This document shows positions 1 to 63,610 of a DNA stretch of 63,610 bases, piece after piece. Both the position numbers and the translations under genes were made by a program. Source of the DNA: an uncultured Ectothiorhodospiraceae bacterium (GTDB lineage Bacteria; Pseudomonadota; Gammaproteobacteria; UBA6429; Thiohalophilaceae); NCBI GenBank assembly GCA_947260005.1, contig CAMYOL010000047.1, positions 1-63,610 of the forward strand, read 5' to 3'. The notes under the pieces are model-generated. The model was not told the DNA's origin and made no database searches. It saw only the letters and a list, made by a program, of their open reading frames with translations. The stretch's first letter is position 1. Every line of letters begins with the position of its first letter.

Positions 1-903
1 TTTAGCGATTATGGAGCGTATTTTTTCCGGATTCTCATCGCTGCATAACCAGCGAAGAGCGCCACGCCATTCGATTAACTGTTCACCTTTGATATCTAAA
101 GGTGGAGCCGAGGCTTGCATGGATAAACGCCAAAGCCTTTTTTCTGTATTAAAAAATTCATGTTTTTGGTTTTTGACCTTATTCCAAAAATCAGTCGCTT
201 GATTTACGGGGTCGCCACCAAGATTTTTTATTGCGGCAGATAATCCTGTTTTAGAGCCGGATAATCTGATAAATAACTGTTTGTCGGTAAAGCATGTTGC
301 ACTAATAGGAAGTGACTTAGTGCAAAGTTTATTTACACGCGATATTGCTGCACGTTGAGTCAATTCATATCTTAGCGTGATCTCAGCTTCCGGTTTAGGT
401 AAAACTTTTACTGAGGCGTCTAATATCAGACCCAGGGTTCCCAAAGAACCAACCATTAAACGGGAAACATCATAACCGGCAACATTTTTCATTACCTCGC
501 CACCGAACTTTAGTATCTCGGCTTTACCGTTGATTATTTTTAATCCGAGGGTGAAATCCCGTGCTGCCCCAACAAAGGGACGTCGTGGTCCGGATAAACC
601 CGCTGCCAGACACCCACCAAAGGTACTGTGTTCTGTGAAGTGAGGAGGTTCAAAGGCTAACATTTGATTATGTTCGTTCAAAATATTTTCGATGTCGACG
701 AGTGGCGTACCGCAACGTGCAGTTAATACCAGTTCAGTGGGTTCATAATGAATGATGCCATGATGCACTTTAGCATCAAGTGGTTTGCCAACTTTTTGTT
801 GTGCATAGAATGCTTTGCTATCACCTGCACAAACCTGGATATGCTGTTCATTTTCTATGAAGCTGGCAATTTGTGTTTGTAGTAAATCAGATTGATCAGA
901 CAT
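1..903 (-). CDS. glcE: Glycolate oxidase FAD-binding subunit GlcE (3' end outside window)
   Basis: The reading frame opens with ATG at 903 and stays open to base 1, so the C-terminus is missing. The translation begins MSDQSDLLQTQIASF. It shows the FAD-binding fold of the GlcE family, with landmarks EHSTFGGCLAAGLSGPRRP, GGEVMKNVAGYD and SRLMVGSLGTLG. GlcE works with GlcD and the iron-sulfur subunit GlcF to oxidise glycolate to glyoxylate at the membrane. It starts 6 bases after the glcD stop on the same strand, which indicates an operon. By family gene order glcF probably follows to the left, outside the window. About 301 residues are present, out of roughly 350 usual. Confidence 0.93.
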   Translation of the reverse strand, partial: MSDQSDLLQTQIASFIENEQHIQVCAGDSKAFYAQQKVGKPLDAKVHHGIIHYEPTELVLTARCGTPLVDIENILNEHNQMLAFEPPHFTEHSTFGGCLAAGLSGPRRPFVGAARDFTLGLKIINGKAEILKFGGEVMKNVAGYDVSRLMVGSLGTLGLILDASVKVLPKPEAEITLRYELTQRAAISRVNKLCTKSLPISATCFTDKQLFIRLSGSKTGLSAAIKNLGGDPVNQATDFWNKVKNQKHEFFNTEKRLWRLSMQASAPPLDIKGEQLIEWRGALRWLCSDENPEKIRSIIAK

Positions 904-908
904 TAAGA

Positions 909-2435
909 TTAAAATCGGTCAAGTTCGGGGTGGGGGAGTTTACCGTTATGGACATGCATGGCACCTAGCTCCGCACAACGGTGTAATGTTGGTACAGCCT
1001 TACCGGGGTTGAGTAAACGGTTTGGATCAAACGCATCTTTTATTTTATGAAATTGATGCAGTTCAAACTGGGAAAACTGAATACACATCTGGTTTATTTT
1101 TTCAACACCCACACCATGTTCACCGGTTATGCTGCCGCCAACTTCAACGCAGAGCTCGAGTATTTTTGCTCCGAACTCTTCAGTACGTTTGAGCTCCCCC
1201 TTAATATTCGCATCATATAAAATTAACGGATGTAAGTTACCGTCACCGGCATGAAACACATTTGCGACCGGTAAGTTATATTGTTCTGAAAGTTCCTTAA
1301 TTCTGGAAAGCACATAGGATAATTGTGAACGAGGGATAGTACCATCCATACAATAATAATCCGGCGCCATACGGCCGACGGCAGGAAAGGCCGATTTACG
1401 ACCCAGCCAAAATTCAAGTCGTTGTTGTTCGGACTCAGATACCCGGATATTCGTCGCCTGATGTGACTTCATTAAGGTACTGACCTTTTGAATTTGCTGA
1501 TTGACCTCCGCCTGATTGCCATCCAGCTCACATAATAAGATCGCGGCCGCTTCGGTTGGATAACCTACATGGGCATAGTCTTCGGCGGCTCTAATAGCCA
1601 GATTGTCCATCATTTCCAATCCAGCGGGGATAATTCCTTCCGAAATAATCGCCGCAACGGCGTCACCGGCGTGTTCAACGTTATCAAATACGGCCAATAA
1701 TACCTGAGCGTATTCTGGTATCGGTAATAGCTTAACGGTAACTTCTACCACAATGCCTAACATGCCTTCGGAGCCATTCATTAAGGCAAGCAGGTCATAT
1801 CCAGGGTTATCGTAACCATCCGTTCCGAGCGTCACCAGTTCGCCATCGATCGTTAAGATGGTAATTTTTTGAATATTGTTAACCGTTAAACCATATTTTA
1901 AGCAATGTACACCACCGGAATTTTCAGCGACATTACCGCCGATACTGCAGGCAATTTGAGAGGAGGGGTCAGGAGCATAATATAACCCATATTGTTTTGC
2001 TGCATCGCTAATGGCCAGGTTTCGTACTCCCGGTTGCACCCTGGCGATATTATTATTGACATCGATCTCTAAAATTTTGTTTAACTTGGTAAGGCTTAAA
2101 AGCAGACAACCTTTTTCGGGCAAGGCGCCTCCAGATAATCCAGTACCGGCGCCACGTGCGATAATCGGGACCTGATGTGCCGCGCAAATACGAACTATGG
2201 CTTGCATTTGTTCGACGGTGTCGGGCAAGGCAACGACCCAGGGCAATTTTCGATAAGCAGATAGTCCATCACATTCAAAAGCCCGGGTGTCCTCAGCCTC
2301 ATGTAATACGGAATCCTTAGGGAGAATCAAGTTCAGGCTGTGGATAAAATTCTCTTTGGAAATAGAAGAGTTGCTGGTTGTGACATTGTTCGAGTCCATG
2401 ACAGCATCATACCCAGACTGAGCCAACAACTCCAT
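909..2435 (-). CDS. glcD: Glycolate oxidase catalytic subunit GlcD
   Basis: FAD-linked oxidase of the GlcD/D-lactate dehydrogenase family; it oxidises glycolate to glyoxylate. The N-terminal FAD_binding_4 domain (about residues 65-205) carries RGAGTGLSGGALP and PDPSSQIACSIGGNVAEN. The C-terminal FAD-oxidase domain has DGTIPRSQL, NVFHAGDGNLHPLILYD and GGSITGEHGVG. Its last residues (LPHPELDRF) match the end of the E. coli protein. The 508 residues compare with about 499 in E. coli. Start is uncertain: ATG at 2435 gives the full frame, but Met14 at 2396 is also plausible, and neither has a strong ribosome site. It is followed at once by glcE. Confidence 0.96.
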   Translation of the reverse strand: MELLAQSGYDAVMDSNNVTTSNSSISKENFIHSLNLILPKDSVLHEAEDTRAFECDGLSAYRKLPWVVALPDTVEQMQAIVRICAAHQVPIIARGAGTGLSGGALPEKGCLLLSLTKLNKILEIDVNNNIARVQPGVRNLAISDAAKQYGLYYAPDPSSQIACSIGGNVAENSGGVHCLKYGLTVNNIQKITILTIDGELVTLGTDGYDNPGYDLLALMNGSEGMLGIVVEVTVKLLPIPEYAQVLLAVFDNVEHAGDAVAAIISEGIIPAGLEMMDNLAIRAAEDYAHVGYPTEAAAILLCELDGNQAEVNQQIQKVSTLMKSHQATNIRVSESEQQRLEFWLGRKSAFPAVGRMAPDYYCMDGTIPRSQLSYVLSRIKELSEQYNLPVANVFHAGDGNLHPLILYDANIKGELKRTEEFGAKILELCVEVGGSITGEHGVGVEKINQMCIQFSQFELHQFHKIKDAFDPNRLLNPGKAVPTLHRCAELGAMHVHNGKLPHPELDRF

Positions 2436-2520
2436 ATTCGACTTATTTACTGGTACGTTCGACGTGGATATCCATCACGCTGCTATGCCCTTCGTTATGT
2501 TAAGATGGGTACCGAGGAAA

Positions 2521-2916
2521 ATGAGCATGATTCGGATCACCATAATTTTAGCCCTGGCCATTGTAACCACCCTTGTTGGGCTCTATTTGCCAACTTTTCA
2601 GGCCCTGGACTTCTTTGCTATTTTGTTAACGTTGATAGCCGGGTTATATGTGGGTTTTGCATTTGCTGACGGTCGCGTTGATAAAATAGCGATCGAGATT
2701 GCGTTTGCGCTAGTAGTTTGTGCCTGTGCCTTATTTGGTATGTGGAAATGGTTATGGCTGATACCAACCGGTTATTTATTGTTGTCAGGCTGGAGCGCAT
2801 GGCATCATTATTTTTATCTGGGCGCCCGTGTCAAGGCCTGGTTTGCTCCCATGTGTGCTGTGTATTGTGGATTGATTGCCATCTTCGTTTACATACAATT
2901 CTTTTTTCTTAACTGA
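2521..2916 (+). CDS. Small inner-membrane protein of unknown function
   Basis: About 131 residues with four hydrophobic segments: roughly 3-22, 26-44, 55-86 and 109-130. I recognise no named family. The open frame extends to 2464, but GAGGAAA at 2515-2521 sits at the right distance for the ATG at 2527 (2521 is an in-frame ATG just before it), so the start is placed at 2521/2527. The gene is divergent from glcD and lies 30 bases upstream of hslR on the same strand, so it may lead the hslR-Nudix-thioredoxin transcript. Confidence 0.6.
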   Translation: MSMIRITIILALAIVTTLVGLYLPTFQALDFFAILLTLIAGLYVGFAFADGRVDKIAIEIAFALVVCACALFGMWKWLWLIPTGYLLLSGWSAWHHYFYLGARVKAWFAPMCAVYCGLIAIFVYIQFFFLN

Positions 2917-2946
2917 TTTCATCCTTTGATTAAATAGATTGCCAAA

Positions 2947-3327
2947 GTGACAACCGTCAGAATTGACAAATGGCTGTGGGCCGCTCGTTTTTATAAAACT
3001 CGATCGTTAGCCTGTGATGCAGTTAATGGTGGACATATACGGATTAACGACTCTCGTTGTAAGTGTTCGCGTAGCGTGCAGGCAGGAGATAAAGTCAGAA
3101 TTAACAAAGACAGTATGCAGTTTACTGTTGTAGTAAAACTTCTCTCGGATAAACGTGGTTCTGCCCCTCAAGCTCAAAAAATGTATGAAGAGACACCGCA
3201 AAGTTTGGAGCAAAGAGAATTACAACGCACACAACGGAAATTAAATGTGATGGCCAACCCACACCCACAAGGTCGACCGGATAAACGGCAACGTCGACAA
3301 CTTAAAAAATGGAGACAAGTCGAATGA
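2947..3327 (+). CDS. hslR: Ribosome-associated heat shock protein 15 (S4 domain)
   Basis: 126 residues starting with GTG at 2947. The S4 RNA-binding domain occupies about residues 3-65 (VRIDKWLWAARFYKTRSLA, then NGGHIRIN and GDKVRI). The basic C-terminal tail ends in RPDKRQRRQLKKWRQ, as in Hsp15. The family binds stalled 50S subunits that carry nascent chain-tRNA after heat shock and helps recycle them. The stop overlaps the start of the following Nudix gene (ATGA), which suggests translational coupling. Confidence 0.92.
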   Translation: MTTVRIDKWLWAARFYKTRSLACDAVNGGHIRINDSRCKCSRSVQAGDKVRINKDSMQFTVVVKLLSDKRGSAPQAQKMYEETPQSLEQRELQRTQRKLNVMANPHPQGRPDKRQRRQLKKWRQVE

Positions 3328-3764
3328 GTCAACCTGTTACGCCTTTATTGGCAGCCGACGCGATTATAGAACTCGTCAATCTGCCCGGTAAGCCCATCGT
3401 CCTGATTGAACGATTGAATGAACCCTATGGTTGGGCGATACCCGGTGGCTTTGTCGATGTCGGTGAGTCAGTGGAAGCAGCAGCGATACGCGAGGCCAGA
3501 GAGGAGACCTGTCTGGATGTTGAACTAACTGGTTTGTTGGGGATTTATTCCAATCCCAAGCGTGATCCAAGGGGACATACCGTGACGGCCATCTATGTAG
3601 CTCAATCAACTGGCACCCCGGAGGCGGCAGATGATGCGAAAAGTCTGGATTTATTTACCTTAGATCGTTTACCTTCGCCGCTGGCATTTGATCACCAGTT
3701 GGTGTTAGCCGATTATCAGCGGTATCGCGAGCAGTCTGAAGTCGCACCGTTACGAATAAACTAG
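3324..3764 (+). CDS. Nudix hydrolase
   Basis: 146-residue protein with an intact Nudix box: G-F-V-D-V-G-E-S-V-E at about residues 46-55, followed by REAREET. These are the metal-binding glutamates of GX5EX7REUXEEXGU. The substrate cannot be read from the sequence; the size and fold fit ADP-ribose or nucleoside-diphosphate-type Nudix enzymes. ATG at 3324 overlaps the hslR stop and is preceded by GGAGACAA. An upstream in-frame ATG at 3309 would add five residues and has a poorer site. Confidence 0.88.
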   Translation: MSQPVTPLLAADAIIELVNLPGKPIVLIERLNEPYGWAIPGGFVDVGESVEAAAIREAREETCLDVELTGLLGIYSNPKRDPRGHTVTAIYVAQSTGTPEAADDAKSLDLFTLDRLPSPLAFDHQLVLADYQRYREQSEVAPLRIN

Positions 3765-3783
3765 AATTTTACACGAGGTAAGC

Positions 3784-4155
3784 ATGAGCACCGTTGATCT
3801 GGATAGTACGAATTTTGTAGAGACCGTTAATAACAATGACATTGTCATAATAGATTTTTGGGCACCCTGGTGTGGTCCCTGTCAGTCTTTTTTACCTATC
3901 TATGAAGAGTTGTCCGAGCAGCATAGTGACATCGTCTTTAGCAAAGTTAACACCGAGCAGCATCAGGATTTAGCCGCTCAGTTTCAAATTCGCTCAATCC
4001 CGACATTAATGGTATTTCGTGAACAGATTATTCTCTATCAGGAAGCCGGTGCATTACCTAAAGAGAGTCTGGTCAAAATGATAGAGCAGATTAAGGCCCT
4101 TGATATGGATGAGGTACGAAATTCTGTCGAATCAGATAGTGAATCTGCAGAGTAA
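3784..4155 (+). CDS. Thioredoxin family protein
   Basis: 123 residues with the thioredoxin fold: FWAPWCGPC active site near residues 27-35 and the cis-proline loop RSIPTLMVF. It is predicted to be a cytoplasmic disulfide reductase, since no signal peptide is visible. The acidic tail (about 15 residues, ending in ESDSESAE) extends past the usual 108-residue thioredoxin core. It follows the Nudix gene by 19 bases with an ACGAGGTAAGC ribosome site. A second thioredoxin-fold gene is present at 54845-55696, so this is probably not the only thioredoxin. Confidence 0.9.
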   Translation: MSTVDLDSTNFVETVNNNDIVIIDFWAPWCGPCQSFLPIYEELSEQHSDIVFSKVNTEQHQDLAAQFQIRSIPTLMVFREQIILYQEAGALPKESLVKMIEQIKALDMDEVRNSVESDSESAE

Positions 4156-4230
4156 TTAGTAGAACAACGATTAAAACCCATTGCGAGTCGCGATGGATTT
4201 AATTGGGGTCAGAGACGTATTTAACTTTCT

Positions 4231-4254
4231 CATTCCCGCCTTCGCGGGAATGAC
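4231..4254. repeat. Short GGAATGAC-type palindrome
   Basis: The sequence has arms TTCCCGC and GCGGGAA around CTTC. It belongs to the same family as the larger palindrome at 27350-27422. It lies between the thioredoxin gene and the moeA 3' end, inside a cluster of dispersed repeats. A lone copy of GGGGTCAGAGACGTATTTAA lies just upstream at about 4205-4224. Confidence 0.7.
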
Positions 4255-4269
4255 TGTTAAGAAAAACCA

Positions 4270-4362
4270 GGGTCAGAAAAAAATAGGGGTCAGAGACGTA
4301 TTAATTATTTCCTGTTACAGGAAGTAATTAATACGTCTCTGACCCCTATTTTTTTCTGACCC
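4270..4362. repeat. Long inverted repeat with GGGGTCAGAGACGTAT core (copy 1)
   Basis: A near-perfect hairpin of 93 bases. The arms contain GGGTCAGAAAAAAATAGGGG followed by TCAGAGACGTATTAATTA, and the tip is TTCCTG-TTA-CAGGAA. It lies between the convergent thioredoxin and moeA genes and could act as a bidirectional terminator. The same core recurs at 11941-12015 and 42910-43001. The layout resembles REP/REPIN palindromes mobilised by RAYT (Y1) transposases; no such transposase is in the window. Confidence 0.85.
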
Positions 4363-4373
4363 CTATTAATTCC

Positions 4374-5711
4374 TCACGTCAAACCATCAAATAAAATAAC
4401 ATCCACTTCTTGCCCTGCTGGTATCGAGCCTGAGTCTTTGGGGATGACGGCATAGCAATTAGCCTGACTCATGCCACTTAAAATGTGCGAGGCTTGCATA
4501 CCGGCTGCGTCTATCACAAGTTTACCATTTTCATTTTTAGCAATAGCGCGTTGATAATCGGTACGTCCGGGACGTTTTTTTATTTCAGATATGGTGATGG
4601 CCTTTGTACTGATCGGCTGTTGATAGACCTGTCCCATCATATGTTTAAGCGCAGGGAGTGCGAATAAATAGAAGGTCGACATGACGGATACGGGATTTCC
4701 GGGCAAACCAAAAAACAGGGCATTATTAATTTTACCTAAGGCTAAGGGTTTGCCGGGTTTCATGGCCACGCGCCAAAAGTCGACCTTGCCAATTTTGTCT
4801 AATGTGAGTTTGACAAAATCCGCTTCGCCAACAGAAACGCCCCCTGAGGTAATCACGGCGTCTGCGATTTCTGCCGCGTCTAAAAAGGCTTCTTCGATCG
4901 CCTGTTCATTATCACGAATGACACCCATATCGATTAACTCAACCCCCATTTTTTTGAGCATGCCAAAAATCGTATAGCGATTACTGTCATAGATTTGACC
5001 TTCGCCTAATGGCTCACCAACAGAGCGTAGTTCATCGCCGGTGGAGAAGAAGGCCACACGTAGTTTACGTCTGACGCTGACTTCGGGGTAACCCAATGAA
5101 GCTAGCAGACCTAACTCAGCCGCACCGATTTCTTTACCGGTGGTTAATACTACGCTGCCTTTTTTCATGTCCTCACCAGGGTGGCGCACGTTTTGTCCTG
5201 CACAATGACCCTGGCCAATGTTAATGACATCATTGTTTCGAGTTACTTGCTCTTGCATGATGACGGTATTGGCACCATCGGGGATCTGCGCACCGGTCAT
5301 GATGCGGACACACTGTCCCGCTTGTACATTTCCTGCAAACGGTTCGCCAGCAAATGAAGAACCGATTACTGTTAAGTTGATAGCGGTATTACTCTTTAAA
5401 TCCGTACTGCTAAGCGCATAACCATCCATTGCTGAATTAGCATACGGTGGGACATCGATCGGCGAGACGATGTCTTCAGCCAGGACCCGACCGAGCGCCG
5501 AGCGGATGGCGACACGTTCAATAGCGGCAACGGGTTGAGTAAGTTGCTCAAGCTGCTGATGAACTTGTTCAACGGTTAATAGCGATGGGTCATGTTCGTC
5601 ACATCCTGCTTGCACGTTGCCCTGTACATTGCCTTGTACGTTGCCTTGTACGTTGCCTTGTACGTTGCCTTGTACGTTGATGGTTGAGTTCTTAATCGGA
5701 ATATCTTTCAT
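4374..5711 (-). CDS. moeA: Molybdopterin molybdenumtransferase MoeA
   Basis: 445 residues, about 35 more than usual. It inserts molybdate into adenylylated molybdopterin to give molybdenum cofactor. Family landmarks visible: PPYANSAMDGYAL, SGGVSVGEADFVK, MKPGKPLALG and FFGLPGNPVSVM. The extra length is N-terminal: residues 12-35 are six tandem NVQG/NVQA tetrapeptides coded by 12-base direct repeats (5607-5678). It is last in a mobA-mobB-moeA operon, 49 bases after mobB. Confidence 0.95.
   Translation of the reverse strand: MKDIPIKNSTINVQGNVQGNVQGNVQGNVQGNVQAGCDEHDPSLLTVEQVHQQLEQLTQPVAAIERVAIRSALGRVLAEDIVSPIDVPPYANSAMDGYALSSTDLKSNTAINLTVIGSSFAGEPFAGNVQAGQCVRIMTGAQIPDGANTVIMQEQVTRNNDVINIGQGHCAGQNVRHPGEDMKKGSVVLTTGKEIGAAELGLLASLGYPEVSVRRKLRVAFFSTGDELRSVGEPLGEGQIYDSNRYTIFGMLKKMGVELIDMGVIRDNEQAIEEAFLDAAEIADAVITSGGVSVGEADFVKLTLDKIGKVDFWRVAMKPGKPLALGKINNALFFGLPGNPVSVMSTFYLFALPALKHMMGQVYQQPISTKAITISEIKKRPGRTDYQRAIAKNENGKLVIDAAGMQASHILSGMSQANCYAVIPKDSGSIPAGQEVDVILFDGLT
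5607..5678 (-). repeat. 12-base tandem repeat inside moeA coding sequence
   Basis: Six in-frame copies of a 12-base unit (AACGTACAAGGC type on the coding strand) encode NVQG five times and then NVQA. The four central copies are identical or nearly so; the outer ones differ by single bases. Copy number changes by slippage would keep the frame. Confidence 0.9.
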
Positions 5712-5760
5712 GGGCTTACCTTGGTCTTTGATACGGGCTGGGGGAGATAGAATAACGCTA

Positions 5761-6315
5761 TTATGCCGAAGTGTTTGGGGCCTGATCCAGTATCTCTGAC
5801 TGGATAAAATGCGTTATCAACTCGGGACTATTTAGATCAAGTTGCGTGATTTGAATATGATCAGGCAGTGGGTCTTTGCTGATAGCCGCATCACTGGCCA
5901 CTGCAATGATGGATGGATCGGTCAGGCACATCAGGTCATGGCCCAGGCAGGGACGGATACATTCAATTTTCGGGTAAGCGACCTGTTTAAAACCTTCAAC
6001 TAAAATTAAATCAAGGTTCGTGTAATCCAGTTGGTGTAGTAGTTGTTCGAGTTGGGCTTCTTTCTGGTCGTGTGTCTCCACCATTAATGCCCAACGTTGC
6101 GAAGAGGATACCAACATCTGATCCGCACCGGCTTTGCGTAACTCATAACTGTCTTTGCCTGGCACGTCGATATCAAAATCATGATGGGCATGTTTGATCA
6201 TACCGATACGAATACCCTGGGCTTTTAATAACGGAATGAGTTTGATCAGCAAAGTGGTTTTGCCGGTACCACTATAGGCGACAAAGCCCAGCACGGGAAT
6301 GGGAATGTTAAACAT
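5761..6315 (-). CDS. mobB: Molybdopterin-guanine dinucleotide biosynthesis adapter MobB
   Basis: 184-residue P-loop GTPase with Walker A AYSGTGKTTLLIKLI near residues 13-27, then KHAHHDFDID and LDLILVEGFK, which are typical of MobB. The family binds GTP and assists MobA in forming the guanine dinucleotide form of molybdenum cofactor. The start overlaps the mobA stop by 8 bases, so the two are translationally coupled. Confidence 0.95.
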   Translation of the reverse strand: MFNIPIPVLGFVAYSGTGKTTLLIKLIPLLKAQGIRIGMIKHAHHDFDIDVPGKDSYELRKAGADQMLVSSSQRWALMVETHDQKEAQLEQLLHQLDYTNLDLILVEGFKQVAYPKIECIRPCLGHDLMCLTDPSIIAVASDAAISKDPLPDHIQITQLDLNSPELITHFIQSEILDQAPNTSA

Positions 6316-6922
6316 CTTGTTTGGCCTGTTTTAGCTGTGTTTGTTTTAAATCGGCTTGTTGTAATTGGTGCAGGGTATTGATATTCATAAACGCATCGGC
6401 TTGATCAGAAAAGTCGATGGCTTGCGCATTAACCTGTTGTAAAAAGCCATGCATAGCGAGTTTTTGGTGTTGCAAATGCCAAAGTAACTCGGATTGCAAT
6501 GATGCATGCAGTAGGCAGCAGCCATTATGCAGGCGTTTTCCATCACTGGCTACAGACGCTTTGCTATTGCTTGTCTCACAGGCCATACGGTCAAGATAGT
6601 CTACAGGGATGTTTGGTATGTCGCAGGGAACAGTGAGCAACCACTCTGACTGAGCGGCAACCAGGGCGCTGTATATCCCATTCATGGGTCCCAGTTGACC
6701 CTCCAGGCTATCCTGTACCACGGGATAACCAAATTGCTCATAACGCTCAATATCGGCATTGGCACTGATAAGTATATTGGTCTTATTGGGCAGGCGTTGG
6801 ATGACATGTTGGAGCAGCGGTTGGCCTGCCAACTGGACTAATCCCTTATTCTGGCCGCCCATCCGGCTGGCCAGTCCTCCGGCAAGAATCACGATACTAA
6901 TTTTTTTTACATCGATTGTCAT
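6308..6922 (-). CDS. mobA: Molybdenum cofactor guanylyltransferase MobA
   Basis: 204 residues. The nucleotidyltransferase signature ILAGGLASRMGGQNKGLVQL lies at about residues 12-31, with VPCDIPNIPVDYL further on. It transfers GMP from GTP to molybdopterin for DMSO-reductase-type enzymes. It is first in the mobA-mobB-moeA operon. No molybdoenzyme apoprotein is encoded in this window. Confidence 0.95.
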   Translation of the reverse strand: MTIDVKKISIVILAGGLASRMGGQNKGLVQLAGQPLLQHVIQRLPNKTNILISANADIERYEQFGYPVVQDSLEGQLGPMNGIYSALVAAQSEWLLTVPCDIPNIPVDYLDRMACETSNSKASVASDGKRLHNGCCLLHASLQSELLWHLQHQKLAMHGFLQQVNAQAIDFSDQADAFMNINTLHQLQQADLKQTQLKQAKQDV

Positions 6923-7054
6923 AATTACAATAATATCAACAAGTTAGTATGAATCAAATAATAACCCCAAAAGCTTGGGCTAAATTAAGCCCTATTCAGG
7001 CCGCTATTAACTACAGATAGAGTCAGTCAGATTAACCAGTTTAAGAGGTGTTAG

Positions 7055-7252
7055 ATGGGTTCTCCAGGTGCAAGTCTTGATGCAGCGATAAACGGTATTA
7101 ACAAGAATCTAGCTAAAGCAGCGGCCACCGCCAGCCAACTGTCGCGTGATGGTGAAGATTTGATCGCAGAGAACACGGAAGCAGCCGATTCGTCATCGAG
7201 TGGTGGCAGCTCAGAAGGTGGTCTTGGCAGCATTATTGATGTCACGGCTTAG
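7055..7252 (+). CDS. Small protein of unknown function, 65 residues
   Basis: It encodes a 65-residue soluble protein with no signal peptide. The first half (residues 1-40) is a predicted amphipathic helix rich in Ala/Asn/Leu. The tail is a Ser/Gly linker (SSSSGGSSEGGLG) that ends in IIDVTA. An AAGAGGTG ribosome site lies 7 bases before ATG 7055, supporting a real gene. The antisense frame at 7051-7245 has no such support. It sits alone between the divergent mobA and convergent queG. I recognise no family. Confidence 0.6.
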   Translation: MGSPGASLDAAINGINKNLAKAAATASQLSRDGEDLIAENTEAADSSSSGGSSEGGLGSIIDVTA

Positions 7253-7272
7253 CCATAGATTTACTTGGGAGA

Positions 7273-8349
7273 TTAACTTGGGCTATGCTGCGCTAACGCC
7301 CACAGCACATGTTCTTTAATTAACTCAGATTTGTGATTTGAATGTGTTTGCAGGGCCTCGACAATCTGGGGGGACGTTTCAGCATTACCGAGTGCAACGG
7401 CAATATTTCTCATCCACTTTTCATAACCGATTCGGCGAATCGCTGATCCCTGCATACGTTGTTCAAACTCGTGGGCTTCCCAGTTGAATAGTTCAATTAA
7501 AGAAATATCATCAAGATGATGGCGGGCGCTAAAATCCATTTCTTGACTGGCTTGTGAAAACCGATTCCATGGACAAACCAACTGGCAGTCATCACAACCA
7601 TAGATGCGATTACCCATTTTGGAGCGTAGTTCGATGGGGATCGAGCCTTTGTGTTCGATAGTCAGGTAGGAAATACACAGTCGGGCATCCAGTTTATAAG
7701 GTGCGATGATTGCCTGGGTAGGGCAGGCTTCGATACAAGACTGGCAGGTACCGCAATGGTTGTGACTGGTGTGTGTCTGAGTAGGCAGTGGCAAATCGGT
7801 ATAAATCTCACCCAGAAAGAACCATGAGCCGCTTTCTTTTTGAATCAAATTGGTGTGTTTGCCAATCCAACCAAGTCCGGCTTTTTCTGCGAGTGGTTTT
7901 TCCAATACCGGGGCACTGTCCACAAATACGCGATACCCGAATTCACCGATGACGGTTTTCATCTTATCGGCTAATTTTTGCAGTCGGTGTCGCATCAATT
8001 TGTGATAATCACGTCCCAGCGCATAGCGGGATACATAACCCTTACTCGTATCAGCCAGGGTCTGCCAGGCTGATTGACTATGTTCTGGCCAATAATCCAT
8101 TCTTACGCTGAGTATGCGTATTGTCTCCGGATGTAATTCATCCGGTCGGGAACGTTTAGTACCATGACGCTGCATCCAATCCATATCACCGTGATAACCC
8201 TGTTCCAGCCAGTTAATTAATTTTTGCTCAGCCTGGGATAAGTCTGTATTGCTGATACCAAATTGTTGGAAACCCAATTCAAGCGCCCAGGATTGAATTT
8301 GATTTGCAAGCTGTTGCATGTCATCTGGGTTGTTTTTTAAATACTGCAT
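7273..8349 (-). CDS. queG: Epoxyqueuosine reductase QueG
   Basis: 358 residues. QueG uses cobalamin and two [4Fe-4S] clusters to reduce epoxyqueuosine to queuosine in tRNA. Cluster ligands are visible as CGTCQSCIEACPTQAI (about residues 188-203) and CDDCQLVCPWNRF (about 246-258). Other landmarks are DSAPVLEKPLAEKAGLGWIGKH and the HEAT-like C-terminus with RNIAVALGNA. ATG at 8349 fits; Met11 is an alternative. It is convergent with the 65-residue gene and divergent from nnr, the usual neighbour in this class. Confidence 0.95.
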   Translation of the reverse strand: MQYLKNNPDDMQQLANQIQSWALELGFQQFGISNTDLSQAEQKLINWLEQGYHGDMDWMQRHGTKRSRPDELHPETIRILSVRMDYWPEHSQSAWQTLADTSKGYVSRYALGRDYHKLMRHRLQKLADKMKTVIGEFGYRVFVDSAPVLEKPLAEKAGLGWIGKHTNLIQKESGSWFFLGEIYTDLPLPTQTHTSHNHCGTCQSCIEACPTQAIIAPYKLDARLCISYLTIEHKGSIPIELRSKMGNRIYGCDDCQLVCPWNRFSQASQEMDFSARHHLDDISLIELFNWEAHEFEQRMQGSAIRRIGYEKWMRNIAVALGNAETSPQIVEALQTHSNHKSELIKEHVLWALAQHSPS

Positions 8350-8364
8350 CTTTTTTATTGCCTG

Positions 8365-8412
8365 CTTAGCTCCCTCTACCCCAGGGAGAGGGTTGGGGTG
8401 AGGGGATCTTAA
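8365..8412. repeat. GGGAGAGGGTTGGGGTGAGGG dispersed repeat fragment
   Basis: The short sequence pairs CTCCCT with AGGGAG around TACCCC and continues into GAGGGTTGGGGTGAGGG. It resembles a repeat that I know to be scattered in many proteobacterial genomes. It lies in the queG/nnr intergenic region (8350-8515). The rest of that region shows no other clear feature. Confidence 0.5.
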
Positions 8413-8515
8413 ATGGATTATCCATGCTTGTCCTAGCCTCCAGCGTTCATACGTCGTCCCAGTGGGCGAAGGGACTAAATTCCCGTTTATTGAGTGACTG
8501 GGTTATGATTCAGAT

Positions 8516-9985
8516 ATGAATACGCTAGCACACAACTTATACCGGGCTGAACAAGTCCGCGCAATGGATCAATATGCGATAGATCACCTGGCACTTTCTG
8601 GCACTGTGTTGATGGAGCGCGCGGGGGCCGCGGCGTTTGAGATTCTACAAATGCGTTGGCCAGAGGCTAAATCTATCGTCGTGGTGTGTGGAACGGGCAA
8701 CAATGGTGGTGATGGTTATGTCGTTGCCCGTTTGGCTAAAGAACAGGGGCTTGAGGTAATTTGCATGCTGGTCGGTGATAAGGCCAATTTAAAGGGCGAT
8801 GCCCTGGCGGCGGCTCAGAGGCTGGATATGGAAGCTATTCAATTCAACGCGGAACAATGCAAGTCGGCCGATTTACTTGTCGATGCATTACTCGGGACGG
8901 GTTTGGAAGGCAATGTTACCGGTGAGCGCTTCGACGCGATTATGGCGATGAATGATAGTGGTAAATCCATCCTGTCTCTGGACGTACCATCGGGTTTAAA
9001 TGCCGATAGTGGGCAGGTGCAAGGCATAGCCATCAAGGCAGCCGCCACGATTACCTTCATTGGAAATAAACAAGGTTTGTTTGTCGGTGATGGTTGGGAT
9101 TACAGTGGTGAACGGATCTTCAATCCGTTGAGTGTGCCGCTATCGTTATATGATGAAACCCAATGCGATGTTGAACTGATCAACTATCGTAAATTGAAAT
9201 CAATCCTGAAACCTCGTGCCGCTAATTCGCACAAAGGCGATTATGGTCATGTCCTGGTGGTTGGCGGTGAATCGGGCTACACCGGTGCGGTACGCATGGC
9301 CGGCGAGGGTGCCGCACGGGTAGGTGCCGGATTAGTGAGTATTGCGACCCGTCCTGAGCATGCCCATTACATAAATAGTGCTCGACCGGAATTAATGGTG
9401 CATGGTGTCGAGGACGAAAAGACCTTTCAGATTCTTGCTGAAAGGGCCAACGTCATCGCCATTGGTCCCGGACTGGGACAATCTGAGTGGGCAAAAAATT
9501 TATTGAAATACGCCATTGAGTCGGGCCTGCCATTAGTGGTTGATGCCGATGCGTTAAATCTACTTTCAGCCGAGCCACATAAAAATGACAACTGGGTTTT
9601 AACCCCGCATGCCGGAGAAGCGGCGCGATTATTAGGCCAGGCTATTCATGAGGTGCAAGATGATCGATTTGCTGCGGTGAAGGCCTTGCAGGAAGAGTTT
9701 GCGGGTACGGTTATTTTAAAAGGGACCGGCACATTGATTAGTGCAGGTGAACTACCGACATTCCTGTGTATCGATGGCAACCCCGGTATGTCGAGCGGTG
9801 GTATGGGCGATGTCTTGACCGGTGTTATTGCAGGTTTGATTGCACAGGGCCTGGACAAACTTGACGCGGCATCCCTTGGGGTGTGTCTGCATGCGGCGGC
9901 AGGTGACCTGGCGGCTAAAACGGGCCAGCGTGGTTTGTTGGCAAGTGATTTGATGGCTGCGGTGAGGCGCCTGGCGAATCCATAA
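8516..9985 (+). CDS. nnr: Bifunctional NAD(P)H-hydrate epimerase / ADP-dependent dehydratase
   Basis: 489 residues with the two fused repair domains known from E. coli YjeF. The N-terminal epimerase (about 15-215) shows VVCGTGNNGGDGYVVARL and DALLGTGLEGNVTG. The C-terminal dehydratase (about 230-485) shows VGGESGYTGAVRMAGE, GPGLGQSEWAKN, VVDADALNLL, LTPHAGEAARLLG and GNPGMSSGGMGDVLTG. It returns damaged, hydrated NAD(P)H to the usable form. ATG at 8516. The tsaE gene follows after 4 bases. Confidence 0.95.
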   Translation: MNTLAHNLYRAEQVRAMDQYAIDHLALSGTVLMERAGAAAFEILQMRWPEAKSIVVVCGTGNNGGDGYVVARLAKEQGLEVICMLVGDKANLKGDALAAAQRLDMEAIQFNAEQCKSADLLVDALLGTGLEGNVTGERFDAIMAMNDSGKSILSLDVPSGLNADSGQVQGIAIKAAATITFIGNKQGLFVGDGWDYSGERIFNPLSVPLSLYDETQCDVELINYRKLKSILKPRAANSHKGDYGHVLVVGGESGYTGAVRMAGEGAARVGAGLVSIATRPEHAHYINSARPELMVHGVEDEKTFQILAERANVIAIGPGLGQSEWAKNLLKYAIESGLPLVVDADALNLLSAEPHKNDNWVLTPHAGEAARLLGQAIHEVQDDRFAAVKALQEEFAGTVILKGTGTLISAGELPTFLCIDGNPGMSSGGMGDVLTGVIAGLIAQGLDKLDAASLGVCLHAAAGDLAAKTGQRGLLASDLMAAVRRLANP

Positions 9986-9989
9986 ACCA

Positions 9990-10487
9990 ATGGTTTATCC
10001 TGCGTTAACATTTGAGCTGGCCGATGAGTCACAGACCCTGTCGATGGCAAAATGCTTTGCCGAACATTGGCCACAACATGCGTCAAAGGACCGCGCACTA
10101 GTGGTTAACTTAAGCGGTGACCTGGGGGCAGGTAAAACAACGTTCTCGCGCGGGTTTATTCAATCTCTGGGGCATACTGGTAAGGTGAAAAGCCCAACTT
10201 ACACGCTTATCGAGCCCTATGAGCTGGACGATCTCGTTATCGTGCATATGGATCTCTATCGATTAACCGATCCCGAAGAACTGGAATACCTGGGTATCGA
10301 TGATTTGGTCCGACAGTCGGATATTTGTCTGATCGAATGGCCAGAACGTGGAGCGGATGCCTTACCCGCGCCAACATTAACCTTATCCCTCGATCACCAA
10401 ACGACAGGGCGACAATTACAGGCCCAGGCCCACACTGAGATCGGTGAGGTCTGGCTACAGGCCGTGAATTCCCACTTTCCCGATTAA
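9990..10487 (+). CDS. tsaE: tRNA threonylcarbamoyladenosine biosynthesis ATPase TsaE
   Basis: 165 residues. Walker A is GDLGAGKTTFSRGF (about residues 45-58), followed by KSPTYTLIEPYE and HMDLYRL, all typical of TsaE. It is the ATPase that drives TsaB-TsaD to form t6A37 in tRNAs that read ANN codons. It is tightly packed after nnr, as in many gammaproteobacteria. Confidence 0.95.
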   Translation: MVYPALTFELADESQTLSMAKCFAEHWPQHASKDRALVVNLSGDLGAGKTTFSRGFIQSLGHTGKVKSPTYTLIEPYELDDLVIVHMDLYRLTDPEELEYLGIDDLVRQSDICLIEWPERGADALPAPTLTLSLDHQTTGRQLQAQAHTEIGEVWLQAVNSHFPD

Positions 10488-10531
10488 GCCCTTACATTCC
10501 CCCAGATCTATTAAGATCAAAGATTAAGATC

Positions 10532-10564
10532 AATCTCTATCTAATTAAAAAATATAGAGATTTT
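10532..10564 (+). terminator. Probable terminator after tsaE
   Basis: The stem AATCTCTAT/ATAGAGATT has a 13-base A/T loop and is followed by a short TT run. It is AT-rich and so only a modest terminator. It separates nnr-tsaE from the amidase gene. Confidence 0.45.
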
Positions 10565-10626
10565 AACTTGAAAAATCTCAAAAATCAGGCACAATAAATA
10601 TGGAGTAAACAAAAAGGGGTGTGGTC

Positions 10627-11940
10627 ATGCGTTTGTCTTTACGCACGAGCATAGTGTTGGTTCTGTTTTGTGTGGCAAGTCTGGTTCAGGCGGTCACCGT
10701 CAATGGTGTTCGCATGTGGCCGGCACCGGATCACACGCGTCTTGTTTTCGACCTGAATTCTCCAGTTCAACACAGTCTGTTTGTCCTCAAATCCCCCAAT
10801 CGCCTGGTTATTGATCTTAAGTACAGCCAATTTAACGGTAAGTTGCCCAAACTTGAGAATGATGCGTTTATTAAGCACATTCGTTATGCCCGACGCGGTA
10901 AAGATGATTTGCGTGTGGTGCTGGATCTAAAACGGCAAATTAAACCCAAGAGCTTTGTACTCAAGCCGCATCGCGAATACGGTCACCGTCTGGTTGTTGA
11001 CCTGATTGATTCGGCTCAAAGCAAGAAACGTAAACCCATCCGTCGGGATACCGATATCAAGGGTAAGCCACGTGATGTGATTATTGCCATCGATGCCGGT
11101 CATGGTGGTGATGATCCCGGTGCGGTCGGCCGTCGTGGTACCAAAGAAAAAGATGTAGTGCTGGCCATTGCCAAAAAACTTAAAAAATTGATTAACAAGC
11201 AACCTGGTATGAAGGCGAAAATGATTCGTACGGGTGATTATTATGTATCGTTGAAAAAACGGGTTATTAAAGCTCGAAACGCCCAGGCTGATTTATTTAT
11301 TTCTATTCATGCGGATGCCTTTAAAGACCGCCGAGCACATGGTTCGTCCGTATTTGTTTTATCCGAGAATGGCGCAAGTTCAGAGGTGGCCAGTTTTCTG
11401 GCCAAGTCAGAAAACAGTTCCGATAAGATTGGTGGTGTTACCCTAAGTAATAAGGATGACTTACTCAAACATGTGTTGGTGGATATGTTAAAAGACTCGA
11501 CCATGGAAGAGAGTCATGATGTGGCGCGACATATGATTAAGGGACTCAAAGGTGTTAATCGTCTACACAAACGACATGTTGAACAAGCGGGATTCCGGGT
11601 GTTGAAAGCGCCAGACATTCCATCTGTGCTTATTGAAACCGCTTTTATCTCTAATTCTAAAGAAGAACGTAATTTACGCAGTAGCCGGCATCAACAAAAA
11701 TTGGCGAGGGCAATATTTAAAGGTACGCTCAATTACTTTAAAAACAATCCACCACCGGGAACATTGCTAGCCTTAAAAGATCGCAAACATCGGATTGCCT
11801 CAGGCGATACCATGAGCGGCATTGCTGAACGTTATCAGGTGAGTATGGCCGATATCCGTCGCGCCAATGGCTTGAAAAACAATCGATTAAAAGTTGGCAG
11901 GACGTTACGTATACCGACATACATGACCAACGATTCTTAA
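10627..11940 (+). CDS. N-acetylmuramoyl-L-alanine amidase (AmiB/AmiC type, AMIN + Amidase_3 + LysM)
   Basis: About 437 residues. It is a periplasmic hydrolase that splits daughter-cell peptidoglycan. A signal peptide occupies residues 1-23 (ending VQA). An AMIN targeting domain follows (about 25-130), then the zinc-dependent Amidase_3 domain (about 153-375). Ligands are IDAGHGGDDPG, KEKDVVLAIA, SIHADAF and VLIETAFISN. A C-terminal LysM repeat contains RIASGDTMSGIAERYQVS. An AGGGG ribosome site at 10614-10618 favours ATG 10627 over GTG 10621. The EnvC/NlpD-gated regulatory insert typical of AmiB/C seems present near residues 255-310. Confidence 0.92.
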   Translation: MRLSLRTSIVLVLFCVASLVQAVTVNGVRMWPAPDHTRLVFDLNSPVQHSLFVLKSPNRLVIDLKYSQFNGKLPKLENDAFIKHIRYARRGKDDLRVVLDLKRQIKPKSFVLKPHREYGHRLVVDLIDSAQSKKRKPIRRDTDIKGKPRDVIIAIDAGHGGDDPGAVGRRGTKEKDVVLAIAKKLKKLINKQPGMKAKMIRTGDYYVSLKKRVIKARNAQADLFISIHADAFKDRRAHGSSVFVLSENGASSEVASFLAKSENSSDKIGGVTLSNKDDLLKHVLVDMLKDSTMEESHDVARHMIKGLKGVNRLHKRHVEQAGFRVLKAPDIPSVLIETAFISNSKEERNLRSSRHQQKLARAIFKGTLNYFKNNPPPGTLLALKDRKHRIASGDTMSGIAERYQVSMADIRRANGLKNNRLKVGRTLRIPTYMTNDS

Positions 11941-12015
11941 AAAAATAGGGGTCAGAGACGTATTAATTCTTTCCTGTTACAGGAAAGAATTAATACGTCT
12001 CTGACCCCTATTTTT
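11941..12015. repeat. Perfect 36-base inverted repeat with GGGGTCAGAGACGTAT core (copy 2)
   Basis: The 75 bases form a perfect hairpin: two 36-base arms around the loop TTA. It begins at the first base after the amidase stop codon and ends 34 bases before mutL. The core matches copies at 4270-4362 and 42910-43001. In place it can fold in RNA as a long hairpin followed by TTTTT, so it may double as a terminator. Confidence 0.9.
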
Positions 12016-12049
12016 CTATTTTTTCGTTTTTTCCTTTACACTAACGCCT

Positions 12050-13711
12050 ATGTCTGCAGTACAACATCGTCCAATTATTAAGCCGTTACCCAGCCAGTTG
12101 GCCAACCAGATCGCGGCGGGTGAGGTGATTGAACGTCCGGCATCTGTGGTCAAAGAGTTAGTGGAAAATGCCCTGGATGCCGGTGCCACCCGAATTGATA
12201 TTGAGCTCAACAACGGCGGCATGACCGGGATTATGATCAGTGATAATGGTAGCGGCATTAGTGCAGACGAGTTATCACTTGCGATTGCTCGACATGCCAC
12301 TAGCAAGATTGAGTCAGTCGATGATTTGCTTTCATTACAGAGCCTGGGCTTTCGCGGTGAAGCGTTGGCCAGTATGTGTTCAGTAAGTCAATGGGAGATC
12401 ATCTCGCGTAATGCGACCGCCCAACAGGCAGCTAAATTATCTTATCAACTTCCTGAGCGTATACTTGATGTTAACCATGCGTACGGTACAAGCGTTACCA
12501 TCAACCACTTGTTTCATAATACTCCGGCAAGACGTAAATTTTTACGTGCGGAACGAACTGAGTTTCGTCATTGCGATGAGGTCATCAAACGGATGGCCCT
12601 GGCACGTTTTGATGTCGGTTTTTATGTAAAACATAATGGTAAGCAAACATTGCGTTTGCCTGCGGTGAAAGATGACATTGGACGCGCTCGTCGTGTGGCC
12701 CAGGTTTGCAGTCAACAATTCATAAACCAGTCATTAACGATCGATTATCCGCATAATGATATGCGTTTGTGGGGTTGGATTAGTCAGCCTGATTTCTCAC
12801 GTCAATCTACTGATTTACAGTATTTTTATATTAATGGACGCATTATTCGTGATCGCGTTATAAATCATGCAATCCGTTTTGCATATCAAAGTATTTTACC
12901 GCCCGGTCGTCATGCAGTTTATGTTTTACATCTTGAAATAGATCCTGCCAATGTAGATGTGAATGTGCATCCAACCAAACACGAAGTTAGATTCGCGGAA
13001 TCACGTCTGATCCATGATTTTATCTCACGCAGTTTACGTAATGCGTTAGGTGCTAATGATGAAGATGCTGTTCACGACATAAGTGCGACTTATGTTAGTC
13101 AGGATAATCATGCTACATTTGATTCTTTTCAAATTGCTCAAACGCCAAACCAATATTATGTGAGTGAATCCCGGTTTGGCAATGTACTTTCAATTGCTCA
13201 TAACCGTTTTGCGATAACACAACAACAGGATAAATTTTTCATAATTGATTTGGTTAAGGCTTCGGCCAGGTGGGTAGCATCGCATTGGATAAGATCATTT
13301 AAAGAACAAAAAGTAAAATCACAGCCGTTATTGATTCCGTTACGGTTAACTTTAACAGATGAACAAAAATTAAGTTTCAGTAAATCAGAATCATTGTTAC
13401 AGGAACTGGGAATTCAGTTAACGGTGGATGTTAATGGGGATTCTCTGCTTCGTTATATTCCTAATCTGGCAGATGTCTATAGCAGAGACGAACTGTGTAT
13501 TAATTTGTTAGACGCTAGCCTGAATAAAAATAATTTAGAGAGTCAAATTGTCAATGTGTTAACACAAACGGGACTTGAACTATCGAAGCTCAATTTATCG
13601 GACATTCTTCTATTGCTATCTGAAAAAAATGATTTAAGTGCCGCAAATGATTTTACTGAATGTTGGCGTGAGCTTGATGAGTTGGCGTTACAGGAATGGT
13701 TTAAGTCATGA
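12050..13711 (+). CDS. mutL: DNA mismatch repair protein MutL
   Basis: 553 residues, shorter than E. coli's 615 because of a short linker. GHKL ATPase motifs are present: ELVENALDAGA, DNGSGI, FRGEALASM and VDVNVHPTKHEVRF. The C-terminal dimerisation domain starts near residue 370. The endonuclease motif DQHA(X)2E of MutH-less bacteria is replaced by DLVKASARWVAS. This fits the E. coli type of MutL, which acts by activating MutH and UvrD. It is coupled to miaA downstream. Confidence 0.95.
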   Translation: MSAVQHRPIIKPLPSQLANQIAAGEVIERPASVVKELVENALDAGATRIDIELNNGGMTGIMISDNGSGISADELSLAIARHATSKIESVDDLLSLQSLGFRGEALASMCSVSQWEIISRNATAQQAAKLSYQLPERILDVNHAYGTSVTINHLFHNTPARRKFLRAERTEFRHCDEVIKRMALARFDVGFYVKHNGKQTLRLPAVKDDIGRARRVAQVCSQQFINQSLTIDYPHNDMRLWGWISQPDFSRQSTDLQYFYINGRIIRDRVINHAIRFAYQSILPPGRHAVYVLHLEIDPANVDVNVHPTKHEVRFAESRLIHDFISRSLRNALGANDEDAVHDISATYVSQDNHATFDSFQIAQTPNQYYVSESRFGNVLSIAHNRFAITQQQDKFFIIDLVKASARWVASHWIRSFKEQKVKSQPLLIPLRLTLTDEQKLSFSKSESLLQELGIQLTVDVNGDSLLRYIPNLADVYSRDELCINLLDASLNKNNLESQIVNVLTQTGLELSKLNLSDILLLLSEKNDLSAANDFTECWRELDELALQEWFKS

Positions 13712-13735
13712 GTGCTTACTCGCTTAATAACCTCA

Positions 13736-14683
13736 ATGAACAAAGCCACTAAACCACCAATTGTTTGCATTATGGGGCCAACCGCCTCGGGGAAAACCGA
13801 TCTCGCTATTTCATTATCAAAAAAATTTCCGATGGATATTATTAGTGTTGATTCGGCCATGGTGTACAAAGAGATGGACATTGGTACGGCAAAACCCGAT
13901 GCACAAACACTGGCTCGAGCACCACACAGACTTGTGGATTTTCTGGATCCGGCTGAACCTTATTCGGCGGCACAATTTTGCGCGGACGCGTTACGTGAGA
14001 TGCAGCAAATTGCCGAACAAGGTCGTATTCCTTTATTGGTGGGTGGCACGATGTTGTACTTTAAAGCCTTATTGTATGGTTTGTCGGATATGCCATCTGC
14101 CGATGAAGCAACACGACAAAAACTGGAGGCCGAAACCGAGACCCTGGGGCTGGCTGCGATGCATGCCAGGTTGGCTAAAGTCGATCCAGAATCGGCAGCC
14201 CGTATCCATCCCAATGATCCGCAACGTATTCAGCGGGCTCTGGAAGTCTATGAATTAACGGGGATTTCACTAACCTCGTGGCAGGCGAAACCTGCTGATC
14301 CGCTTCCTTATGAACCTATTCAAATTGCTCTGGTCCCAACTGACAGGCGTTGGTTACATCAGCGAATCGAACTGCGTTTTCAGCAGATGCTCGACCAAGG
14401 TTTGATTGAAGAGGTAAAAAGACTCTATCGACGTAATGATTTGAACGAAAATAAACCTTCGATCAGAGCAGTTGGTTACCGGCAGGTTTGGCAATATCTT
14501 CAAGGCCAACTCAGCTATGACGAGATGCAGGAGCGTGGCATTATTGCGACGCGACAATTAGCTAAACGGCAACTGACCTGGTTAAGGTCGATGCCAGATT
14601 TGAATAATTTTGACTGTTTAAACAATACCTTAGAGGATGAGGTGTTGAATTTTCTAAAGCAAGACCACATAACGGATTATTAG
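13736..14683 (+). CDS. miaA: tRNA dimethylallyltransferase MiaA
   Basis: About 315 residues. It transfers a dimethylallyl group to A37 of tRNAs that read UNN codons. The P-loop [11 protein letters not shown] lies near the N-terminus. Other family motifs are [33 protein letters not shown] and RAVGYRQVW. Two starts are possible: GTG at 13712, directly after the mutL stop, or ATG at 13736. The latter gives a family-like N-terminus and is preferred. Next downstream is hfq, the usual order. Confidence 0.94.
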
Positions 14684-14848
14684 GTTATATGCTAGACTAT
14701 TTTCAGGCATGATTATTAGAATCAACACTGGTTCGGTTAATTGGGCCGAATTATTTGAAAGACATTATTGATATTATTGGGTTTATCATTAGTACGGCAA
14801 AGAACCGGTCGTACAGATAATTATTATAAATAAAAACGGAGAAAAACA

Positions 14849-15097
14849 ATGAGTAAAGGGCAAGCTTTACAAGATCCATTTTTGAACGCCTTACGCAAGG
14901 AACGCATCCCTGTTGCAATTTATTTGGTTAACGGAATCAAACTCCAGGGTCAGGTCGATTCTTTTGACCAGTTTGTTGTTTTATTGCGCAATAGCGTGAG
15001 TCAGATGGTATATAAACATGCCATTTCAACCATTGTACCGGCACGTAATATTAAATTACCGATGTTTGATGAAACTCAGGCCACTCCTAACAGCTAA
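14849..15097 (+). CDS. hfq: RNA chaperone Hfq
   Basis: 82 residues. The Sm1 motif includes [20 protein letters not shown] and Sm2 includes [12 protein letters not shown]. Hfq forms a hexameric ring that pairs small RNAs with mRNAs. The C-terminal tail is short (about 15 residues). The ribosome site is GGAGAAA. The 165-base gap after miaA is AT-rich and probably holds its promoter; I cannot fix one with confidence. A likely small RNA is encoded at 59417-59653. Confidence 0.97.
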
Positions 15098-15135
15098 TTC
15101 TATTCTTTCCCTCAGTCCTGGTTGGAGGCGTATCC

Positions 15136-16476
15136 TTGTTTGAGCGTCCCACCGGGGGTGAACGAGCGGTCATCGTCCATCTGGATATAAACCAATCGTC
15201 GGATGCTGTGATCCTGGAAGAATTTCAGGAGTTGGTTTCGGCTGCGGGTGCTGAAATTGTCACTGTGATTACGGGGACTCGACGTGCACCCGATGCAAAA
15301 TATTTTGCCGGTTCAGGTAAAGTCGATGAGATTCTGGGTTGTGTCAGGCGAGAAGAGGCCGAGCTGGTCATCTTTAATCATACTCTATCCCCGATTCAGG
15401 AACGTAACCTCGAAAAGGCACTATCGTGTCGGGTATTGGATCGAACCGGATTAATCCTGGATATTTTTGCGCAACGAGCGCGAAGCCATGAAGGTAAGTT
15501 GCAGGTCGAGCTGGCCCAGCTACGTCACTTGTCTACCCGTCTGGTGCGGGGTTGGACCCACCTGGAAAGACAAAAGGGTGGTATCGGTTTACGTGGACCG
15601 GGTGAAACTCAGTTAGAAACCGATCGACGCCTGTTAAACGATCGTATCAAGCAATTGAAAAGTAAGTTAAGCAAGGTAGAAAGGCAACGCGAACAAGGCC
15701 GCCGAGGTCGCAAGCGAGCCTCTTTACCTACAGTATCGCTGGTGGGCTACACCAATGCGGGTAAATCAACTTTGTTTAACACCATTACCCAGGCCGATGT
15801 TTTTGTCGCCGATCAATTATTCGCTACTTTGGATCCGACTTTGCGTCGGATTGAGCTCGAAGAAAAACAGTCGGCGGTACTGGCCGATACGGTTGGTTTT
15901 ATCCGTGATTTGCCTCATGACCTGGTGGCGGCTTTTCGCTCGACCTTACAGGAGACCCGGGAAGCGGATCTGTTACTGCATGTGATTGATGCCCATGATC
16001 CCCAACGCAAAGAGCATATTGCCGAAGTGAATGCGGTCCTCGAGGAAATTGAAGCCTCCGATCGACCCCAGTTAATCATCCACAATAAGATTGACCTGCT
16101 GGATAAGATTGACCTGCTGGATAAGATTGAGCCGCATATAGATAGAAACGAACAGGGCAAACCAGTACGGGTCTGGTTATCGGCCATGACGGGGCAGGGG
16201 CTGGATGAGTTGCGTCTGGCGATGACGGAATTGCTGCAAGAAGCGAGCATTCAGGAGTCACTGGAGTTGGCGCCCGCTCAGGGTAAACTGCACGCTAAAT
16301 TACACGAACTTGGCACCGTATTATTCGAGGAAACCGATAATAAAGGACATTGGTTAATGAATGTCCGCATGCCGGTGCGTACCTGGCGTGGCTTAGAGAA
16401 ACATTATCAACTAAAGCAGTATATTTCTGATGAATCAAACTCGGATGAGCTTGCTCTCAGCGGCAAGGCTCCCTAG
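15136..16476 (+). CDS. hflX: Ribosome-splitting GTPase HflX
   Basis: 446 residues starting with TTG 15136, supported by GGAGGCG 5 bases upstream. The N-terminal HflX domain contains YFAGSGKVDEI, and the linker has GPGETQLETDRR. The G domain has GYTNAGKSTLFN (G1), DTVGFIRDLP (G3) and HNKID (G4). It rescues stalled ribosomes by splitting subunits. The G4 region carries a perfect 18-base tandem duplication (16087-16122), which gives IDLLDK twice. Confidence 0.94.
   Translation: MFERPTGGERAVIVHLDINQSSDAVILEEFQELVSAAGAEIVTVITGTRRAPDAKYFAGSGKVDEILGCVRREEAELVIFNHTLSPIQERNLEKALSCRVLDRTGLILDIFAQRARSHEGKLQVELAQLRHLSTRLVRGWTHLERQKGGIGLRGPGETQLETDRRLLNDRIKQLKSKLSKVERQREQGRRGRKRASLPTVSLVGYTNAGKSTLFNTITQADVFVADQLFATLDPTLRRIELEEKQSAVLADTVGFIRDLPHDLVAAFRSTLQETREADLLLHVIDAHDPQRKEHIAEVNAVLEEIEASDRPQLIIHNKIDLLDKIDLLDKIEPHIDRNEQGKPVRVWLSAMTGQGLDELRLAMTELLQEASIQESLELAPAQGKLHAKLHELGTVLFEETDNKGHWLMNVRMPVRTWRGLEKHYQLKQYISDESNSDELALSGKAP
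16087..16122 (+). repeat. 18-base tandem duplication in hflX
   Basis: Two identical 18-base units plus a partial third encode KIDLLD twice, right after the G4 asparagine (NKID). The reading frame is kept. It adds six residues next to the guanine-specificity loop. Confidence 0.9.
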
Positions 16477-16537
16477 AATTCTCACTTTACTATTAATAGA
16501 TAACACCATAACGGCTATTGGCCTTTAGGAGCATCAA

Positions 16538-17713
16538 ATGGCGTGGAATGAACCCGGAAACTCTGGGGATAAAGATAAAGACCCATGGGGTAAACAGCGT
16601 GGCGATGACGGCCCACCTGACCTCGAGGATATTGTAAAAAACCTGCAAAACAAGGTGACCAGTATTTTCGGTGGCGGACGCCGAGGTGGCGGTGGTCGAA
16701 GCAACTCCGGTGGAGGGATGAGTCCAGCCACCTTTGCCTTAATCTTTGTTGTGCTGCTCGCTGTCTGGTTTATTTCCGGAATTTATATTGTCACAGATGG
16801 TACCAAAGGTGTGGTTCTGCAATTTGGTGAATTTGCGAAAACGACCGATCCGGGGCCGCAGTGGTATCCACGTTTTATTCAAAGTGTCGATATTGTCGAA
16901 ACTGATAAAAGTCGGAGTGTCCGTGTTGGGGTCAATAAAGACGAGGCCTTGATGCTGACCAGTGATGAAAACATTGTTGATGTTAAATTTGAAGTGCAAT
17001 ACAAAGTCAAAAACGCTGAAGACTTCTTATTCCAGGTTGCCACCCCCGAGGTAACAATTAAAACGGCGACCGAAAGTGCCTTGCGTGAAATTGTGGGTAA
17101 AAAGAGAATGACAAGCGTTTTAGAGCGTGATGATGTTGCGCAAAAGACCGGTGAACTCTTACAGGAAATTCTTGACCGCTATAAAACCGGATTGTTAGTT
17201 GAAAACGTCAACCTGGATTACTCGGATGCGCCGGAAGAAGTTAAACCTGCTTTTAACGATGTGAACAGTGCCGAGCAGGATCGGGATCGTTTCATTGAAG
17301 AGGCACGAAAATATCAAAACCAGATTGTGCCTATTGCCCGTGGTCAGGCCGCACGTATTACTCAGGAAGCTGAGGCCTATCAGGCTGAGAAGATTGCCAA
17401 AGCGAGTGGTGATGCCGAACGATTTAATCAATTATTGGTTGAATACAAAAAAGCACCCAAAGTAACCCGGGAACGTTTATACCTGGAAGCGATGGAAGAA
17501 GTTTTAGGAAATAACAACAAAGTGATGATAGACGTTAAAAAAGGCAACAACTTGTTATATTTGCCAATTGATCAGCTGAATAAGAGCAGGCGTATTGAGC
17601 TTGATGGAAGTAATTCTGGGTCTGAAATCCTGAACTCAAATCCAGCCTCGACTACGAGTACCAGTTCCAGGGATCGTTCACGTAATAAATCACGTTCAAG
17701 GGAGGTGCGCTAA
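16538..17713 (+). CDS. hflK: FtsH protease modulator HflK
   Basis: 391 residues. The N-terminus is Gly/Pro/Asp-rich (GGGRRGGGGRSNSGGG). One membrane helix lies at about residues 65-85, followed by the SPFH/band-7 domain. With HflC it forms the large periplasmic cage around FtsH and modulates turnover of membrane proteins. The C-terminal tail is rich in Ser/Thr/Arg. Its stop codon shares one base with the hflC start. Confidence 0.95.
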   Translation: MAWNEPGNSGDKDKDPWGKQRGDDGPPDLEDIVKNLQNKVTSIFGGGRRGGGGRSNSGGGMSPATFALIFVVLLAVWFISGIYIVTDGTKGVVLQFGEFAKTTDPGPQWYPRFIQSVDIVETDKSRSVRVGVNKDEALMLTSDENIVDVKFEVQYKVKNAEDFLFQVATPEVTIKTATESALREIVGKKRMTSVLERDDVAQKTGELLQEILDRYKTGLLVENVNLDYSDAPEEVKPAFNDVNSAEQDRDRFIEEARKYQNQIVPIARGQAARITQEAEAYQAEKIAKASGDAERFNQLLVEYKKAPKVTRERLYLEAMEEVLGNNNKVMIDVKKGNNLLYLPIDQLNKSRRIELDGSNSGSEILNSNPASTTSTSSRDRSRNKSRSREVR

Positions 17714-18750
17714 TGAGCCCTCGTCAAATTTTTATCATTGTTGCTCTGTTTGTAATAGGGCTATTGGTTTATGCATCATTTTTTACCGTAACTGAACGCG
17801 AGCTGGCTATTAAGTTTCGTCTCGGTGAAATTGTCAAAGCCGACTACAAACCTGGTTTATATTTCCAGATGCCGTTGGTCAATAACGTCATTAAATATGA
17901 ACGTCGTATCTTAATGTTAGATGCAAGACCGACTGAATATCTCACCAACGAAAAGAAAAAATTGGTCGTCGATTTCTATGCGAAGTGGCGCATTAATGAT
18001 GTCAGTGAATTCTATCGTACGATGTCACGCGGCAATATAAATACCGCGAGACAACGTATCTTTAATATCATTAATAACGGCCTGAAGAGTCAGTTTAGTC
18101 AATACAGCCTGACCGAACTTGTGTCGGGTGAAAAATCTCAACGTAGCCAGACTTTTACGACTAGTGAAGCTAACACGGTCAGTACGGATAAAAGGATTGA
18201 CAGTGATGCCGTTGCCACGTTTAGAACAGAGTGTATGCAACGCCAGATTGATGAGGCAAAAGCGGCAGGCGAACCTTCTACCGATATCGATATTCGTGCA
18301 ATGGTGATGTGTATCATCACGGCGCAAGCGAATGCCGAGGTGGAAAAATATGGTATTTCGATTGTTGATATTCGTATCAAACGCATTGATTTGACCAAGA
18401 AGATCGAAAACGATGTGTTTGCCCGCATGCGCTCTGAGCGTGAGCAATATGCCGCAGAAATTCGTTCTAGCGGTAAAGAAGAGGCGGAAAAAATGCGTGC
18501 CAATGCAGACAAGCAACGGACTATCGTTTTGGCGAATGCCTATAAAACGGCACAGAAGACTCGTGGTGCGGGCGATGCCAAAGCAGCTGAGACCTATGCC
18601 AATGCTTACAATAAAGACAAGGAATTTTATTCCTTCTATAGAAGTTTGGATGCCTATAAGAATTCTTTCGATGGCGACGGCGATATTCTGGTATTAGAGC
18701 CAAATTCAGATTTCTTTAACTATTTTAAACAAACCCGACCAAAACCCTAA
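17713..18750 (+). CDS. hflC: FtsH protease modulator HflC
   Basis: 345 residues, slightly longer than the E. coli protein (334). A membrane anchor lies at residues 5-23. The SPFH domain includes TVTERELAIKFRLGEIV, YEKRILMLDARPTEY-like sequence and the late motif EFYSFYRSLDAYK. A segment near residues 135-200 (TTSEANTVSTDKRIDSDA and following) looks like an insertion relative to short family members. It is partner of HflK, and the ATG overlaps the hflK stop by one base. Confidence 0.95.
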   Translation: MSPRQIFIIVALFVIGLLVYASFFTVTERELAIKFRLGEIVKADYKPGLYFQMPLVNNVIKYERRILMLDARPTEYLTNEKKKLVVDFYAKWRINDVSEFYRTMSRGNINTARQRIFNIINNGLKSQFSQYSLTELVSGEKSQRSQTFTTSEANTVSTDKRIDSDAVATFRTECMQRQIDEAKAAGEPSTDIDIRAMVMCIITAQANAEVEKYGISIVDIRIKRIDLTKKIENDVFARMRSEREQYAAEIRSSGKEEAEKMRANADKQRTIVLANAYKTAQKTRGAGDAKAAETYANAYNKDKEFYSFYRSLDAYKNSFDGDGDILVLEPNSDFFNYFKQTRPKP

Positions 18751-18769
18751 ACAATAGATACTTCAAGAG

Positions 18770-18820
18770 ACCGGGCCGCTTTGTATTCACTATGAATATC
18801 CAGTGGCCCGGGTTTTTTTT
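18770..18820 (+). terminator. Rho-independent terminator after hflC
   Basis: The stem CCGGGCC/GGCCCGG (18771-18777 with 18805-18811) is extended by CGCT/AGTG-type pairs. Eight T residues follow at 18813-18820. Clear intrinsic terminator. Confidence 0.88.
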
Positions 18821-18829
18821 GAGTGAGAG

Positions 18830-19018
18830 ATGATGGATATTGTATTTATCGCACTTGGATTGTTCATGGTTTTTGAAGGAATTATGCCGACCATTGCTCC
18901 TGAGACCTATCAGCGAATGATGGCATTAGTGAGTCAGCTACCAGCAAGTTCGCTTCGAAAAGTGGGATTGGTTATGATTGGCATTGGAACCTTAATTATT
19001 TTTATAGCAAAGTCTTAA
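18830..19018 (+). CDS. yjeT: DUF2065 small inner-membrane protein (YjeT-like)
   Basis: 62 residues with two membrane helices (about 4-20 and 42-60) and the loop APETYQRMM. This is the size and pattern of the YjeT/DUF2065 family found after hflC in many gammaproteobacteria. Function unknown. Start may be 18830 or the next codon, 18833. It lies just after the hflC terminator and 3 bases before hisZ. Confidence 0.85.
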   Translation: MMDIVFIALGLFMVFEGIMPTIAPETYQRMMALVSQLPASSLRKVGLVMIGIGTLIIFIAKS

Positions 19019-19021
19019 ATC

Positions 19022-20218
19022 ATGAGTAACGAAACCTGGTTATTACCGGAAGGAATAGAAGAGGTCTTGCCTCCGCGTGCTGCTTTTTTGGAAGCGAAAC
19101 GTCGTGCAATATTGGATCATTATCAGTGCTGGGGCTATGAACTGGTTATGCCGCCACTGATCGAATATCTTGAGTCATTATTAACGGGGACCGGAGATGA
19201 TCTGGATCTTCAGACCTTTAAGTTAACCGATCAGCTCAATGGGCGGATGATGGGCGTACGTGCCGATATGACTCCGCAAGTTGCACGCATTGATGCACAC
19301 CAGTTACGCCGCCAAACCCCAACCCGGCTTTGTTATATGGGAACGGTTTTGCTTACGCGGCCAGATGGATTTGATGCTTCGCGAGCGCCATTGCAAATCG
19401 GTCTTGAGCTTTATGGACACTCCGGTGTTGAGAGTGATGTTGAGGTCTTTCAATTGATGGTTGAGACTCTGCAAATTTGTGGAGTGAAGGATGTCTATTT
19501 TGACTTAGGTCATGTTGGTATCTATCGAGGTCTGGTTAAGCAGGCCGGGCTTGATACTCAACAAGAGGCAACCTTATTTGATGCTTTGCAACGTAAAGCG
19601 AAGCCTGAAATTAACGACATGCTGTCCGAAATCAATATTGATGAAACGGTCCGGGATATGCTTCTGGCCCTGGCCGATTTAAATGGTGGTCAGGATGTTC
19701 TTACCAGGATGGAAAAAGTGTTGGCCAAGGCCAATGTTGAAGTAAAGCAGGCAATGTCAGAATTAAAAAATATTGCGGTAGCGATTGCCAGACGCATCCC
19801 TAATGTCAGTCTGCATTTCGATTTGGCTGAATTACGTGGCTACCACTATCATACGGGGGTCGTGTTTGCGGCGTTTACCAGCGGTAAAGGTTCGGCTATC
19901 GCGCAAGGTGGACGCTATGATGGTATTGGTGAGGTTTTTGGAAATACTCGTCCAGCCACAGGCTTTAGCACCGATTTAAAAACTCTATTGGCATTTAACC
20001 ATGAAGAAGTGGTACAAAAGCCAGGAATTTTTGCGCCCTGTGGCGATGGAACTGATAGTGACGATGATGAGTTATTGCAGCAGGCAATAGCAAAATCAAG
20101 GGCGACTGGTGAGCGGGTTATCGTTGAATTACCAGGACAAACCGGTGATGCCAAAGCGTTAGGTTGCGATCGTCAGTTTGTGAAACAAAAAAATCAGTGG
20201 CAAATTAAACCAATTTAA
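19022..20218 (+). CDS. hisZ: ATP phosphoribosyltransferase regulatory subunit HisZ
   Basis: 398 residues with a class II aminoacyl-tRNA-synthetase-like core: GDDLDLQTFKL, VRADMTPQVARIDAH, GRYDGIGEVFG. It resembles HisRS but lacks the C-terminal anticodon domain. HisZ combines with short-form HisG to make active, histidine-regulated ATP phosphoribosyltransferase. The position before purA is conserved in gammaproteobacteria with short HisG. hisG itself is not in the window. Confidence 0.93.
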   Translation: MSNETWLLPEGIEEVLPPRAAFLEAKRRAILDHYQCWGYELVMPPLIEYLESLLTGTGDDLDLQTFKLTDQLNGRMMGVRADMTPQVARIDAHQLRRQTPTRLCYMGTVLLTRPDGFDASRAPLQIGLELYGHSGVESDVEVFQLMVETLQICGVKDVYFDLGHVGIYRGLVKQAGLDTQQEATLFDALQRKAKPEINDMLSEINIDETVRDMLLALADLNGGQDVLTRMEKVLAKANVEVKQAMSELKNIAVAIARRIPNVSLHFDLAELRGYHYHTGVVFAAFTSGKGSAIAQGGRYDGIGEVFGNTRPATGFSTDLKTLLAFNHEEVVQKPGIFAPCGDGTDSDDDELLQQAIAKSRATGERVIVELPGQTGDAKALGCDRQFVKQKNQWQIKPI

Positions 20219-21571
<1,353 letters not shown>

Positions 21572-21579
21572 CGACCAAT

Positions 21580-21606
21580 GCCAGGAATTCCTCCTGGCGT
21601 TTTTAT
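21580..21606 (+). terminator. Rho-independent terminator after purA
   Basis: The stem GCCAGGA/TCCTGGC has the loop ATTCC and is followed by GTTTTTA. Compact and convincing. Confidence 0.85.
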
Positions 21607-21728
21607 AATTCTTATTTATTTCTAACTAAAAAATTCTCAAGCCCGTTTAGCTCAGGCCGCTATATAAAAGTGTCTGTAGCAGGCTATTGTCTGTAATAAT
21701 AATTGTTTAAATTTTAACTGGGGCATCT

Positions 21729-22934
21729 ATGCCAAATGTTTTCGTCGGTCGTCAGCCAATCTTTGATTGTGATCTGAAGGTTTTTGCATATGAGCTATTG
21801 TATCGTGCTGCCGAACAAGCGACTTCATCAAGCGGCATGGTGAGTGGCGATGATGCAACGACCACTACAATCATAAATACCTTTGTCGAAATTGGCTTAG
21901 ATAAATTGGTGCGGGGAAAATTGGCAGCCATCAATTTAACAGAAAAATTTTTATTAGAAGATAATCAGTTACCGTTTACACCTAAGCAGGTTATTTTAGA
22001 GATACTGGAAGATGTTCCGGTGACTCCGGCGTTGATCGAGGCGGTAGAAAAACTGGTTCAACAAGGATATGTCATTGCACTGGATGATTATTTATATAAT
22101 CCATCGCATAAGCCGCTTTTGGAACTGGCGTCGATCGTTAAGATTGATCTAATGGCATTGGATGATCAGCAGTTGTTAGAACACGTGAAGGTGTTAAAAC
22201 AATATGATGTCAAACTTATCGCCGAGAAAATAGAAACGCCCGAGGAATTTATTCATTGCCGAGATTTAGGTTTTGATTATTTTCAGGGGTATTTTTTAAG
22301 CCGGCCGCAAATTGTTTCGGCAAAAAGCCTGCCGACCAACCGACTGACGGTTTTGAATCTTTTATCCGTATTGCATAATCCTAATTCGGACACCGATGAC
22401 CTAACCGAGGCTATCAATACGGATGTGACCACCAGTTATAAGTTATTAAAGTTAATTAATTCTGCTGCCTTTAATTTAAACCGAAATATAGAATCGATCC
22501 AGCAGGGTGTATTGTTACTTGGTCGTCGACAATTGATGAGTTGGGCTTCAATGTTATCGATGAGCAGTTTAAGTGATCGACCCTCAGAAATTTTACGTAC
22601 CGCGATGACCCGTGCCAAAATGTGTGAGTTACTCGCCGAGAGAATCACGGTAACAGAACCTGAAGGTTATTTTACGGTGGGCCTGTTTTCTGCACTGGAT
22701 TTATTGTTACAACAACCGTTACCCAAATTACTCGAACCCTTACCATTAAGCGATGAGGTTCAGGAAGGTTTGTTATATCAAAAGGGTTTGATGGGTAAAG
22801 TACTGTCCTGTGTTCTGGCCTATGAAATCTCAGACTGGAAAAATGTCACCCTGGAACCATTGAGTACCGATGAAATTCTGGTTGCTAATATCGAAGCGGT
22901 TACCTGGGCCAACGCGATCATGGATACGCTTTAG
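21729..22934 (+). CDS. EAL-HDOD signalling protein (YuxH/CdgJ type)
   Basis: 401 residues. The N-terminal EAL domain (about 1-200) is followed by an HDOD domain (about 200-390; NLLSVLHNPNSD, LLKLINSAAFN and LLGRRQLMSWA). Residues that bind cyclic-di-GMP and metal in active EAL enzymes appear kept: ELLYR, INLTE, EILED, ALDDY, KIDLM, AEKIET and FQGYFLSRP. Family members often lack activity and control motility or biofilm, so enzymatic activity is an inference. It is monocistronic, with its own terminator-bounded region. Confidence 0.9.
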   Translation: MPNVFVGRQPIFDCDLKVFAYELLYRAAEQATSSSGMVSGDDATTTTIINTFVEIGLDKLVRGKLAAINLTEKFLLEDNQLPFTPKQVILEILEDVPVTPALIEAVEKLVQQGYVIALDDYLYNPSHKPLLELASIVKIDLMALDDQQLLEHVKVLKQYDVKLIAEKIETPEEFIHCRDLGFDYFQGYFLSRPQIVSAKSLPTNRLTVLNLLSVLHNPNSDTDDLTEAINTDVTTSYKLLKLINSAAFNLNRNIESIQQGVLLLGRRQLMSWASMLSMSSLSDRPSEILRTAMTRAKMCELLAERITVTEPEGYFTVGLFSALDLLLQQPLPKLLEPLPLSDEVQEGLLYQKGLMGKVLSCVLAYEISDWKNVTLEPLSTDEILVANIEAVTWANAIMDTL

Positions 22935-22950
22935 TAATAAAATTTATCAT

Positions 22951-23093
22951 GTCATCCTAACCGTAGCGTAGCGTAGCGTAGGGAGTACTGCATGAAACGC
23001 GTAGTGATTGACCGTAGCGCAGCGAAGGAAATACTGTTCGAAACGCGCAGCGGTTCAAGGCAGTGCAAAGCATGTGGAGCGGAGCGAAGGATT
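22951..23093. repeat. GTCATCCTAACCG...GGAGCGAAGGATT dispersed repeat (reverse copy)
   Basis: This is a mosaic of short palindromes and GCGTAG/GCGAAG units, homologous in reverse orientation to 41106-41321. It includes GTAGCGTAGCGTAGCGTAGG and GTGGAGCGGAGCGAAGGATT. It fills the space between the EAL-HDOD gene and the convergent unknown gene. Confidence 0.75.
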
Positions 23094-23113
23094 TTAATAT
23101 TTGTACTTAATCT

Positions 23114-23599
23114 TTAAATTTCTGTCGGTGACATTAACACCCGATCCTGTCCCCGAGCTTTGATCATTTCAAAGCCGATACACTCTCCACTTTCAGATTG
23201 CGCACCTACATCGGAAAACATCTGTATTTTTTCAATAGAAGACCAATCCATACTTGGGTTTTGTTTAAGTTGTTTTTCCAGCTCGTCAAGTTCGGAAATA
23301 AAAGTAAGAGATACCCGATTATTATCCAGTTGTCTGACGATCAGTAAACCGGATCGGACCTCTCTGATTTTCGCGAGTAATGTAGCCGGTTCTTCCAGCG
23401 TCGCTTTTTCAAAATCGATCGCTTCAGATGCCGTCGAGGTGATGACCCACCAACTTTTTCCACCGATTAGCACCATATTATCGTGAACAGGGTGATTCCG
23501 TCTTATGACCTCCAGACAAAGCGTTAAAAGATCCATCGCCGCCTGGGTATTAATCGCCATTAATTCATGTTCATTAAATAAAATCTTTCTGTTAGCCAT
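23114..23599 (-). CDS. Conserved-looking hypothetical protein, 161 residues
   Basis: Soluble protein, no signal peptide or membrane helix. It has a mixed alpha/beta look, with NMVLIGGKSWWVITSTAS near residues 40-58, VSLTFISELDELEKQL and a C-terminal FEMIKARGQDRVLMSP. I do not recognise the family. A possible upstream signal is AGGAAGAGGC about 10 bases before the start. It is convergent with the EAL-HDOD gene. No functional inference is safe. Confidence 0.7.
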   Translation of the reverse strand: MANRKILFNEHELMAINTQAAMDLLTLCLEVIRRNHPVHDNMVLIGGKSWWVITSTASEAIDFEKATLEEPATLLAKIREVRSGLLIVRQLDNNRVSLTFISELDELEKQLKQNPSMDWSSIEKIQMFSDVGAQSESGECIGFEMIKARGQDRVLMSPTEI

Positions 23600-23771
23600 A
23601 AAAAATGCCTCTTCCTGAGTTCCAGGGTTATTCAGGAAAATAATAGTGGCAGGGCCATGTTGGGACTTGTCTTAAAACGACAATCGTTTGGCAGCGATTT
23701 TGTTAAGGAATAAGCCTCAGAATCCGTTGCTGAGACGAATGTCGCGTTGAGACAAGAATTAGGATAAGAAA

Positions 23772-23858
23772 TGGTGCCGAGGAGAGGACTTGAACCTCCA
23801 CGGGGTTGCCCCCACTAGCACCTGAAGCTAGCGTGTCTACCAATTTCACCACCTCGGC
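23772..23858 (-). tRNA. tRNA-Leu (CAG)
   Basis: The 87-base class II tRNA includes encoded CCA. The acceptor stem is GCCGAGG/CCTCGGC. The anticodon arm is CTAGC-TTCAGGT-GCTAG, giving anticodon CAG. A long variable arm (GGGGGCAACCCCG) and the T-loop GTTCAAGTC are visible. It lies just upstream of, and opposite to, rnr. Confidence 0.97.
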
Positions 23859-23935
23859 TAAGATGGCATTTCTTCATGCTTGTCAATTTAAAACGCTAAC
23901 TTTCTTATTATATAAGTGCTATAGTCTCAGAACAT

Positions 23936-26542
23936 ATGAGTAAAAGAAAAAAAGACCCTCACGCGGAGCGTGAATCCCTCAAGTACGAAAATCCTATTGC
24001 CAGTCGTGAATTTATCCTCGAGTTTCTGGAGTCTGCCGGAGTCCCGTTAAGGCTGGATGCGATTGCGAGTCATTTTAGCCTAACCGATGACATGGGGCGT
24101 ACTGCTCTACATAGGCGTTTACGTGCGATGGAACGGGATGGTCAAATTCTGTTTAATCGCCGTAAGCAATATTGTATTGCTAGCAAGATGGATTTAGTGC
24201 CTGGACGAGTCATTGGTCATCCCAGTGGGTTTGGTTTTCTTGTACCCGATAAGGGGGGCGATGACCTTTTTTTATCCGCACGTGAAATGCATGCCGTGAT
24301 GCATAGCGATCGTGTTGTCGCCCGTGAAGTCGGTGTCGATCGACGCGGTCGACGTGAAGGTATGGTGGTCGAGGTACTTGAACGCGGTATGTTGCATATC
24401 GTTGGACGATTATTTATTGAAAATAACATGGGTTTTGTTATTGCGGATAATAAACGTATTCCACACGATATCTTAATCGCCAACGACAACTTTAACGGGG
24501 CCAAACATGGCCAGATTGTATCTCTCGAGATAATCGAGTATCCGACTCGACATCGCCAGGCTATGGGTAAAGTGATTGAGGTGATTGGTGATCACATGGC
24601 ACCCGGTATGGAAATTGATATTGCCATCCGAAATTATGATTTACCTCAACAATGGCCTGCAGAGGTTGAGTCTGAGATTAAAAGCTTAACCGAACACGTC
24701 TCGGAAAAGGATAAAAAAGGTCGAGAGGATATTCGCGACTTACCATTGGTCACCATCGACGGTGAAGATGCACGTGATTTTGATGATGCGGTCTATTGTG
24801 AACCTCAGGGCAAAGGTTGGCGTTTGCTGGTAGCCATTGCCGATGTCTCTCATTATGTCAAACCCAATAGCGCACTAGATAGTGAAGCCAATAATCGCGG
24901 CACCTCTGTCTATTTCCCTGAACGAGTCATTCCGATGTTGCCAGAAATCCTGTCGAACGGATTATGTTCACTCAAACCGAAGATTGATCGTCTGTGCATG
25001 GTTTGTGACATGGATATCAGTGCCACCGGGCAGCTTAAGGGTTATCGTTTCTACCCGTCCGTCATGCACTCGCATGCTCGATTGACCTATAATAAGGTTG
25101 CGGCCATGTTGGTCGATGCTGATAAAGCATTATGTAATGAATACAAAGATGTTTTACCGCATTTAGAAAATTTATATGGTTTATTTAAAACCTTGTTAAA
25201 GTCGCGTGAGCGTCGTGGTGCGATTGAGTTTGAATCCACCGAAACCCGTATTGTCTTTGGTGAAAATAAAAAGATTGAACAGATCGTTCCGGTTACACGC
25301 AACGATGCACACCGGTTAATCGAAGAATGCATGCTAATGGCGAATGTGGCGACTGCAGAATATTTATCTGAGCACGAGATGAATGCCTTGTATCGGAATC
25401 ATGAACCGCCGGGTGAAGAAAAATTATCAGAGTTACGAGAATTCCTCTCAGAAATAGGTCTGAACCTGGGCGGAGGCAATGAGCCTGAGCCAGGTCATTA
25501 TAAAAAATTATTAGAATCGATCCGGGAACGGCATGATTCTCATCTGATTCAGACGGTTTTATTACGCAGTTTAAAACAGGCCGTCTATGCCCCTGAGAAT
25601 CTGGGTCATTTTGGTCTGGCATATGATGCCTATGCACATTTTACCTCTCCTATTCGCCGTTACCCAGATCTGTTAGTGCATCGTGCGATCCGGCATATCC
25701 TGGCTGGAAAATCGGTTGAACAATACCGGTATAGTGCAGATGACATGGCCATGTTAGGTGATCATTGCAGCATGACTGAGCGACGTGCGGATGAGGCTAC
25801 GCGTGATGCAACCGATTGGCTCAAGTGTGAATACATGCTGGATAAGCTTGGTCAGGAATATCAGGGAGTGATTACCACGGTCACCGGTTTTGGTATTTTT
25901 GTCGAGCTAAAAGATATCTATGTAGAAGGGCTGATTCACATTACAGCTTTGAAACAGGATTATTACCATCATGATCCGATTCATCACCGTTTGATCGGTG
26001 AACGTACCGGTAAAATGTATCGTTTAGGTGATCCTATCAATGTATTGGTCGCCCGAGTTGATCTGGATGAGAAAAAGATCGATTTTGACCTCGCCGATGG
26101 TCAGCCGGATGTGAAACAGGATAAAAGGTCAGCTAACCGTAGAACAGGTTCCTCAACAAGAAAGACCAGGTCAGATAAGAAAAACAGAGATAAAAAGAAA
26201 TCTAATAAGGAAAAGCCGGGGCAAAAGAAAACCAATAAGAAGTCGACTGATAAGAAAAAAGTTGGCAAGAAAAAGACTAATAAGAAAAAAGTAACTAAAA
26301 AGAAGATCTTAAAGAAAAAAATAGTCAAGAAAAAGACCAGTAAGAAGAAAGCCAGTAAGAAAAAAATAACTAAAAAGAAATTTTCAAAGAAAAAGACGAA
26401 TAAAAAGGTCAGCAAGAAAAAAACGACTAAAAAGAAATCGGGCAAAAAGAAAAGCGCCAAAAAGACGGCCGGAAAAAAAACGGCGAGCAAGAAAAAACGT
26501 ACTGCAAATCGAAAAAAGAAGCAGGCTAAGCGTAGGCGTTAA
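23936..26542 (+). CDS. rnr: Ribonuclease R with long lysine-rich tail
   Basis: 868 residues. This 3'-5' exoribonuclease degrades structured RNA. The N-terminal winged-helix and cold-shock domains lead to the RNB catalytic domain, with the metal-binding run GEDARDFDDAVY and the late motif FTSPIRRYPDLLVHR. An S1 domain is at about 650-720 (GVITTVTGFGIFVEL). From about residue 722 to 868 the sequence is almost entirely Lys/Arg/Ser/Thr, roughly 147 residues; E. coli has a shorter basic tail. rlmB follows after 3 bases, a conserved pairing. Confidence 0.96.
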   Translation: MSKRKKDPHAERESLKYENPIASREFILEFLESAGVPLRLDAIASHFSLTDDMGRTALHRRLRAMERDGQILFNRRKQYCIASKMDLVPGRVIGHPSGFGFLVPDKGGDDLFLSAREMHAVMHSDRVVAREVGVDRRGRREGMVVEVLERGMLHIVGRLFIENNMGFVIADNKRIPHDILIANDNFNGAKHGQIVSLEIIEYPTRHRQAMGKVIEVIGDHMAPGMEIDIAIRNYDLPQQWPAEVESEIKSLTEHVSEKDKKGREDIRDLPLVTIDGEDARDFDDAVYCEPQGKGWRLLVAIADVSHYVKPNSALDSEANNRGTSVYFPERVIPMLPEILSNGLCSLKPKIDRLCMVCDMDISATGQLKGYRFYPSVMHSHARLTYNKVAAMLVDADKALCNEYKDVLPHLENLYGLFKTLLKSRERRGAIEFESTETRIVFGENKKIEQIVPVTRNDAHRLIEECMLMANVATAEYLSEHEMNALYRNHEPPGEEKLSELREFLSEIGLNLGGGNEPEPGHYKKLLESIRERHDSHLIQTVLLRSLKQAVYAPENLGHFGLAYDAYAHFTSPIRRYPDLLVHRAIRHILAGKSVEQYRYSADDMAMLGDHCSMTERRADEATRDATDWLKCEYMLDKLGQEYQGVITTVTGFGIFVELKDIYVEGLIHITALKQDYYHHDPIHHRLIGERTGKMYRLGDPINVLVARVDLDEKKIDFDLADGQPDVKQDKRSANRRTGSSTRKTRSDKKNRDKKKSNKEKPGQKKTNKKSTDKKKVGKKKTNKKKVTKKKILKKKIVKKKTSKKKASKKKITKKKFSKKKTNKKVSKKKTTKKKSGKKKSAKKTAGKKTASKKKRTANRKKKQAKRRR

Positions 26543-26545
26543 CCT

Positions 26546-27328
26546 ATGTCTAGAACGAGTTCGAAGTCCGGTAAACGATCAGGTTCAAGATCAGACAAAA
26601 TCTATCTCTATGGTTTGAACACGATTCAAACATTATTGGCAACGACACCAGAACGTGTTCTGGTCATCTACTTTGAACAGAATCGAAAAGATAAACGTAC
26701 CCAAGCCATCTTAGATCTGGCCCAGCAACATGAAATTCCCCATCAATTTTGTCAACGTAGTTTATTTGAAAAAAATCTTGGTGAGGTTAACCATCAGGGA
26801 GTGATGGCTGAGACAAAACCTATTGCAGCGCAATCCGAGAATGATCTTTATCAACAGTTAGATTCAATGGATGCTACGCCATTTTTACTGTGCCTCGATG
26901 GTGTGACCGATCCACATAATCTCGGCGCCTGTTTGCGTACTGCTGATGCAGCGGGCGTTCAGGCGGTGATTGTGCCCAAAGATAATGCCTGCAGTTTGAA
27001 TGCAACCGTTAGTAAAGTGGCCAGTGGTGCCGCTGAGATGATGCCCTTTTATTCAGTCACCAATCTGTCCCGCTGTTTACGTGAGCTCAAGGACAGGGGG
27101 ATCTGGTGCGTGGGGCTCGCCGGAGAAGCATCTCAAGATCTCTATCAGACCGATTTATCTGGGCCATTAGCTCTGGTGATGGGGGCCGAAGGCAAGGGCT
27201 TACGACGATTAACCGCTGAGACCTGCGATAGTCTTGCGTCACTACCGATGCATGGACATGTGAGTAGTTTAAACGTCTCAGTAACCACCGGGATCGCTTT
27301 GTATGAGGCCGTTCGTCAGCGGGCATAA
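26546..27328 (+). CDS. rlmB: 23S rRNA (guanosine-2'-O-)-methyltransferase RlmB
   Basis: 260 residues. It methylates the ribose of G2251 in the peptidyl-transferase P loop. The SpoU (SPOUT) motifs are visible: DPHNLGACLRTADAAG, ALVMGAEGKGLRRLT and SLNVSVTTGIALYEAVRQ. The N-terminus is extended by a basic stretch (SRTSSKSGKRSGSRSDK). It is cotranscribed with rnr. Confidence 0.96.
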   Translation: MSRTSSKSGKRSGSRSDKIYLYGLNTIQTLLATTPERVLVIYFEQNRKDKRTQAILDLAQQHEIPHQFCQRSLFEKNLGEVNHQGVMAETKPIAAQSENDLYQQLDSMDATPFLLCLDGVTDPHNLGACLRTADAAGVQAVIVPKDNACSLNATVSKVASGAAEMMPFYSVTNLSRCLRELKDRGIWCVGLAGEASQDLYQTDLSGPLALVMGAEGKGLRRLTAETCDSLASLPMHGHVSSLNVSVTTGIALYEAVRQRA

Positions 27329-27349
27329 TCCGTTATCCACTTGCTTGAT

Positions 27350-27422
27350 CCGTCTTTCCCGCGGAGGCGGGAATCCATAACTATGACCAAAATCAGGATT
27401 CCCGCCTCCGCGGGAATGACGG
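27350..27422. repeat. GGAATCC/GGATTCC long palindrome after rlmB
   Basis: Two 27-base arms (27350-27376 and 27396-27422) pair with one mismatch around a 19-base spacer. The core TTCCCGCGGAGGCGGGAA is itself a palindrome. It probably works as a terminator for rnr-rlmB. The rest of the gap up to rpsF (27423-27655) holds the probable rpsF promoter and otherwise nothing clear. Confidence 0.85.
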
Positions 27423-27502
27423 TATTCAACTTCATGCTGAAATACATGTCTAGTCAGATGTTAAGTGTATGAATCATAAGCATTAATTAACCCCGACTTT
27501 AC

Positions 27503-27541
27503 TTGCTTACCACCCTGTCGATTCTGTACAATGCGCCGCTC
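27503..27541 (+). promoter_or_regulatory. Probable rpsF promoter with GC-rich discriminator
   Basis: The -10 element is TACAAT at 27527-27532, 18 bases after TTGCTT (27503-27508). It is followed at once by GCGCCGC. The rpsP promoter region at about 43035 has the same TACAATGCGC. A GC-rich discriminator is a known hallmark of stringently controlled promoters; that regulation is an inference here. Confidence 0.5.
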
Positions 27542-27655
27542 ACTTCAGTTCCTCTTATCGGGCACTGGCCGTGAAATACAAATTGATTTAATCCTTGCTC
27601 CACCAGTAGACCAAAAATGTCTAGCTTGGGGGGCTGTTAACCAAAGGGAAACACT

Positions 27656-28096
27656 ATGCGACATTATGAGATCATTTTTTTGGTCCATCCTGACCAAAGC
27701 GAGCAAGTTCCTGCGATGATTGACCGTTATAAGGCGACCATCGAAGGCAAAGAAGGCAAGATACACCGTTTAGAAGACTGGGGTCGCCGCCAACTTGCTT
27801 ATACCATTCTAAAAATTCACAAAGCACATTACGTATTGATGAACATTGAGTGTAATCAGGAAACGCTTGATGAGCTCGAGAGTGCATTTAAATTCAATGA
27901 CGCGGTATTACGTCATATGGTGATTAAATGTAAGAGTGCCGTTACCGAAGCTTCTCCGCTGATCAAAAAAGACGATGATCGTCCTGCGCGTGATAGCTAT
28001 GAAGCCCCTGCTGCCGATGATACGACTGATACATTGGCTGATTCAGACAGCTCAGACACTGACGCGGATAGCGACAGTGATACTGAAGCGGCATAA
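27656..28096 (+). CDS. rpsF: 30S ribosomal protein S6
   Basis: 146 residues, starting [19 protein letters not shown]6 landmarks are [12 protein letters not shown] and [12 protein letters not shown]. The C-terminal tail (about 108-146) is strongly acidic, rich in Asp, Ser and Thr, as in many gammaproteobacterial S6 proteins that receive glutamate modification. rpsR follows after 18 bases. There is no priB between them, unlike in enterobacteria. Confidence 0.97.
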
Positions 28097-28114
28097 CGAG
28101 AAGGAGACTATAAG

Positions 28115-28342
28115 ATGGCACGTTATTTTCGTCGTAAGAAATTTTGTCGATTTAAGGCTGAAGGCATTACCTTTATCGATTACAAAGATATTAATCTGTT
28201 AAAAAACTACGTAATGGAAAACGGTAAAATTGTACCAAGCCGCATTACCGGCACCAGTGCGAAATATCAACGTATGTTGGCAACGGCAATAAAACGAGCT
28301 CGTTTTTTGGCGTTGTTACCTTACAGTGACGCACATAAGTAG
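28115..28342 (+). CDS. rpsR: 30S ribosomal protein S18
   Basis: 75 residues, the usual length. Landmarks are [23 protein letters not shown] and [11 protein letters not shown]. It binds next to S6 on the platform of the small subunit. The ribosome site is GAAGGAGAC. Confidence 0.98.
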
Positions 28343-28361
28343 TTAGGCGGAGACTAAAACA

Positions 28362-28814
28362 ATGCAAATTATTTTATTAGAAAAAGTTGGGAACCTCGGT
28401 GATCTGGGTGAGCAAGTTAATGTGAAATCGGGCTATGGTCGTAATTTCCTGATTCCGCAAAAGAAAGCCGTTCCAGCCACGAAGGCCAATATTGAAAAAT
28501 TCGAAGCACGTCGTGCCGAATTAGAAGCAGCAGCGGCCGAAGCGCTTAGTGCGGCACAAGCACGTGCGGATCAGGTTGCCGGGCTGAATAGCATCACATT
28601 GGCGCGAAATGCTGGTGAGGAAGGTAAACTCTTTGGTTCTGTTGGTCCTGCGGATATTTCCGATGCGATTACTGAAGCAGGTGTAACCGTTGAAAAACGG
28701 GAAGTCATAATGGAAGATGCGATTCATGCCATTGGTGAGTATGAAGTTAACATTCGTACCCATACCGATGTGATGCAATCTATTAAGGTTATCGTAGAAG
28801 CGGTCGCAACTTAA
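28362..28814 (+). CDS. rplI: 50S ribosomal protein L9
   Basis: 150 residues. The N-terminal domain starts [21 protein letters not shown] and includes [14 protein letters not shown] long helix follows, then the C-terminal domain with [12 protein letters not shown]. It is last gene of the S6-S18-L9 operon, followed by a clear terminator. Confidence 0.98.
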
Positions 28815-28846
28815 CGCGAAACACTGACCATTGTTTTTGAATAAAA

Positions 28847-28869
28847 GCCGTGCCCGTCACGGCTTTTTT
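28847..28869 (+). terminator. Rho-independent terminator after rplI
   Basis: The stem GCCGTG/CACGGC (28847-28852 with 28858-28863) has A-rich upstream bases and six T residues downstream. Confidence 0.88.
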
Positions 28870-28879
28870 CATTTATACA

Positions 28880-29105
28880 AAAATCTCTGAGTCGTTCATA
28901 AACCGGCGCTGACTGCGTTCACTCTCTAAATACGACTGGTTGTTGAGTACGGTGGAAAAGAAACTCATACCCCCTAGGCTCTTTAGTTGTGGGGCACACT
29001 GAAATGCTCATTTACTACGTGTAAACTCCGCTTTTTCGCTTCATTTTAGTATGCCTCTTGGGTGCGCCTTGTCATCATCCACTTTATGAACGACTCAGAG
29101 ATTTT
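28880..29105. repeat. Palindrome-bounded dispersed element, copy 1
   Basis: The perfect 23-base terminal inverted repeats (28880-28902 and 29083-29105; ATCTCTGAGTCGTTCATAAA type) enclose a core that contains GGCGCTGACTGCGTT, AATGCTCATTTACT, TGTAAACTCCGCTTTTTC and GCCTTGTCATCATCC. Copy 2 (42760-42898) shares the core pieces but has different arms. It begins 11 bases after the rplI terminator. No coding sequence fits inside. Confidence 0.8.
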
Positions 29106-29129
29106 AAGAATACACAATAAAGTCACAAC

Positions 29130-29138
29130 TTATACACA
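29130..29138. promoter_or_regulatory. Single DnaA-box-like site upstream of dnaB
   Basis: TTATACACA matches the DnaA box pattern TTATNCACA. It lies 181 bases before the dnaB start. A single site with no AT-rich unwinding array is not an origin. The rest of 29106-29318 is AT-rich and should hold the dnaB promoter. Confidence 0.3.
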
Positions 29139-29318
29139 GCTTTGTCCACTGTTCCCTGTGGTCACTTCTTGATATGCTCTATTGCTCAAATTTGTTAGAA
29201 ATTGAAGCCAAATTTAAAATAGCGACGACAAATAGAACAAAAAATATTGCTATTTATTATAAAAATTAGTCAAAATCAGTCTATATCCTGATCCAATCAG
29301 AATAAAACGGAATATTAA

Positions 29319-30719
29319 ATGAGCGATCAACAGACTTATCCAAAACCGACCACTCAAGACACGATCACCGAATCCATTAAGCTCCCCCCATTCTCCATCG
29401 AGGCCGAACAAGCGGTGCTCGGAGGCCTGATGCTGGATAATATGGCCTGGGACAAGGTCGCTGATGTGCTTACCGAAGACGATTTTTATCGCCGTGACCA
29501 TCGCTTAATCTTCACGGCCATCGCTAACCTGGCGAATACCAGTCAACCCTGTGATGCGGTGACCTTGTCGGAGTCACTGGCTCAGCACAATGAGCTGGAT
29601 AATGTCGGTGGCTTAAGCTATCTGGGTTCACTGGCGAACAACACACCAACCGCGGCCAATATCAAGGCCTATGCGGATATTGTGCGCGAGCGCTCCATTC
29701 TCAGAAGTTTGATTACTGTTTCAAATGACATCTCAAGTAATGCCTATAATCCGGAAGGACGGGCAAGTCAGGAAATACTGGAGTTAGCCGAGCAGCAAGT
29801 ATTTGAGATCGCCGACAAAGGCGCGCGAGGACGCTCAGGATATACTGGTATCAAGACACTATTGACCAAGGCCGTCGATACTATTGATAAGTTATTTCAA
29901 CTTGATAGCCCGATTACCGGTGTTCCGACTGGCTTTAAAGATTTTGATGAACAGACTGCCGGTTTGCAGGGCTCCGATTTGGTTATTGTCGCCGGGCGAC
30001 CCTCGATGGGTAAGACGACCTTTGCGATGAACATCGTTGAAAATGCAGCGATTAAACACAAATTACCCACCGCGGTATTCAGTATGGAAATGCCTGGTGA
30101 ATCACTTGCCATGCGGATGATGTCTTCGCTCGGACACATTAACCAACATAAGATTCGTACCGGTAAACTCAATGATGAGGATTGGCCTCGATTGACATCA
30201 GCCGTTGGAATTTTATCTGAGGCCCCAATATTCATTGATGATACCCCGGCGATGTCGCCCAGTGAGATACGCGCACGATCTCGACGCATAGCCCGTGAGC
30301 ATGGTCTGGGGCTGATCGTGATCGATTACCTGCAGCTGATGCAATCTACCTCAGCTTCATCTCGTGAAAACCGGGCCACTGAGATCTCCGAGATATCTCG
30401 AAGTCTTAAGGCTTTAGCGAAAGAATTAAACGTACCGGTGGTCGCACTTTCACAGTTAAACCGTTCTTTAGAGCAACGCCCAAACAAGCGACCGGTCATG
30501 TCAGACTTACGTGAATCCGGTGCGATTGAGCAGGATGCGGATGTGATTGTATTTATATATCGTGATGAAGTGTATAACGAAGATTCCCCAGATAAAGGTA
30601 CTGCGGAAATAATCGTTGGTAAACAACGGAATGGTCCAATCGGAACGACTCGCTTAACCTTCCTGGGGCAATACACGCGATTTGAAAACCATTCGTATGA
30701 TAATGAGAATTTTTCATGA
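29319..30719 (+). CDS. dnaB: Replicative DNA helicase DnaB
   Basis: 466 residues. The N-terminal DnaB domain starts LPPFSIEAEQAVLGGLML. The RecA-like C-terminal domain has Walker A GRPSMGKTTFAMN, Walker B LIVIDYLQLM and GKQRNGPIGTTRLTF. It is the hexameric helicase at the replication fork. Its end overlaps the alr start by 4 bases (ATGA), so the two are coupled. Confidence 0.98.
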   Translation: MSDQQTYPKPTTQDTITESIKLPPFSIEAEQAVLGGLMLDNMAWDKVADVLTEDDFYRRDHRLIFTAIANLANTSQPCDAVTLSESLAQHNELDNVGGLSYLGSLANNTPTAANIKAYADIVRERSILRSLITVSNDISSNAYNPEGRASQEILELAEQQVFEIADKGARGRSGYTGIKTLLTKAVDTIDKLFQLDSPITGVPTGFKDFDEQTAGLQGSDLVIVAGRPSMGKTTFAMNIVENAAIKHKLPTAVFSMEMPGESLAMRMMSSLGHINQHKIRTGKLNDEDWPRLTSAVGILSEAPIFIDDTPAMSPSEIRARSRRIAREHGLGLIVIDYLQLMQSTSASSRENRATEISEISRSLKALAKELNVPVVALSQLNRSLEQRPNKRPVMSDLRESGAIEQDADVIVFIYRDEVYNEDSPDKGTAEIIVGKQRNGPIGTTRLTFLGQYTRFENHSYDNENFS

Positions 30720-31825
30720 GTCGCGCAACCCGCGCCGATATCAATCTTTCTGCACTAAAACATAATCTGCACGTCGCGCGTGCAAACACCCAGGCGAACA
30801 TCATGGCCGTGGTTAAGGCAAATGCCTATGGACATGGCATGGTCGAGATTGCTCGAGCATTGTCGACTACGGATGGCTTTGCGGTGGCAACGATCGATGA
30901 GGCGATGGATCTTCGAGAGTCGGGTGTATATCAACCGATCTTAATCCTGGAAGGATTTAATCGCGTTGACGATTTACGACTGGTTTATGCCTATGATTTG
31001 CAATGTGTGATTCATAACGAACAGCAAATAGAAATTCTTGAAAAATACAAACCCACCGTCAGCGAGAAAGGACTAAAGGTTTGGCTAAAAATAGATACCG
31101 GCATGCATCGTCTTGGTTTTTCGCCACAACAGGTGAGTACGATGTATCAACGCTTGTTGAGTTGTAACATTGTGCAACAACCTGTTCATATCATGACGCA
31201 TCTGGCCTGTGCAGATGATAAAGATTCAAATTTTACTAATCTACAAATTAAATGTTTTACAGAAAGCATGGAAGCATTATCGCTTGGTGAAGATAGCCAC
31301 ATCAGTGTCGCTAATTCTGCTGGTCTAATGGCCTGGCCAGATGCCCATGCGAACAGTCACTGGGTTCGTCCCGGTATTATGTTGTATGGCAGCTCTCCAG
31401 TGATGCAGAGTAATGCAGACCAATTTGACCTTAAACCTGTGATGACCTTGAAATCAGAAGTGATTGCATTACACGATATCAAAAAAGGTGATGGGATTGG
31501 TTACGGTCAAAGTTATGTTTGTGAAGACAATATAAAGGTGGCCACGATTGCCATTGGTTATGGGGATGGTTATCCACGTCATGCCCAGACCGGAACCCCG
31601 GTACTTATAAATGGAAAACAATACCCACTTATTGGTCGTGTATCAATGGATATGATCACGGTTGATGTCAGCCCGGCTAAAAAGCTGAAAATAGGTGATG
31701 AAGTTATATTATGGGGGGAAGGACTATCCGCCGATGTTATTGCCGAACATGCTAATACCATTAGTTATGATCTGTTTTGCGGAGTAACGCAACGCGTTCC
31801 TTTTTATTATTCGCATGCTGGTTAA
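30716..31825 (+). CDS. alr: Alanine racemase
   Basis: 369 residues. The PLP lysine lies in AVVKANAYGHGMVEIA (near residue 35). The catalytic tyrosine region is GDGIGYGQSYV, with AIGYGDGYPR and GRVSMDMITVDV. It makes D-alanine for peptidoglycan. Cotranscribed with dnaB, a conserved order in this class. Confidence 0.97.
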   Translation: MSRATRADINLSALKHNLHVARANTQANIMAVVKANAYGHGMVEIARALSTTDGFAVATIDEAMDLRESGVYQPILILEGFNRVDDLRLVYAYDLQCVIHNEQQIEILEKYKPTVSEKGLKVWLKIDTGMHRLGFSPQQVSTMYQRLLSCNIVQQPVHIMTHLACADDKDSNFTNLQIKCFTESMEALSLGEDSHISVANSAGLMAWPDAHANSHWVRPGIMLYGSSPVMQSNADQFDLKPVMTLKSEVIALHDIKKGDGIGYGQSYVCEDNIKVATIAIGYGDGYPRHAQTGTPVLINGKQYPLIGRVSMDMITVDVSPAKKLKIGDEVILWGEGLSADVIAEHANTISYDLFCGVTQRVPFYYSHAG

Positions 31826-32792
31826 GCTACGACGTTTTCTATTTCTGCTGCTCATAACGCTGTTCTTGTTTTTATCAATTATTTGGTATTTATTAATGCA
31901 ACCCATCCTGGGTACGATTGATAAAGCCAGTGACATTGAGACTTTCTTCCCCTCAAAACTTAAAAATACGGTTAACACACTTGTATACGATTTCTACCCT
32001 CGTGATGGAACTCATCCTGCCAACATGAAGCGTTGTGCTCGTTATATCAAATCAGAATTATTAAAGAGCAGTACACGGGTAAGATATCAAACCTACGTCA
32101 TTAATCAGCAAACTTATTACAATGTGATTGCCTCGTTCGGTCCTGATGCGGGTCAACGTATTATTGTTGGCGCACATTATGATTCAGCAGGTTCAACACC
32201 CGGTGCTGATGATAACGCCAGTGGAGTGGCAGGTTTAATTGCTTTAGCCGACAAATTAAAAAGTAAGGATTTAACCACGCGCATCGATTTGGTTGCCTAT
32301 GCCCTGGAGGAACCCCCGTACTTTAAAACCGATCAAATGGGCAGTGCCTGGCACGCATTTAAGATGCGTGAAGAAAAGATAGATATCAAGCTAATGATCA
32401 GTCTTGAGATGCTTGGATATTTTTCCAGCCTGGAATCTTCACAGCAGTACCCACTGCCATTGCTTAATTTGTTTTATCCGAACAAGGGTAATTACATAGC
32501 TATTATTGGTTTGCTTAATCAGGGCGGAATAACTAAAAAAGCGAAATCACTCATGCAAGCCGCAACAAAGATGGAGGTTTATTCAATTAATGCACCAAGA
32601 ATAATACCGGGTATTGATTTTTCAGATCATTTAAACTACTGGAATGAAGGTTATCCGGCAATAATGATTACAGATACTGCCTTTTTTCGCAATCATGCTT
32701 ACCATACTGCGGATGATGTACCGGATCGACTGGATTATGAAAAAATGGCGGATGTGTTAAGTGGTGTATTAAATTTAATTACGAAATACTAA
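31815..32792 (+). CDS. Membrane-anchored M28 family peptidase
   Basis: 325 residues. One N-terminal membrane helix (about 6-28) suggests anchoring, with the peptidase domain in the periplasm. The M28 metal sites are visible: GAHYDS, GADDNASGVAG, ALEEPPYF and NHAYHTADD. The usual Asp in the fourth ligand position (NLDMIG type) reads SLEMLGYF here, a conservative Glu. It overlaps the alr end by 11 bases. An aminopeptidase role is likely; the substrate is unknown. Confidence 0.85.
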   Translation: MLVKLRRFLFLLLITLFLFLSIIWYLLMQPILGTIDKASDIETFFPSKLKNTVNTLVYDFYPRDGTHPANMKRCARYIKSELLKSSTRVRYQTYVINQQTYYNVIASFGPDAGQRIIVGAHYDSAGSTPGADDNASGVAGLIALADKLKSKDLTTRIDLVAYALEEPPYFKTDQMGSAWHAFKMREEKIDIKLMISLEMLGYFSSLESSQQYPLPLLNLFYPNKGNYIAIIGLLNQGGITKKAKSLMQAATKMEVYSINAPRIIPGIDFSDHLNYWNEGYPAIMITDTAFFRNHAYHTADDVPDRLDYEKMADVLSGVLNLITKY

Positions 32793-33784
32793 TTTGGTTT
32801 AGATTGAGTGGATTTATATTCTGGACAAATACCATCAAAAAAAACTGATTTAACCTCTTCCGTGACCGTTTGTTCTGGAACGCCATAGACATGAAACTCT
32901 ATTTTATTGATGGTTGCTTCCATGGGGATATCCAGCGGGTGTTGGATAACATTCCATCCTTCAGCGGATACGTCATAATATGTTTTTGGCTTATTGGTAT
33001 TGTAAATTCCAGCCATTGATTTATCTATTTGATAATGGATCTCAGGCGATATTTTAATCGGCATCGCAGAGCTGGCGACCCGAAAGCTGATTGATTTTAT
33101 GTTTTGCCAGTCTTTGTTTGCAGTCAGGTCAGGAGACTGTATCGAAAATGTCCAGTAAGTTTGTTTACTTAACTGGTTACTGCTCTTAGGAAAGCACTCG
33201 CTTGAGATGGGAACAAACAGGCTGCCACCGATGGTGGTTTGTTTTAAACTTGCCGGCCAGTCATTATGTACAAAAAATAAGCCAGGGCAGGTTGCTTTGC
33301 TAAAGGCTTCTTCCTTGTTTTCAATGTATACAAGCGAACTCTGCCAATTTTTAAGTTCATCCTGAGAATTGAAATCAAAACAGACATACGGCAGATTTTT
33401 GTGAATGAGAAAATCGTAGGATATCAACTTGGTTGCCTCACTTAAGGTAATTCCCAAAAAACTTATCTCATACGGAACTTCAACAATCAGCCTGTATTCG
33501 CCTGCACCAAGGTTATTCGCATTTATATGAAATTGATTCTCCTGATCGGGTTTAGCTTTAACTTCAACTGGGTAGGTATTTTCTAAATTAAATTTATCAA
33601 ATAATCGTGCTGAAATTTGTTTGTCGGTGTACGGTTGGTCAGACATTAAACTCAAGTCGATACTAAATGGGTGATATGCCTTAATTTCATCATGCAGAAT
33701 AATTTCCGAGACAGGTTCGCAGCCGGATAATAAAAGCAGGCAGATTAGTGTCAGTGATTTAAATTTACTTATCGTTTTTTTCAT
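32789..33784 (-). CDS. Predicted lipoprotein of unknown function
   Basis: 331 residues with a lipobox (LLSGC, Cys22) after a short hydrophobic signal, so it is predicted to be lipid-anchored in the cell envelope. The remainder is beta-rich and Ig-like in appearance, with a possible carbohydrate-binding-like middle part (about 140-300; SISFRVASSAMPIKISPEI). I do not recognise a family. It overlaps the upstream TerC-PGPGW gene by 20 bases and ends 4 bases into the M28 gene's end on the opposite strand. Confidence 0.75.
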   Translation of the reverse strand: MKKTISKFKSLTLICLLLLSGCEPVSEIILHDEIKAYHPFSIDLSLMSDQPYTDKQISARLFDKFNLENTYPVEVKAKPDQENQFHINANNLGAGEYRLIVEVPYEISFLGITLSEATKLISYDFLIHKNLPYVCFDFNSQDELKNWQSSLVYIENKEEAFSKATCPGLFFVHNDWPASLKQTTIGGSLFVPISSECFPKSSNQLSKQTYWTFSIQSPDLTANKDWQNIKSISFRVASSAMPIKISPEIHYQIDKSMAGIYNTNKPKTYYDVSAEGWNVIQHPLDIPMEATINKIEFHVYGVPEQTVTEEVKSVFFDGICPEYKSTQSKPN

Positions 33785-35072
33785 TACGTTTAAAATATTC
33801 TTTTGTTTCTTTACCGTAGTGTATTAATTTATTTTTAACTTTTATGAGCAATAATCTGGCCCAAAGAAACTCGGTTGCTAATATAGCAAGTCCTGCCGGG
33901 ATCACAATAATAGCAGGGCCAGGTGTTACAATCATTATTATACCGACGATTATTACACTTACACCAACTAATGTTACAACCAGTCGACGGATAGTGGTGT
34001 AAGTGATTTCATATAAGCGACCAATATTTTCAATAAAAGGTAAGTCAAGCTGTTCGTTACGATCATGATGCATTAATGATAATACGGTCCCAAGTATTAT
34101 AATAATACTCATTACCAGCAGTAGTATATTCGGAGGAATCGGATAAATATCAAACAATGCTGAACGAACGGCTAATATTATTAAAATAGTAACTAATGCA
34201 AATTTTATATATCGTAATTTAGCCAGTACGCTTGCAAAAACAAAATAGAGTGCACGTAGCCCAACTAAAGAAAGTATGCTGGCGCTAATAATGATAAATA
34301 GATTATTTGATATGCTTAGGGCTGCGGGTATTGAGTCAAATGAAAAAACTAAATCAGTATATTCAACACACAATAATGCAATAAGTAACGGAGAGACAAA
34401 CCTTTTTCCGTTTTGTCTCAAGAAAAACCGCTTAGATTTGGAATCAGACTGCGGTGAATTTAAATTGTCAGAGTATTGGTTAACGGGTAGTTTAGCCATT
34501 AAAAAGCTGGCCAGGCCAGTGTGCTTGTTTTTTAATGGTAATGTCGTATGAGCAATCAGTTTAACCGCGCTCATTAAAATCAAAACAGCAATGAAGTAGT
34601 TTAGCCAACTAAAATGTGCAAGCAAGTTTACTCCAATTGAAATAAACACAACACGCGCAATGATAGCGATGATAATACCGTAGAAAAGAATGCGGTATTG
34701 ATATTGAGCGGGTATTTTCAGCGCCTGGAAAATAATCAGAATGATAAATACGTTATCGAAATTAAGGCTACGCTCTAAAAAATAGATGGTAAAATATTGA
34801 CTAACCGCTTCTTTACCATTTAGCGACCCCCCGTCTTGTCCTGCAAATTTAAAAATTGATAAGTGTCCGTACTCAAAAGTGAAGTAAATGTAAAATCCCA
34901 AAGCCAGTGCGATACTGATCCAGAAGGCGGACTGGATAGCTGCATCACTAATCGTGAATTGATGTTTATTTCGTCGAGTCATGGCCACATCAATTAATAG
35001 CAGTGAACCGATACTCAGACTGATAGCAAGCCAAACAAGCATGGTAATTGTATTCGATAAATTAAAATACAA
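33765..35072 (-). CDS. TerC family membrane protein fused to a PGPGW-type domain
   Basis: 435 residues and about ten membrane helices. The first 330 residues are TerC-like: FLERSLNFDNVFIILIIF and VFSFDSIPAALSIS hold the acidic residues shared by the family, which is linked to tellurite resistance and metal (Mn) export. The C-terminal third (about 340-435) carries VTPGPAIIVIPAGLAILATE, the core of the small PGPGW transmembrane family. Such a fusion is seen in some genomes but is not the standard TerC form. It overlaps the lipoprotein gene. Confidence 0.82.
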   Translation of the reverse strand: MYFNLSNTITMLVWLAISLSIGSLLLIDVAMTRRNKHQFTISDAAIQSAFWISIALALGFYIYFTFEYGHLSIFKFAGQDGGSLNGKEAVSQYFTIYFLERSLNFDNVFIILIIFQALKIPAQYQYRILFYGIIIAIIARVVFISIGVNLLAHFSWLNYFIAVLILMSAVKLIAHTTLPLKNKHTGLASFLMAKLPVNQYSDNLNSPQSDSKSKRFFLRQNGKRFVSPLLIALLCVEYTDLVFSFDSIPAALSISNNLFIIISASILSLVGLRALYFVFASVLAKLRYIKFALVTILIILAVRSALFDIYPIPPNILLLVMSIIIILGTVLSLMHHDRNEQLDLPFIENIGRLYEITYTTIRRLVVTLVGVSVIIVGIIMIVTPGPAIIVIPAGLAILATEFLWARLLLIKVKNKLIHYGKETKEYFKRNEKNDK

Positions 35073-35146
35073 ATTGTAAACGAGTTACCGGTTAGAACGA
35101 AGGATTAAACTTTTGTTCGAGTTCAATCTCAGGGTAAACTAGGGGG

Positions 35147-36508
35147 ATGGCAAAGACTAAAACGGTGTATTTTTGTTCGAGTTGTGGCGCACAGGCCCCT
35201 AAATGGTCTGGGCAATGTGCCGACTGTGGTGAATGGAATACATTGAGCGAAACCGCTGCGGTAATGCCTTCGAAGCATCGGGCGGGAAATACCAATTATG
35301 CGGGTGAAGCAGCTAATCAGGTACAACAGTTAAATACCGTTTCGGCAGATGATGTTAGACGAGTCGCAACCGGGATAGCTGAGTTTGATCGTGTGCTTGG
35401 CGGAGGCCTGGTTCCTGGTTCAGTGACGCTCATTGGTGGCGATCCTGGTATAGGTAAATCAACCCTGTTATTACAGGCGATGGTCAAATTATCTGACGAC
35501 TTTGCGACTTTGTACGTGACGGGGGAGGAATCGCTACAACAGGTAAGCCTGCGGGCTAATCGCATGGGTTACTCAAATGCACAGGTTCCATTGCTTGCCT
35601 CGACGCAAATCGAGACCATATTGCAGCAGGCGCAACATTCGAAACCACGTGTGATTGTCATTGATTCCATTCAAACCATGTTTACAGATGATATTAGTGC
35701 AGCACCTGGCGCCGTTTCTCAGGTACGTGAATGTGCCGCGCAATTGGTGCGTTTTGCCAAACAAACTCAGACTTCGATATTCCTGGTTGGGCATGTCACT
35801 AAAGAGGGAACCCTCGCCGGCCCCCGCGTGTTGGAACACATGGTGGACACGGTACTTTATTTTGAAGGCGACAGTGGACAACGTTTTCGTCTGATACGTG
35901 CATTTAAAAATCGTTTTGGTGCGGTAAATGAATTAGGTGTTTTTGCCATGACCGATAAAGGTTTGCGCGAAGTCAGTAATCCCTCGGCGATATTTTTGTC
36001 ACGTCATGAACAGGCTATTCCCGGCAGTGTGGTCATGGTGACACTGGAAGGCAGTCGTCCTTTGCTGGTCGAAGTACAGGCATTGGTTGATGATTCGCAA
36101 CTGGCCAATCCCCGTCGAGTGACCGTGGGTTTTGAACACAATCGTCTGGCGATGTTGCTCGCGGTCCTGCATCGACATGGCGATATTGTTACGGGTGATC
36201 AGGATGTGTTTGCCAATGTCGTTGGTGGCGTTCGGGTTACCGAGACAGGCGCTGATTTAGCCGTATTGCTCGCAGTGATGTCGAGTCTGCGTAATAAAAC
36301 ATTAGCACGAGATATGATTGTATTTGGTGAAGTGGGATTAGCGGGTGAGATTCGTCCCGTTCCAAATGGTCAGGAACGTTTATTAGAAGCCTACAAACAT
36401 GGCTACAAACGGGCATTGATTCCGGCCGCCAATGCACCTAAGAAAATACCTGAAGGAATGGAAGTGATTGCGGTACAAAGAATCTCAGAGGCATTGGACA
36501 ACTGCTAG
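35147..36508 (+). CDS. radA: DNA repair protein RadA
   Basis: 453 residues. The N-terminal C4 zinc finger is CSSCGAQAPKWSGQCADC. The RecA-like ATPase has Walker A GGDPGIGKSTLLLQ and the RadA-specific KNRFG motif (AFKNRFGAVNELG). The C-terminal Lon-like domain includes VGLAGEIRPV. It drives branch migration in recombination. Divergent from the TerC gene; their promoters must share the 74-base gap. Confidence 0.97.
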   Translation: MAKTKTVYFCSSCGAQAPKWSGQCADCGEWNTLSETAAVMPSKHRAGNTNYAGEAANQVQQLNTVSADDVRRVATGIAEFDRVLGGGLVPGSVTLIGGDPGIGKSTLLLQAMVKLSDDFATLYVTGEESLQQVSLRANRMGYSNAQVPLLASTQIETILQQAQHSKPRVIVIDSIQTMFTDDISAAPGAVSQVRECAAQLVRFAKQTQTSIFLVGHVTKEGTLAGPRVLEHMVDTVLYFEGDSGQRFRLIRAFKNRFGAVNELGVFAMTDKGLREVSNPSAIFLSRHEQAIPGSVVMVTLEGSRPLLVEVQALVDDSQLANPRRVTVGFEHNRLAMLLAVLHRHGDIVTGDQDVFANVVGGVRVTETGADLAVLLAVMSSLRNKTLARDMIVFGEVGLAGEIRPVPNGQERLLEAYKHGYKRALIPAANAPKKIPEGMEVIAVQRISEALDNC

Positions 36509-36551
36509 GTTTCATGCTGAGACAGCCTATTGTTTTTAATTCCGCGAATGT

Positions 36552-36938
36552 CTAATGTTCTTTCATATGAATCATTTCATTCAGTTCGCGCTCGAGCAGA
36601 TTGGGATCGCCTAAATTAAGCTCAAGGACGCGTCGTAAATGCGTCATACTGTCCAGATCGATGTGTTCACACTCGAAACCAATAAAATCATCATGACTGT
36701 GCGCGACATGGACTTGCATCTGAATGTTGACGTCATTGGTGTTTAAGATCAGATCAAGAATGAATTCATCGCCGCGTGAGGTTTGAATATCTTCAGGGCG
36801 ATTGACCAGTACACCATGTAAGCTCAGATCAATGACAGTCCCATCCCAGTGCTTGTTGGCATCCGGAGTGTGAAGTCTGTATTCAGCATCAAAGGGAATA
36901 CGGGTGAAATGTCGGCGTTGAGTTTCAGGACTGTTCAT
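36552..36938 (-). CDS. PilZ domain protein
   Basis: 128 residues. A single PilZ domain has the cyclic-di-GMP-binding signatures RRHFTRIPFDA (RxxxR type) and DLSLHGVLV (D/NxSxxG type) intact. It is predicted to be a c-di-GMP effector without an output domain. The EAL-HDOD protein at 21729-22934 is another c-di-GMP gene in the window, though not adjacent. Confidence 0.85.
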   Translation of the reverse strand: MNSPETQRRHFTRIPFDAEYRLHTPDANKHWDGTVIDLSLHGVLVNRPEDIQTSRGDEFILDLILNTNDVNIQMQVHVAHSHDDFIGFECEHIDLDSMTHLRRVLELNLGDPNLLERELNEMIHMKEH

Positions 36939-37009
36939 AAACTCCCTCTTGTCTACTCTAAAGATCCATCTGCTATCCTGGCTGATGGTGCTTATTTTAT
37001 ATTAGTCGG

Positions 37010-37672
37010 CTATTCAAGATAAAACTGCATGTTAATGTTACCGATGGTAATCGTGTCGCCATCATTCAACTTGATGCTGTTGTCGTTAATGGGTTTATTG
37101 GCGACCATCGGAGGGCGTTTGCCTTCTAAATGTGAAATAAAATAGCCATCATGTCGACGGGTGATAACAGCCGTGGCGACGCCAGGTTTACCGATATTAG
37201 TCATCGACTTATTGAGTGACAGGGTTTTCCCGAGATTTTGACCGTTTAGAATCTGTAACCACCCCTGAGTGTGAGTTTCTGCCTTAATGTCTTCAACAGG
37301 TTCGACAGACTCATTTTTTTCATCATTCTCCACCGGGTGGATATCAATACTGGTCGAAGACTCATTGGAATCCAGGTGGGATACTTCTTCATATTTAAAT
37401 GATAGTGTGTGTTTACCCACCCGAATTAAATCACCATCATGGAGTTGGTGTTCACGGATGCGCTTTTGATTGACAAAGGTACCTTCTTCAGATTCCAGAT
37501 CGAACAGGGTTGAGTTAGTGCCAGAGGTTTCTATGCGTGCGTGTTTATCTGCCACTGCGAGGCTATCGATAAAAATCGGGCAATTGGTATCGCTGCCGAT
37601 TTCCATCAATCCCTGTTGCAGTGGGAATATTTTTAAAACTTTGCTCTTAAAAGACAGCGTCAACTTAGACAC
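37010..37672 (-). CDS. Double FHA-domain protein
   Basis: About 220 residues. The first forkhead-associated domain (about 5-95) has IGSDTNCPIFID, ADKHARIE and EEGTFVNQKRI. A second one (about 135-220) is degenerate but ends GDTITIGNINMQFYLE. FHA domains bind phosphothreonine peptides. No signal peptide is seen. GTG at 37672 follows GGAGACATTACA, a good ribosome site, so the long frame reaching 37762 is over-extended. Confidence 0.8.
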   Translation of the reverse strand: MSKLTLSFKSKVLKIFPLQQGLMEIGSDTNCPIFIDSLAVADKHARIETSGTNSTLFDLESEEGTFVNQKRIREHQLHDGDLIRVGKHTLSFKYEEVSHLDSNESSTSIDIHPVENDEKNESVEPVEDIKAETHTQGWLQILNGQNLGKTLSLNKSMTNIGKPGVATAVITRRHDGYFISHLEGKRPPMVANKPINDNSIKLNDGDTITIGNINMQFYLE

Positions 37673-37767
37673 TGTAATGTCTCCAATTCTGAAAAACTTG
37701 TTATTTATCTTGCAATTATAGACCTTATTTGACGATCTTGTACAACTTCGATGATTAAACAAAACGG

Positions 37768-39054
37768 TTAATTAGCTGAATCCTTGAGTTTTTGTTTCCA
37801 ATTAGAGTCAATACGCACAGTTTTAACGGTGTTGTTGGTTGTTTGTACAATTTCGATTGGGTAATCCGCAATCAACAGGCTGGTACCGGGATCAGGGATG
37901 TGCTCCAGATATTCTATGATCATCCCATTAATGGTCTTGGGCCCCTCAATGGGTAATTCCCAGCTGAGTATGCGATTAACCTCGCGCACACTGGCACTAC
38001 CGTCGATTAAATAGCTGCCGTCTTCCTGCAGGTGTATATCCCTGTTCTTGGCAGCAGGGTCGGTTGTGAATTCACCAACGACTTCTTCCAGCAAATCTTC
38101 GAGTGTGATCAGCCCTAAAATATCTCCATACTCATCAACGATCAGGCCTATGCGACGTTTTTCTCTTTGGAAATTGAGTAATTGAGTGTTGAGTGGTGTG
38201 CCCTTGGGAACAAAATAGGCTTCACGAACAATCTCACGCAAAGTCTCCTGATTGGCTTTTTCTTTATCATTAAAAAGCTGGATTACTTTACGCAAATGCA
38301 GAAAACCGATGACCTTATCAATGTCCCCTTCATAAATCGGTAGTTTGGTGTGCTGGCTTTCACGAATGTTTTTACTGATTTTGTCCCAGTCATCTTCAAT
38401 ATCGATACCAATGATCTCATTACGTGGCACCATGATGTCTTCTACGGTGACTTTTTCTAAATCCAGCAGGTTTAACAACATCTCCTGGTGACGCTGTGGA
38501 ATGAGCGCACCGGCCTCATTGACAACCAGACGCAGTTCTTCGGTGGACAGGTCATATTGTGAAACTTGTTCGGCACTCAAACCCAGGATTCGAAAGATAC
38601 CGCGAGCCGCTTTATTGGTTATCCAAACGAGCGGGTAGAGTACCTTTAATAAGGGTTCCAGTAGAAACGATGCGGGTAATGCAAAACGCTCCGGATTTAA
38701 GGCAGCCAGTGTTTTGGGTGTCACTTCAGAGAAAATTAATATCACAATGGTGAGCACGATGGTTGCGATGAGTACCCCTTTTTCACCATAGAAATAGAGG
38801 CCAATCATGCTCGCGATGGCGCCTGCGAGGATATTTACAAAGTTATTACCCAGTAAAATGACGCCGATCAATCGTTCCGGGTGCTCAAGCAGACGTAAAG
38901 CTCGTTTAGCACCGCGTTTGTTTTTTTCCGCGAGGTGACGCAGGCGGTAACGATTAATACTCATCAAACTGGTTTCCGAACCAGAGAAAAATCCGGAGGA
39001 AATGATTAAAAACAACAGGGTGCCAAGTAGCAGGCTAAGGGGCAGATCGTCCAA
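37768..39054 (-). CDS. CorB/HlyC-family transporter with CBS pair
   Basis: 428 residues. The DUF21 (CNNM) membrane domain covers about 1-180 (GFFSGSETSLMSINRYRL, FSEVTPKTLAALNPE). A CBS pair lies at about 200-320 (EDIMVPRNEIIGID, GLIVDEYGDILGLITLEDLLEEVVG). A CorC_HlyC domain closes it. Relatives (YfjD/CorB) are tied to magnesium and cobalt efflux. It lies next to the ypjD-like gene, a pairing that often precedes ffh in gammaproteobacteria. Confidence 0.9.
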   Translation of the reverse strand: MDDLPLSLLLGTLLFLIISSGFFSGSETSLMSINRYRLRHLAEKNKRGAKRALRLLEHPERLIGVILLGNNFVNILAGAIASMIGLYFYGEKGVLIATIVLTIVILIFSEVTPKTLAALNPERFALPASFLLEPLLKVLYPLVWITNKAARGIFRILGLSAEQVSQYDLSTEELRLVVNEAGALIPQRHQEMLLNLLDLEKVTVEDIMVPRNEIIGIDIEDDWDKISKNIRESQHTKLPIYEGDIDKVIGFLHLRKVIQLFNDKEKANQETLREIVREAYFVPKGTPLNTQLLNFQREKRRIGLIVDEYGDILGLITLEDLLEEVVGEFTTDPAAKNRDIHLQEDGSYLIDGSASVREVNRILSWELPIEGPKTINGMIIEYLEHIPDPGTSLLIADYPIEIVQTTNNTVKTVRIDSNWKQKLKDSAN

Positions 39055-39185
39055 AAATATTGATTCCTGATTTAAGAGAGTAAGTTATTAGTATCGAGCT
39101 TCGCAGGTTGCGTCAAGCGCTATATCTAGCCTGGATTAACATACATATGTATGAAAACAGGTTGGTCATCAGCATCGGCTTGGCA

Positions 39186-39983
39186 TTAAGGTCGTTGCAG
39201 AATTATTTCCAACACGAATTTACTGCCAAAGTAGGCCAGTAATAAGAACGCAAACCCGGTGAGTGTCCAGCGTATAGCGATGCGCCCACGCCAGCCAAAG
39301 CGCCAACGTCCTACCAGTAAGACGGCAAACAGTATCCAGGCCCCGATGGAAAGTACGGTTTTATGTTGAGAGATCAAATCATCAATAAAAAAGAAGCCAG
39401 AAAACAATGATACGCATAATATGACGAAACCGGTGCCAATCATCCTGAACAATAGTTTTTCCATCGTCTCGAGCGGCGGTAAACTGCGCACAAAACCAGC
39501 GGCATGTTTATTGTGTAATTGTACATCCTGTACATAAAGCAGAATTGCTTGTAAAGCCGCAATACTGAGTAAGCTGTATGCAATAAGGGAGGTGATAATA
39601 TGGATTTCCAGAACAAAAGAAAGGTCATTGCTTAATGGGTAGGTTTGATCATTAATTAACCGCAACAGGACAGCGAGTGCGGCGATGGGCAAGACGCCAA
39701 GGGCCAGATTTTCAATCGGATCGTGCCAGGCAAAACTAATGAGCATCATTGCGATGACCCAGGCGATCAGCGAAAAGACGGTGAAAAAGCTAATGTCGAG
39801 GGCCTCACCGGAAAATAGCCGCATATATAGGGTATAGGCGTGTAGGATGATGGCAAGGTAGGCCAGTATCAATAGACGCGGCTTGCTCATTCCTTGTCCA
39901 CGCGTTACCAGGCGGAAGGCGAATAAGACCGTAAGCAGGAGATAAACAGCGATAGCGGCACTGGCGAAAACAGGTTCAGACAT
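39186..39983 (-). CDS. ypjD: YpjD-like cytochrome c assembly (CcsA/HemX-type) membrane protein
   Basis: 265 residues with about eight membrane helices. It contains the family's conserved histidines in LEIHIITSLIAYSLLS (His near 128) and LISQHKTVLSIGAWILF. It matches the E. coli YpjD/CcsA-like family placed next to ffh. The role is unclear; it may handle haem. In this genome it is separated from ffh by a metallo-hydrolase gene and repeats. Confidence 0.85.
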   Translation of the reverse strand: MSEPVFASAAIAVYLLLTVLFAFRLVTRGQGMSKPRLLILAYLAIILHAYTLYMRLFSGEALDISFFTVFSLIAWVIAMMLISFAWHDPIENLALGVLPIAALAVLLRLINDQTYPLSNDLSFVLEIHIITSLIAYSLLSIAALQAILLYVQDVQLHNKHAAGFVRSLPPLETMEKLLFRMIGTGFVILCVSLFSGFFFIDDLISQHKTVLSIGAWILFAVLLVGRWRFGWRGRIAIRWTLTGFAFLLLAYFGSKFVLEIILQRP

Positions 39984-40270
39984 AGTGGCTATTGTGTCTT
40001 ATGTCGAAAATTTTAAAAAGTGTCGATTGCTGGATCTATTGCCACTTTTCGAAAAATATTTTAAGAATCAAGCAACAATGGCCGATGACAGCCATAATAA
40101 GCACGACTAACCGATAACACGATAAATCGTTTGGCTTGCAACACAGATTCAGACCCGATGAACGGGCGGTTGTGAAAGCTTGGCTTGAGACTCTGGGCGC
40201 ATTCTGGTTTACTCCCAGTATGGCGCGCACTAAGCCCGAAATTTACATAAGAATCAGGGATATTAGCTAG
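39984..40270. other. 287-base intergenic region between ypjD and metallo-hydrolase
   Basis: The region separates two divergent genes. A minus-strand open frame at 40036-40230 lacks a ribosome site and family resemblance. GGGATATTAGCTAG just before ATG 40271 gives a modest ribosome site. I see no tRNA, hairpin with T-run or known riboswitch here. Confidence 0.4.
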
Positions 40271-41035
40271 ATGGAAATTCGCATACTAGGATGCAGTGGT
40301 GGAGTGGGGACCGATCTTCGTACGACCACATTATTAATTGATCAGGATATTTTGATCGATGCCGGCACGGGTGTTGGTGATCTTAGTATGGATGAAATGT
40401 TGAATATTCGGCATATTTTCGTTACTCACTCACATCTGGATCATATCGCCTGCATCCCTTTACTCGTCGATACCTTATTCGATCGACTCGAGACTCCTAT
40501 TACTATTCATGCCCAGGCGGCTACCCTGGAAGCTTTGAAAAAGCATATATTTAATAATGTAATATGGCCCGATTTTTCCAAATTGCCCAATGCTGAGAAT
40601 GCGGTGATGCGCTATTCATCCATGTTACCGGGTGAAGTGATGAGCATTGGTGATCGACATTTAGAGATGATCAACGTGAACCATATCGTTCCAGGTGTCG
40701 GATATCGGGTTGAAAACGAATCGGGGGTATTTGCCTTCAGTGGCGATACGACCACTAATGACACGTTTTGGGAATCACTGAATAACCGCGATAAACTGGA
40801 TGTGTTGGTGGTTGAGGCGGCCTTTGCGAATGCGGATGTCGATCTTTGTCGTCGTGCTGGACATTATTGTGCTGATTTGCTCGCCGATGATCTGGTCAAA
40901 CTTAAGCACCAACCCAAGGTGTATATTAGCCATAATAAACCAGGCGCTGAGAAGCAGATCATGGCTGAATGTGCAGAAGCGATTAAAACCCACAAAATTC
41001 ATCCGATGCATGGTGGAATCCGCATAAAACTCTAA
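40271..41035 (+). CDS. MBL-fold metallo-hydrolase, class II cyclic-nucleotide phosphodiesterase-like
   Basis: 254 residues. The metal site HSHLDH is at about residues 54-59 (THSHLDHIACIPLLVD). Further ligands are NHIVPG, FSGDTTTND and HPMHGG. The N-terminus ILGCSGGVG and the LLVDTLFDR stretch match class II 3',5'-cyclic nucleotide phosphodiesterases (CpdP/PDE1 family). cAMP hydrolysis is an inference; other MBL-fold phosphodiesterases are possible. It stands alone between ypjD and ffh. Confidence 0.82.
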   Translation: MEIRILGCSGGVGTDLRTTTLLIDQDILIDAGTGVGDLSMDEMLNIRHIFVTHSHLDHIACIPLLVDTLFDRLETPITIHAQAATLEALKKHIFNNVIWPDFSKLPNAENAVMRYSSMLPGEVMSIGDRHLEMINVNHIVPGVGYRVENESGVFAFSGDTTTNDTFWESLNNRDKLDVLVVEAAFANADVDLCRRAGHYCADLLADDLVKLKHQPKVYISHNKPGAEKQIMAECAEAIKTHKIHPMHGGIRIKL

Positions 41036-41105
41036 TTTGATGTATTGATTCACGTGCGTTACATCAGGGCACCGCTTTCCCCGTAAATTGATACTATATG
41101 ATATT

Positions 41106-41321
41106 GTCATCCTGAGCGAAGCGAAGGATCTTAAGTGTGTAACCGTTCTGTTCAAGATCCTGCGCTCCGCTCCACACGCTTTGCACTGTCTTGAACCGCT
41201 GCGCTACGGTCAATCACTTCGTGTTTCGTGCAGTCACTGCCTTGAAGCGCTTCGCGCTTCGCGCAGTATTCCTTACGCTTCGCTACAGTCATTTCCTACG
41301 CTACGCTCCGGTTAGGATGAC
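41106..41321. repeat. GTCATCCTGAGCGAAGCGAAGGATC dispersed palindromic mosaic
   Basis: The block begins GTCATCCT and ends AGGATGAC. Inside are several palindromic modules (GCGCTTCGCGC, CGCTACGGTC, CCTACGCTACGCTCCGG). It is homologous, in the opposite direction, to 22951-23093. It fills most of the gap before ffh (41036-41406). The short open frames across it are artefacts. Confidence 0.8.
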
Positions 41322-41406
41322 AGGCTACTTTTTTAGGAATTCAGGCTCTGTCCCAGTTATACTATCCCTCCCAATATTTTAAACTCAACGAATTAGATGA
41401 TTAGCT

Positions 41407-42759
41407 ATGTTTGATGGACTTTCCGAACGCCTGGGTCAAACCGTCCGCAATTTGCGTGGGGTTGGCCGACTTACTGAAGACAATATAAAAGATACGTTAC
41501 GTGATGTGCGTATGGCCTTACTGGAGGCGGATGTCGCCTTGCCAGTGGTAAAGCAATTCATCGATCAGGTGCGTGAGCAGGCGGTCGGTGAAACCGTATT
41601 AAAAAGTCTGGCACCCGGCCAGGCCTTTATTAAAGTGGTCAATGATGAATTGACCGCGCTGATGGGCGAACACAACGATGCCCTTAATCTGTCCTCGACG
41701 CCACCGGTTGTGATTATGATGGCTGGGCTCCAGGGTGCGGGTAAAACCACGACAGTTGGTAAACTAGCCACCTGGCTGCAGCAGAAAGAGAAAAAATCGG
41801 TGATGGTGGTCAGTTGCGACGTTTACCGTCCTGCGGCCATCGATCAGCTAGAAACGGTAGCGGAACAGGTTGGCGCCCGTTTTTTCGCCAGTGATACCAA
41901 GCAAAAACCCGAAAAAATAGCCAAAGCGGCCTACAAAGAAGCCAAGATCCAACACCAGGATGTCTTGATTATTGATACGGCTGGTCGTTTGCACGTCGAC
42001 GCTGAAATGATGGACGAGATTAAGGCCCTGCATGCCAGCGTTAACCCGGTTGAGACCTTATTTGTGGTCGACAGTATGACCGGCCAGGATGCGGCCAATA
42101 CGGCCAAGGCCTTTGATGAGGCGCTACCGTTGACCGGGGTCATTTTAACCAAAACGGATGGTGATGCCCGTGGTGGTGCGGCCTTGTCGGTACGTCAGAT
42201 CACCGGTAAACCGATCAAATTCCTGGGTGTGGGCGAAAAAATGGATGCCCTGGAGGCCTTTCACCCGGATCGAGTAGCCTCTCGAATTCTGGGTATGGGC
42301 GATGTGGTCAGCCTGGTCGAGGAAGTTCAGGAAAAAATCGATGTGGATAAGGCCGAAAAGCTGGCCAAAAAATTCAAAAAGGGCCAGGGTTTTGATCTGG
42401 AGGACTTCCGTGACCAGTTCCAGCAACTAAAGAGCATGGGCGGTATGGCCGGCATCATGGATAAATTGCCCGGCATGAGTGGTATGCCACAACAGGCGAT
42501 GAACCAGATTGACGACAAACAGATTAGCCGTCAGGAGGCCATAATCAACTCAATGACACCGGCAGAACGACGCAAACCGGATATTTTGAATGGCTCGCGC
42601 AAACGGCGAATCGCGGCGGGTTCCGGGACCCAGATACAGGACCTCAATCGACTGCTAAAACAATTCAAACAAATGCAGAAAATGATGAAAAAAATGAAAA
42701 AAGGCGGGATGAAGAAGATGATGAGCCAGTTTAAAGGCGGGATGCCGCCCGGTTTCTGA
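41407..42759 (+). CDS. ffh: Signal recognition particle protein Ffh
   Basis: 450 residues. N domain, then G domain with GLQGAGKTTTVGKLA, DTAGRLHVD and TKTDGDARGGAAL. The methionine-rich M domain (about 330-450) ends in QFKQMQKMMKKMKKGGMKK. It binds signal sequences and 4.5S RNA to target membrane proteins. No 4.5S RNA gene is recognised in the window. A palindromic repeat starts at the base after the stop. Confidence 0.98.
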   Translation: MFDGLSERLGQTVRNLRGVGRLTEDNIKDTLRDVRMALLEADVALPVVKQFIDQVREQAVGETVLKSLAPGQAFIKVVNDELTALMGEHNDALNLSSTPPVVIMMAGLQGAGKTTTVGKLATWLQQKEKKSVMVVSCDVYRPAAIDQLETVAEQVGARFFASDTKQKPEKIAKAAYKEAKIQHQDVLIIDTAGRLHVDAEMMDEIKALHASVNPVETLFVVDSMTGQDAANTAKAFDEALPLTGVILTKTDGDARGGAALSVRQITGKPIKFLGVGEKMDALEAFHPDRVASRILGMGDVVSLVEEVQEKIDVDKAEKLAKKFKKGQGFDLEDFRDQFQQLKSMGGMAGIMDKLPGMSGMPQQAMNQIDDKQISRQEAIINSMTPAERRKPDILNGSRKRRIAAGSGTQIQDLNRLLKQFKQMQKMMKKMKKGGMKKMMSQFKGGMPPGF

Positions 42760-42898
42760 AAATAGCTCTGAGCTCGCCTGAAAGCGGCGTTGACTTCGTT
42801 AAAAAAAATTCAAAATGCTCATTTACTGCATGTAAACTCCGCTTTTTCATTTTTTTTGCCTTGTCACCATCCGCTTTCAGGCGAGCTCAAAGCTATTT
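42760..42898. repeat. Palindrome-bounded dispersed element, copy 2
   Basis: 28-base terminal inverted repeats (42760-42787 and 42871-42898) with one mismatch; arm sequence AGCTCGCCTGAAAGCGG type. The core contains GGCGTTGACTTCGTT, AATGCTCATTTACT, TGTAAACTCCGCTTTTTC and GCCTTGTCACCATCC, shared with copy 1 (28880-29105). It abuts the ffh stop codon and can fold as one long hairpin in RNA. Confidence 0.85.
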
Positions 42899-42909
42899 TA
42901 CATAATTGG

Positions 42910-43001
42910 GGAATAATTGGGGTCAGAGACGTATTTTTCCGGCTAATTTCCTTTTATAGGTAACAGACAAGTAAAAATACGTCTCTGACCCCGATTATTC
43001 C
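42910..43001. repeat. GGGGTCAGAGACGTAT inverted repeat (copy 3)
   Basis: 28-base arms (42910-42937 and 42974-43001), with one mismatch, flank a 36-base loop. The loop sequence differs from the TTA-tipped copies at 4270 and 11941. It lies 12 bases from copy 2 of the other element and just upstream of the rpsP promoter. Confidence 0.85.
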
Positions 43002-43012
43002 TGATCTATTGC

Positions 43013-43048
43013 TTCACTTTTGCCACAAATTCAGTACAATGCGCGGTT
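43013..43048 (+). promoter_or_regulatory. Probable rpsP promoter with GC-rich discriminator
   Basis: -35 candidate TTCACT (43013-43018), a 16-base spacer, then -10 TACAAT (43035-43040), followed directly by GCGCGG. The TACAATGCGC run is shared with the rpsF promoter. This suggests common growth-rate or stringent control of ribosomal operons. Confidence 0.5.
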
Positions 43049-43121
43049 TCCGGGTATGCCGGAGGTCAGTGGCTGTAAGCCCGACCCTTAACTTAACTAA
43101 CAGAGAAATCAGAGAATTTAT

Positions 43122-43361
43122 ATGGTAACTATTCGTTTATCACGTGGTGGCGCTAAGAAGAAACCCTTCTATCATATTGTGGTCACCGACAGCCGTAACC
43201 GTCGCGATGGTCGTTACATCGAGCGTGTTGGCTTTTTTAATCCGATGGCCAAAGGCCAGGAAGTCCGCCTGAATATGGACAACGAGCGTATTAACTACTG
43301 GATAAGCAAAGGCGCCCAGACTTCGGAGCGTGTTGGTAAACTGATGAAAGCGGCGGCTTAA
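43122..43361 (+). CDS. rpsP: 30S ribosomal protein S16
   Basis: 79 residues. Starts [34 protein letters not shown] is diagnostic. First gene of rpsP-rimM-trmD-rplS, the standard gammaproteobacterial order. Confidence 0.98.
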
Positions 43362-43386
43362 TCTACCGTCCCAGCTAGAAATTTAA

Positions 43387-43935
43387 ATGGATTCCAGCCC
43401 CAGCCACCCCGTTATTGTCGGACAAGTGGCTGGGGTTTTTGGCATTAAGGGCTGGCTAAAAATACGCTCTGAAACCGAGCCTATGACCAATATCCTGCAA
43501 TATTCCCCCTGGTACCTTAAAATAAAGCATCAATGGCATCGATTTGAAGTGCAAACGGGTCAGGCCCATGGCAAAGGCTTAATTGCACAATTGAAGGGAT
43601 GCGAGGATCGCAATCAGGCAGTAGAACTGGTTCGTGCCGAGATTGCGATCGAATCGGATCAACTGCCAGACTTAGGTGAAAACGAATATTACTGGTCAGA
43701 CTTGATTGGTCTGTCAGTTCAGAATCAACAAGGTCAACTGCTTGGCACGATCAAGGACATGTTGCCCACTGGTGCCAATGATGTGTTAGTGATTGAAGGG
43801 CAGGATAAACAAGTGCTAATACCCTATGTGCTGGATTATTATGTGCTGGAGATTGACTTAGAATCTAATACCATGCTGGTTGATTGGCCCTGGCAGGAAG
43901 ATGATTCTGAGCAGGATGAAAAAGACCAGGAATGA
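43387..43935 (+). CDS. rimM: 16S rRNA processing protein RimM
   Basis: 182 residues. The N-terminal RimM domain has GQVAGVFGIKGWLKI; the C-terminal PRC-barrel has YYWSDLIGL and LIPYVLDYYVLEID. It binds S19 and helps mature the 30S head. It starts 25 bases after rpsP. Confidence 0.96.
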   Translation: MDSSPSHPVIVGQVAGVFGIKGWLKIRSETEPMTNILQYSPWYLKIKHQWHRFEVQTGQAHGKGLIAQLKGCEDRNQAVELVRAEIAIESDQLPDLGENEYYWSDLIGLSVQNQQGQLLGTIKDMLPTGANDVLVIEGQDKQVLIPYVLDYYVLEIDLESNTMLVDWPWQEDDSEQDEKDQE

Positions 43936-43956
43936 GTAAAATAAGTAACGAATAAT

Positions 43957-44706
43957 ATGCGTATTGATATTGTCAGTTTGTTTCCTGAAATGTTCAAAGT
44001 CTTATCGGACTATGGCGTGACTGGCCGTGCCATCGATCGCGGAATCGTGGAAACCGTGTTCTGGAATCCCAGAGATTATAGTGAAGACAATCATAATACG
44101 GTGGATGACCGTCCTTATGGCGGCGGTCCCGGTATGGTCCTAATGATGAAACCGCTGCGAGAGGCGATAAAACGTGCTCGCAATGATTCGGAGACGCCAG
44201 CGCGAGTCATCTATTTATCTCCACAAGGGCGCAAATTGGATCAAAAAGCCCTGAAGACCCTATCTAACCACGAGCGGGTCGTCCTGGTTTGTGGGCGCTA
44301 CGAGGGGATTGATGAACGCCTGATCAGTGAAGAAGTCGATGAAGAATGGTCTATTGGTGACTATGTATTAAGTGGTGGCGAACTGGCGGCGATGGTGTGT
44401 ATTGATGGCATGACGCGCCTGCTACCTGATGCCCTCGGGCATGAAGATTCTGCCGTGCAGGATTCATTCGTTTCCGGACTTTTGGATCACCCTCATTACA
44501 CACGTCCTGAAGAGATCGATGGTCTGCCGGTGCCTCCTGTGTTGTTGAGTGGTGACCACCAGGCTATTGATCGCTGGCGGCAAAAACAGTCATTGGGGCG
44601 TACCTGGTTGCGACGCCCAGATTTGCTCGAAAAACTGGAATTGAATGTCGAGCAGCAACAACTACTGGATGAGTTTATTCGCGAATATGAGGTCGCAGGC
44701 CTCTAA
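43957..44706 (+). CDS. trmD: tRNA (guanine-N1-)-methyltransferase TrmD
   Basis: 249 residues. Trefoil-knot methyltransferase with [23 protein letters not shown] and [15 protein letters not shown]. It methylates G37 next to the anticodon to keep the reading frame. 21 bases after rimM. Confidence 0.98.
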
Positions 44707-44776
44707 ATTCATCCTTTTACCCGCATTTTTGCCCACGATCCCGCTATTACCTATGGCTTGAATGGGATTTGCCATG

Positions 44777-44792
44777 TATAATTTCGCGCCTT
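44777..44792 (+). promoter_or_regulatory. Possible internal promoter before rplS
   Basis: TATAAT at 44777-44782 is followed by TTCGCGCC. No good -35 element sits at the ideal distance. It may give rplS extra expression, independent of trmD, but this is weak evidence. Confidence 0.3.
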
Positions 44793-44871
44793 CGAACCGG
44801 TCTAATTGGGCCGTCATAACGATTTAATGGATAATCGCCGGAAAACGCGGTTATTAACTGAGGATAGAGAC

Positions 44872-45228
44872 GTGAGCAATATAATCGAACAATTAAATGC
44901 TGAACAAATGGGCCGTGATGTACCTGATTTTGGTGCCGGTGATACCGTGGTTGTTCAGGTTAAGGTAAAAGAGGGTACTCGTGAGCGTTTACAGGCCTTT
45001 GAAGGCGTGGTTATTGCCAAGAAGAATCGTGGCATAAATTCAGCGTTCACCGTTCGTAAAGTATCTCATGGTGAAGGTGTGGAGCGTGTTTTTCAGACCT
45101 ACAGCCCCAGCATCGACTCAATCTCAATCAAACGTCACGGTGATGTCCGTCGTGCCAAGCTGTACTACTTGCGTGAGCGTCAGGGCAAGTCTGCACGTAT
45201 TAAAGAGAAATTGTCTGTTAAGGGCTAA
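44872..45228 (+). CDS. rplS: 50S ribosomal protein L19
   Basis: 118 residues. Starts with GTG 44872 ([13 protein letters not shown] aligns with the E. coli MSNIIKQLEQEQM start). The longer frame to 44806 has no family match. Conserved [18 protein letters not shown] and [11 protein letters not shown] are visible. A clear terminator follows. Confidence 0.96.
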
Positions 45229-45270
45229 TTTCCTGATTAGGCAAATTGCTGTCATCAGCAGAGAATATGA

Positions 45271-45295
45271 AAACGGGCTACGGCCCGTTTTTTTA
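45271..45295 (+). terminator. Rho-independent terminator after rplS
   Basis: The stem AAACGGGC/GCCCGTTT (45271-45278 with 45283-45290) has the loop TACG and is followed by TTTT. It ends the rpsP-rimM-trmD-rplS operon. Confidence 0.9.
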
Positions 45296-45384
45296 TGCAA
45301 AAAAATTAGATCACCAGATCAGCAGCGAGATGAGGGCCGATTGGTGTACACTCGCGGTTAACCTAAAACAGCATCACTATATAA

Positions 45385-47166
45385 ATGTTTTTCTCGATTA
45401 AAGCTTTTAACAATCTCATATCCTTCGCGTGCCTTGGCGTGGGTTTGCTGATGTTATCTAATGTTGCCTCGGCCGTGTCGTTAACTGAAATCGAGCAAGT
45501 GGCAGAGACCGGCGCGACCAGCTTAGCCATTCGAATGTTGGAGCAAGGACAAGATGCGCTGTTAGAAAAACCAAAACAGTGGATGACCTGGGAACGCAAG
45601 CGAATCCAGCTTTATGAACAGACGAATCAGTGGCAAAAATCCGCAGACCGTTTAAAAACCTTACCCAAACTGGTTGATGTGTCCTTTATGTTGTGGGCAA
45701 AGGGACAACGAGCAAAGGCCTTGATTCAGTTAAATCAAAGCGCCGTGGCACGCCATGAATTGCGAAGTTTAATCTGGCAGATCGAGCCCGAAAAAATTAG
45801 TGAACAACAAATGACGTCCTGGCGCGAGCTGATAATTGAATCATATTTAACGGATGGTTATGCCAATGACGCACAAATTGCCAGTTTAAGACTGCAACAG
45901 ATTAGTAAAGAAACAAATATCGAAGCTGTCATGCAACGGGCTCGAATAGCTATTTTAAATAAAGAAACCAAAGATGCGATTGAGCTGTTAAAACCACACG
46001 CCAAAAATGTTGAAGTAGCCGCGCTCATGTTATTAGCACAACTACGTGGTCAACATCGTTCGCCAAAACACATCTTGCAGGCCGCACATCGTTATTTGAA
46101 TGATAAAAACATAAAATCCAGTTTAAAAATAAATATATGGGCAGTGGCTGCCGAGGCTGGAAAGCAAAGAGGTAGTCGAAAAGTAGTGGCCAATGCCAGC
46201 GAACATGTTCTGGCTGACAAGCAAAATCTGACTCTGGCCAAATCGATCTATACCATTAATAGCGACTCTTTGTGGAATGCCTATATTGACTATGCCGTGC
46301 AGTTAGGAAACCAGCAACATTTATTGATCGGTGAAGATAAAAAATGGATCAAGACGGCTGAAAAGGTGGCAAAAAAACGTCCCGTTGGCGGTCGTGGGAT
46401 GTATGTGTTTGTTATGTTACGTGGACAGAGTGCGGCAAGCCGTCAACTGGCATCGGAAAAATTTGTCGAACTGCTCATGAAACGCAAACATGGCAAGCGG
46501 TTGTTAGTTGAATTGTTTGAAAATTCAAAGCATTTCAAAACGACTAAAGCGATACCGGAAGCGGTACGCCATGCGCTTGTGGATATAGCGTTAAGTAATT
46601 CAGATATCGATCGGGCTTCTGAGTTAATGGCCACTATCGAGGCGCCGCCGGAAGGGGCCAATCAATTTATGTGGAAATTACGCCGTGCACGTATCCTGGT
46701 CTTAGGTACACAGGCCGAAGTAGGGGCAAAAGCGGTATTAACTATTCTCGAAGCAAATAAATCTCTAACTCAGGATCAAATTGATAAACTATTGCAAGTG
46801 GTATTTGATTTACAATCCGCAGGACAACATGAATCGGCATATGCCTGTTTCGAAAAATCATTGCAGCACATTAAAGATGATCAGATAAAACGTGAGGTCT
46901 ATTACTGGATGGCTGACTCTCGTAAGGCGCAGGAACGTTATGCCGATGCGGCTGAACTCTATTTAAAATCTGCTTTATATCCTGACCCAAAGAACATGGA
47001 TCCCTGGGCGCAAACGGCTCATTATCAAGCGGCTGAATCATTGGCACGTGCAGGCCTGTATAATGATGCCGAGGTTTTGTTTTCGCATTTACTCAAAGTG
47101 ACTGAAGATCCTGCTCGTCGTGCTGCCTTAAAACGAGAGCTTCACCGCCTTTGGGCCATGCAATAA
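45385..47166 (+). CDS. Tetratricopeptide-repeat protein, probably periplasmic
   Basis: 593 residues. A signal peptide is predicted (about 1-29, ending SNVASA). The remainder is all-helical with TPR-like repeats, the clearest at the C-terminus: REVYYWMADSRKAQERYADAAELYLKSAL and SLARAGLYNDAEVLFSHLL. No enzymatic domain is seen. The function is unknown. It follows the rplS terminator by 90 bases and precedes the metal locus. No direct functional link can be shown. Confidence 0.75.
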   Translation: MFFSIKAFNNLISFACLGVGLLMLSNVASAVSLTEIEQVAETGATSLAIRMLEQGQDALLEKPKQWMTWERKRIQLYEQTNQWQKSADRLKTLPKLVDVSFMLWAKGQRAKALIQLNQSAVARHELRSLIWQIEPEKISEQQMTSWRELIIESYLTDGYANDAQIASLRLQQISKETNIEAVMQRARIAILNKETKDAIELLKPHAKNVEVAALMLLAQLRGQHRSPKHILQAAHRYLNDKNIKSSLKINIWAVAAEAGKQRGSRKVVANASEHVLADKQNLTLAKSIYTINSDSLWNAYIDYAVQLGNQQHLLIGEDKKWIKTAEKVAKKRPVGGRGMYVFVMLRGQSAASRQLASEKFVELLMKRKHGKRLLVELFENSKHFKTTKAIPEAVRHALVDIALSNSDIDRASELMATIEAPPEGANQFMWKLRRARILVLGTQAEVGAKAVLTILEANKSLTQDQIDKLLQVVFDLQSAGQHESAYACFEKSLQHIKDDQIKREVYYWMADSRKAQERYADAAELYLKSALYPDPKNMDPWAQTAHYQAAESLARAGLYNDAEVLFSHLLKVTEDPARRAALKRELHRLWAMQ

Positions 47167-47208
47167 TTCTGAATCGATTTATCGTTAATTTCCCCATATA
47201 CTTGGCAA

Positions 47209-47475
47209 ATGAAGCGTCTATTTCTAATCATTCTAACCATATTTATACTACACAGTCAGTGGAGTAGTATTGAGCATGCTTTTCATGACCATGCTGCAGG
47301 TGACGTATGTGTAACCTGTTTAAGTACGCAATCATTAGATGATGCGCTTTTCACGTCTTTTCAACCTGTCTCTCTTGGCAAGAAAACCTGTCGTCAGGAA
47401 CGGCTTAATCTGGAATTAATTTCGACTAAGCGTATCCGTAATTATACTGTTCGTGCCCCACCTGGTTTTATCTGA
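47209..47475 (+). CDS. Small exported Cys/His-rich protein at metal locus
   Basis: 88 residues. N-terminal hydrophobic segment (about 3-18), then a short motif HAFHDHAAGDVCVTC that could bind metal (three His and a CxxC). A third Cys lies in KKTCRQE. It resembles small proteins that I recall being annotated as zinc-uptake chaperones next to zinc ABC genes; this is an inference. It is first gene of the 47.2-52.4 kb metal-transport group. Confidence 0.6.
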   Translation: MKRLFLIILTIFILHSQWSSIEHAFHDHAAGDVCVTCLSTQSLDDALFTSFQPVSLGKKTCRQERLNLELISTKRIRNYTVRAPPGFI

Positions 47476-47553
47476 ATCCTACATATTAAGACTCCACTGT
47501 AAAATTCAGTGAACTTCAGTGGTTTGAGATAATTGATTTGGAAAGGTGTTCAT

Positions 47554-48759
47554 ATGAACAAGATAGTTGTTCTATTTTTGACGATGGTATTCGTCTATTT
47601 TTCTTCACCAGGTTATGCAACAGAATCAGGCAGATTTAATCCCGATATTAGCCTGACCCTGGATGGTCGTTATGGAAGTTACTCAAATGAAAGTGACTAT
47701 GAGCTACCAGGCTTTATGCTTGGCGGTGAAGCGTCGCGTGGCGAGCAAGGATTTCACCTGGGACATAACGAACTCAGTCTTAGCGGAAATGTTGATGATA
47801 TGTTTTATGGCAAGTTCACCATTGCGATCGCCGATCATGAGGGTGAAACCGAGATTGAACTTGAAGAAGCATTTATAGAAACCTTAGCACTCGGTCATGG
47901 TGTTACGATTAAGGCAGGACGCTTTTATTCTGATATTGGTTATTTAAATAATCAACACAGTCATGTCTGGGATTTTATGGATGCCCCCCTGGTATATCGC
48001 GGTATGTTTGGTAACCAACTTATTGATGATGGTCTACAGATCGGCTGGCTGGTTCCTTTAGATTTTTATTTAAAGCTGGGTGTGGAAGCAGGGCGTGGTG
48101 AACGTTTTCCGGCAGGCGGGGCGGGCAATGATGGTAAGGGTACCCATGCTCTGTTTGCCAAGTTTGGTGGTGATGTCGGTGCCAGTCATGCCTGGCAATT
48201 AGGTTTTTCACATTGGCAGGCAGACGTTGATGGTCGAACGGCCGGATCACATGCTCATAGTGCTAGTACATCTGAAACGCCAACGTTTTATGGTGATAGC
48301 GAGGTCAATGGAATCGATTTTGTTTGGAAATGGGCACCTAATGGTAACAGTCGTGATCGAAACCTGAAAATACAAGCAGAATATTTTGTGCGAGATGAAG
48401 ATGGTGTCATCGAAATGGCGGGGAGTAGCCCGCTTGAAACCTCAACTTATCAGGGAGAACAATCGGGTTGGTATCTGCAAACCATTTATCAGTTTATTCA
48501 ACGCTGGCGGATCGGTTACCGTTATGATCGACTCATGGCAGAGAATACGGGTTCAGATTTAACGGTGTTAGCGGAAGCTGGCCTGGATAGCAGGGGACAT
48601 ACTCCTGAACGTTCAACCATCATGATTGATTACTCCCATAGTGAATATAGTCGTATTCGCTTGCAATACGCAAAGGATGATTCCTATGAAGAAAGCGATG
48701 AGCTTTTTTTCATTCAATATGTGGTGACCCTGGGCGCGCATGGTGCGCATCGTTTTTAA
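47554..48759 (+). CDS. Outer-membrane beta-barrel protein, predicted metal-uptake porin
   Basis: About 401 residues with a signal peptide (ending GYA). The sequence alternates polar and hydrophobic strands and ends in Phe, a hallmark of outer-membrane barrels. No TonB box or plug domain, so it is a porin rather than a TonB-dependent receptor. One loop is His-rich (GRTAGSHAHSAST). ATG 47554 with GGAAAGGTG is preferred over 47533. It is 12 bases upstream of the ZnuA-like gene, so it likely brings zinc across the outer membrane. Confidence 0.75.
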   Translation: MNKIVVLFLTMVFVYFSSPGYATESGRFNPDISLTLDGRYGSYSNESDYELPGFMLGGEASRGEQGFHLGHNELSLSGNVDDMFYGKFTIAIADHEGETEIELEEAFIETLALGHGVTIKAGRFYSDIGYLNNQHSHVWDFMDAPLVYRGMFGNQLIDDGLQIGWLVPLDFYLKLGVEAGRGERFPAGGAGNDGKGTHALFAKFGGDVGASHAWQLGFSHWQADVDGRTAGSHAHSASTSETPTFYGDSEVNGIDFVWKWAPNGNSRDRNLKIQAEYFVRDEDGVIEMAGSSPLETSTYQGEQSGWYLQTIYQFIQRWRIGYRYDRLMAENTGSDLTVLAEAGLDSRGHTPERSTIMIDYSHSEYSRIRLQYAKDDSYEESDELFFIQYVVTLGAHGAHRF

Positions 48760-48771
48760 GGAAATACGCAA

Positions 48772-49707
48772 ATGAAAGTCGTTGGTCTATTTTTATTAAA
48801 CATGACATTATTGGCGGCAACAACTCCGGTTTTAGCCACTTTAAATGTTTTTGCCTGTGAGCCGGAATGGGCATCATTAGCGGAAAACATTGCTGGCGAT
48901 CGGGCTAAAATTGATTCGGCGACCACCGCTTACCAGGATCCCCATCATATCGAAGCCCGTCCAAGTTTAATTTCCAAAGTCAGGCGTGCGAATTTATTAA
49001 TCTGCAGTGGCGCGGACCTGGAAATTGGCTGGTTGCCTCTATTACTACGTCAGGCAGCAAATACAGCGGTTCTACCTGGAAAACCAGGTTATTTTGAGGC
49101 GGCCGCCATGGTGGAACGGCTTGATATTCCCGTTAAAACTGATCGTTCTATGACTGATCGTGCTATGACTGATCGTTCTATGGGGGATGTACATGCAAGT
49201 GGAAATCCCCATGTGCATTTGGATCCAAACCGTATCCAAATCATTGCCGCAGCGTTGTCGAAGCGCCTGATCGAAATTGATCCGGAAGGTAAACCGTATT
49301 ATCAACAACGCTATGTTGATTTTAAACAACGCTGGCAAACTGCGATACAAAAATGGCAACAACAGGCTGCATCATTAAAGGGAACTCGCATGGTTGTCCA
49401 TCATCGGGATTGGGTATATTTATTCGACTGGTTAGGTATTGAAATAGCAGGCGCATTAGAACCCAAGCCTGGTTTACCGGCATCCGCCGGTCACCTGGTT
49501 GCTTTGAAGCAGACCTTAGCAGAAAAATCCGCCGCAATGATTGTCCATACTCCCTATCAAAATACCCGCGCTGCAAAACGACTTTCACAAATGACGAATA
49601 TGCCTGTGCTTGAGTTACCTTATACCGTGGGTGGACATGAACGGGTGACTGATCTCTTTAGCCTGTTTGACGTGACAATCCAGTTATTAACCGGTGTAAA
49701 AAAATGA
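48772..49707 (+). CDS. ZnuA-like metal ABC substrate-binding protein
   Basis: 311 residues with a signal peptide (about 1-22). It belongs to cluster A-I metal-binding proteins: metal ligands are expected in YQDPHHIEARPS, NPHVHLDP and VVHHRDW. The usual fourth acidic ligand is not obvious. The flexible loop that is His-rich in ZnuA is short and contains a pentapeptide repeat, TDRSM-TDRAM-TDRSM (49138-49182). The stop overlaps the permease start by 4 bases. Confidence 0.88.
   Translation: MKVVGLFLLNMTLLAATTPVLATLNVFACEPEWASLAENIAGDRAKIDSATTAYQDPHHIEARPSLISKVRRANLLICSGADLEIGWLPLLLRQAANTAVLPGKPGYFEAAAMVERLDIPVKTDRSMTDRAMTDRSMGDVHASGNPHVHLDPNRIQIIAAALSKRLIEIDPEGKPYYQQRYVDFKQRWQTAIQKWQQQAASLKGTRMVVHHRDWVYLFDWLGIEIAGALEPKPGLPASAGHLVALKQTLAEKSAAMIVHTPYQNTRAAKRLSQMTNMPVLELPYTVGGHERVTDLFSLFDVTIQLLTGVKK
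49138..49182 (+). repeat. 15-base tandem repeat inside the ZnuA-like gene
   Basis: Three in-frame 15-base units (ACTGATCGTTCTATG type, the middle one with one changed base) encode TDR(S/A)M three times. They lie where ZnuA proteins carry a variable metal-binding loop. Confidence 0.9.
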
Positions 49708-50468
49708 ATTGGGCGGGATTAGATGCCAGCATTATCGTTCCTGCATTGGTGGCGGGATTACTTGTTACCTCTACCCATGTGCCGTTAGGACAACAGGTAT
49801 TAAAACGTGGCATCATTTTTCTTGATCTGGCTGTCGCGCAAATTGCCGGACTGGGCATTATTGTCGCTTATAGTTTTGGTTGGCAGGCGGGTGGCTGGCA
49901 AGTACAGTTGATTGCAATGGGCACCGCATTACTCGGTGTGCTATTTCTTTATTATGCGGAAAAACACTGGCCAGACATACTTGAAGCCATCATTGGTTCT
50001 TTATTTGTTTTAGCCTCCAGCGGCAGTATATTATTATTGGCAGTAAATCCGCATGGAGGTGAGCAATTAAAAGAATTATTGGTCGGACAAATCCTGTGGG
50101 TTGGTTATAATCAGATCATTCCAGTCTTGATCTTATACGTGATCATTTTAGCGTTATGGTTCCGGATTTCATCGCAAGCGTCTTCATTACATTTCTATAT
50201 ACTATTTGCCTTAACCATCACTGCCTCAGTACAATTAGTTGGTATTTACCTGGTGTTTGCGACCTTAATTCTTCCTGCATTAGCCATACGAAATGTTAAA
50301 AAATATGCATTGGGTTATGGCTACCTGATCGGAGGGCTCGGTTACCTGCTCGGGCTGGTGTTAGCGGCATTACTTGATATGCCTGCCGGGGCCATGATTG
50401 TATACACATTGGCGATCATTGCCATGCTAGTGGGCAGGTTACTTCGCAAAGGTTTAATTGCCCATTGA
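49704..50468 (+). CDS. Metal ABC transporter permease (ABC-3 family)
   Basis: 254 residues and about eight membrane helices. ABC-3 (ZnuB-like) features: GQQVLKRGIIFLDLAVAQIAGLG and LVGIYLVFATLILPALAIR. It pairs with the ZnuA-like gene just upstream. No ATP-binding subunit lies in the gene group or elsewhere in the window, so the energy source for this permease is open. Confidence 0.9.
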   Translation: MNWAGLDASIIVPALVAGLLVTSTHVPLGQQVLKRGIIFLDLAVAQIAGLGIIVAYSFGWQAGGWQVQLIAMGTALLGVLFLYYAEKHWPDILEAIIGSLFVLASSGSILLLAVNPHGGEQLKELLVGQILWVGYNQIIPVLILYVIILALWFRISSQASSLHFYILFALTITASVQLVGIYLVFATLILPALAIRNVKKYALGYGYLIGGLGYLLGLVLAALLDMPAGAMIVYTLAIIAMLVGRLLRKGLIAH

Positions 50469-50518
50469 TTAGGATTACTGATTCTGATTAAAAATTTTAA
50501 TTAATAAAGGTATCGTCG

Positions 50519-52402
50519 ATGGAACTTAGTATACGTGCGGTATTACTCGGGATTGGTTTATCTTTATTGCTCGGTGCCGCGAATGCCTATCTCGGTTTGA
50601 AGGTTGGTATGACGGTTTCTGCTTCGATTCCTGCAGCGGTGATTTCTTTTGCCGTTTTGCGCTGGTTTCGCCAGTCGAATATTCTTGAAAATAATTTGAT
50701 TCAAACGGCAGCGTCTGCTGGCGAGTCACTCGCCGCCGGCATGATCTTTACGTTACCGGCGTTAATCATGTTGGGGGCCTGGCAAGAGTTTAATTATTTA
50801 CAAGGTACGCTATTAATTATACTCGGTGGGATTTTAGGCGTTCTAATCGCCGTGCCCTTGCGCCGAGCTTTGCTCGATCATCCTGAGCTGACGTTTCCAG
50901 AAGGAGTGGCGACGGCTGAAGTATTAAAAGCGGGTTATTCTCGACGGGGTGCAGTGAAGTTTTTGATCAGTGGAGCTCTGATCGCAGCGGGGTTTAAATT
51001 GTTACAAAGTGGTTTAGGCATTGCCGCTAACTCAATCAGTGGCGCTTATTATAATAGTAAAATTTTGTTTGGTTTTGGTGCTGATTTATCGGCGGCTCTG
51101 GTTGCCGTCGGTTTTATTGTTCGCATGCGCATTGCCAGTTTAATGATGATTGGCGGGGTATTGGTCTGGATTATCATCATGCCTATTTATTCATACTGGC
51201 AACTCAACCCTGCAACGCTAATCGAAAACCAAACGGCGATGGGGTTGGCGTTTAATATATGGTCGACGGATTTACGCTTTATCGGCGTTGGTGCGATGTT
51301 AGTGGCCGGCTTTTGGGTATTGCTGCTGGCAATCAAACCCGTCTGGCATTCGCTGGCAACCTCATCGAAAACACCCGCTGTAAAAAACGCTAAGGATTTT
51401 TCAACTAAAACGATCTTAATCGCGATAGGTTTAATGGTTGTCCCGATTATGTATGTACAATCGAGCATGATTGACTATTGGTCGATTCTTATCTTTGCTT
51501 TGTTGTATGCCTTGGTCGCCAGTTTTTTATTTTCAACTGTGGCCGCTTATATGGCGGGTTTAGTGGGTTCGTCAAACAATCCTATTTCGGGAGTCACTAT
51601 CGCCACGATTTTTATTGCGGCGCTAGTTATATATTTTTTATTACACCTTGCTGGTGATGGTGAATTAAGTGAAAGCAACCAATTACATGCTGGCGGGTTA
51701 ACGATTTTGATTGCGACGATTGTGTGTTGCGCGGCTGCGATCTCGGGCGACACCATGCAGGACCTGAAAGCCGGCCAGATTGTTGGGGCAACACCAAAGC
51801 TGCAAACATGGATGCAGATTATCGGTGTGCTAGCCGCTGGTTTGATATTACTACCGATACTTACCTTATTATTTGAGGCCTATGGTTTTGTTGGATTTTA
51901 CCCGCGTGAGGGTATGGATGCGAGTCAGGCTCTGGCTGCACCACAGGCGAGTTTAATGAAGTCAGTCGCTCTTGGTGTTTTTAGTGGCGATTTAAAATGG
52001 GGGCTAATCTATCTAGGTGCGGCGATCGCGGTGGTGATCATTTTATTTGATCTCGCATTACGTTGGACTAACAAGACCCTGAGACTCCCCGTTATGGCGG
52101 TCGCAGTTGGTATGTATCTACCGGTTACTTTATCCGTGCCCATTTTTATTGGTGGTCTTATTGCACAGCTGGTTAATAAGTCTTCTAAAGAAAAACAACA
52201 GGATGCCACCTTATTTGCATCGGGGCTCATTGCAGGTGAAGCTTTAATTGGAATTCTGTTAGCGATACCGTTTGCATTATTACAAGACACCTCATATTTC
52301 TATTTAACCACAAACCGGGATGTGCTCTGGATTAGTATCGTCGGCATTGTTATGCTTGGCTATATTGTTTATAAATTGTGGCGTAGCGGCCAGAAGGTGT
52401 AA
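50519..52402 (+). CDS. OPT-family transporter
   Basis: 627 residues with about 15 membrane helices. It begins RAVLLGIGLSLLLGAANAYLGLKVGMTVSASIPAAV-like (the first stretch is GLSLLLGAANAYLGLKVG), the signature of oligopeptide/YSL transporters. Other landmarks are QTAASAGESLAAGMIFTLPAL and SGDTMQDLKAGQIVGATPKLQ. Substrates in the family are peptides or metal-chelate complexes. The position after the zinc genes hints at a metal chelate, an inference only. Confidence 0.88.
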   Translation: MELSIRAVLLGIGLSLLLGAANAYLGLKVGMTVSASIPAAVISFAVLRWFRQSNILENNLIQTAASAGESLAAGMIFTLPALIMLGAWQEFNYLQGTLLIILGGILGVLIAVPLRRALLDHPELTFPEGVATAEVLKAGYSRRGAVKFLISGALIAAGFKLLQSGLGIAANSISGAYYNSKILFGFGADLSAALVAVGFIVRMRIASLMMIGGVLVWIIIMPIYSYWQLNPATLIENQTAMGLAFNIWSTDLRFIGVGAMLVAGFWVLLLAIKPVWHSLATSSKTPAVKNAKDFSTKTILIAIGLMVVPIMYVQSSMIDYWSILIFALLYALVASFLFSTVAAYMAGLVGSSNNPISGVTIATIFIAALVIYFLLHLAGDGELSESNQLHAGGLTILIATIVCCAAAISGDTMQDLKAGQIVGATPKLQTWMQIIGVLAAGLILLPILTLLFEAYGFVGFYPREGMDASQALAAPQASLMKSVALGVFSGDLKWGLIYLGAAIAVVIILFDLALRWTNKTLRLPVMAVAVGMYLPVTLSVPIFIGGLIAQLVNKSSKEKQQDATLFASGLIAGEALIGILLAIPFALLQDTSYFYLTTNRDVLWISIVGIVMLGYIVYKLWRSGQKV

Positions 52403-52419
52403 CATTAATCCGCCTTGTT

Positions 52420-52513
52420 ACCCTAACCGGAGCTTACCCCCAATCTGTCATCCTGACCGAAGCTTAGACCCAATCTGTCATCCTGACCGAAGCGAAGCGT
52501 AGTGGAAGGATCT
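52420..52513. repeat. GTCATCCTGACCGAAGC tandem copies
   Basis: Two tandem 30-base units beginning CAATCTGTCATCCTGACCGAAGC, with a partial upstream unit CCTAACCGGAGC. Same family as 22951-23093 and 41106-41321. It lies between the OPT gene and ogt. Confidence 0.75.
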
Positions 52514-52567
52514 TGCTTTTAATGATAGCTGTTAATGTTGATACAAAGAACCATTAAGGAATCCGAG

Positions 52568-53032
52568 ATGACTGAAAGTTTCGTAATGAACAGCCCCGTT
52601 GGTTACCTTTTCATTGAAACATGTGACGATACCGTTACCGGTCTTGAATACAATACCCGTAAACGGCCTGGTAATAAACCATTAACGAAACAACAAAGCA
52701 ACATTAAAAAACACATTCAGACTTATTTTTCTAATAATACTAAATTTAATTTGAACCTGGAACTAAACGGAACCGAATTTCAAAAAAAAGTATGGGCGGT
52801 GTTACAAAAAATACCGGCTGGGAAAGTGAAAACCTATGGTGATGTTGCCAGGCAATTAAATAGTAGTGCACGTGCAGTCGGGAATGCCTGTCGGGCTAAT
52901 CCAATACCCTTGATCGTTCCCTGTCATCGTGTCGTGGCAAAGACAGGTATAGGTGGTTTTTCTGGAAAAACAAATGGTAGCAGCATCGACCGGAAACGTT
53001 GGTTATTAGCACATGAAGGTGTTAGTTTATAA
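52568..53032 (+). CDS. ogt: Methylated-DNA-protein cysteine methyltransferase
   Basis: About 154 residues. The active-site motif IPLIVPCHRVV holds the acceptor Cys. The helix-turn-helix region is PAGKVKTYGDVARQLN with NACRANP. It repairs O6-methylguanine and O4-methylthymine in a suicide reaction. ATG 52568 has AAGGAATCC upstream; the longer frame to 52535 is less likely. Confidence 0.95.
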   Translation: MTESFVMNSPVGYLFIETCDDTVTGLEYNTRKRPGNKPLTKQQSNIKKHIQTYFSNNTKFNLNLELNGTEFQKKVWAVLQKIPAGKVKTYGDVARQLNSSARAVGNACRANPIPLIVPCHRVVAKTGIGGFSGKTNGSSIDRKRWLLAHEGVSL

Positions 53033-53039
53033 ACATTCA

Positions 53040-53951
53040 ATGTCATGTCGAGCTGAGGGTGTATTGGATACCTTAATCGATCAATTTATTGATACGATCT
53101 GGATGGAGCAGGGCTTAAGTCAAAATACGCTTAATGCCTATCGAACCGATCTCAATAAGTTAAATGATTGGCTGGTTAAAACAAATCGCACTGCCATTGC
53201 CAAAGTAGATCGAAGCGATTTAGTTGATTACCTCGCTAAACAGAGTAAATTGAAAAAGAGTCCCCGTAGCAGTGCTCGGCTACTCTCTACCTTGCGTCGA
53301 TTCTATGCATACTGTCTGCGCCAGGGAATCATTCAGGATGATCCCACTCGATTGCTGGCCTCGCCCAAACTGGGGCAACCATTACCTAATTCATTGAGCG
53401 AAGATGAAGTTGAGCGTTTGCTGTCAGCACCGGATCTCAATACCTCTCTAGGACTTAGAGATCGAGCCATGCTGGAACTTCTGTATGCAACCGGTTTACG
53501 TGTCTCAGAACTCGTTAACTTAAGCGATGGTCAGGTCAGTCTTCGCCAGGGTGTGTTGCGCGTAACCGGGAAGGGTGACAAAGAGCGCCTGGTACCAATT
53601 GGAGATGAGGCGATAAACTGGCTGGAGAAGTATCTTCGCTTAGCTCGTCCTGAACTGGCCCAGGACACCCAATCCGGGGCGCTGTTTTTGACCAAGCGGA
53701 AATCGGGCATGACTCGGCAGGCATTCTGGTATTTGATTAAACGCTATGCCCAGCAGGAGGACATTCGCTCTCATTTATCCCCCCATACTTTACGTCATGC
53801 CTTTGCGACCCATTTGCTAAACCACGGGGCCGATCTGCGTGCGGTACAAATGCTATTAGGCCACAGTAGTGTGTCAACGACACAGATTTACACCCATGTT
53901 GCCAAGGCCAGATTGAAGGCCATGCACGCAAAACACCATCCACGGGGCTAA
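53040..53951 (+). CDS. xerD: Tyrosine recombinase XerD
   Basis: About 303 residues. SAM-like N-terminal domain (QFIDTIWMEQGLSQNTLNAY), then the catalytic set R (ATGLRVSELV), K (TGKGDKERLVP), H-R (SPHTLRHAFATHLL), H (LLGHSSVSTT) and Tyr (QIYTHV). It acts with XerC at dif to resolve chromosome dimers. Start is uncertain: the frame runs back to 53013, overlapping ogt by 20 bases; ATG 53040 and TTG 53064 (GAGGG upstream) are alternatives. Confidence 0.94.
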   Translation: MSCRAEGVLDTLIDQFIDTIWMEQGLSQNTLNAYRTDLNKLNDWLVKTNRTAIAKVDRSDLVDYLAKQSKLKKSPRSSARLLSTLRRFYAYCLRQGIIQDDPTRLLASPKLGQPLPNSLSEDEVERLLSAPDLNTSLGLRDRAMLELLYATGLRVSELVNLSDGQVSLRQGVLRVTGKGDKERLVPIGDEAINWLEKYLRLARPELAQDTQSGALFLTKRKSGMTRQAFWYLIKRYAQQEDIRSHLSPHTLRHAFATHLLNHGADLRAVQMLLGHSSVSTTQIYTHVAKARLKAMHAKHHPRG

Positions 53952-54052
53952 TTTTCGATAATATTTGCCAATCAGTGAACTATCCGGGTGCTTTGTCAGT
54001 CAAACGCCTTATAATACGCACGTTTTTCTGAATTTATGGATGGGAAGTATTA

Positions 54053-54826
54053 ATGAAGTTGTTAAAAGTAGTCATATTAGGTGTTGTTTTCGCGCTCCCT
54101 ATGGCGGTCAGCGCCGATAGTAAAAAAGACGAAATTGAGCTGGTGAAAGCTCGTGTTATGAAAGAGCTGAAAAAAGAGCCCAGTTCCATCACCGAGTCTC
54201 CCATTCCAGGGCTTTATCAGGTCACCGTCGGCTCACAGATTTTTTATTTTTACAAAGATGGACGCCATGTTATTTCCGGTGACATGTTTGATATGGAAAA
54301 AGGCCTTAATCTGACTCAAACCGCTCGCAGTAAGGCCCAAATGGCGGCACTAAGAACCCGTAATCCGGACAATATCGCAGAGCTAAAGAAAATGGGCGAA
54401 AAGAATATGATTGTCTTCGCGCCTAAAGGGGAAGTGAAACACACCATCTCAGTGTTTACCGATATCGATTGCGGTTACTGCCGAAAATTACATAAAGAAA
54501 TGGCCGCTTATAATAAACTCGGTATCAAGGTTCGTTACTTAGCTTATCCTCGTGCCGGTGTTGGCTCAGGTTCTTACGATAAAATAGTTTCAGTCTGGTG
54601 TGCGGACGATCAAAGAGCGGCAATGAGTCTTGCCAAAGGTGGTGGTGCGGTTAAGAGTAAAACTTGTGACAATCCGGTTCAAGCTCAGATGGCGTTAGGT
54701 GAGAAAATGGGTGTGAATGGGACTCCCGCATTGGTATTAGACAATGGTCAACTCTACCCAGGTTACGCGCCGGCCGATAAATTGATTGCCTTACTGGATA
54801 GTATCAAGCTGGCTGCAAAAAATTAA
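54053..54826 (+). CDS. dsbC: Thiol:disulfide interchange protein DsbC
   Basis: 257 residues. Signal peptide about 1-22 (ending VSA). An N-terminal dimerisation domain is followed by a thioredoxin-fold domain with DIDCGYCRKLHKEM (CGYC) and the cis-proline loop GVNGTPALVLDNGQLYPGY. It is the periplasmic disulfide isomerase kept reduced by DsbD. TATAAT at 54010-54015 is a likely -10. The xerD-dsbC order is common in gammaproteobacteria. Confidence 0.96.
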   Translation: MKLLKVVILGVVFALPMAVSADSKKDEIELVKARVMKELKKEPSSITESPIPGLYQVTVGSQIFYFYKDGRHVISGDMFDMEKGLNLTQTARSKAQMAALRTRNPDNIAELKKMGEKNMIVFAPKGEVKHTISVFTDIDCGYCRKLHKEMAAYNKLGIKVRYLAYPRAGVGSGSYDKIVSVWCADDQRAAMSLAKGGGAVKSKTCDNPVQAQMALGEKMGVNGTPALVLDNGQLYPGYAPADKLIALLDSIKLAAKN

Positions 54827-54844
54827 TCGGGCAGAATTTCTATT

Positions 54845-55696
54845 TTAATTTAACAGGCTTGCCATTTTTTGTCGGTAGCGTGAGACGAGTTCTCCGCTAC
54901 CGCCAAGCATTTCAAATACTTTTATCATTCCCTTGCGACCGGCATCATCATTAAAGCTTCGATCGCGGCGCATAATTTCTAAGAATTGTTCCAGTGCTTG
55001 TTCGAAATTAGATTGAGTGATGTATAATGAGCTCAACTGATAACGAAGTTCATTGTTATCTTCATCATCCTGTAATTGTTTTAATAACGTATCGATGTCG
55101 CCACTGCTTTCGCTCGCCGTGCTTAAAAACTCTAGTTGACCAAGTAAGGCGACAACTTCCGGGCTGGTACGTACCTCAGCGGGCAGGCTTTCTAATATTG
55201 CTTTAGCATCCGAATATTGTTTTTCATTCATTAATACATTGACGTATAAAATACGGTTCTGGCTGTTATCGGGATCGCTGTTCACAATGGATATCATATC
55301 CTGGATACAATCTCGGTCGCCTTGTTTGTATTTTTCTATTGCGGCTTGCATTAACTGGTCTGATTCACGACTAATGTGTTTATCGAGTAAGGCGCGGATT
55401 TCAGTCTCAGACTGTACGCCAAGGAATTCATCGACCACCTCGCCATTTTTAATCAGTTTAACCGTCGGCACACTGCGTACCGAATACTCCTGCGCCAGGG
55501 CTTGCTGTTCATCAATGTTCACCTTGGCGAGCTTGAAACCACCCTGATAACTTTCCGCAAGGGATTCAAGTACCGGCATTAATGACTTGCAGGGGCCACA
55601 CCAAGGTGCCCAAAAGTCGACCATAACAAGTTGTTGGCTAGATGCGTGGATAACATCTCGCACAAAGGTGTCGGCGCTTACATCAAATGAAAACAT
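54845..55696 (-). CDS. CnoX/YbbN-like thioredoxin-TPR co-chaperone
   Basis: 283 residues. The N-terminal thioredoxin domain has FWAPWCGPCKSLMPVL and VRSVPTVKLIKNGE. The C-terminal part (about 115-283) is helical and TPR-like (AIEKYKQGDRDCIQDMIS, NNELRYQLSSLYITQSNFEQAL). E. coli CnoX, a holdase linked to GroEL and DnaK, has SQHC in place of WCGPC. The intact CGPC here suggests that redox activity is kept. Convergent with dsbC. Confidence 0.9.
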   Translation of the reverse strand: MFSFDVSADTFVRDVIHASSQQLVMVDFWAPWCGPCKSLMPVLESLAESYQGGFKLAKVNIDEQQALAQEYSVRSVPTVKLIKNGEVVDEFLGVQSETEIRALLDKHISRESDQLMQAAIEKYKQGDRDCIQDMISIVNSDPDNSQNRILYVNVLMNEKQYSDAKAILESLPAEVRTSPEVVALLGQLEFLSTASESSGDIDTLLKQLQDDEDNNELRYQLSSLYITQSNFEQALEQFLEIMRRDRSFNDDAGRKGMIKVFEMLGGSGELVSRYRQKMASLLN

Positions 55697-55758
55697 AATG
55701 ATTCCTGTTGGTTAATCTTATTCTAAGGGTATTGAATAGCCAATCTATGGGGACGAAT

Positions 55759-58700
55759 TTAATCGATTTCAAGATACGTTGGCAGACTGGTAAGTATCAA
55801 ACGAGTACGGACCGCCAATGCCGGATAGAGTTGTTGTACGCCTTCGCGGTACAGGTCCATTTGGGATCGATATTGCGCTGCCAGGCTCTTGAGTTGTTGT
55901 CGGACTGGCTCTGAGCTCAAATCAGCACCGGTTGGAATATCAAATTGATGGGTCTTATAGTCAATGATGATCGCCTCATGCTGGGTGATAACAAGGCGAT
56001 CAATAATACCATGAACTTGTTTATCCTGGCGTTTAAAATAGATTGGGATCTCACTAAAGGCCTGTTGATATTTTTCCTCATTAAAATATTCGGGAAAATG
56101 TTGAATCGTTTGCTCGGCTTGTCGCCAGTGATCCTGTTGGTCTAAATCAGTATTGTCGTTCCGGCCATTAGGCGAATGAGCATGAAGGTAGTCATCAAAC
56201 GTAAGACCAGGACGATTCGCCAGGCACAACAACATGTCATGAATCTGGTTACCGCGCTCAATGGCCTCTGTTTTCGACATTGTCGTGAGTGATGAGTCAC
56301 GGCCTAATTGAGCGAGCGGCTCATATTCATTGATATCAGTATGACTGGGCGCTATTTCTATAAAGTCACTTTCTAGTTTAACCGGTTGTTGTAGTCGTAT
56401 ATCAATTTCTTTTGACGTGGTGGCTATACTCTCAGTCGTTGTGGGTGAGGTCGTGTCGCCAGAACACTGTGTGATCTCTCTGCTGATCTGCGGTGCTTTA
56501 AGAAGTTCATTGGCATCGATATCAAATTGCTTACATATCTGTTGATACCAACCGGCGGGTTTTTTGTTACCCGAAATATAAAGATGCTGTTTAGCACGTG
56601 TGACGGCGACATAGAGTAAATTGATGTCTTCCTGAGCGTCTTTCGCCTGTTGTTGCTCGATGGCCTGTTGGCATAAGGGCGTCGGGTAGCGACTGGAGGG
56701 CGAGAGCAACATTAAACTCGGCTGTGGGGCCTCGCTGGGCCAGTCGACGATGACATTTTCTCCGCCGCTATTATGTTTGGTCGTGGTGCTATCCACCAAA
56801 AAAACAATCGGAGCTTCTAATCCTTTCGATTCATGGATGGTTAAAATCCTGACTCGATTCTGTTCTGCATCGTTGGCTGGTTGATCGGGGGCTTCCTTGT
56901 CTTGTTGCTTGAGCAGTTTTAACCAGGCAAGAAAACGAGTCAGGCTGGGGTAGCGTCCGCTGTCGTTTTCCAATGCTAATTCAATAAAGCGAGTGAGATT
57001 GGATAAGGCGCGAGCCTGTAAATGTTTTGGATAGTTCGCCTGATAACGTGCCAGCACGTTGGCTTCACTATAGATACGATCTAATAAGTCATGTACGGGC
57101 AAGGTATCGGTTAACATTATCCAGCGACTTAATAATGTCACTGCGCGATGCAGGGGATGATCGCTTGAGTAGTCATCAAGGTGATCGGTCATATATTCAA
57201 ACCAATGCGTTTGTCCTGCTAATGGATACAGGTCTTCATTGCTGGCTGAAAACAACGGTGAACGTAATACACCTGCCAGGGCATGATTATCGAATGGGGT
57301 GATTAACCATTGCAGTAGATTCACCATGTCTTTAATTTCAAGGCTATCGAGCAGCGTGCCGCGTTCGGTGCCCAGGTAGGGAATGTGCGCCTCGCGCAGG
57401 GCGCGTTCATAATCGATGGCGTGAGTACGATTACGTAATAAGATTAAAATGTCGGCGTGAGTCAGGTAGTGACTTTGTTCTCCAGAAGCGATGATGGTTT
57501 TATTCTTGATCAAATCTTTAATAGTGTTTGCCACCGCTTGTGCTTCGTAATAATGAAAGGTCAAGACATCAGGTCGGGGTGTGTGTAATGGGTTGCGCAA
57601 CTCGGCAGCGGTTGCTTGATCGAGTTTCGGTTCTGATTTTGATTCGGGTTCTGATTCCAATTCAGGGGGTGTGATGATCGGTAATATCGTCACCGAACCG
57701 GCTAATGTCTTCTTATGAGTTAAGTGCGCCTGAAAGTCAGGTAAGAGTGCATCCGGGTTATCGATGAAAAACTGATTTACAAAATCGATGATCGCCGGTG
57801 ACGAGCGATAAGATTGATTCAAATACTGTTTCTGTGCATTGAGATTATTCTCCAGCCAGTCACTGGCTGTGCCGAACAGTTTAGGCTCGGCACGTCGGAA
57901 CCGATAGATCGATTGCTTGGCATCACCGACAAACAATACACTGCGAAACCGTTCCTGTTCGCTGGCGGCGATCTCGGATAACAACGGTAACACCAGTTGC
58001 CACTGGGTTGGGTTGGTGTCCTGGAATTCATCGATCAATAAATGTTCGATGCGCTGGTCGAGTTTATATTGTACCCAGTCGGCATGGTCCGAGCTGTTTA
58101 ATAAACAATAACATTGCCACTCAAGATCAGAAAAATCCAGGCTCCGATGAAAACGTTTGATCGCCTGATATTCATCAATATACGCCTGACCTGCACCAAT
58201 CCAGGCGGCGGTTAAGGTGAGTGTTTCACTCGCATGCATGGCCTGACGAAGTTGTATTAATCGATCGCATTGCGTCTGATGGATATTTAGATAGTCGTCA
58301 CAACCTTGTTCGCCCAATTTGGCTGTTATAGTTTTGTTAATGGTGCGTGCACGAGGTTGATCGGTCGTCGTAAAAAAGACACTCCAGATCAGTTTTAACG
58401 CGGGCAGTGCTTCCGATGTTTGTTCGCTCAGTCTCAAAGCCTGTTCAATGGCCTGCACGGCTTGTTGATTCGATTTTATCGGGTGTTTATTTAAAAGTTC
58501 GATAAACTCGGCCAGTTGCTGTCGTGACGTGGCGTCCTGAAAATACGCTTGAATCAAAGACTCCACAGACTGTCCGAGGTCGGTGTTGAGTTGTTGAGCC
58601 AGTTCAGCGAGATAATCGCTTAACTCAAAACCTGGCTGATTGCTTAACGCCCACCACTCACTGCGCGCGGCAATAAACTTCGACAATACAGATTTGGTTT

Positions 58701-59277
58701 TATCGGTGCCAAAATGACGTAACAGGACTTCCATGTGACTCTTTGTGACCTCGATGACGTCATTTGGATATCGTGGGTCATCCGGGCGAGTCAATTTGTT
58801 GGTCAGGCTATTCCAGGCATCGTCGATTAAATAACCAGTTCGTTCAATCAGCTCAAAACCGGGGGGTAGATTGGCCTCCATTGGAAAACGACGCAGCAGA
58901 TCCTGGCAAAAAGCATGAAAGGTGGTGGTACGAACATGCTGCGGGCTGTGCAATAAGTCTTCATACAACGAGCGTGCACTATCACAGTGCGTTGCACTGG
59001 CTTCGAGGCCGAGTTGTTCGGTTAAAGTGTGAACCAGTTCCGGTTTTGAACAAGTTGCCAACATCGATACCCGTTCAAACAGACGTTGTTGCATCTCAGC
59101 GGCCGCTTTGCGGGTAAAGGTAATGGCTAAAATAGAGCCGGGAGTCGCACCATGAATGAGCAAGCGAATAATATGACTGACCAGATGAAAGGTTTTACCG
59201 CTACCCGCCGAGGCATGCACGCTGCTAAAGTCAGGCATGGCAGTCGGTTTGGCTGAAACGTTCGTAGTGGCAGGCAT
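55759..59277 (-). CDS. AddA-like UvrD helicase with C-terminal nuclease domain
   Basis: 1172 residues. Helicase motifs: ASAGSGKTFHLV (Walker A), ITFTRKAAAEMQQRL (Ia), LLIDEFQDTNPTQW (II), FVGDAKQSIYRFRRAEP (III) and LLYVAVTRAKQHLYISG (VI). The C-terminal PD-(D/E)xK nuclease has IDRLVITQHEAIIIDYKTH. This matches AddA of the AddAB end-processing complex, which replaces RecBCD. The usual partner addB is not adjacent: upstream lies a small RNA gene. Start ATG 59277; Met14 at 59238 is an alternative. Confidence 0.9.
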   Translation of the reverse strand: MPATTNVSAKPTAMPDFSSVHASAGSGKTFHLVSHIIRLLIHGATPGSILAITFTRKAAAEMQQRLFERVSMLATCSKPELVHTLTEQLGLEASATHCDSARSLYEDLLHSPQHVRTTTFHAFCQDLLRRFPMEANLPPGFELIERTGYLIDDAWNSLTNKLTRPDDPRYPNDVIEVTKSHMEVLLRHFGTDKTKSVLSKFIAARSEWWALSNQPGFELSDYLAELAQQLNTDLGQSVESLIQAYFQDATSRQQLAEFIELLNKHPIKSNQQAVQAIEQALRLSEQTSEALPALKLIWSVFFTTTDQPRARTINKTITAKLGEQGCDDYLNIHQTQCDRLIQLRQAMHASETLTLTAAWIGAGQAYIDEYQAIKRFHRSLDFSDLEWQCYCLLNSSDHADWVQYKLDQRIEHLLIDEFQDTNPTQWQLVLPLLSEIAASEQERFRSVLFVGDAKQSIYRFRRAEPKLFGTASDWLENNLNAQKQYLNQSYRSSPAIIDFVNQFFIDNPDALLPDFQAHLTHKKTLAGSVTILPIITPPELESEPESKSEPKLDQATAAELRNPLHTPRPDVLTFHYYEAQAVANTIKDLIKNKTIIASGEQSHYLTHADILILLRNRTHAIDYERALREAHIPYLGTERGTLLDSLEIKDMVNLLQWLITPFDNHALAGVLRSPLFSASNEDLYPLAGQTHWFEYMTDHLDDYSSDHPLHRAVTLLSRWIMLTDTLPVHDLLDRIYSEANVLARYQANYPKHLQARALSNLTRFIELALENDSGRYPSLTRFLAWLKLLKQQDKEAPDQPANDAEQNRVRILTIHESKGLEAPIVFLVDSTTTKHNSGGENVIVDWPSEAPQPSLMLLSPSSRYPTPLCQQAIEQQQAKDAQEDINLLYVAVTRAKQHLYISGNKKPAGWYQQICKQFDIDANELLKAPQISREITQCSGDTTSPTTTESIATTSKEIDIRLQQPVKLESDFIEIAPSHTDINEYEPLAQLGRDSSLTTMSKTEAIERGNQIHDMLLCLANRPGLTFDDYLHAHSPNGRNDNTDLDQQDHWRQAEQTIQHFPEYFNEEKYQQAFSEIPIYFKRQDKQVHGIIDRLVITQHEAIIIDYKTHQFDIPTGADLSSEPVRQQLKSLAAQYRSQMDLYREGVQQLYPALAVRTRLILTSLPTYLEID

Positions 59278-59404
59278 AGAGCGTAGCTTAAACAGCCTGA
59301 AGGGCAGGGTAAAGGTTGGAATAGGTCTAAACGAGCGTTTTAAATTGTTTATTAATTGTCAGATATTGAAACATTCTGTAACCCAACTGTAAGTAAAGTC
59401 TTGG

Positions 59405-59410
59405 TATGAT
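59405..59410 (+). promoter_or_regulatory. -10 element of the GGA-rich small RNA
   Basis: TATGAT lies about 7 bases before the expected start near 59417. No good -35 is present at 16-18 bases. TGTAAG (59389-59394), followed 6 bases on by CTTGGT, is a partial match to the GacA/UvrY box TGTAAG-N6-CTTACA. Weak core plus a response-regulator site is what CsrB/RsmZ promoters look like; this is an inference. Confidence 0.5.
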
Positions 59411-59416
59411 GTCTGC

Positions 59417-59653
59417 GTTCGACGAAAGGGTTAACCGTATTTATGTTTGATCTTTTTAGACAAACAACGAGATGTACTCACAAGGATTTGTGACCTAGGC
59501 AGGATTGCCTTTTAAGGAAGAACTAAGGACTTTAAGCAGCGGCAGGACGCCGATATGGAAAACTCAGAAATGAGTATCACTGCGGGATAATGATGGCGGG
59601 CAGGATGGCCTGAAAGGTGTTTCAAATGGCGACCGATAGGTCGCCTTTTTTTT
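59417..59653 (+). ncRNA. CsrB/RsmY/RsmZ-type small RNA (CsrA-sequestering)
   Basis: About 237 bases without a credible open frame, ending in a strong terminator. It contains eight GGA motifs, at 59484, 59502, 59516, 59527, 59545, 59557, 59585 and 59603. Several lie in hairpin loops: CACAA-GGAT-TTGTG (59479-59492), AGGCA-GGAT-TGCCT (59497-59510) and CGGC-AGGAC-GCCG (59540-59552). Repeated loop GGA is the CsrA-binding signature of the CsrB/RsmZ family. The 5' end is estimated from the -10 element. It lies between divergent addA-like and outer-membrane genes. Confidence 0.8.
59628..59653 (+). terminator. Terminator of the GGA-rich small RNA
   Basis: The stem GGCGACC/GGTCGCC with loop GATA is followed by eight T residues. 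It has no protein gene directly upstream on this strand, which is itself a sign of a small RNA. Confidence 0.93.
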
Positions 59654-59733
59654 GGGCTCAAAAAACTTTTTAAAGTTCATATAAAACCATCGATGTAGCA
59701 TGCAAAGGAAATTACCTCAATACGGTTAATTTA

Positions 59734-60900
59734 CTATTGCCATGCATGGCCAAACTGCTGATAAAATACCGTATCTTCAGGGCCTTTGACGATGTCAAAG
59801 CCGATATGCGCACCAAAACGACGTGCTATAAAATAGCGTAACCCAGCACCTTTAGTGTAAACAGTCGTATTTGAATCACTTGGTCCAATATCTTTAGTTC
59901 GTCCTGCGCCACCAAAACCTATCAGTGTCCAGCGAGGAGTGAACTTCCAACCTAACTCTACTTCACCAACAAAGGTCGAATCACCCTGGTAACATATCAT
60001 AGGTATCCCGCGAAGATCGATAAAAGGATAAGCATAAAATGGTATTTCACTCGGACTCCCATCAATGGTTGCAATATCACCACGTAAACCTAACGGAAAT
60101 TGTTTAGTTAACGATGTGAAGTAAAGCAGTTTGGCTTCATACTTTTCGTAATCCGTATCACCGCCAACCGCCTTGCGAAATAGTGATACTTCAATCGAAG
60201 TATTAATTCCAGTGTTTGGTGTGAAAGTGGTATCGCGAGTATCATAATTGAGCGAAAAGCCAATGGCGGCTTCCCGACTGTTATTTTTAATTATAAAGCC
60301 CGGGTCAATGACTGAAAAATTAAGTTCAGTATCGGTATCCACTAAAAAATAACTGGCACCGGCAAAAAAGTCTGAATCATTAATACGGAACTTTATTTCC
60401 TGTAGTAGGGCGTTAGGTTCAAGATTAACTTCAGATGAAACATCTTGACCAAGAACATTTCTATAAAATTTCATATTAATCGAACCAGTAAATATCGCAC
60501 CTGTATATCGGATATTGTCATCTTTCCAGACGCCCATATGAGCGGCACCAGCCAACCAGGTATCGTTTTCAGTGTAAGCGCCAAAAACTGCGGATACGCT
60601 AGGCGGTATCATATTTCCTTCACCATCTACAGACTGAGGATTAAAGGATTCGCCCTCCGGCACACGACCGGATAGTGGGTCATGTAAGAAAACAAGTGCA
60701 GCACCTATGCCATAGCCAACGGCAGGTTCAGTGACGATGATGGGGATTGGAAGAAAACCTTTTTGCTCTGCAAGATAGTGACTGAGATCAAGCATACCAT
60801 CTTCAGGATCGATAAAGCCGTCCAGCATTGATGCACTGAATACTGTGCTAGAAACGACAAGTAAAGAAGATATAGCGAGCTTTCTGTAAAGGCGTAACAT
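59734..60900 (-). CDS. Outer-membrane beta-barrel protein (BamA/TamA-like surface antigen)
   Basis: 388 residues. Signal peptide about 1-23 (ending FSA). Barrel strands throughout, with motifs typical of D15-type surface antigens: EPAVGYGIGAALVFLHDP near the N-terminus, GFSLNYDTRDTTFTPNTGIN, LRGIPMICYQGD and AGLRYFIARRFGAHIGFDI. No POTRA domains fit in this length, so it is a barrel-only relative rather than BamA itself. Function unknown. Divergent from the small RNA. Confidence 0.8.
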   Translation of the reverse strand: MLRLYRKLAISSLLVVSSTVFSASMLDGFIDPEDGMLDLSHYLAEQKGFLPIPIIVTEPAVGYGIGAALVFLHDPLSGRVPEGESFNPQSVDGEGNMIPPSVSAVFGAYTENDTWLAGAAHMGVWKDDNIRYTGAIFTGSINMKFYRNVLGQDVSSEVNLEPNALLQEIKFRINDSDFFAGASYFLVDTDTELNFSVIDPGFIIKNNSREAAIGFSLNYDTRDTTFTPNTGINTSIEVSLFRKAVGGDTDYEKYEAKLLYFTSLTKQFPLGLRGDIATIDGSPSEIPFYAYPFIDLRGIPMICYQGDSTFVGEVELGWKFTPRWTLIGFGGAGRTKDIGPSDSNTTVYTKGAGLRYFIARRFGAHIGFDIVKGPEDTVFYQQFGHAWQ

Positions 60901-60948
60901 CTATTATATACTTGTTGTTTTTTAACGATTTTTCTGTATCAACGTGAA

Positions 60949-60966
60949 ACGCTCTTATTAGAGCGT
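60949..60966 (-). terminator. Hairpin after the SnoaL-like gene
   Basis: The stem ACGCTC/GAGCGT has the loop TTATTA. On the minus strand it is followed by only TTTCAC, so it is a weak intrinsic terminator. Confidence 0.4.
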
Positions 60967-61004
60967 CGCATCAGGATAATAACGAAATTTTTAGTACAGG
61001 CCAT

Positions 61005-61418
61005 TTACTGTTTGCTTTTTCTTGAGAGTAATAGTTGCTCAGCAAGGTCAGTTATCACCCATTCTTCAGCGATTAATCCATCGCGAAACTGACTCGTAAC
61101 CATATCACGCCAAACAATTTGAAGACCGTTGGCAGGGAAATTCTTGAATTTACCTTTGTGTGTTGCCCGGAGTGTACGTTGCCATGCAACCCGATCATTT
61201 CCTTCCAACAGTATATCCACATCAACTTGAATGTCAGGAAAGCTTTGCCGAAGTGCTCCGAGAACATCTTGGACGATTTTATATCCTCCTTTCATATCGC
61301 GGCTTGTCAAGTGCACTGCATAGTCTTGCGTGAAGAAATCACCTACACGATCCAGATTCCCATCAACTATAAGCGTTTTATTAGCGCTCTTAATCTTTGA
61401 TGCAAGTGATATTCCCAT
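61005..61418 (-). CDS. SnoaL-like ester cyclase family protein
   Basis: 137 residues. NTF2-like fold suggested by FFTQDYAVHLTSRDMKGGYK, LRQSFPDIQVDVDILLEGNDRVAWQRTLRATHKG and GLIAEEWVITDL, the common pattern of SnoaL-type proteins. The substrate is unknown. It lies at the boundary of the AT-rich right arm of the window. A near-palindrome upstream (61477-61490) may be an operator. Confidence 0.72.
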   Translation of the reverse strand: MGISLASKIKSANKTLIVDGNLDRVGDFFTQDYAVHLTSRDMKGGYKIVQDVLGALRQSFPDIQVDVDILLEGNDRVAWQRTLRATHKGKFKNFPANGLQIVWRDMVTSQFRDGLIAEEWVITDLAEQLLLSRKSKQ

Positions 61419-61876
61419 ATATAAACTCCATTCCCTGAGATAATCTTGTTTTGTAATGCTCTAACATCTGAATATATGGAATTTATTCCACATATCAGTC
61501 TGTCTCCTGTTTATATACGTGTACTATATCAGACGGTTATATTATTATTTAGTTATGATTGAGATTATGAGAAGTAGAATATTATTCTATATAATAGTCA
61601 GCTGAAAATACAAATCAATAAATCATTTAATTTTCAGTTGATTATGAACTGCTTATATATCTATGGCAGTTTAAAAAGTGTTTTTATATAATGTTAGCAA
61701 TTACGAGCCGACTCTTTACGGGGTGAGACGATTACGGTCGATTAATTGGGGGGAGGTTCACGAACGGCTGGGTTACCTTGTTATGTGTTTTATTGTTTTT
61801 CATTCAATTTTTATATGTTTGTTTTCGTCCAGAAGCGGCATAGCTTTTTAGTTGAAGTGTGCTTGATAAGTACTTT
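61419..61876. other. 458-base AT-rich intergenic stretch
   Basis: Very AT-rich, no convincing gene. It holds a perfect inverted repeat TGGAAT-TT-ATTCCA at 61477-61490 and a pair CAGCTGAAAAT / ATTTTCAGTTG around 61601-61642. At 61706-61785 an attC-like remnant shows TGTTATG (61779-61785) and AGCCG/CGGCT pairing, but no clear partner core site. Confidence 0.5.
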
Positions 61877-62439
61877 TTAGTATTTATCATCAATAGAGTT
61901 ATTAGAGATTTTGTATAGTTGATTGATAGAAGTATAAAACTTGTCCGGGTCATCTAGTTTTTTTTCAGGAAAAATAAACGCACAGGACTCGCTGACGTGT
62001 ATATAAATCATACCTTTATGACGAACAATTTTGGTCACAATATCCCATGACTGAAATACTTCGAAACCTTTGTCATAGTTCTTAAATCCAATTTGATCAA
62101 AGATATAACGATGCTTTCCAATAAACTGCGATGAGAAAGAAGGATCATTAATGCTTTTTAAAAAATAATATATAAATATTGATACAATGATTACAAAAAA
62201 AGTACTTACAATAATTTCAGTTGGCCAATGAAAAAAATCAAGCCAGCTAACTATATTATCATCTCGAAATAAGTAGACAAATATAAATGCAAGAGTGAAC
62301 CAAATAATAACATTTAGCCATAACCTGTTTTTCTTTTCAGGCTTATTCTGTAGTTTAGGTGTTTTTTTAGTGTCTCCTTAAAACAATATTTCTGAAATGT
62401 TTTGTAATCAGACGCATCATATTCTATAAAGACTTCCAT
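61877..62439 (-). pseudogene. Frameshifted YcxB-like membrane protein gene
   Basis: From ATG 62439 (GGAGAG upstream) the protein starts MEVFIEYDASDYKTFQKYCF. After a run of seven T on the plus strand (A on the coding strand, 62362-62368) the good frame moves back by one. From there it continues KTPKLQNKPEKKNRLWLN, two membrane helices, then a C-terminal domain with FDQIGFKNYDKGFEVFQSWD and FIFPEKKLDDPDKF. That domain looks like the YcxB family. The total would be 187 residues. The shift could be a true mutation, a sequencing error in a homopolymer, or -1 slippage at A AAA AAA. Confidence 0.7.
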
Positions 62440-62644
62440 AACACTCTCCGCATAAGAACTTAAATAACGGATCATCCATGGTTATTTCCATATAAATGTC
62501 CTCTTTGGTTCGGAGCCTGTCATTACTAAAACGCATAACTAGGATGTAGAATAACTAGAAATTTCATTTTTCAGTACTCATAACTTTTTGTTTTTGATCA
62601 AATTTATTTGCTTGTAATTTACGATTTTTGGATTTTTCTACAGC
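62440..62644. other. 205-base leader of the frameshifted cassette gene
   Basis: AT-rich, no known gene. A 24-codon minus-strand frame starting ATG at about 62497 (MEITMDDPLFKF) has an AGAGGA site and overlaps the start of the YcxB-like gene. It could be a leader peptide, but support is slim. Confidence 0.35.
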
Positions 62645-62727
62645 CTCAACGACTAAATGACCTACTAAAATTTTTGCGGGCGGGTTTTGCCCACTGAAAT
62701 ATTTGTCAGGTTAATCTTCTTGTTATA
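62645..62727 (-). other. attC-like recombination site 2
   Basis: On the minus strand: R'' TATAACA (62727-62721), L'' ACCTGAC (62711-62705), a central palindrome with GTGGGC/GCCCGC, L' GTAGGT (62665-62660) and R' CGTTGAG (62651-62645). L'' pairs with L' except for one extra G in L'', the extrahelical base that marks true attC sites. R' fits GTTRRRY only in part. Confidence 0.6.
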
Positions 62728-62753
62728 TGTTTTATTATACATTATTCAAAAAA

Positions 62754-63059
62754 CTAGAATAATAAAATAGCTATACCGATAGCAAATACTGGGACAGGAA
62801 AAAAATACTTTAAAGTTTTCTCATCAAATCCTGGTTTTCCTGTTATGGCTTTTCCTCTATGATTTTGTATTCTTACTAAAATACTGAACAAATAGAATGC
62901 TATACAGCAGATTACAACAATAGTTAATTTATTTCCATCTGGAAATCTCTGGTAATAAATAAACAAATATGAAAGTATAAGACCTGAAGCAACAGATATA
63001 ATTATCCAAGCAGATTCATCCTTCCAATCCATCTGGTCATTCTTTTCATTAAAGCTCAT
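62754..63059 (-). CDS. Cassette-encoded small membrane protein
   Basis: 101 residues with three hydrophobic segments (about 17-35, 44-62 and 84-101). The hydrophilic N-terminus is MSFNEKNDQMDWKDESAW. No family is recognised. It is flanked by attC-like sites 27 bases downstream and 48 bases upstream, the tight packing of an integron cassette. Confidence 0.65.
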   Translation of the reverse strand: MSFNEKNDQMDWKDESAWIIISVASGLILSYLFIYYQRFPDGNKLTIVVICCIAFYLFSILVRIQNHRGKAITGKPGFDEKTLKYFFPVPVFAIGIAILLF

Positions 63060-63107
63060 TTAATTAGACCTTAGTTACTCATATTTATAATAGACGTGCA
63101 TCTAAAC

Positions 63108-63193
63108 GTATAACGTTTGAAACAAATGGCCGACAAACCGCAGCGCGGGTTGGCGGTCCAGCGCGTAAGCGCGAATTTGGTTGATTTGTTATA
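63108..63193 (-). other. attC-like recombination site 1
   Basis: On the minus strand R'' is TATAACA (63193-63187) and R' is GTTATAC (63114-63108). The inner parts pair as CAAAT/ATTTG, with smaller hairpins (GCGCTTACGCGC) in the centre. The 86-base imperfect palindrome resembles the VCR-type attC of sedentary chromosomal integrons. The upstream gene's TAA stop (63191-63189) is inside R''. Confidence 0.7.
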
Positions 63194-63572
63194 TTTTTTT
63201 TCCTTCATAATATTTTTCTTCTGATACCACTTTACCGCTAATGTAATGGCGCTTAATACCATGTATTAGACCTGATTTGTATGGTATCTCCCACCCTATG
63301 GAACCTGATGAGGTATAGATGAAATGCGTACCAGTACCATACTCGAATTCATATTTTACGAGCACATTACCGTCATTATTTCTTAATGTAATCGTGCCGT
63401 GATCAAGGCCGTCTACTTTTTGTCCTTCACGCAACACTACTCCAGACTTTAACTTATGACGATATATACCGTTTTCCACTCCTGAAATATATTCTGTTTC
63501 ATAGATCATTCCGGTTGGGCATTCATATACCCATAAGCCAGTAAAATCTTGTGGAGGATTTTTATTACTCAT
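63189..63572 (-). CDS. Cassette-encoded MORN-like repeat protein
   Basis: 127 residues, soluble, no signal. It consists of short beta-hairpin units with MORN/YwqK-like spacing: ETEYISGVENGIYRHKLKSG, REGQKVDGLDHGTITLRN and WEIPYKSGLIHGIKRHYISG. Such repeats occur in toxin-antitoxin-linked and membrane-associated proteins; function here unknown. The stop codon lies inside the attC-like site. TAGGAGTTAG before the start is a good ribosome site. Confidence 0.68.
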   Translation of the reverse strand: MSNKNPPQDFTGLWVYECPTGMIYETEYISGVENGIYRHKLKSGVVLREGQKVDGLDHGTITLRNNDGNVLVKYEFEYGTGTHFIYTSSGSIGWEIPYKSGLIHGIKRHYISGKVVSEEKYYEGKKI

Positions 63573-63610
63573 CTAACTCCTATTTTTTAAACCACTCTTA
63601 AAAATATAAC

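Follow-up and report, generated by a model that had tools for sequence, protein, structure and literature searches.

A putative CsrA-sequestering small RNA gene beside addA in Gammaproteobacteria, with candidate activators that differ among lineages

Introduction

A GGA-rich intergenic segment divergent from an AddA-type gene in an uncultured member of the Ectothiorhodospiraceae raises the question of whether it encodes a small RNA that sequesters CsrA, and if so, how such a gene would be controlled. The segment lies in the 63,610 nucleotides of contig CAMYOL010000047.1 (assembly GCA_947260005.1) that were analysed here in full and are referred to as the window. CsrA-sequestering RNAs commonly, though not universally, have a GacA/UvrY box upstream. 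Escherichia coli CsrB has more GGA motifs than the RNA described here, PrrB/RsmZ has a handful of GGA hairpins and sits at a different locus, and TwoAYGGAY RNA also carries GGA in hairpin loops. In the excerpt consulted, one study predicts further CsrA-regulating sRNAs, with other organisms and flanking genes given in its Table 2, and proposes activators other than GacA (PMC5568370). Among the matches listed for open-access literature on Csr RNAs, addA/addB, Thiohalomonadales and CRP/GacA boxes, no title concerns this locus. From comparative sequence analysis we conclude, with a probability of about 0.86, that the segment is a stand-alone gene for a CsrA-sequestering small RNA, at an old and conserved site beside addA and with apparently lineage-specific activators.

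Results

Sequence features of the predicted RNA

The forward strand carries eight GGA motifs within 122 nt (59484–59605; starts at 59484, 59502, 59516, 59527, 59545, 59557, 59585 and 59603), as the initial annotation had counted. The predicted fold places four of them (59484, 59502, 59545 and 59603) in hairpin loops, one more than had been claimed, and the reported terminator GGCGACC-GATA-GGTCGCC-T8 is present as described (Table 1). Folding, one of the checks first proposed, thus returned the GGA loops, but the whole-RNA fold is only modestly more stable than those of shuffled sequences (z -1.90, with 7 of 200 shuffles equally good). The region had been read as free of open frames, and there is indeed no ORF of at least 40 aa on the forward strand of 59417–59653; two ORFs of the reverse strand, of 49 and 45 aa, overlap this segment. 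CsrA-sequestering sRNAs have several GGA motifs in loops or single-stranded stretches, found here in the fold and in the alignments described below, together with an intrinsic terminator and no open frame, likewise found here.

By density per 150 nt the locus is the GGA maximum of the window on both strands, with 7 for the runner-up. A chance cluster in intergenic DNA, with no gene at all, is nonetheless worth weighing, as GGA is a common triplet and other stretches of the window also attain 8 when counted per 200 nt. That explanation is contradicted by the conservation, the covariation, the terminator and the strand-specific recurrence reported below, and we consider it scarcely credible.

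Table 1. Coordinates of the predicted RNA, its parts and its neighbours in the window
Feature	Position	Strand	Remarks
DsbC-like gene	54053..54826	+	part of addA neighbourhood
Thioredoxin-TPR gene	54845..55696	-	part of addA neighbourhood
AddA-type helicase-nuclease gene	55759..59277	-	UvrD helicase and PD-(D/E)XK domains; divergent neighbour of the RNA
GacA-box-like letters	59388..59405	+	9/12 matches; judged not functional
Putative extended -10 promoter element TGGTATGAT	59402..59410	+	TATGAT at 59405-59410 preceded by TG
Predicted small RNA, ~237 nt	59417..59653	+	5' end predicted only; conserved core 59474-59653
Hairpin 1, TCACAA-GGAT-TTGTGA	59478..59493	+	fits core ACARGGA of high-affinity CsrA site; fold and alignment
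Hairpin 2, core AGGCA-GGAT-TGCCT	59494..59517	+	fold and structure-fitted alignment
Hairpin 3, CGGC-AGGAC-GCCG, closed by long-range GCAG/CTGC stem	59536..59583	+	
Hairpin 4, CGGGC-AGGATG-GCCTG	59597..59612	+	fold and alignments
Intrinsic terminator with T8	59628..59653	+	conserved in alignments

Conservation and covariation within the order

BLASTN detects the RNA in 6 of the 40 genomes of the order, the window's included. With a covariance model (R1) built from eight copies, of which two had been chosen by their position at addA, the number rises to 35 of 40, and each of these genomes has a single strong copy; eight genomes supplied the model, so that the figure for the remaining genomes is 27 of 32. 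Seven of the 35, not counting the window's genome, also have a second, weak match (E 2.5e-4 to 0.009) and may carry a further copy; the next-best match in the window's genome has an E of 0.14. The order sampled is probably Thiohalomonadales, because the match in one of its genomes (G004) has the same length and score as that of Thiohalophilus thiocyanatoxydans (L035; Thiohalomonadales, Thiohalophilaceae; 222 bases, 44.2 bits), in which the RNA adjoins addA.

When 35 distinct rows, including two weak off-site matches, are aligned by fitting them to the structure, 97.2% of the cells are paired and both-sided changes occur in 21 of 28 pairs, compared with 7.4 for shuffled controls and no more than 8 after sliding. 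An alignment of 30 copies made without reference to structure gives 22 pairs with RNAalifold, ten of them with compensatory change (seven in the terminator, one in hairpin 1 and two in a helix outside the model). In this second alignment the terminator and hairpins 1 and 4 reappear, hairpin 3 does so only in part, and hairpin 2 is missing. The first loop has CACANGGA in 29 of the 30 aligned homologues and ACARGGA in 24, which fits the core of the SELEX consensus for CsrA sites, RUACARGGAUGU, as given in an excerpt of PMC7652899.

No second Csr RNA was accepted among the candidates read in the window's genome. Three of its five weak model matches (E 0.14 or worse) were read and are plain terminators, and of five other GGA-cluster sites that were read, one has no terminator and the remaining four consist of dispersed repeats. 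These repeats (L192, L193, L194 and L195, on G000 contigs C41, C74, C58 and C7) are rich in CAGGATGACA or AGGATGAC, with several copies per site, and imitate GGA clusters in pattern searches.

Relation to known RNA families

At gathering thresholds a tRNA is the sole Rfam result in the whole window. With lax filters, a 351-base stretch containing the RNA gives CsrB as its only convincing match, at 27.5 bits (E 5e-6) against a threshold of 71, and the suggestion that the RNA may be divergent enough for annotation to miss is thus borne out. Relatives likewise fall below the threshold of RF00018 (CsrB/RsmB), at 36.6 bits for L097 (E 9e-7), 25.3 for L011 (E 0.0042) and 16.7 for L109. RF00166 (PrrB/RsmZ; threshold 44 bits) is not listed for the window RNA, either at gathering scores or in the lax scan, where one overlapping hit, weaker and from the same clan, was left out; it reaches 26.1, 25.7 and 23.7 bits in L025, L118 and L116 (E 0.03–0.11). 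Among ten relatives searched to E 1, L011 matches CsrB, L025 matches PrrB_RsmZ and the other eight have no Csr match; among 11 loci from a class-wide search, four (L097, L109, L116 and L118) have Csr-type matches, all below threshold. At gathering scores, 20 loci of the order give no Csr-type RNA at the addA-linked site. Since all matches to these two families are sub-threshold, the RNA should not be filed under RF00018 or RF00166.

The initial proposal of a CsrA-sequestering RNA of CsrB/RsmZ type is well supported by the GGA loops with compensatory change, the conserved terminator, a csrA gene found in 35 of the 40 genomes of the order, a GacA/UvrY-type regulator in the window's genome and the sub-threshold CsrB match, and the window RNA looks as if it works like the CsrB and RsmZ RNAs. 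It shares repeated GGA loops and an intrinsic terminator with CsrB/RsmB, but is shorter (~237 nt compared with 356 model positions), is linked to addA, and belongs to an order in which the GacA box is at chance level. The TwoAYGGAY model (RF01731), of the same clan (CL00106) as CsrB and PrrB/RsmZ, does not match it.

Three further elements were noted. The only TwoAYGGAY match is a separate one (L068:1878-2016, reverse strand, 46.3 bits against a threshold of 43), about 200 bases past the addA-linked RNA of that locus and on the opposite strand, where it is a possible second CsrA-binding RNA. Locus L100 (G162:C11:140810-140959) has 16 GGA in 160 nt followed by a terminator (by eye), no addA in the fetched flanks and no Rfam match at E 1, and is perhaps another kind of Csr RNA. 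The element at L116 (G108:C39:11587-11666), terminated and with 11 GGA in 160 nt, also has no addA in its fetched flanks; its PrrB_RsmZ match is marginal (E 0.11) and it may be a further unannotated Csr RNA.

The T-rich terminator is conserved, as it would be in an sRNA that acts mainly by Hfq-type base pairing and binds CsrA secondarily, and marginal Rfam matches point the same way (isrD, E 0.33, and MicA, E 1.6, in the window; STnc250, E 0.58, in L107). The window's matches of this kind, however, score well short of threshold and have their ends on the terminator stem, and what is conserved is a set of GGA loops on covarying stems, not one single-stranded seed. We therefore regard base pairing as an unlikely main function, and favour CsrA sequestration.

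Location beside addA

Among the 30 fetched loci of the order, 24 have the RNA divergent from addA, with about 101–289 bases between the addA start and the conserved RNA core. Two others (L006 and L067) have too little upstream sequence to be scored, and in the remaining four, which have upstream sequence and no addA, dsbC (L081, L087 and L088) or ybbN (L072) is found there instead. In the window the same two genes sit just past addA, the thioredoxin-TPR gene being the one that we take to be YbbN-like; the AddA itself has addA_alphas as its top NCBIfam match, under cut-off. The RNA had been placed between an AddA-like gene and an outer-membrane gene: the former is the common neighbour, but the latter, an Omp85-type gene downstream, adjoins the RNA in no other locus compared.

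So close a linkage could indicate that the segment is a cis-acting element of addA/addB (a leader, antisense RNA or attenuator) that controls the recombination genes and contains GGA incidentally, all the more as some relatives have the RNA between addB-like and addA genes (by eye). The RNA is, however, on the strand opposite addA and has its own terminator, and its persistence beside dsbC or ybbN at four loci without addA means that it is not part of addA, which can go while the RNA stays. A cis-acting role is accordingly improbable, and the stand-alone gene is the better reading of the position.

Recurrence at addA in other families

A class search was made with a second model, R2, which has a poor consensus structure derived from a sequence-only alignment; addA lies beside 8 of 28 fetched loci from that search. 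At an E of 0.01 the model matched 78 of the 276 genomes searched, but these are apparently mostly chance terminator matches and do not represent a count. Recurrence was instead scored from addA itself. AddA-like matches occur at 82 places in 79 of the 370 genomes of the class sample; 12 places were dropped (fragments, contig edges, E worse than 1e-80, and two good ones left unfetched in G360 and G202), leaving 70 upstream regions from 69 genomes, which were called positive if at least 7 GGA fell in the 200 bases before a recognised terminator.

On the divergent strand 17 of the 70 regions are positive, from 9 of 30 families, the order included. On the addA-sense strand none is positive, the GGA count ahead of a terminator staying below 5 throughout, and no dinucleotide shuffle (5 for each of the 70 regions) reaches 7. 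Three positives come from the order and five were known before the test (L097, L137, L161, L165 and L166); with these set aside, nine fresh positives in six families remain. The score requires a recognised terminator, so Thiohalophilus L122, with 11 GGA in 180 nt, counts as negative and the true proportion is at least 17 of 70. A plain count of at least 7 GGA in 180 nt is less clean, with 27 of 70 regions on the divergent strand compared with 9 of 70 on the other.

R1 misses the addA-linked element of L025, its sole match in that locus lying elsewhere, and the RNAs outside the order give no good alignment with the window RNA. Place and strand suggest that the addA-linked RNAs beyond the order share common descent, without proving it, because their sequences align so poorly.

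Upstream control elements

The initial annotation noted TATGAT lacking a -35 partner, and a promoter scan agrees; the hexamer is preceded by TG, giving an extended -10 form, and TGnTATGAT also stands upstream of the copies at L005 and L007 (by eye). A partial GacA/UvrY box proposed just upstream did not survive comparison: its 9 of 12 matching letters share one base with the -10 and are not preserved in the congener L005, and across 27–28 homologues of the order the GacA consensus is matched at chance level, apart from a good box at L074. The window RNA thus has no recognisable example of the upstream GacA/UvrY box often associated with its class.

Exact GacA boxes are absent from the window's genome. 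The genomes of the order contain ten, in 9 of 40, with the reversed control pattern in five genomes, and nothing resembling a Csr RNA was seen around any of the ten; one neighbourhood with 9 GGA reads as coding (by eye) and two have 5. In a single case (L215; G048:C1:59837-59854) a divergent csrA paralogue has an exact box a short way upstream.

A Crp box, TGTGA-N6-TCACA with at most one mismatch and within 260 bases upstream, is present at 12 of 27 loci of the order, in 7 of 13 genera, compared with 0.23 loci expected, although this pattern was tested after TGTGA/TCACA had been spotted by eye and was one of six tried. Five of the boxes are exact, and half-sites at spacings of 2–5 and 7–11 occur at two loci at most. 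The 27 loci omit L006 and L067 (no upstream sequence), L087 (no reason recorded) and five unfetched copies; the set of 28 adds L035. The distance from the box to the conserved core varies from 23 to 201 bases. In g13, the genus with the most members, the box keeps an almost fixed distance upstream of a -35/-10-like pair (by eye), and at L072 it is probably downstream of the promoter. The three members of the window's genus with upstream sequence have 3–4 mismatches, and the whole window has no Crp box within one mismatch. The Crp box is thus the best-supported candidate control element in the order and was not seen in the window's genus.

At 19 loci of other families there is no Crp box within two mismatches, and the GacA consensus TGTAAG-N6-CTTACA within two mismatches is found at 4, compared with 0.12 expected. 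A variant, TGTARG-N6-CTNANA within one mismatch, is found at 10 of 19, but it was defined after viewing the sequences, so this number is descriptive and 4 of 19 is the fairer test. The 19 loci comprise 15 of the 18 elements with at least 6 GGA (the other three are from the order) plus L015, L017, L025 and L096, and several are closely related to one another.

For comparison, the E. coli UvrY site is described in an excerpt of PMC4682653 as an inverted repeat of 18 bases, a long way upstream of csrB. The excerpt consulted of PMC3523269 reports that Crp affects CsrB/CsrC levels in Yersinia pseudotuberculosis and that purified Crp did not bind specifically to the csrB/csrC regulatory regions; the RNAs of the order differ in the consensus Crp box upstream of them in more than half of the genera.

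CsrA, GacA/UvrY and Crp genes

RNA and csrA do not coincide in every genome of the order: CsrA was found without an RNA copy in G005, G009 and G011, and an RNA copy without CsrA in G013, G043 and G054, most of which are fragmented assemblies. The window's genome, where a csrA gene had been named as a prerequisite, has three CsrA-family genes, but two are divergent paralogues and the canonical one (L210, G000:C36:47200-47700) is truncated in the assembly, with about 83 bases missing at the 5' end, including the usual start and some 19 codons. It follows alaS-like and lysC-like ORFs (by eye) and is intact in three congeners; the missing bases reflect either a genuine deletion or a misassembly.

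The GacS/A genes sought in the same genome were found in part. A GacA/UvrY-type regulator scores 274.6 bits against a cut-off of 280 and lies near a uvrC-like ORF (by eye), with one ORF between them, but no BarA/GacS ortholog exceeds its cut-off, several hybrid kinases being candidates. In the order, 39 of the 40 genomes have a match for a Crp-type regulator, 38 of them over cut-off, with a model that is presumably the one for CRP.

Discussion

We propose that the RNA gene would be read divergently from addA and ended by its intrinsic terminator, and that its repeated GGA loops, the first with the ACARGGA motif, would bind several CsrA dimers; CsrA would thereby be titrated off mRNA leaders, as with CsrB and RsmZ. 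The dsbC-ybbN-addA neighbourhood would be its old chromosomal position in AddA-carrying Gammaproteobacteria. Its activators would differ by lineage, acting through GacA-type boxes in several families and Crp-type boxes in about half of the genera examined in the window's order, with an input other than either in the window's genus.

A more specific history, to which we give even odds, is that a single ancestral Csr sRNA locus at addA kept its sponge function while its activator was swapped, being of GacA type in several families and direct Crp in much of the order, with both boxes lost in the window's genus. A GacA-type regulator is still present in the one genome of the order searched for it. 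If the swap is real, the Csr system of these bacteria would report carbon and energy status directly via Crp.

Csr RNAs are hard to detect by homology, and a fixed position, at addA or at dsbC-ybbN where addA is gone, provides a handle by which they may be located among uncultured Gammaproteobacteria. Because GacA boxes seem to have been exchanged for Crp boxes upstream of comparable RNAs, the rewiring of a global regulator that acts after transcription could be put to a direct test, including in Thiohalophilus thiocyanatoxydans DSM 16326 and laboratory E. coli.
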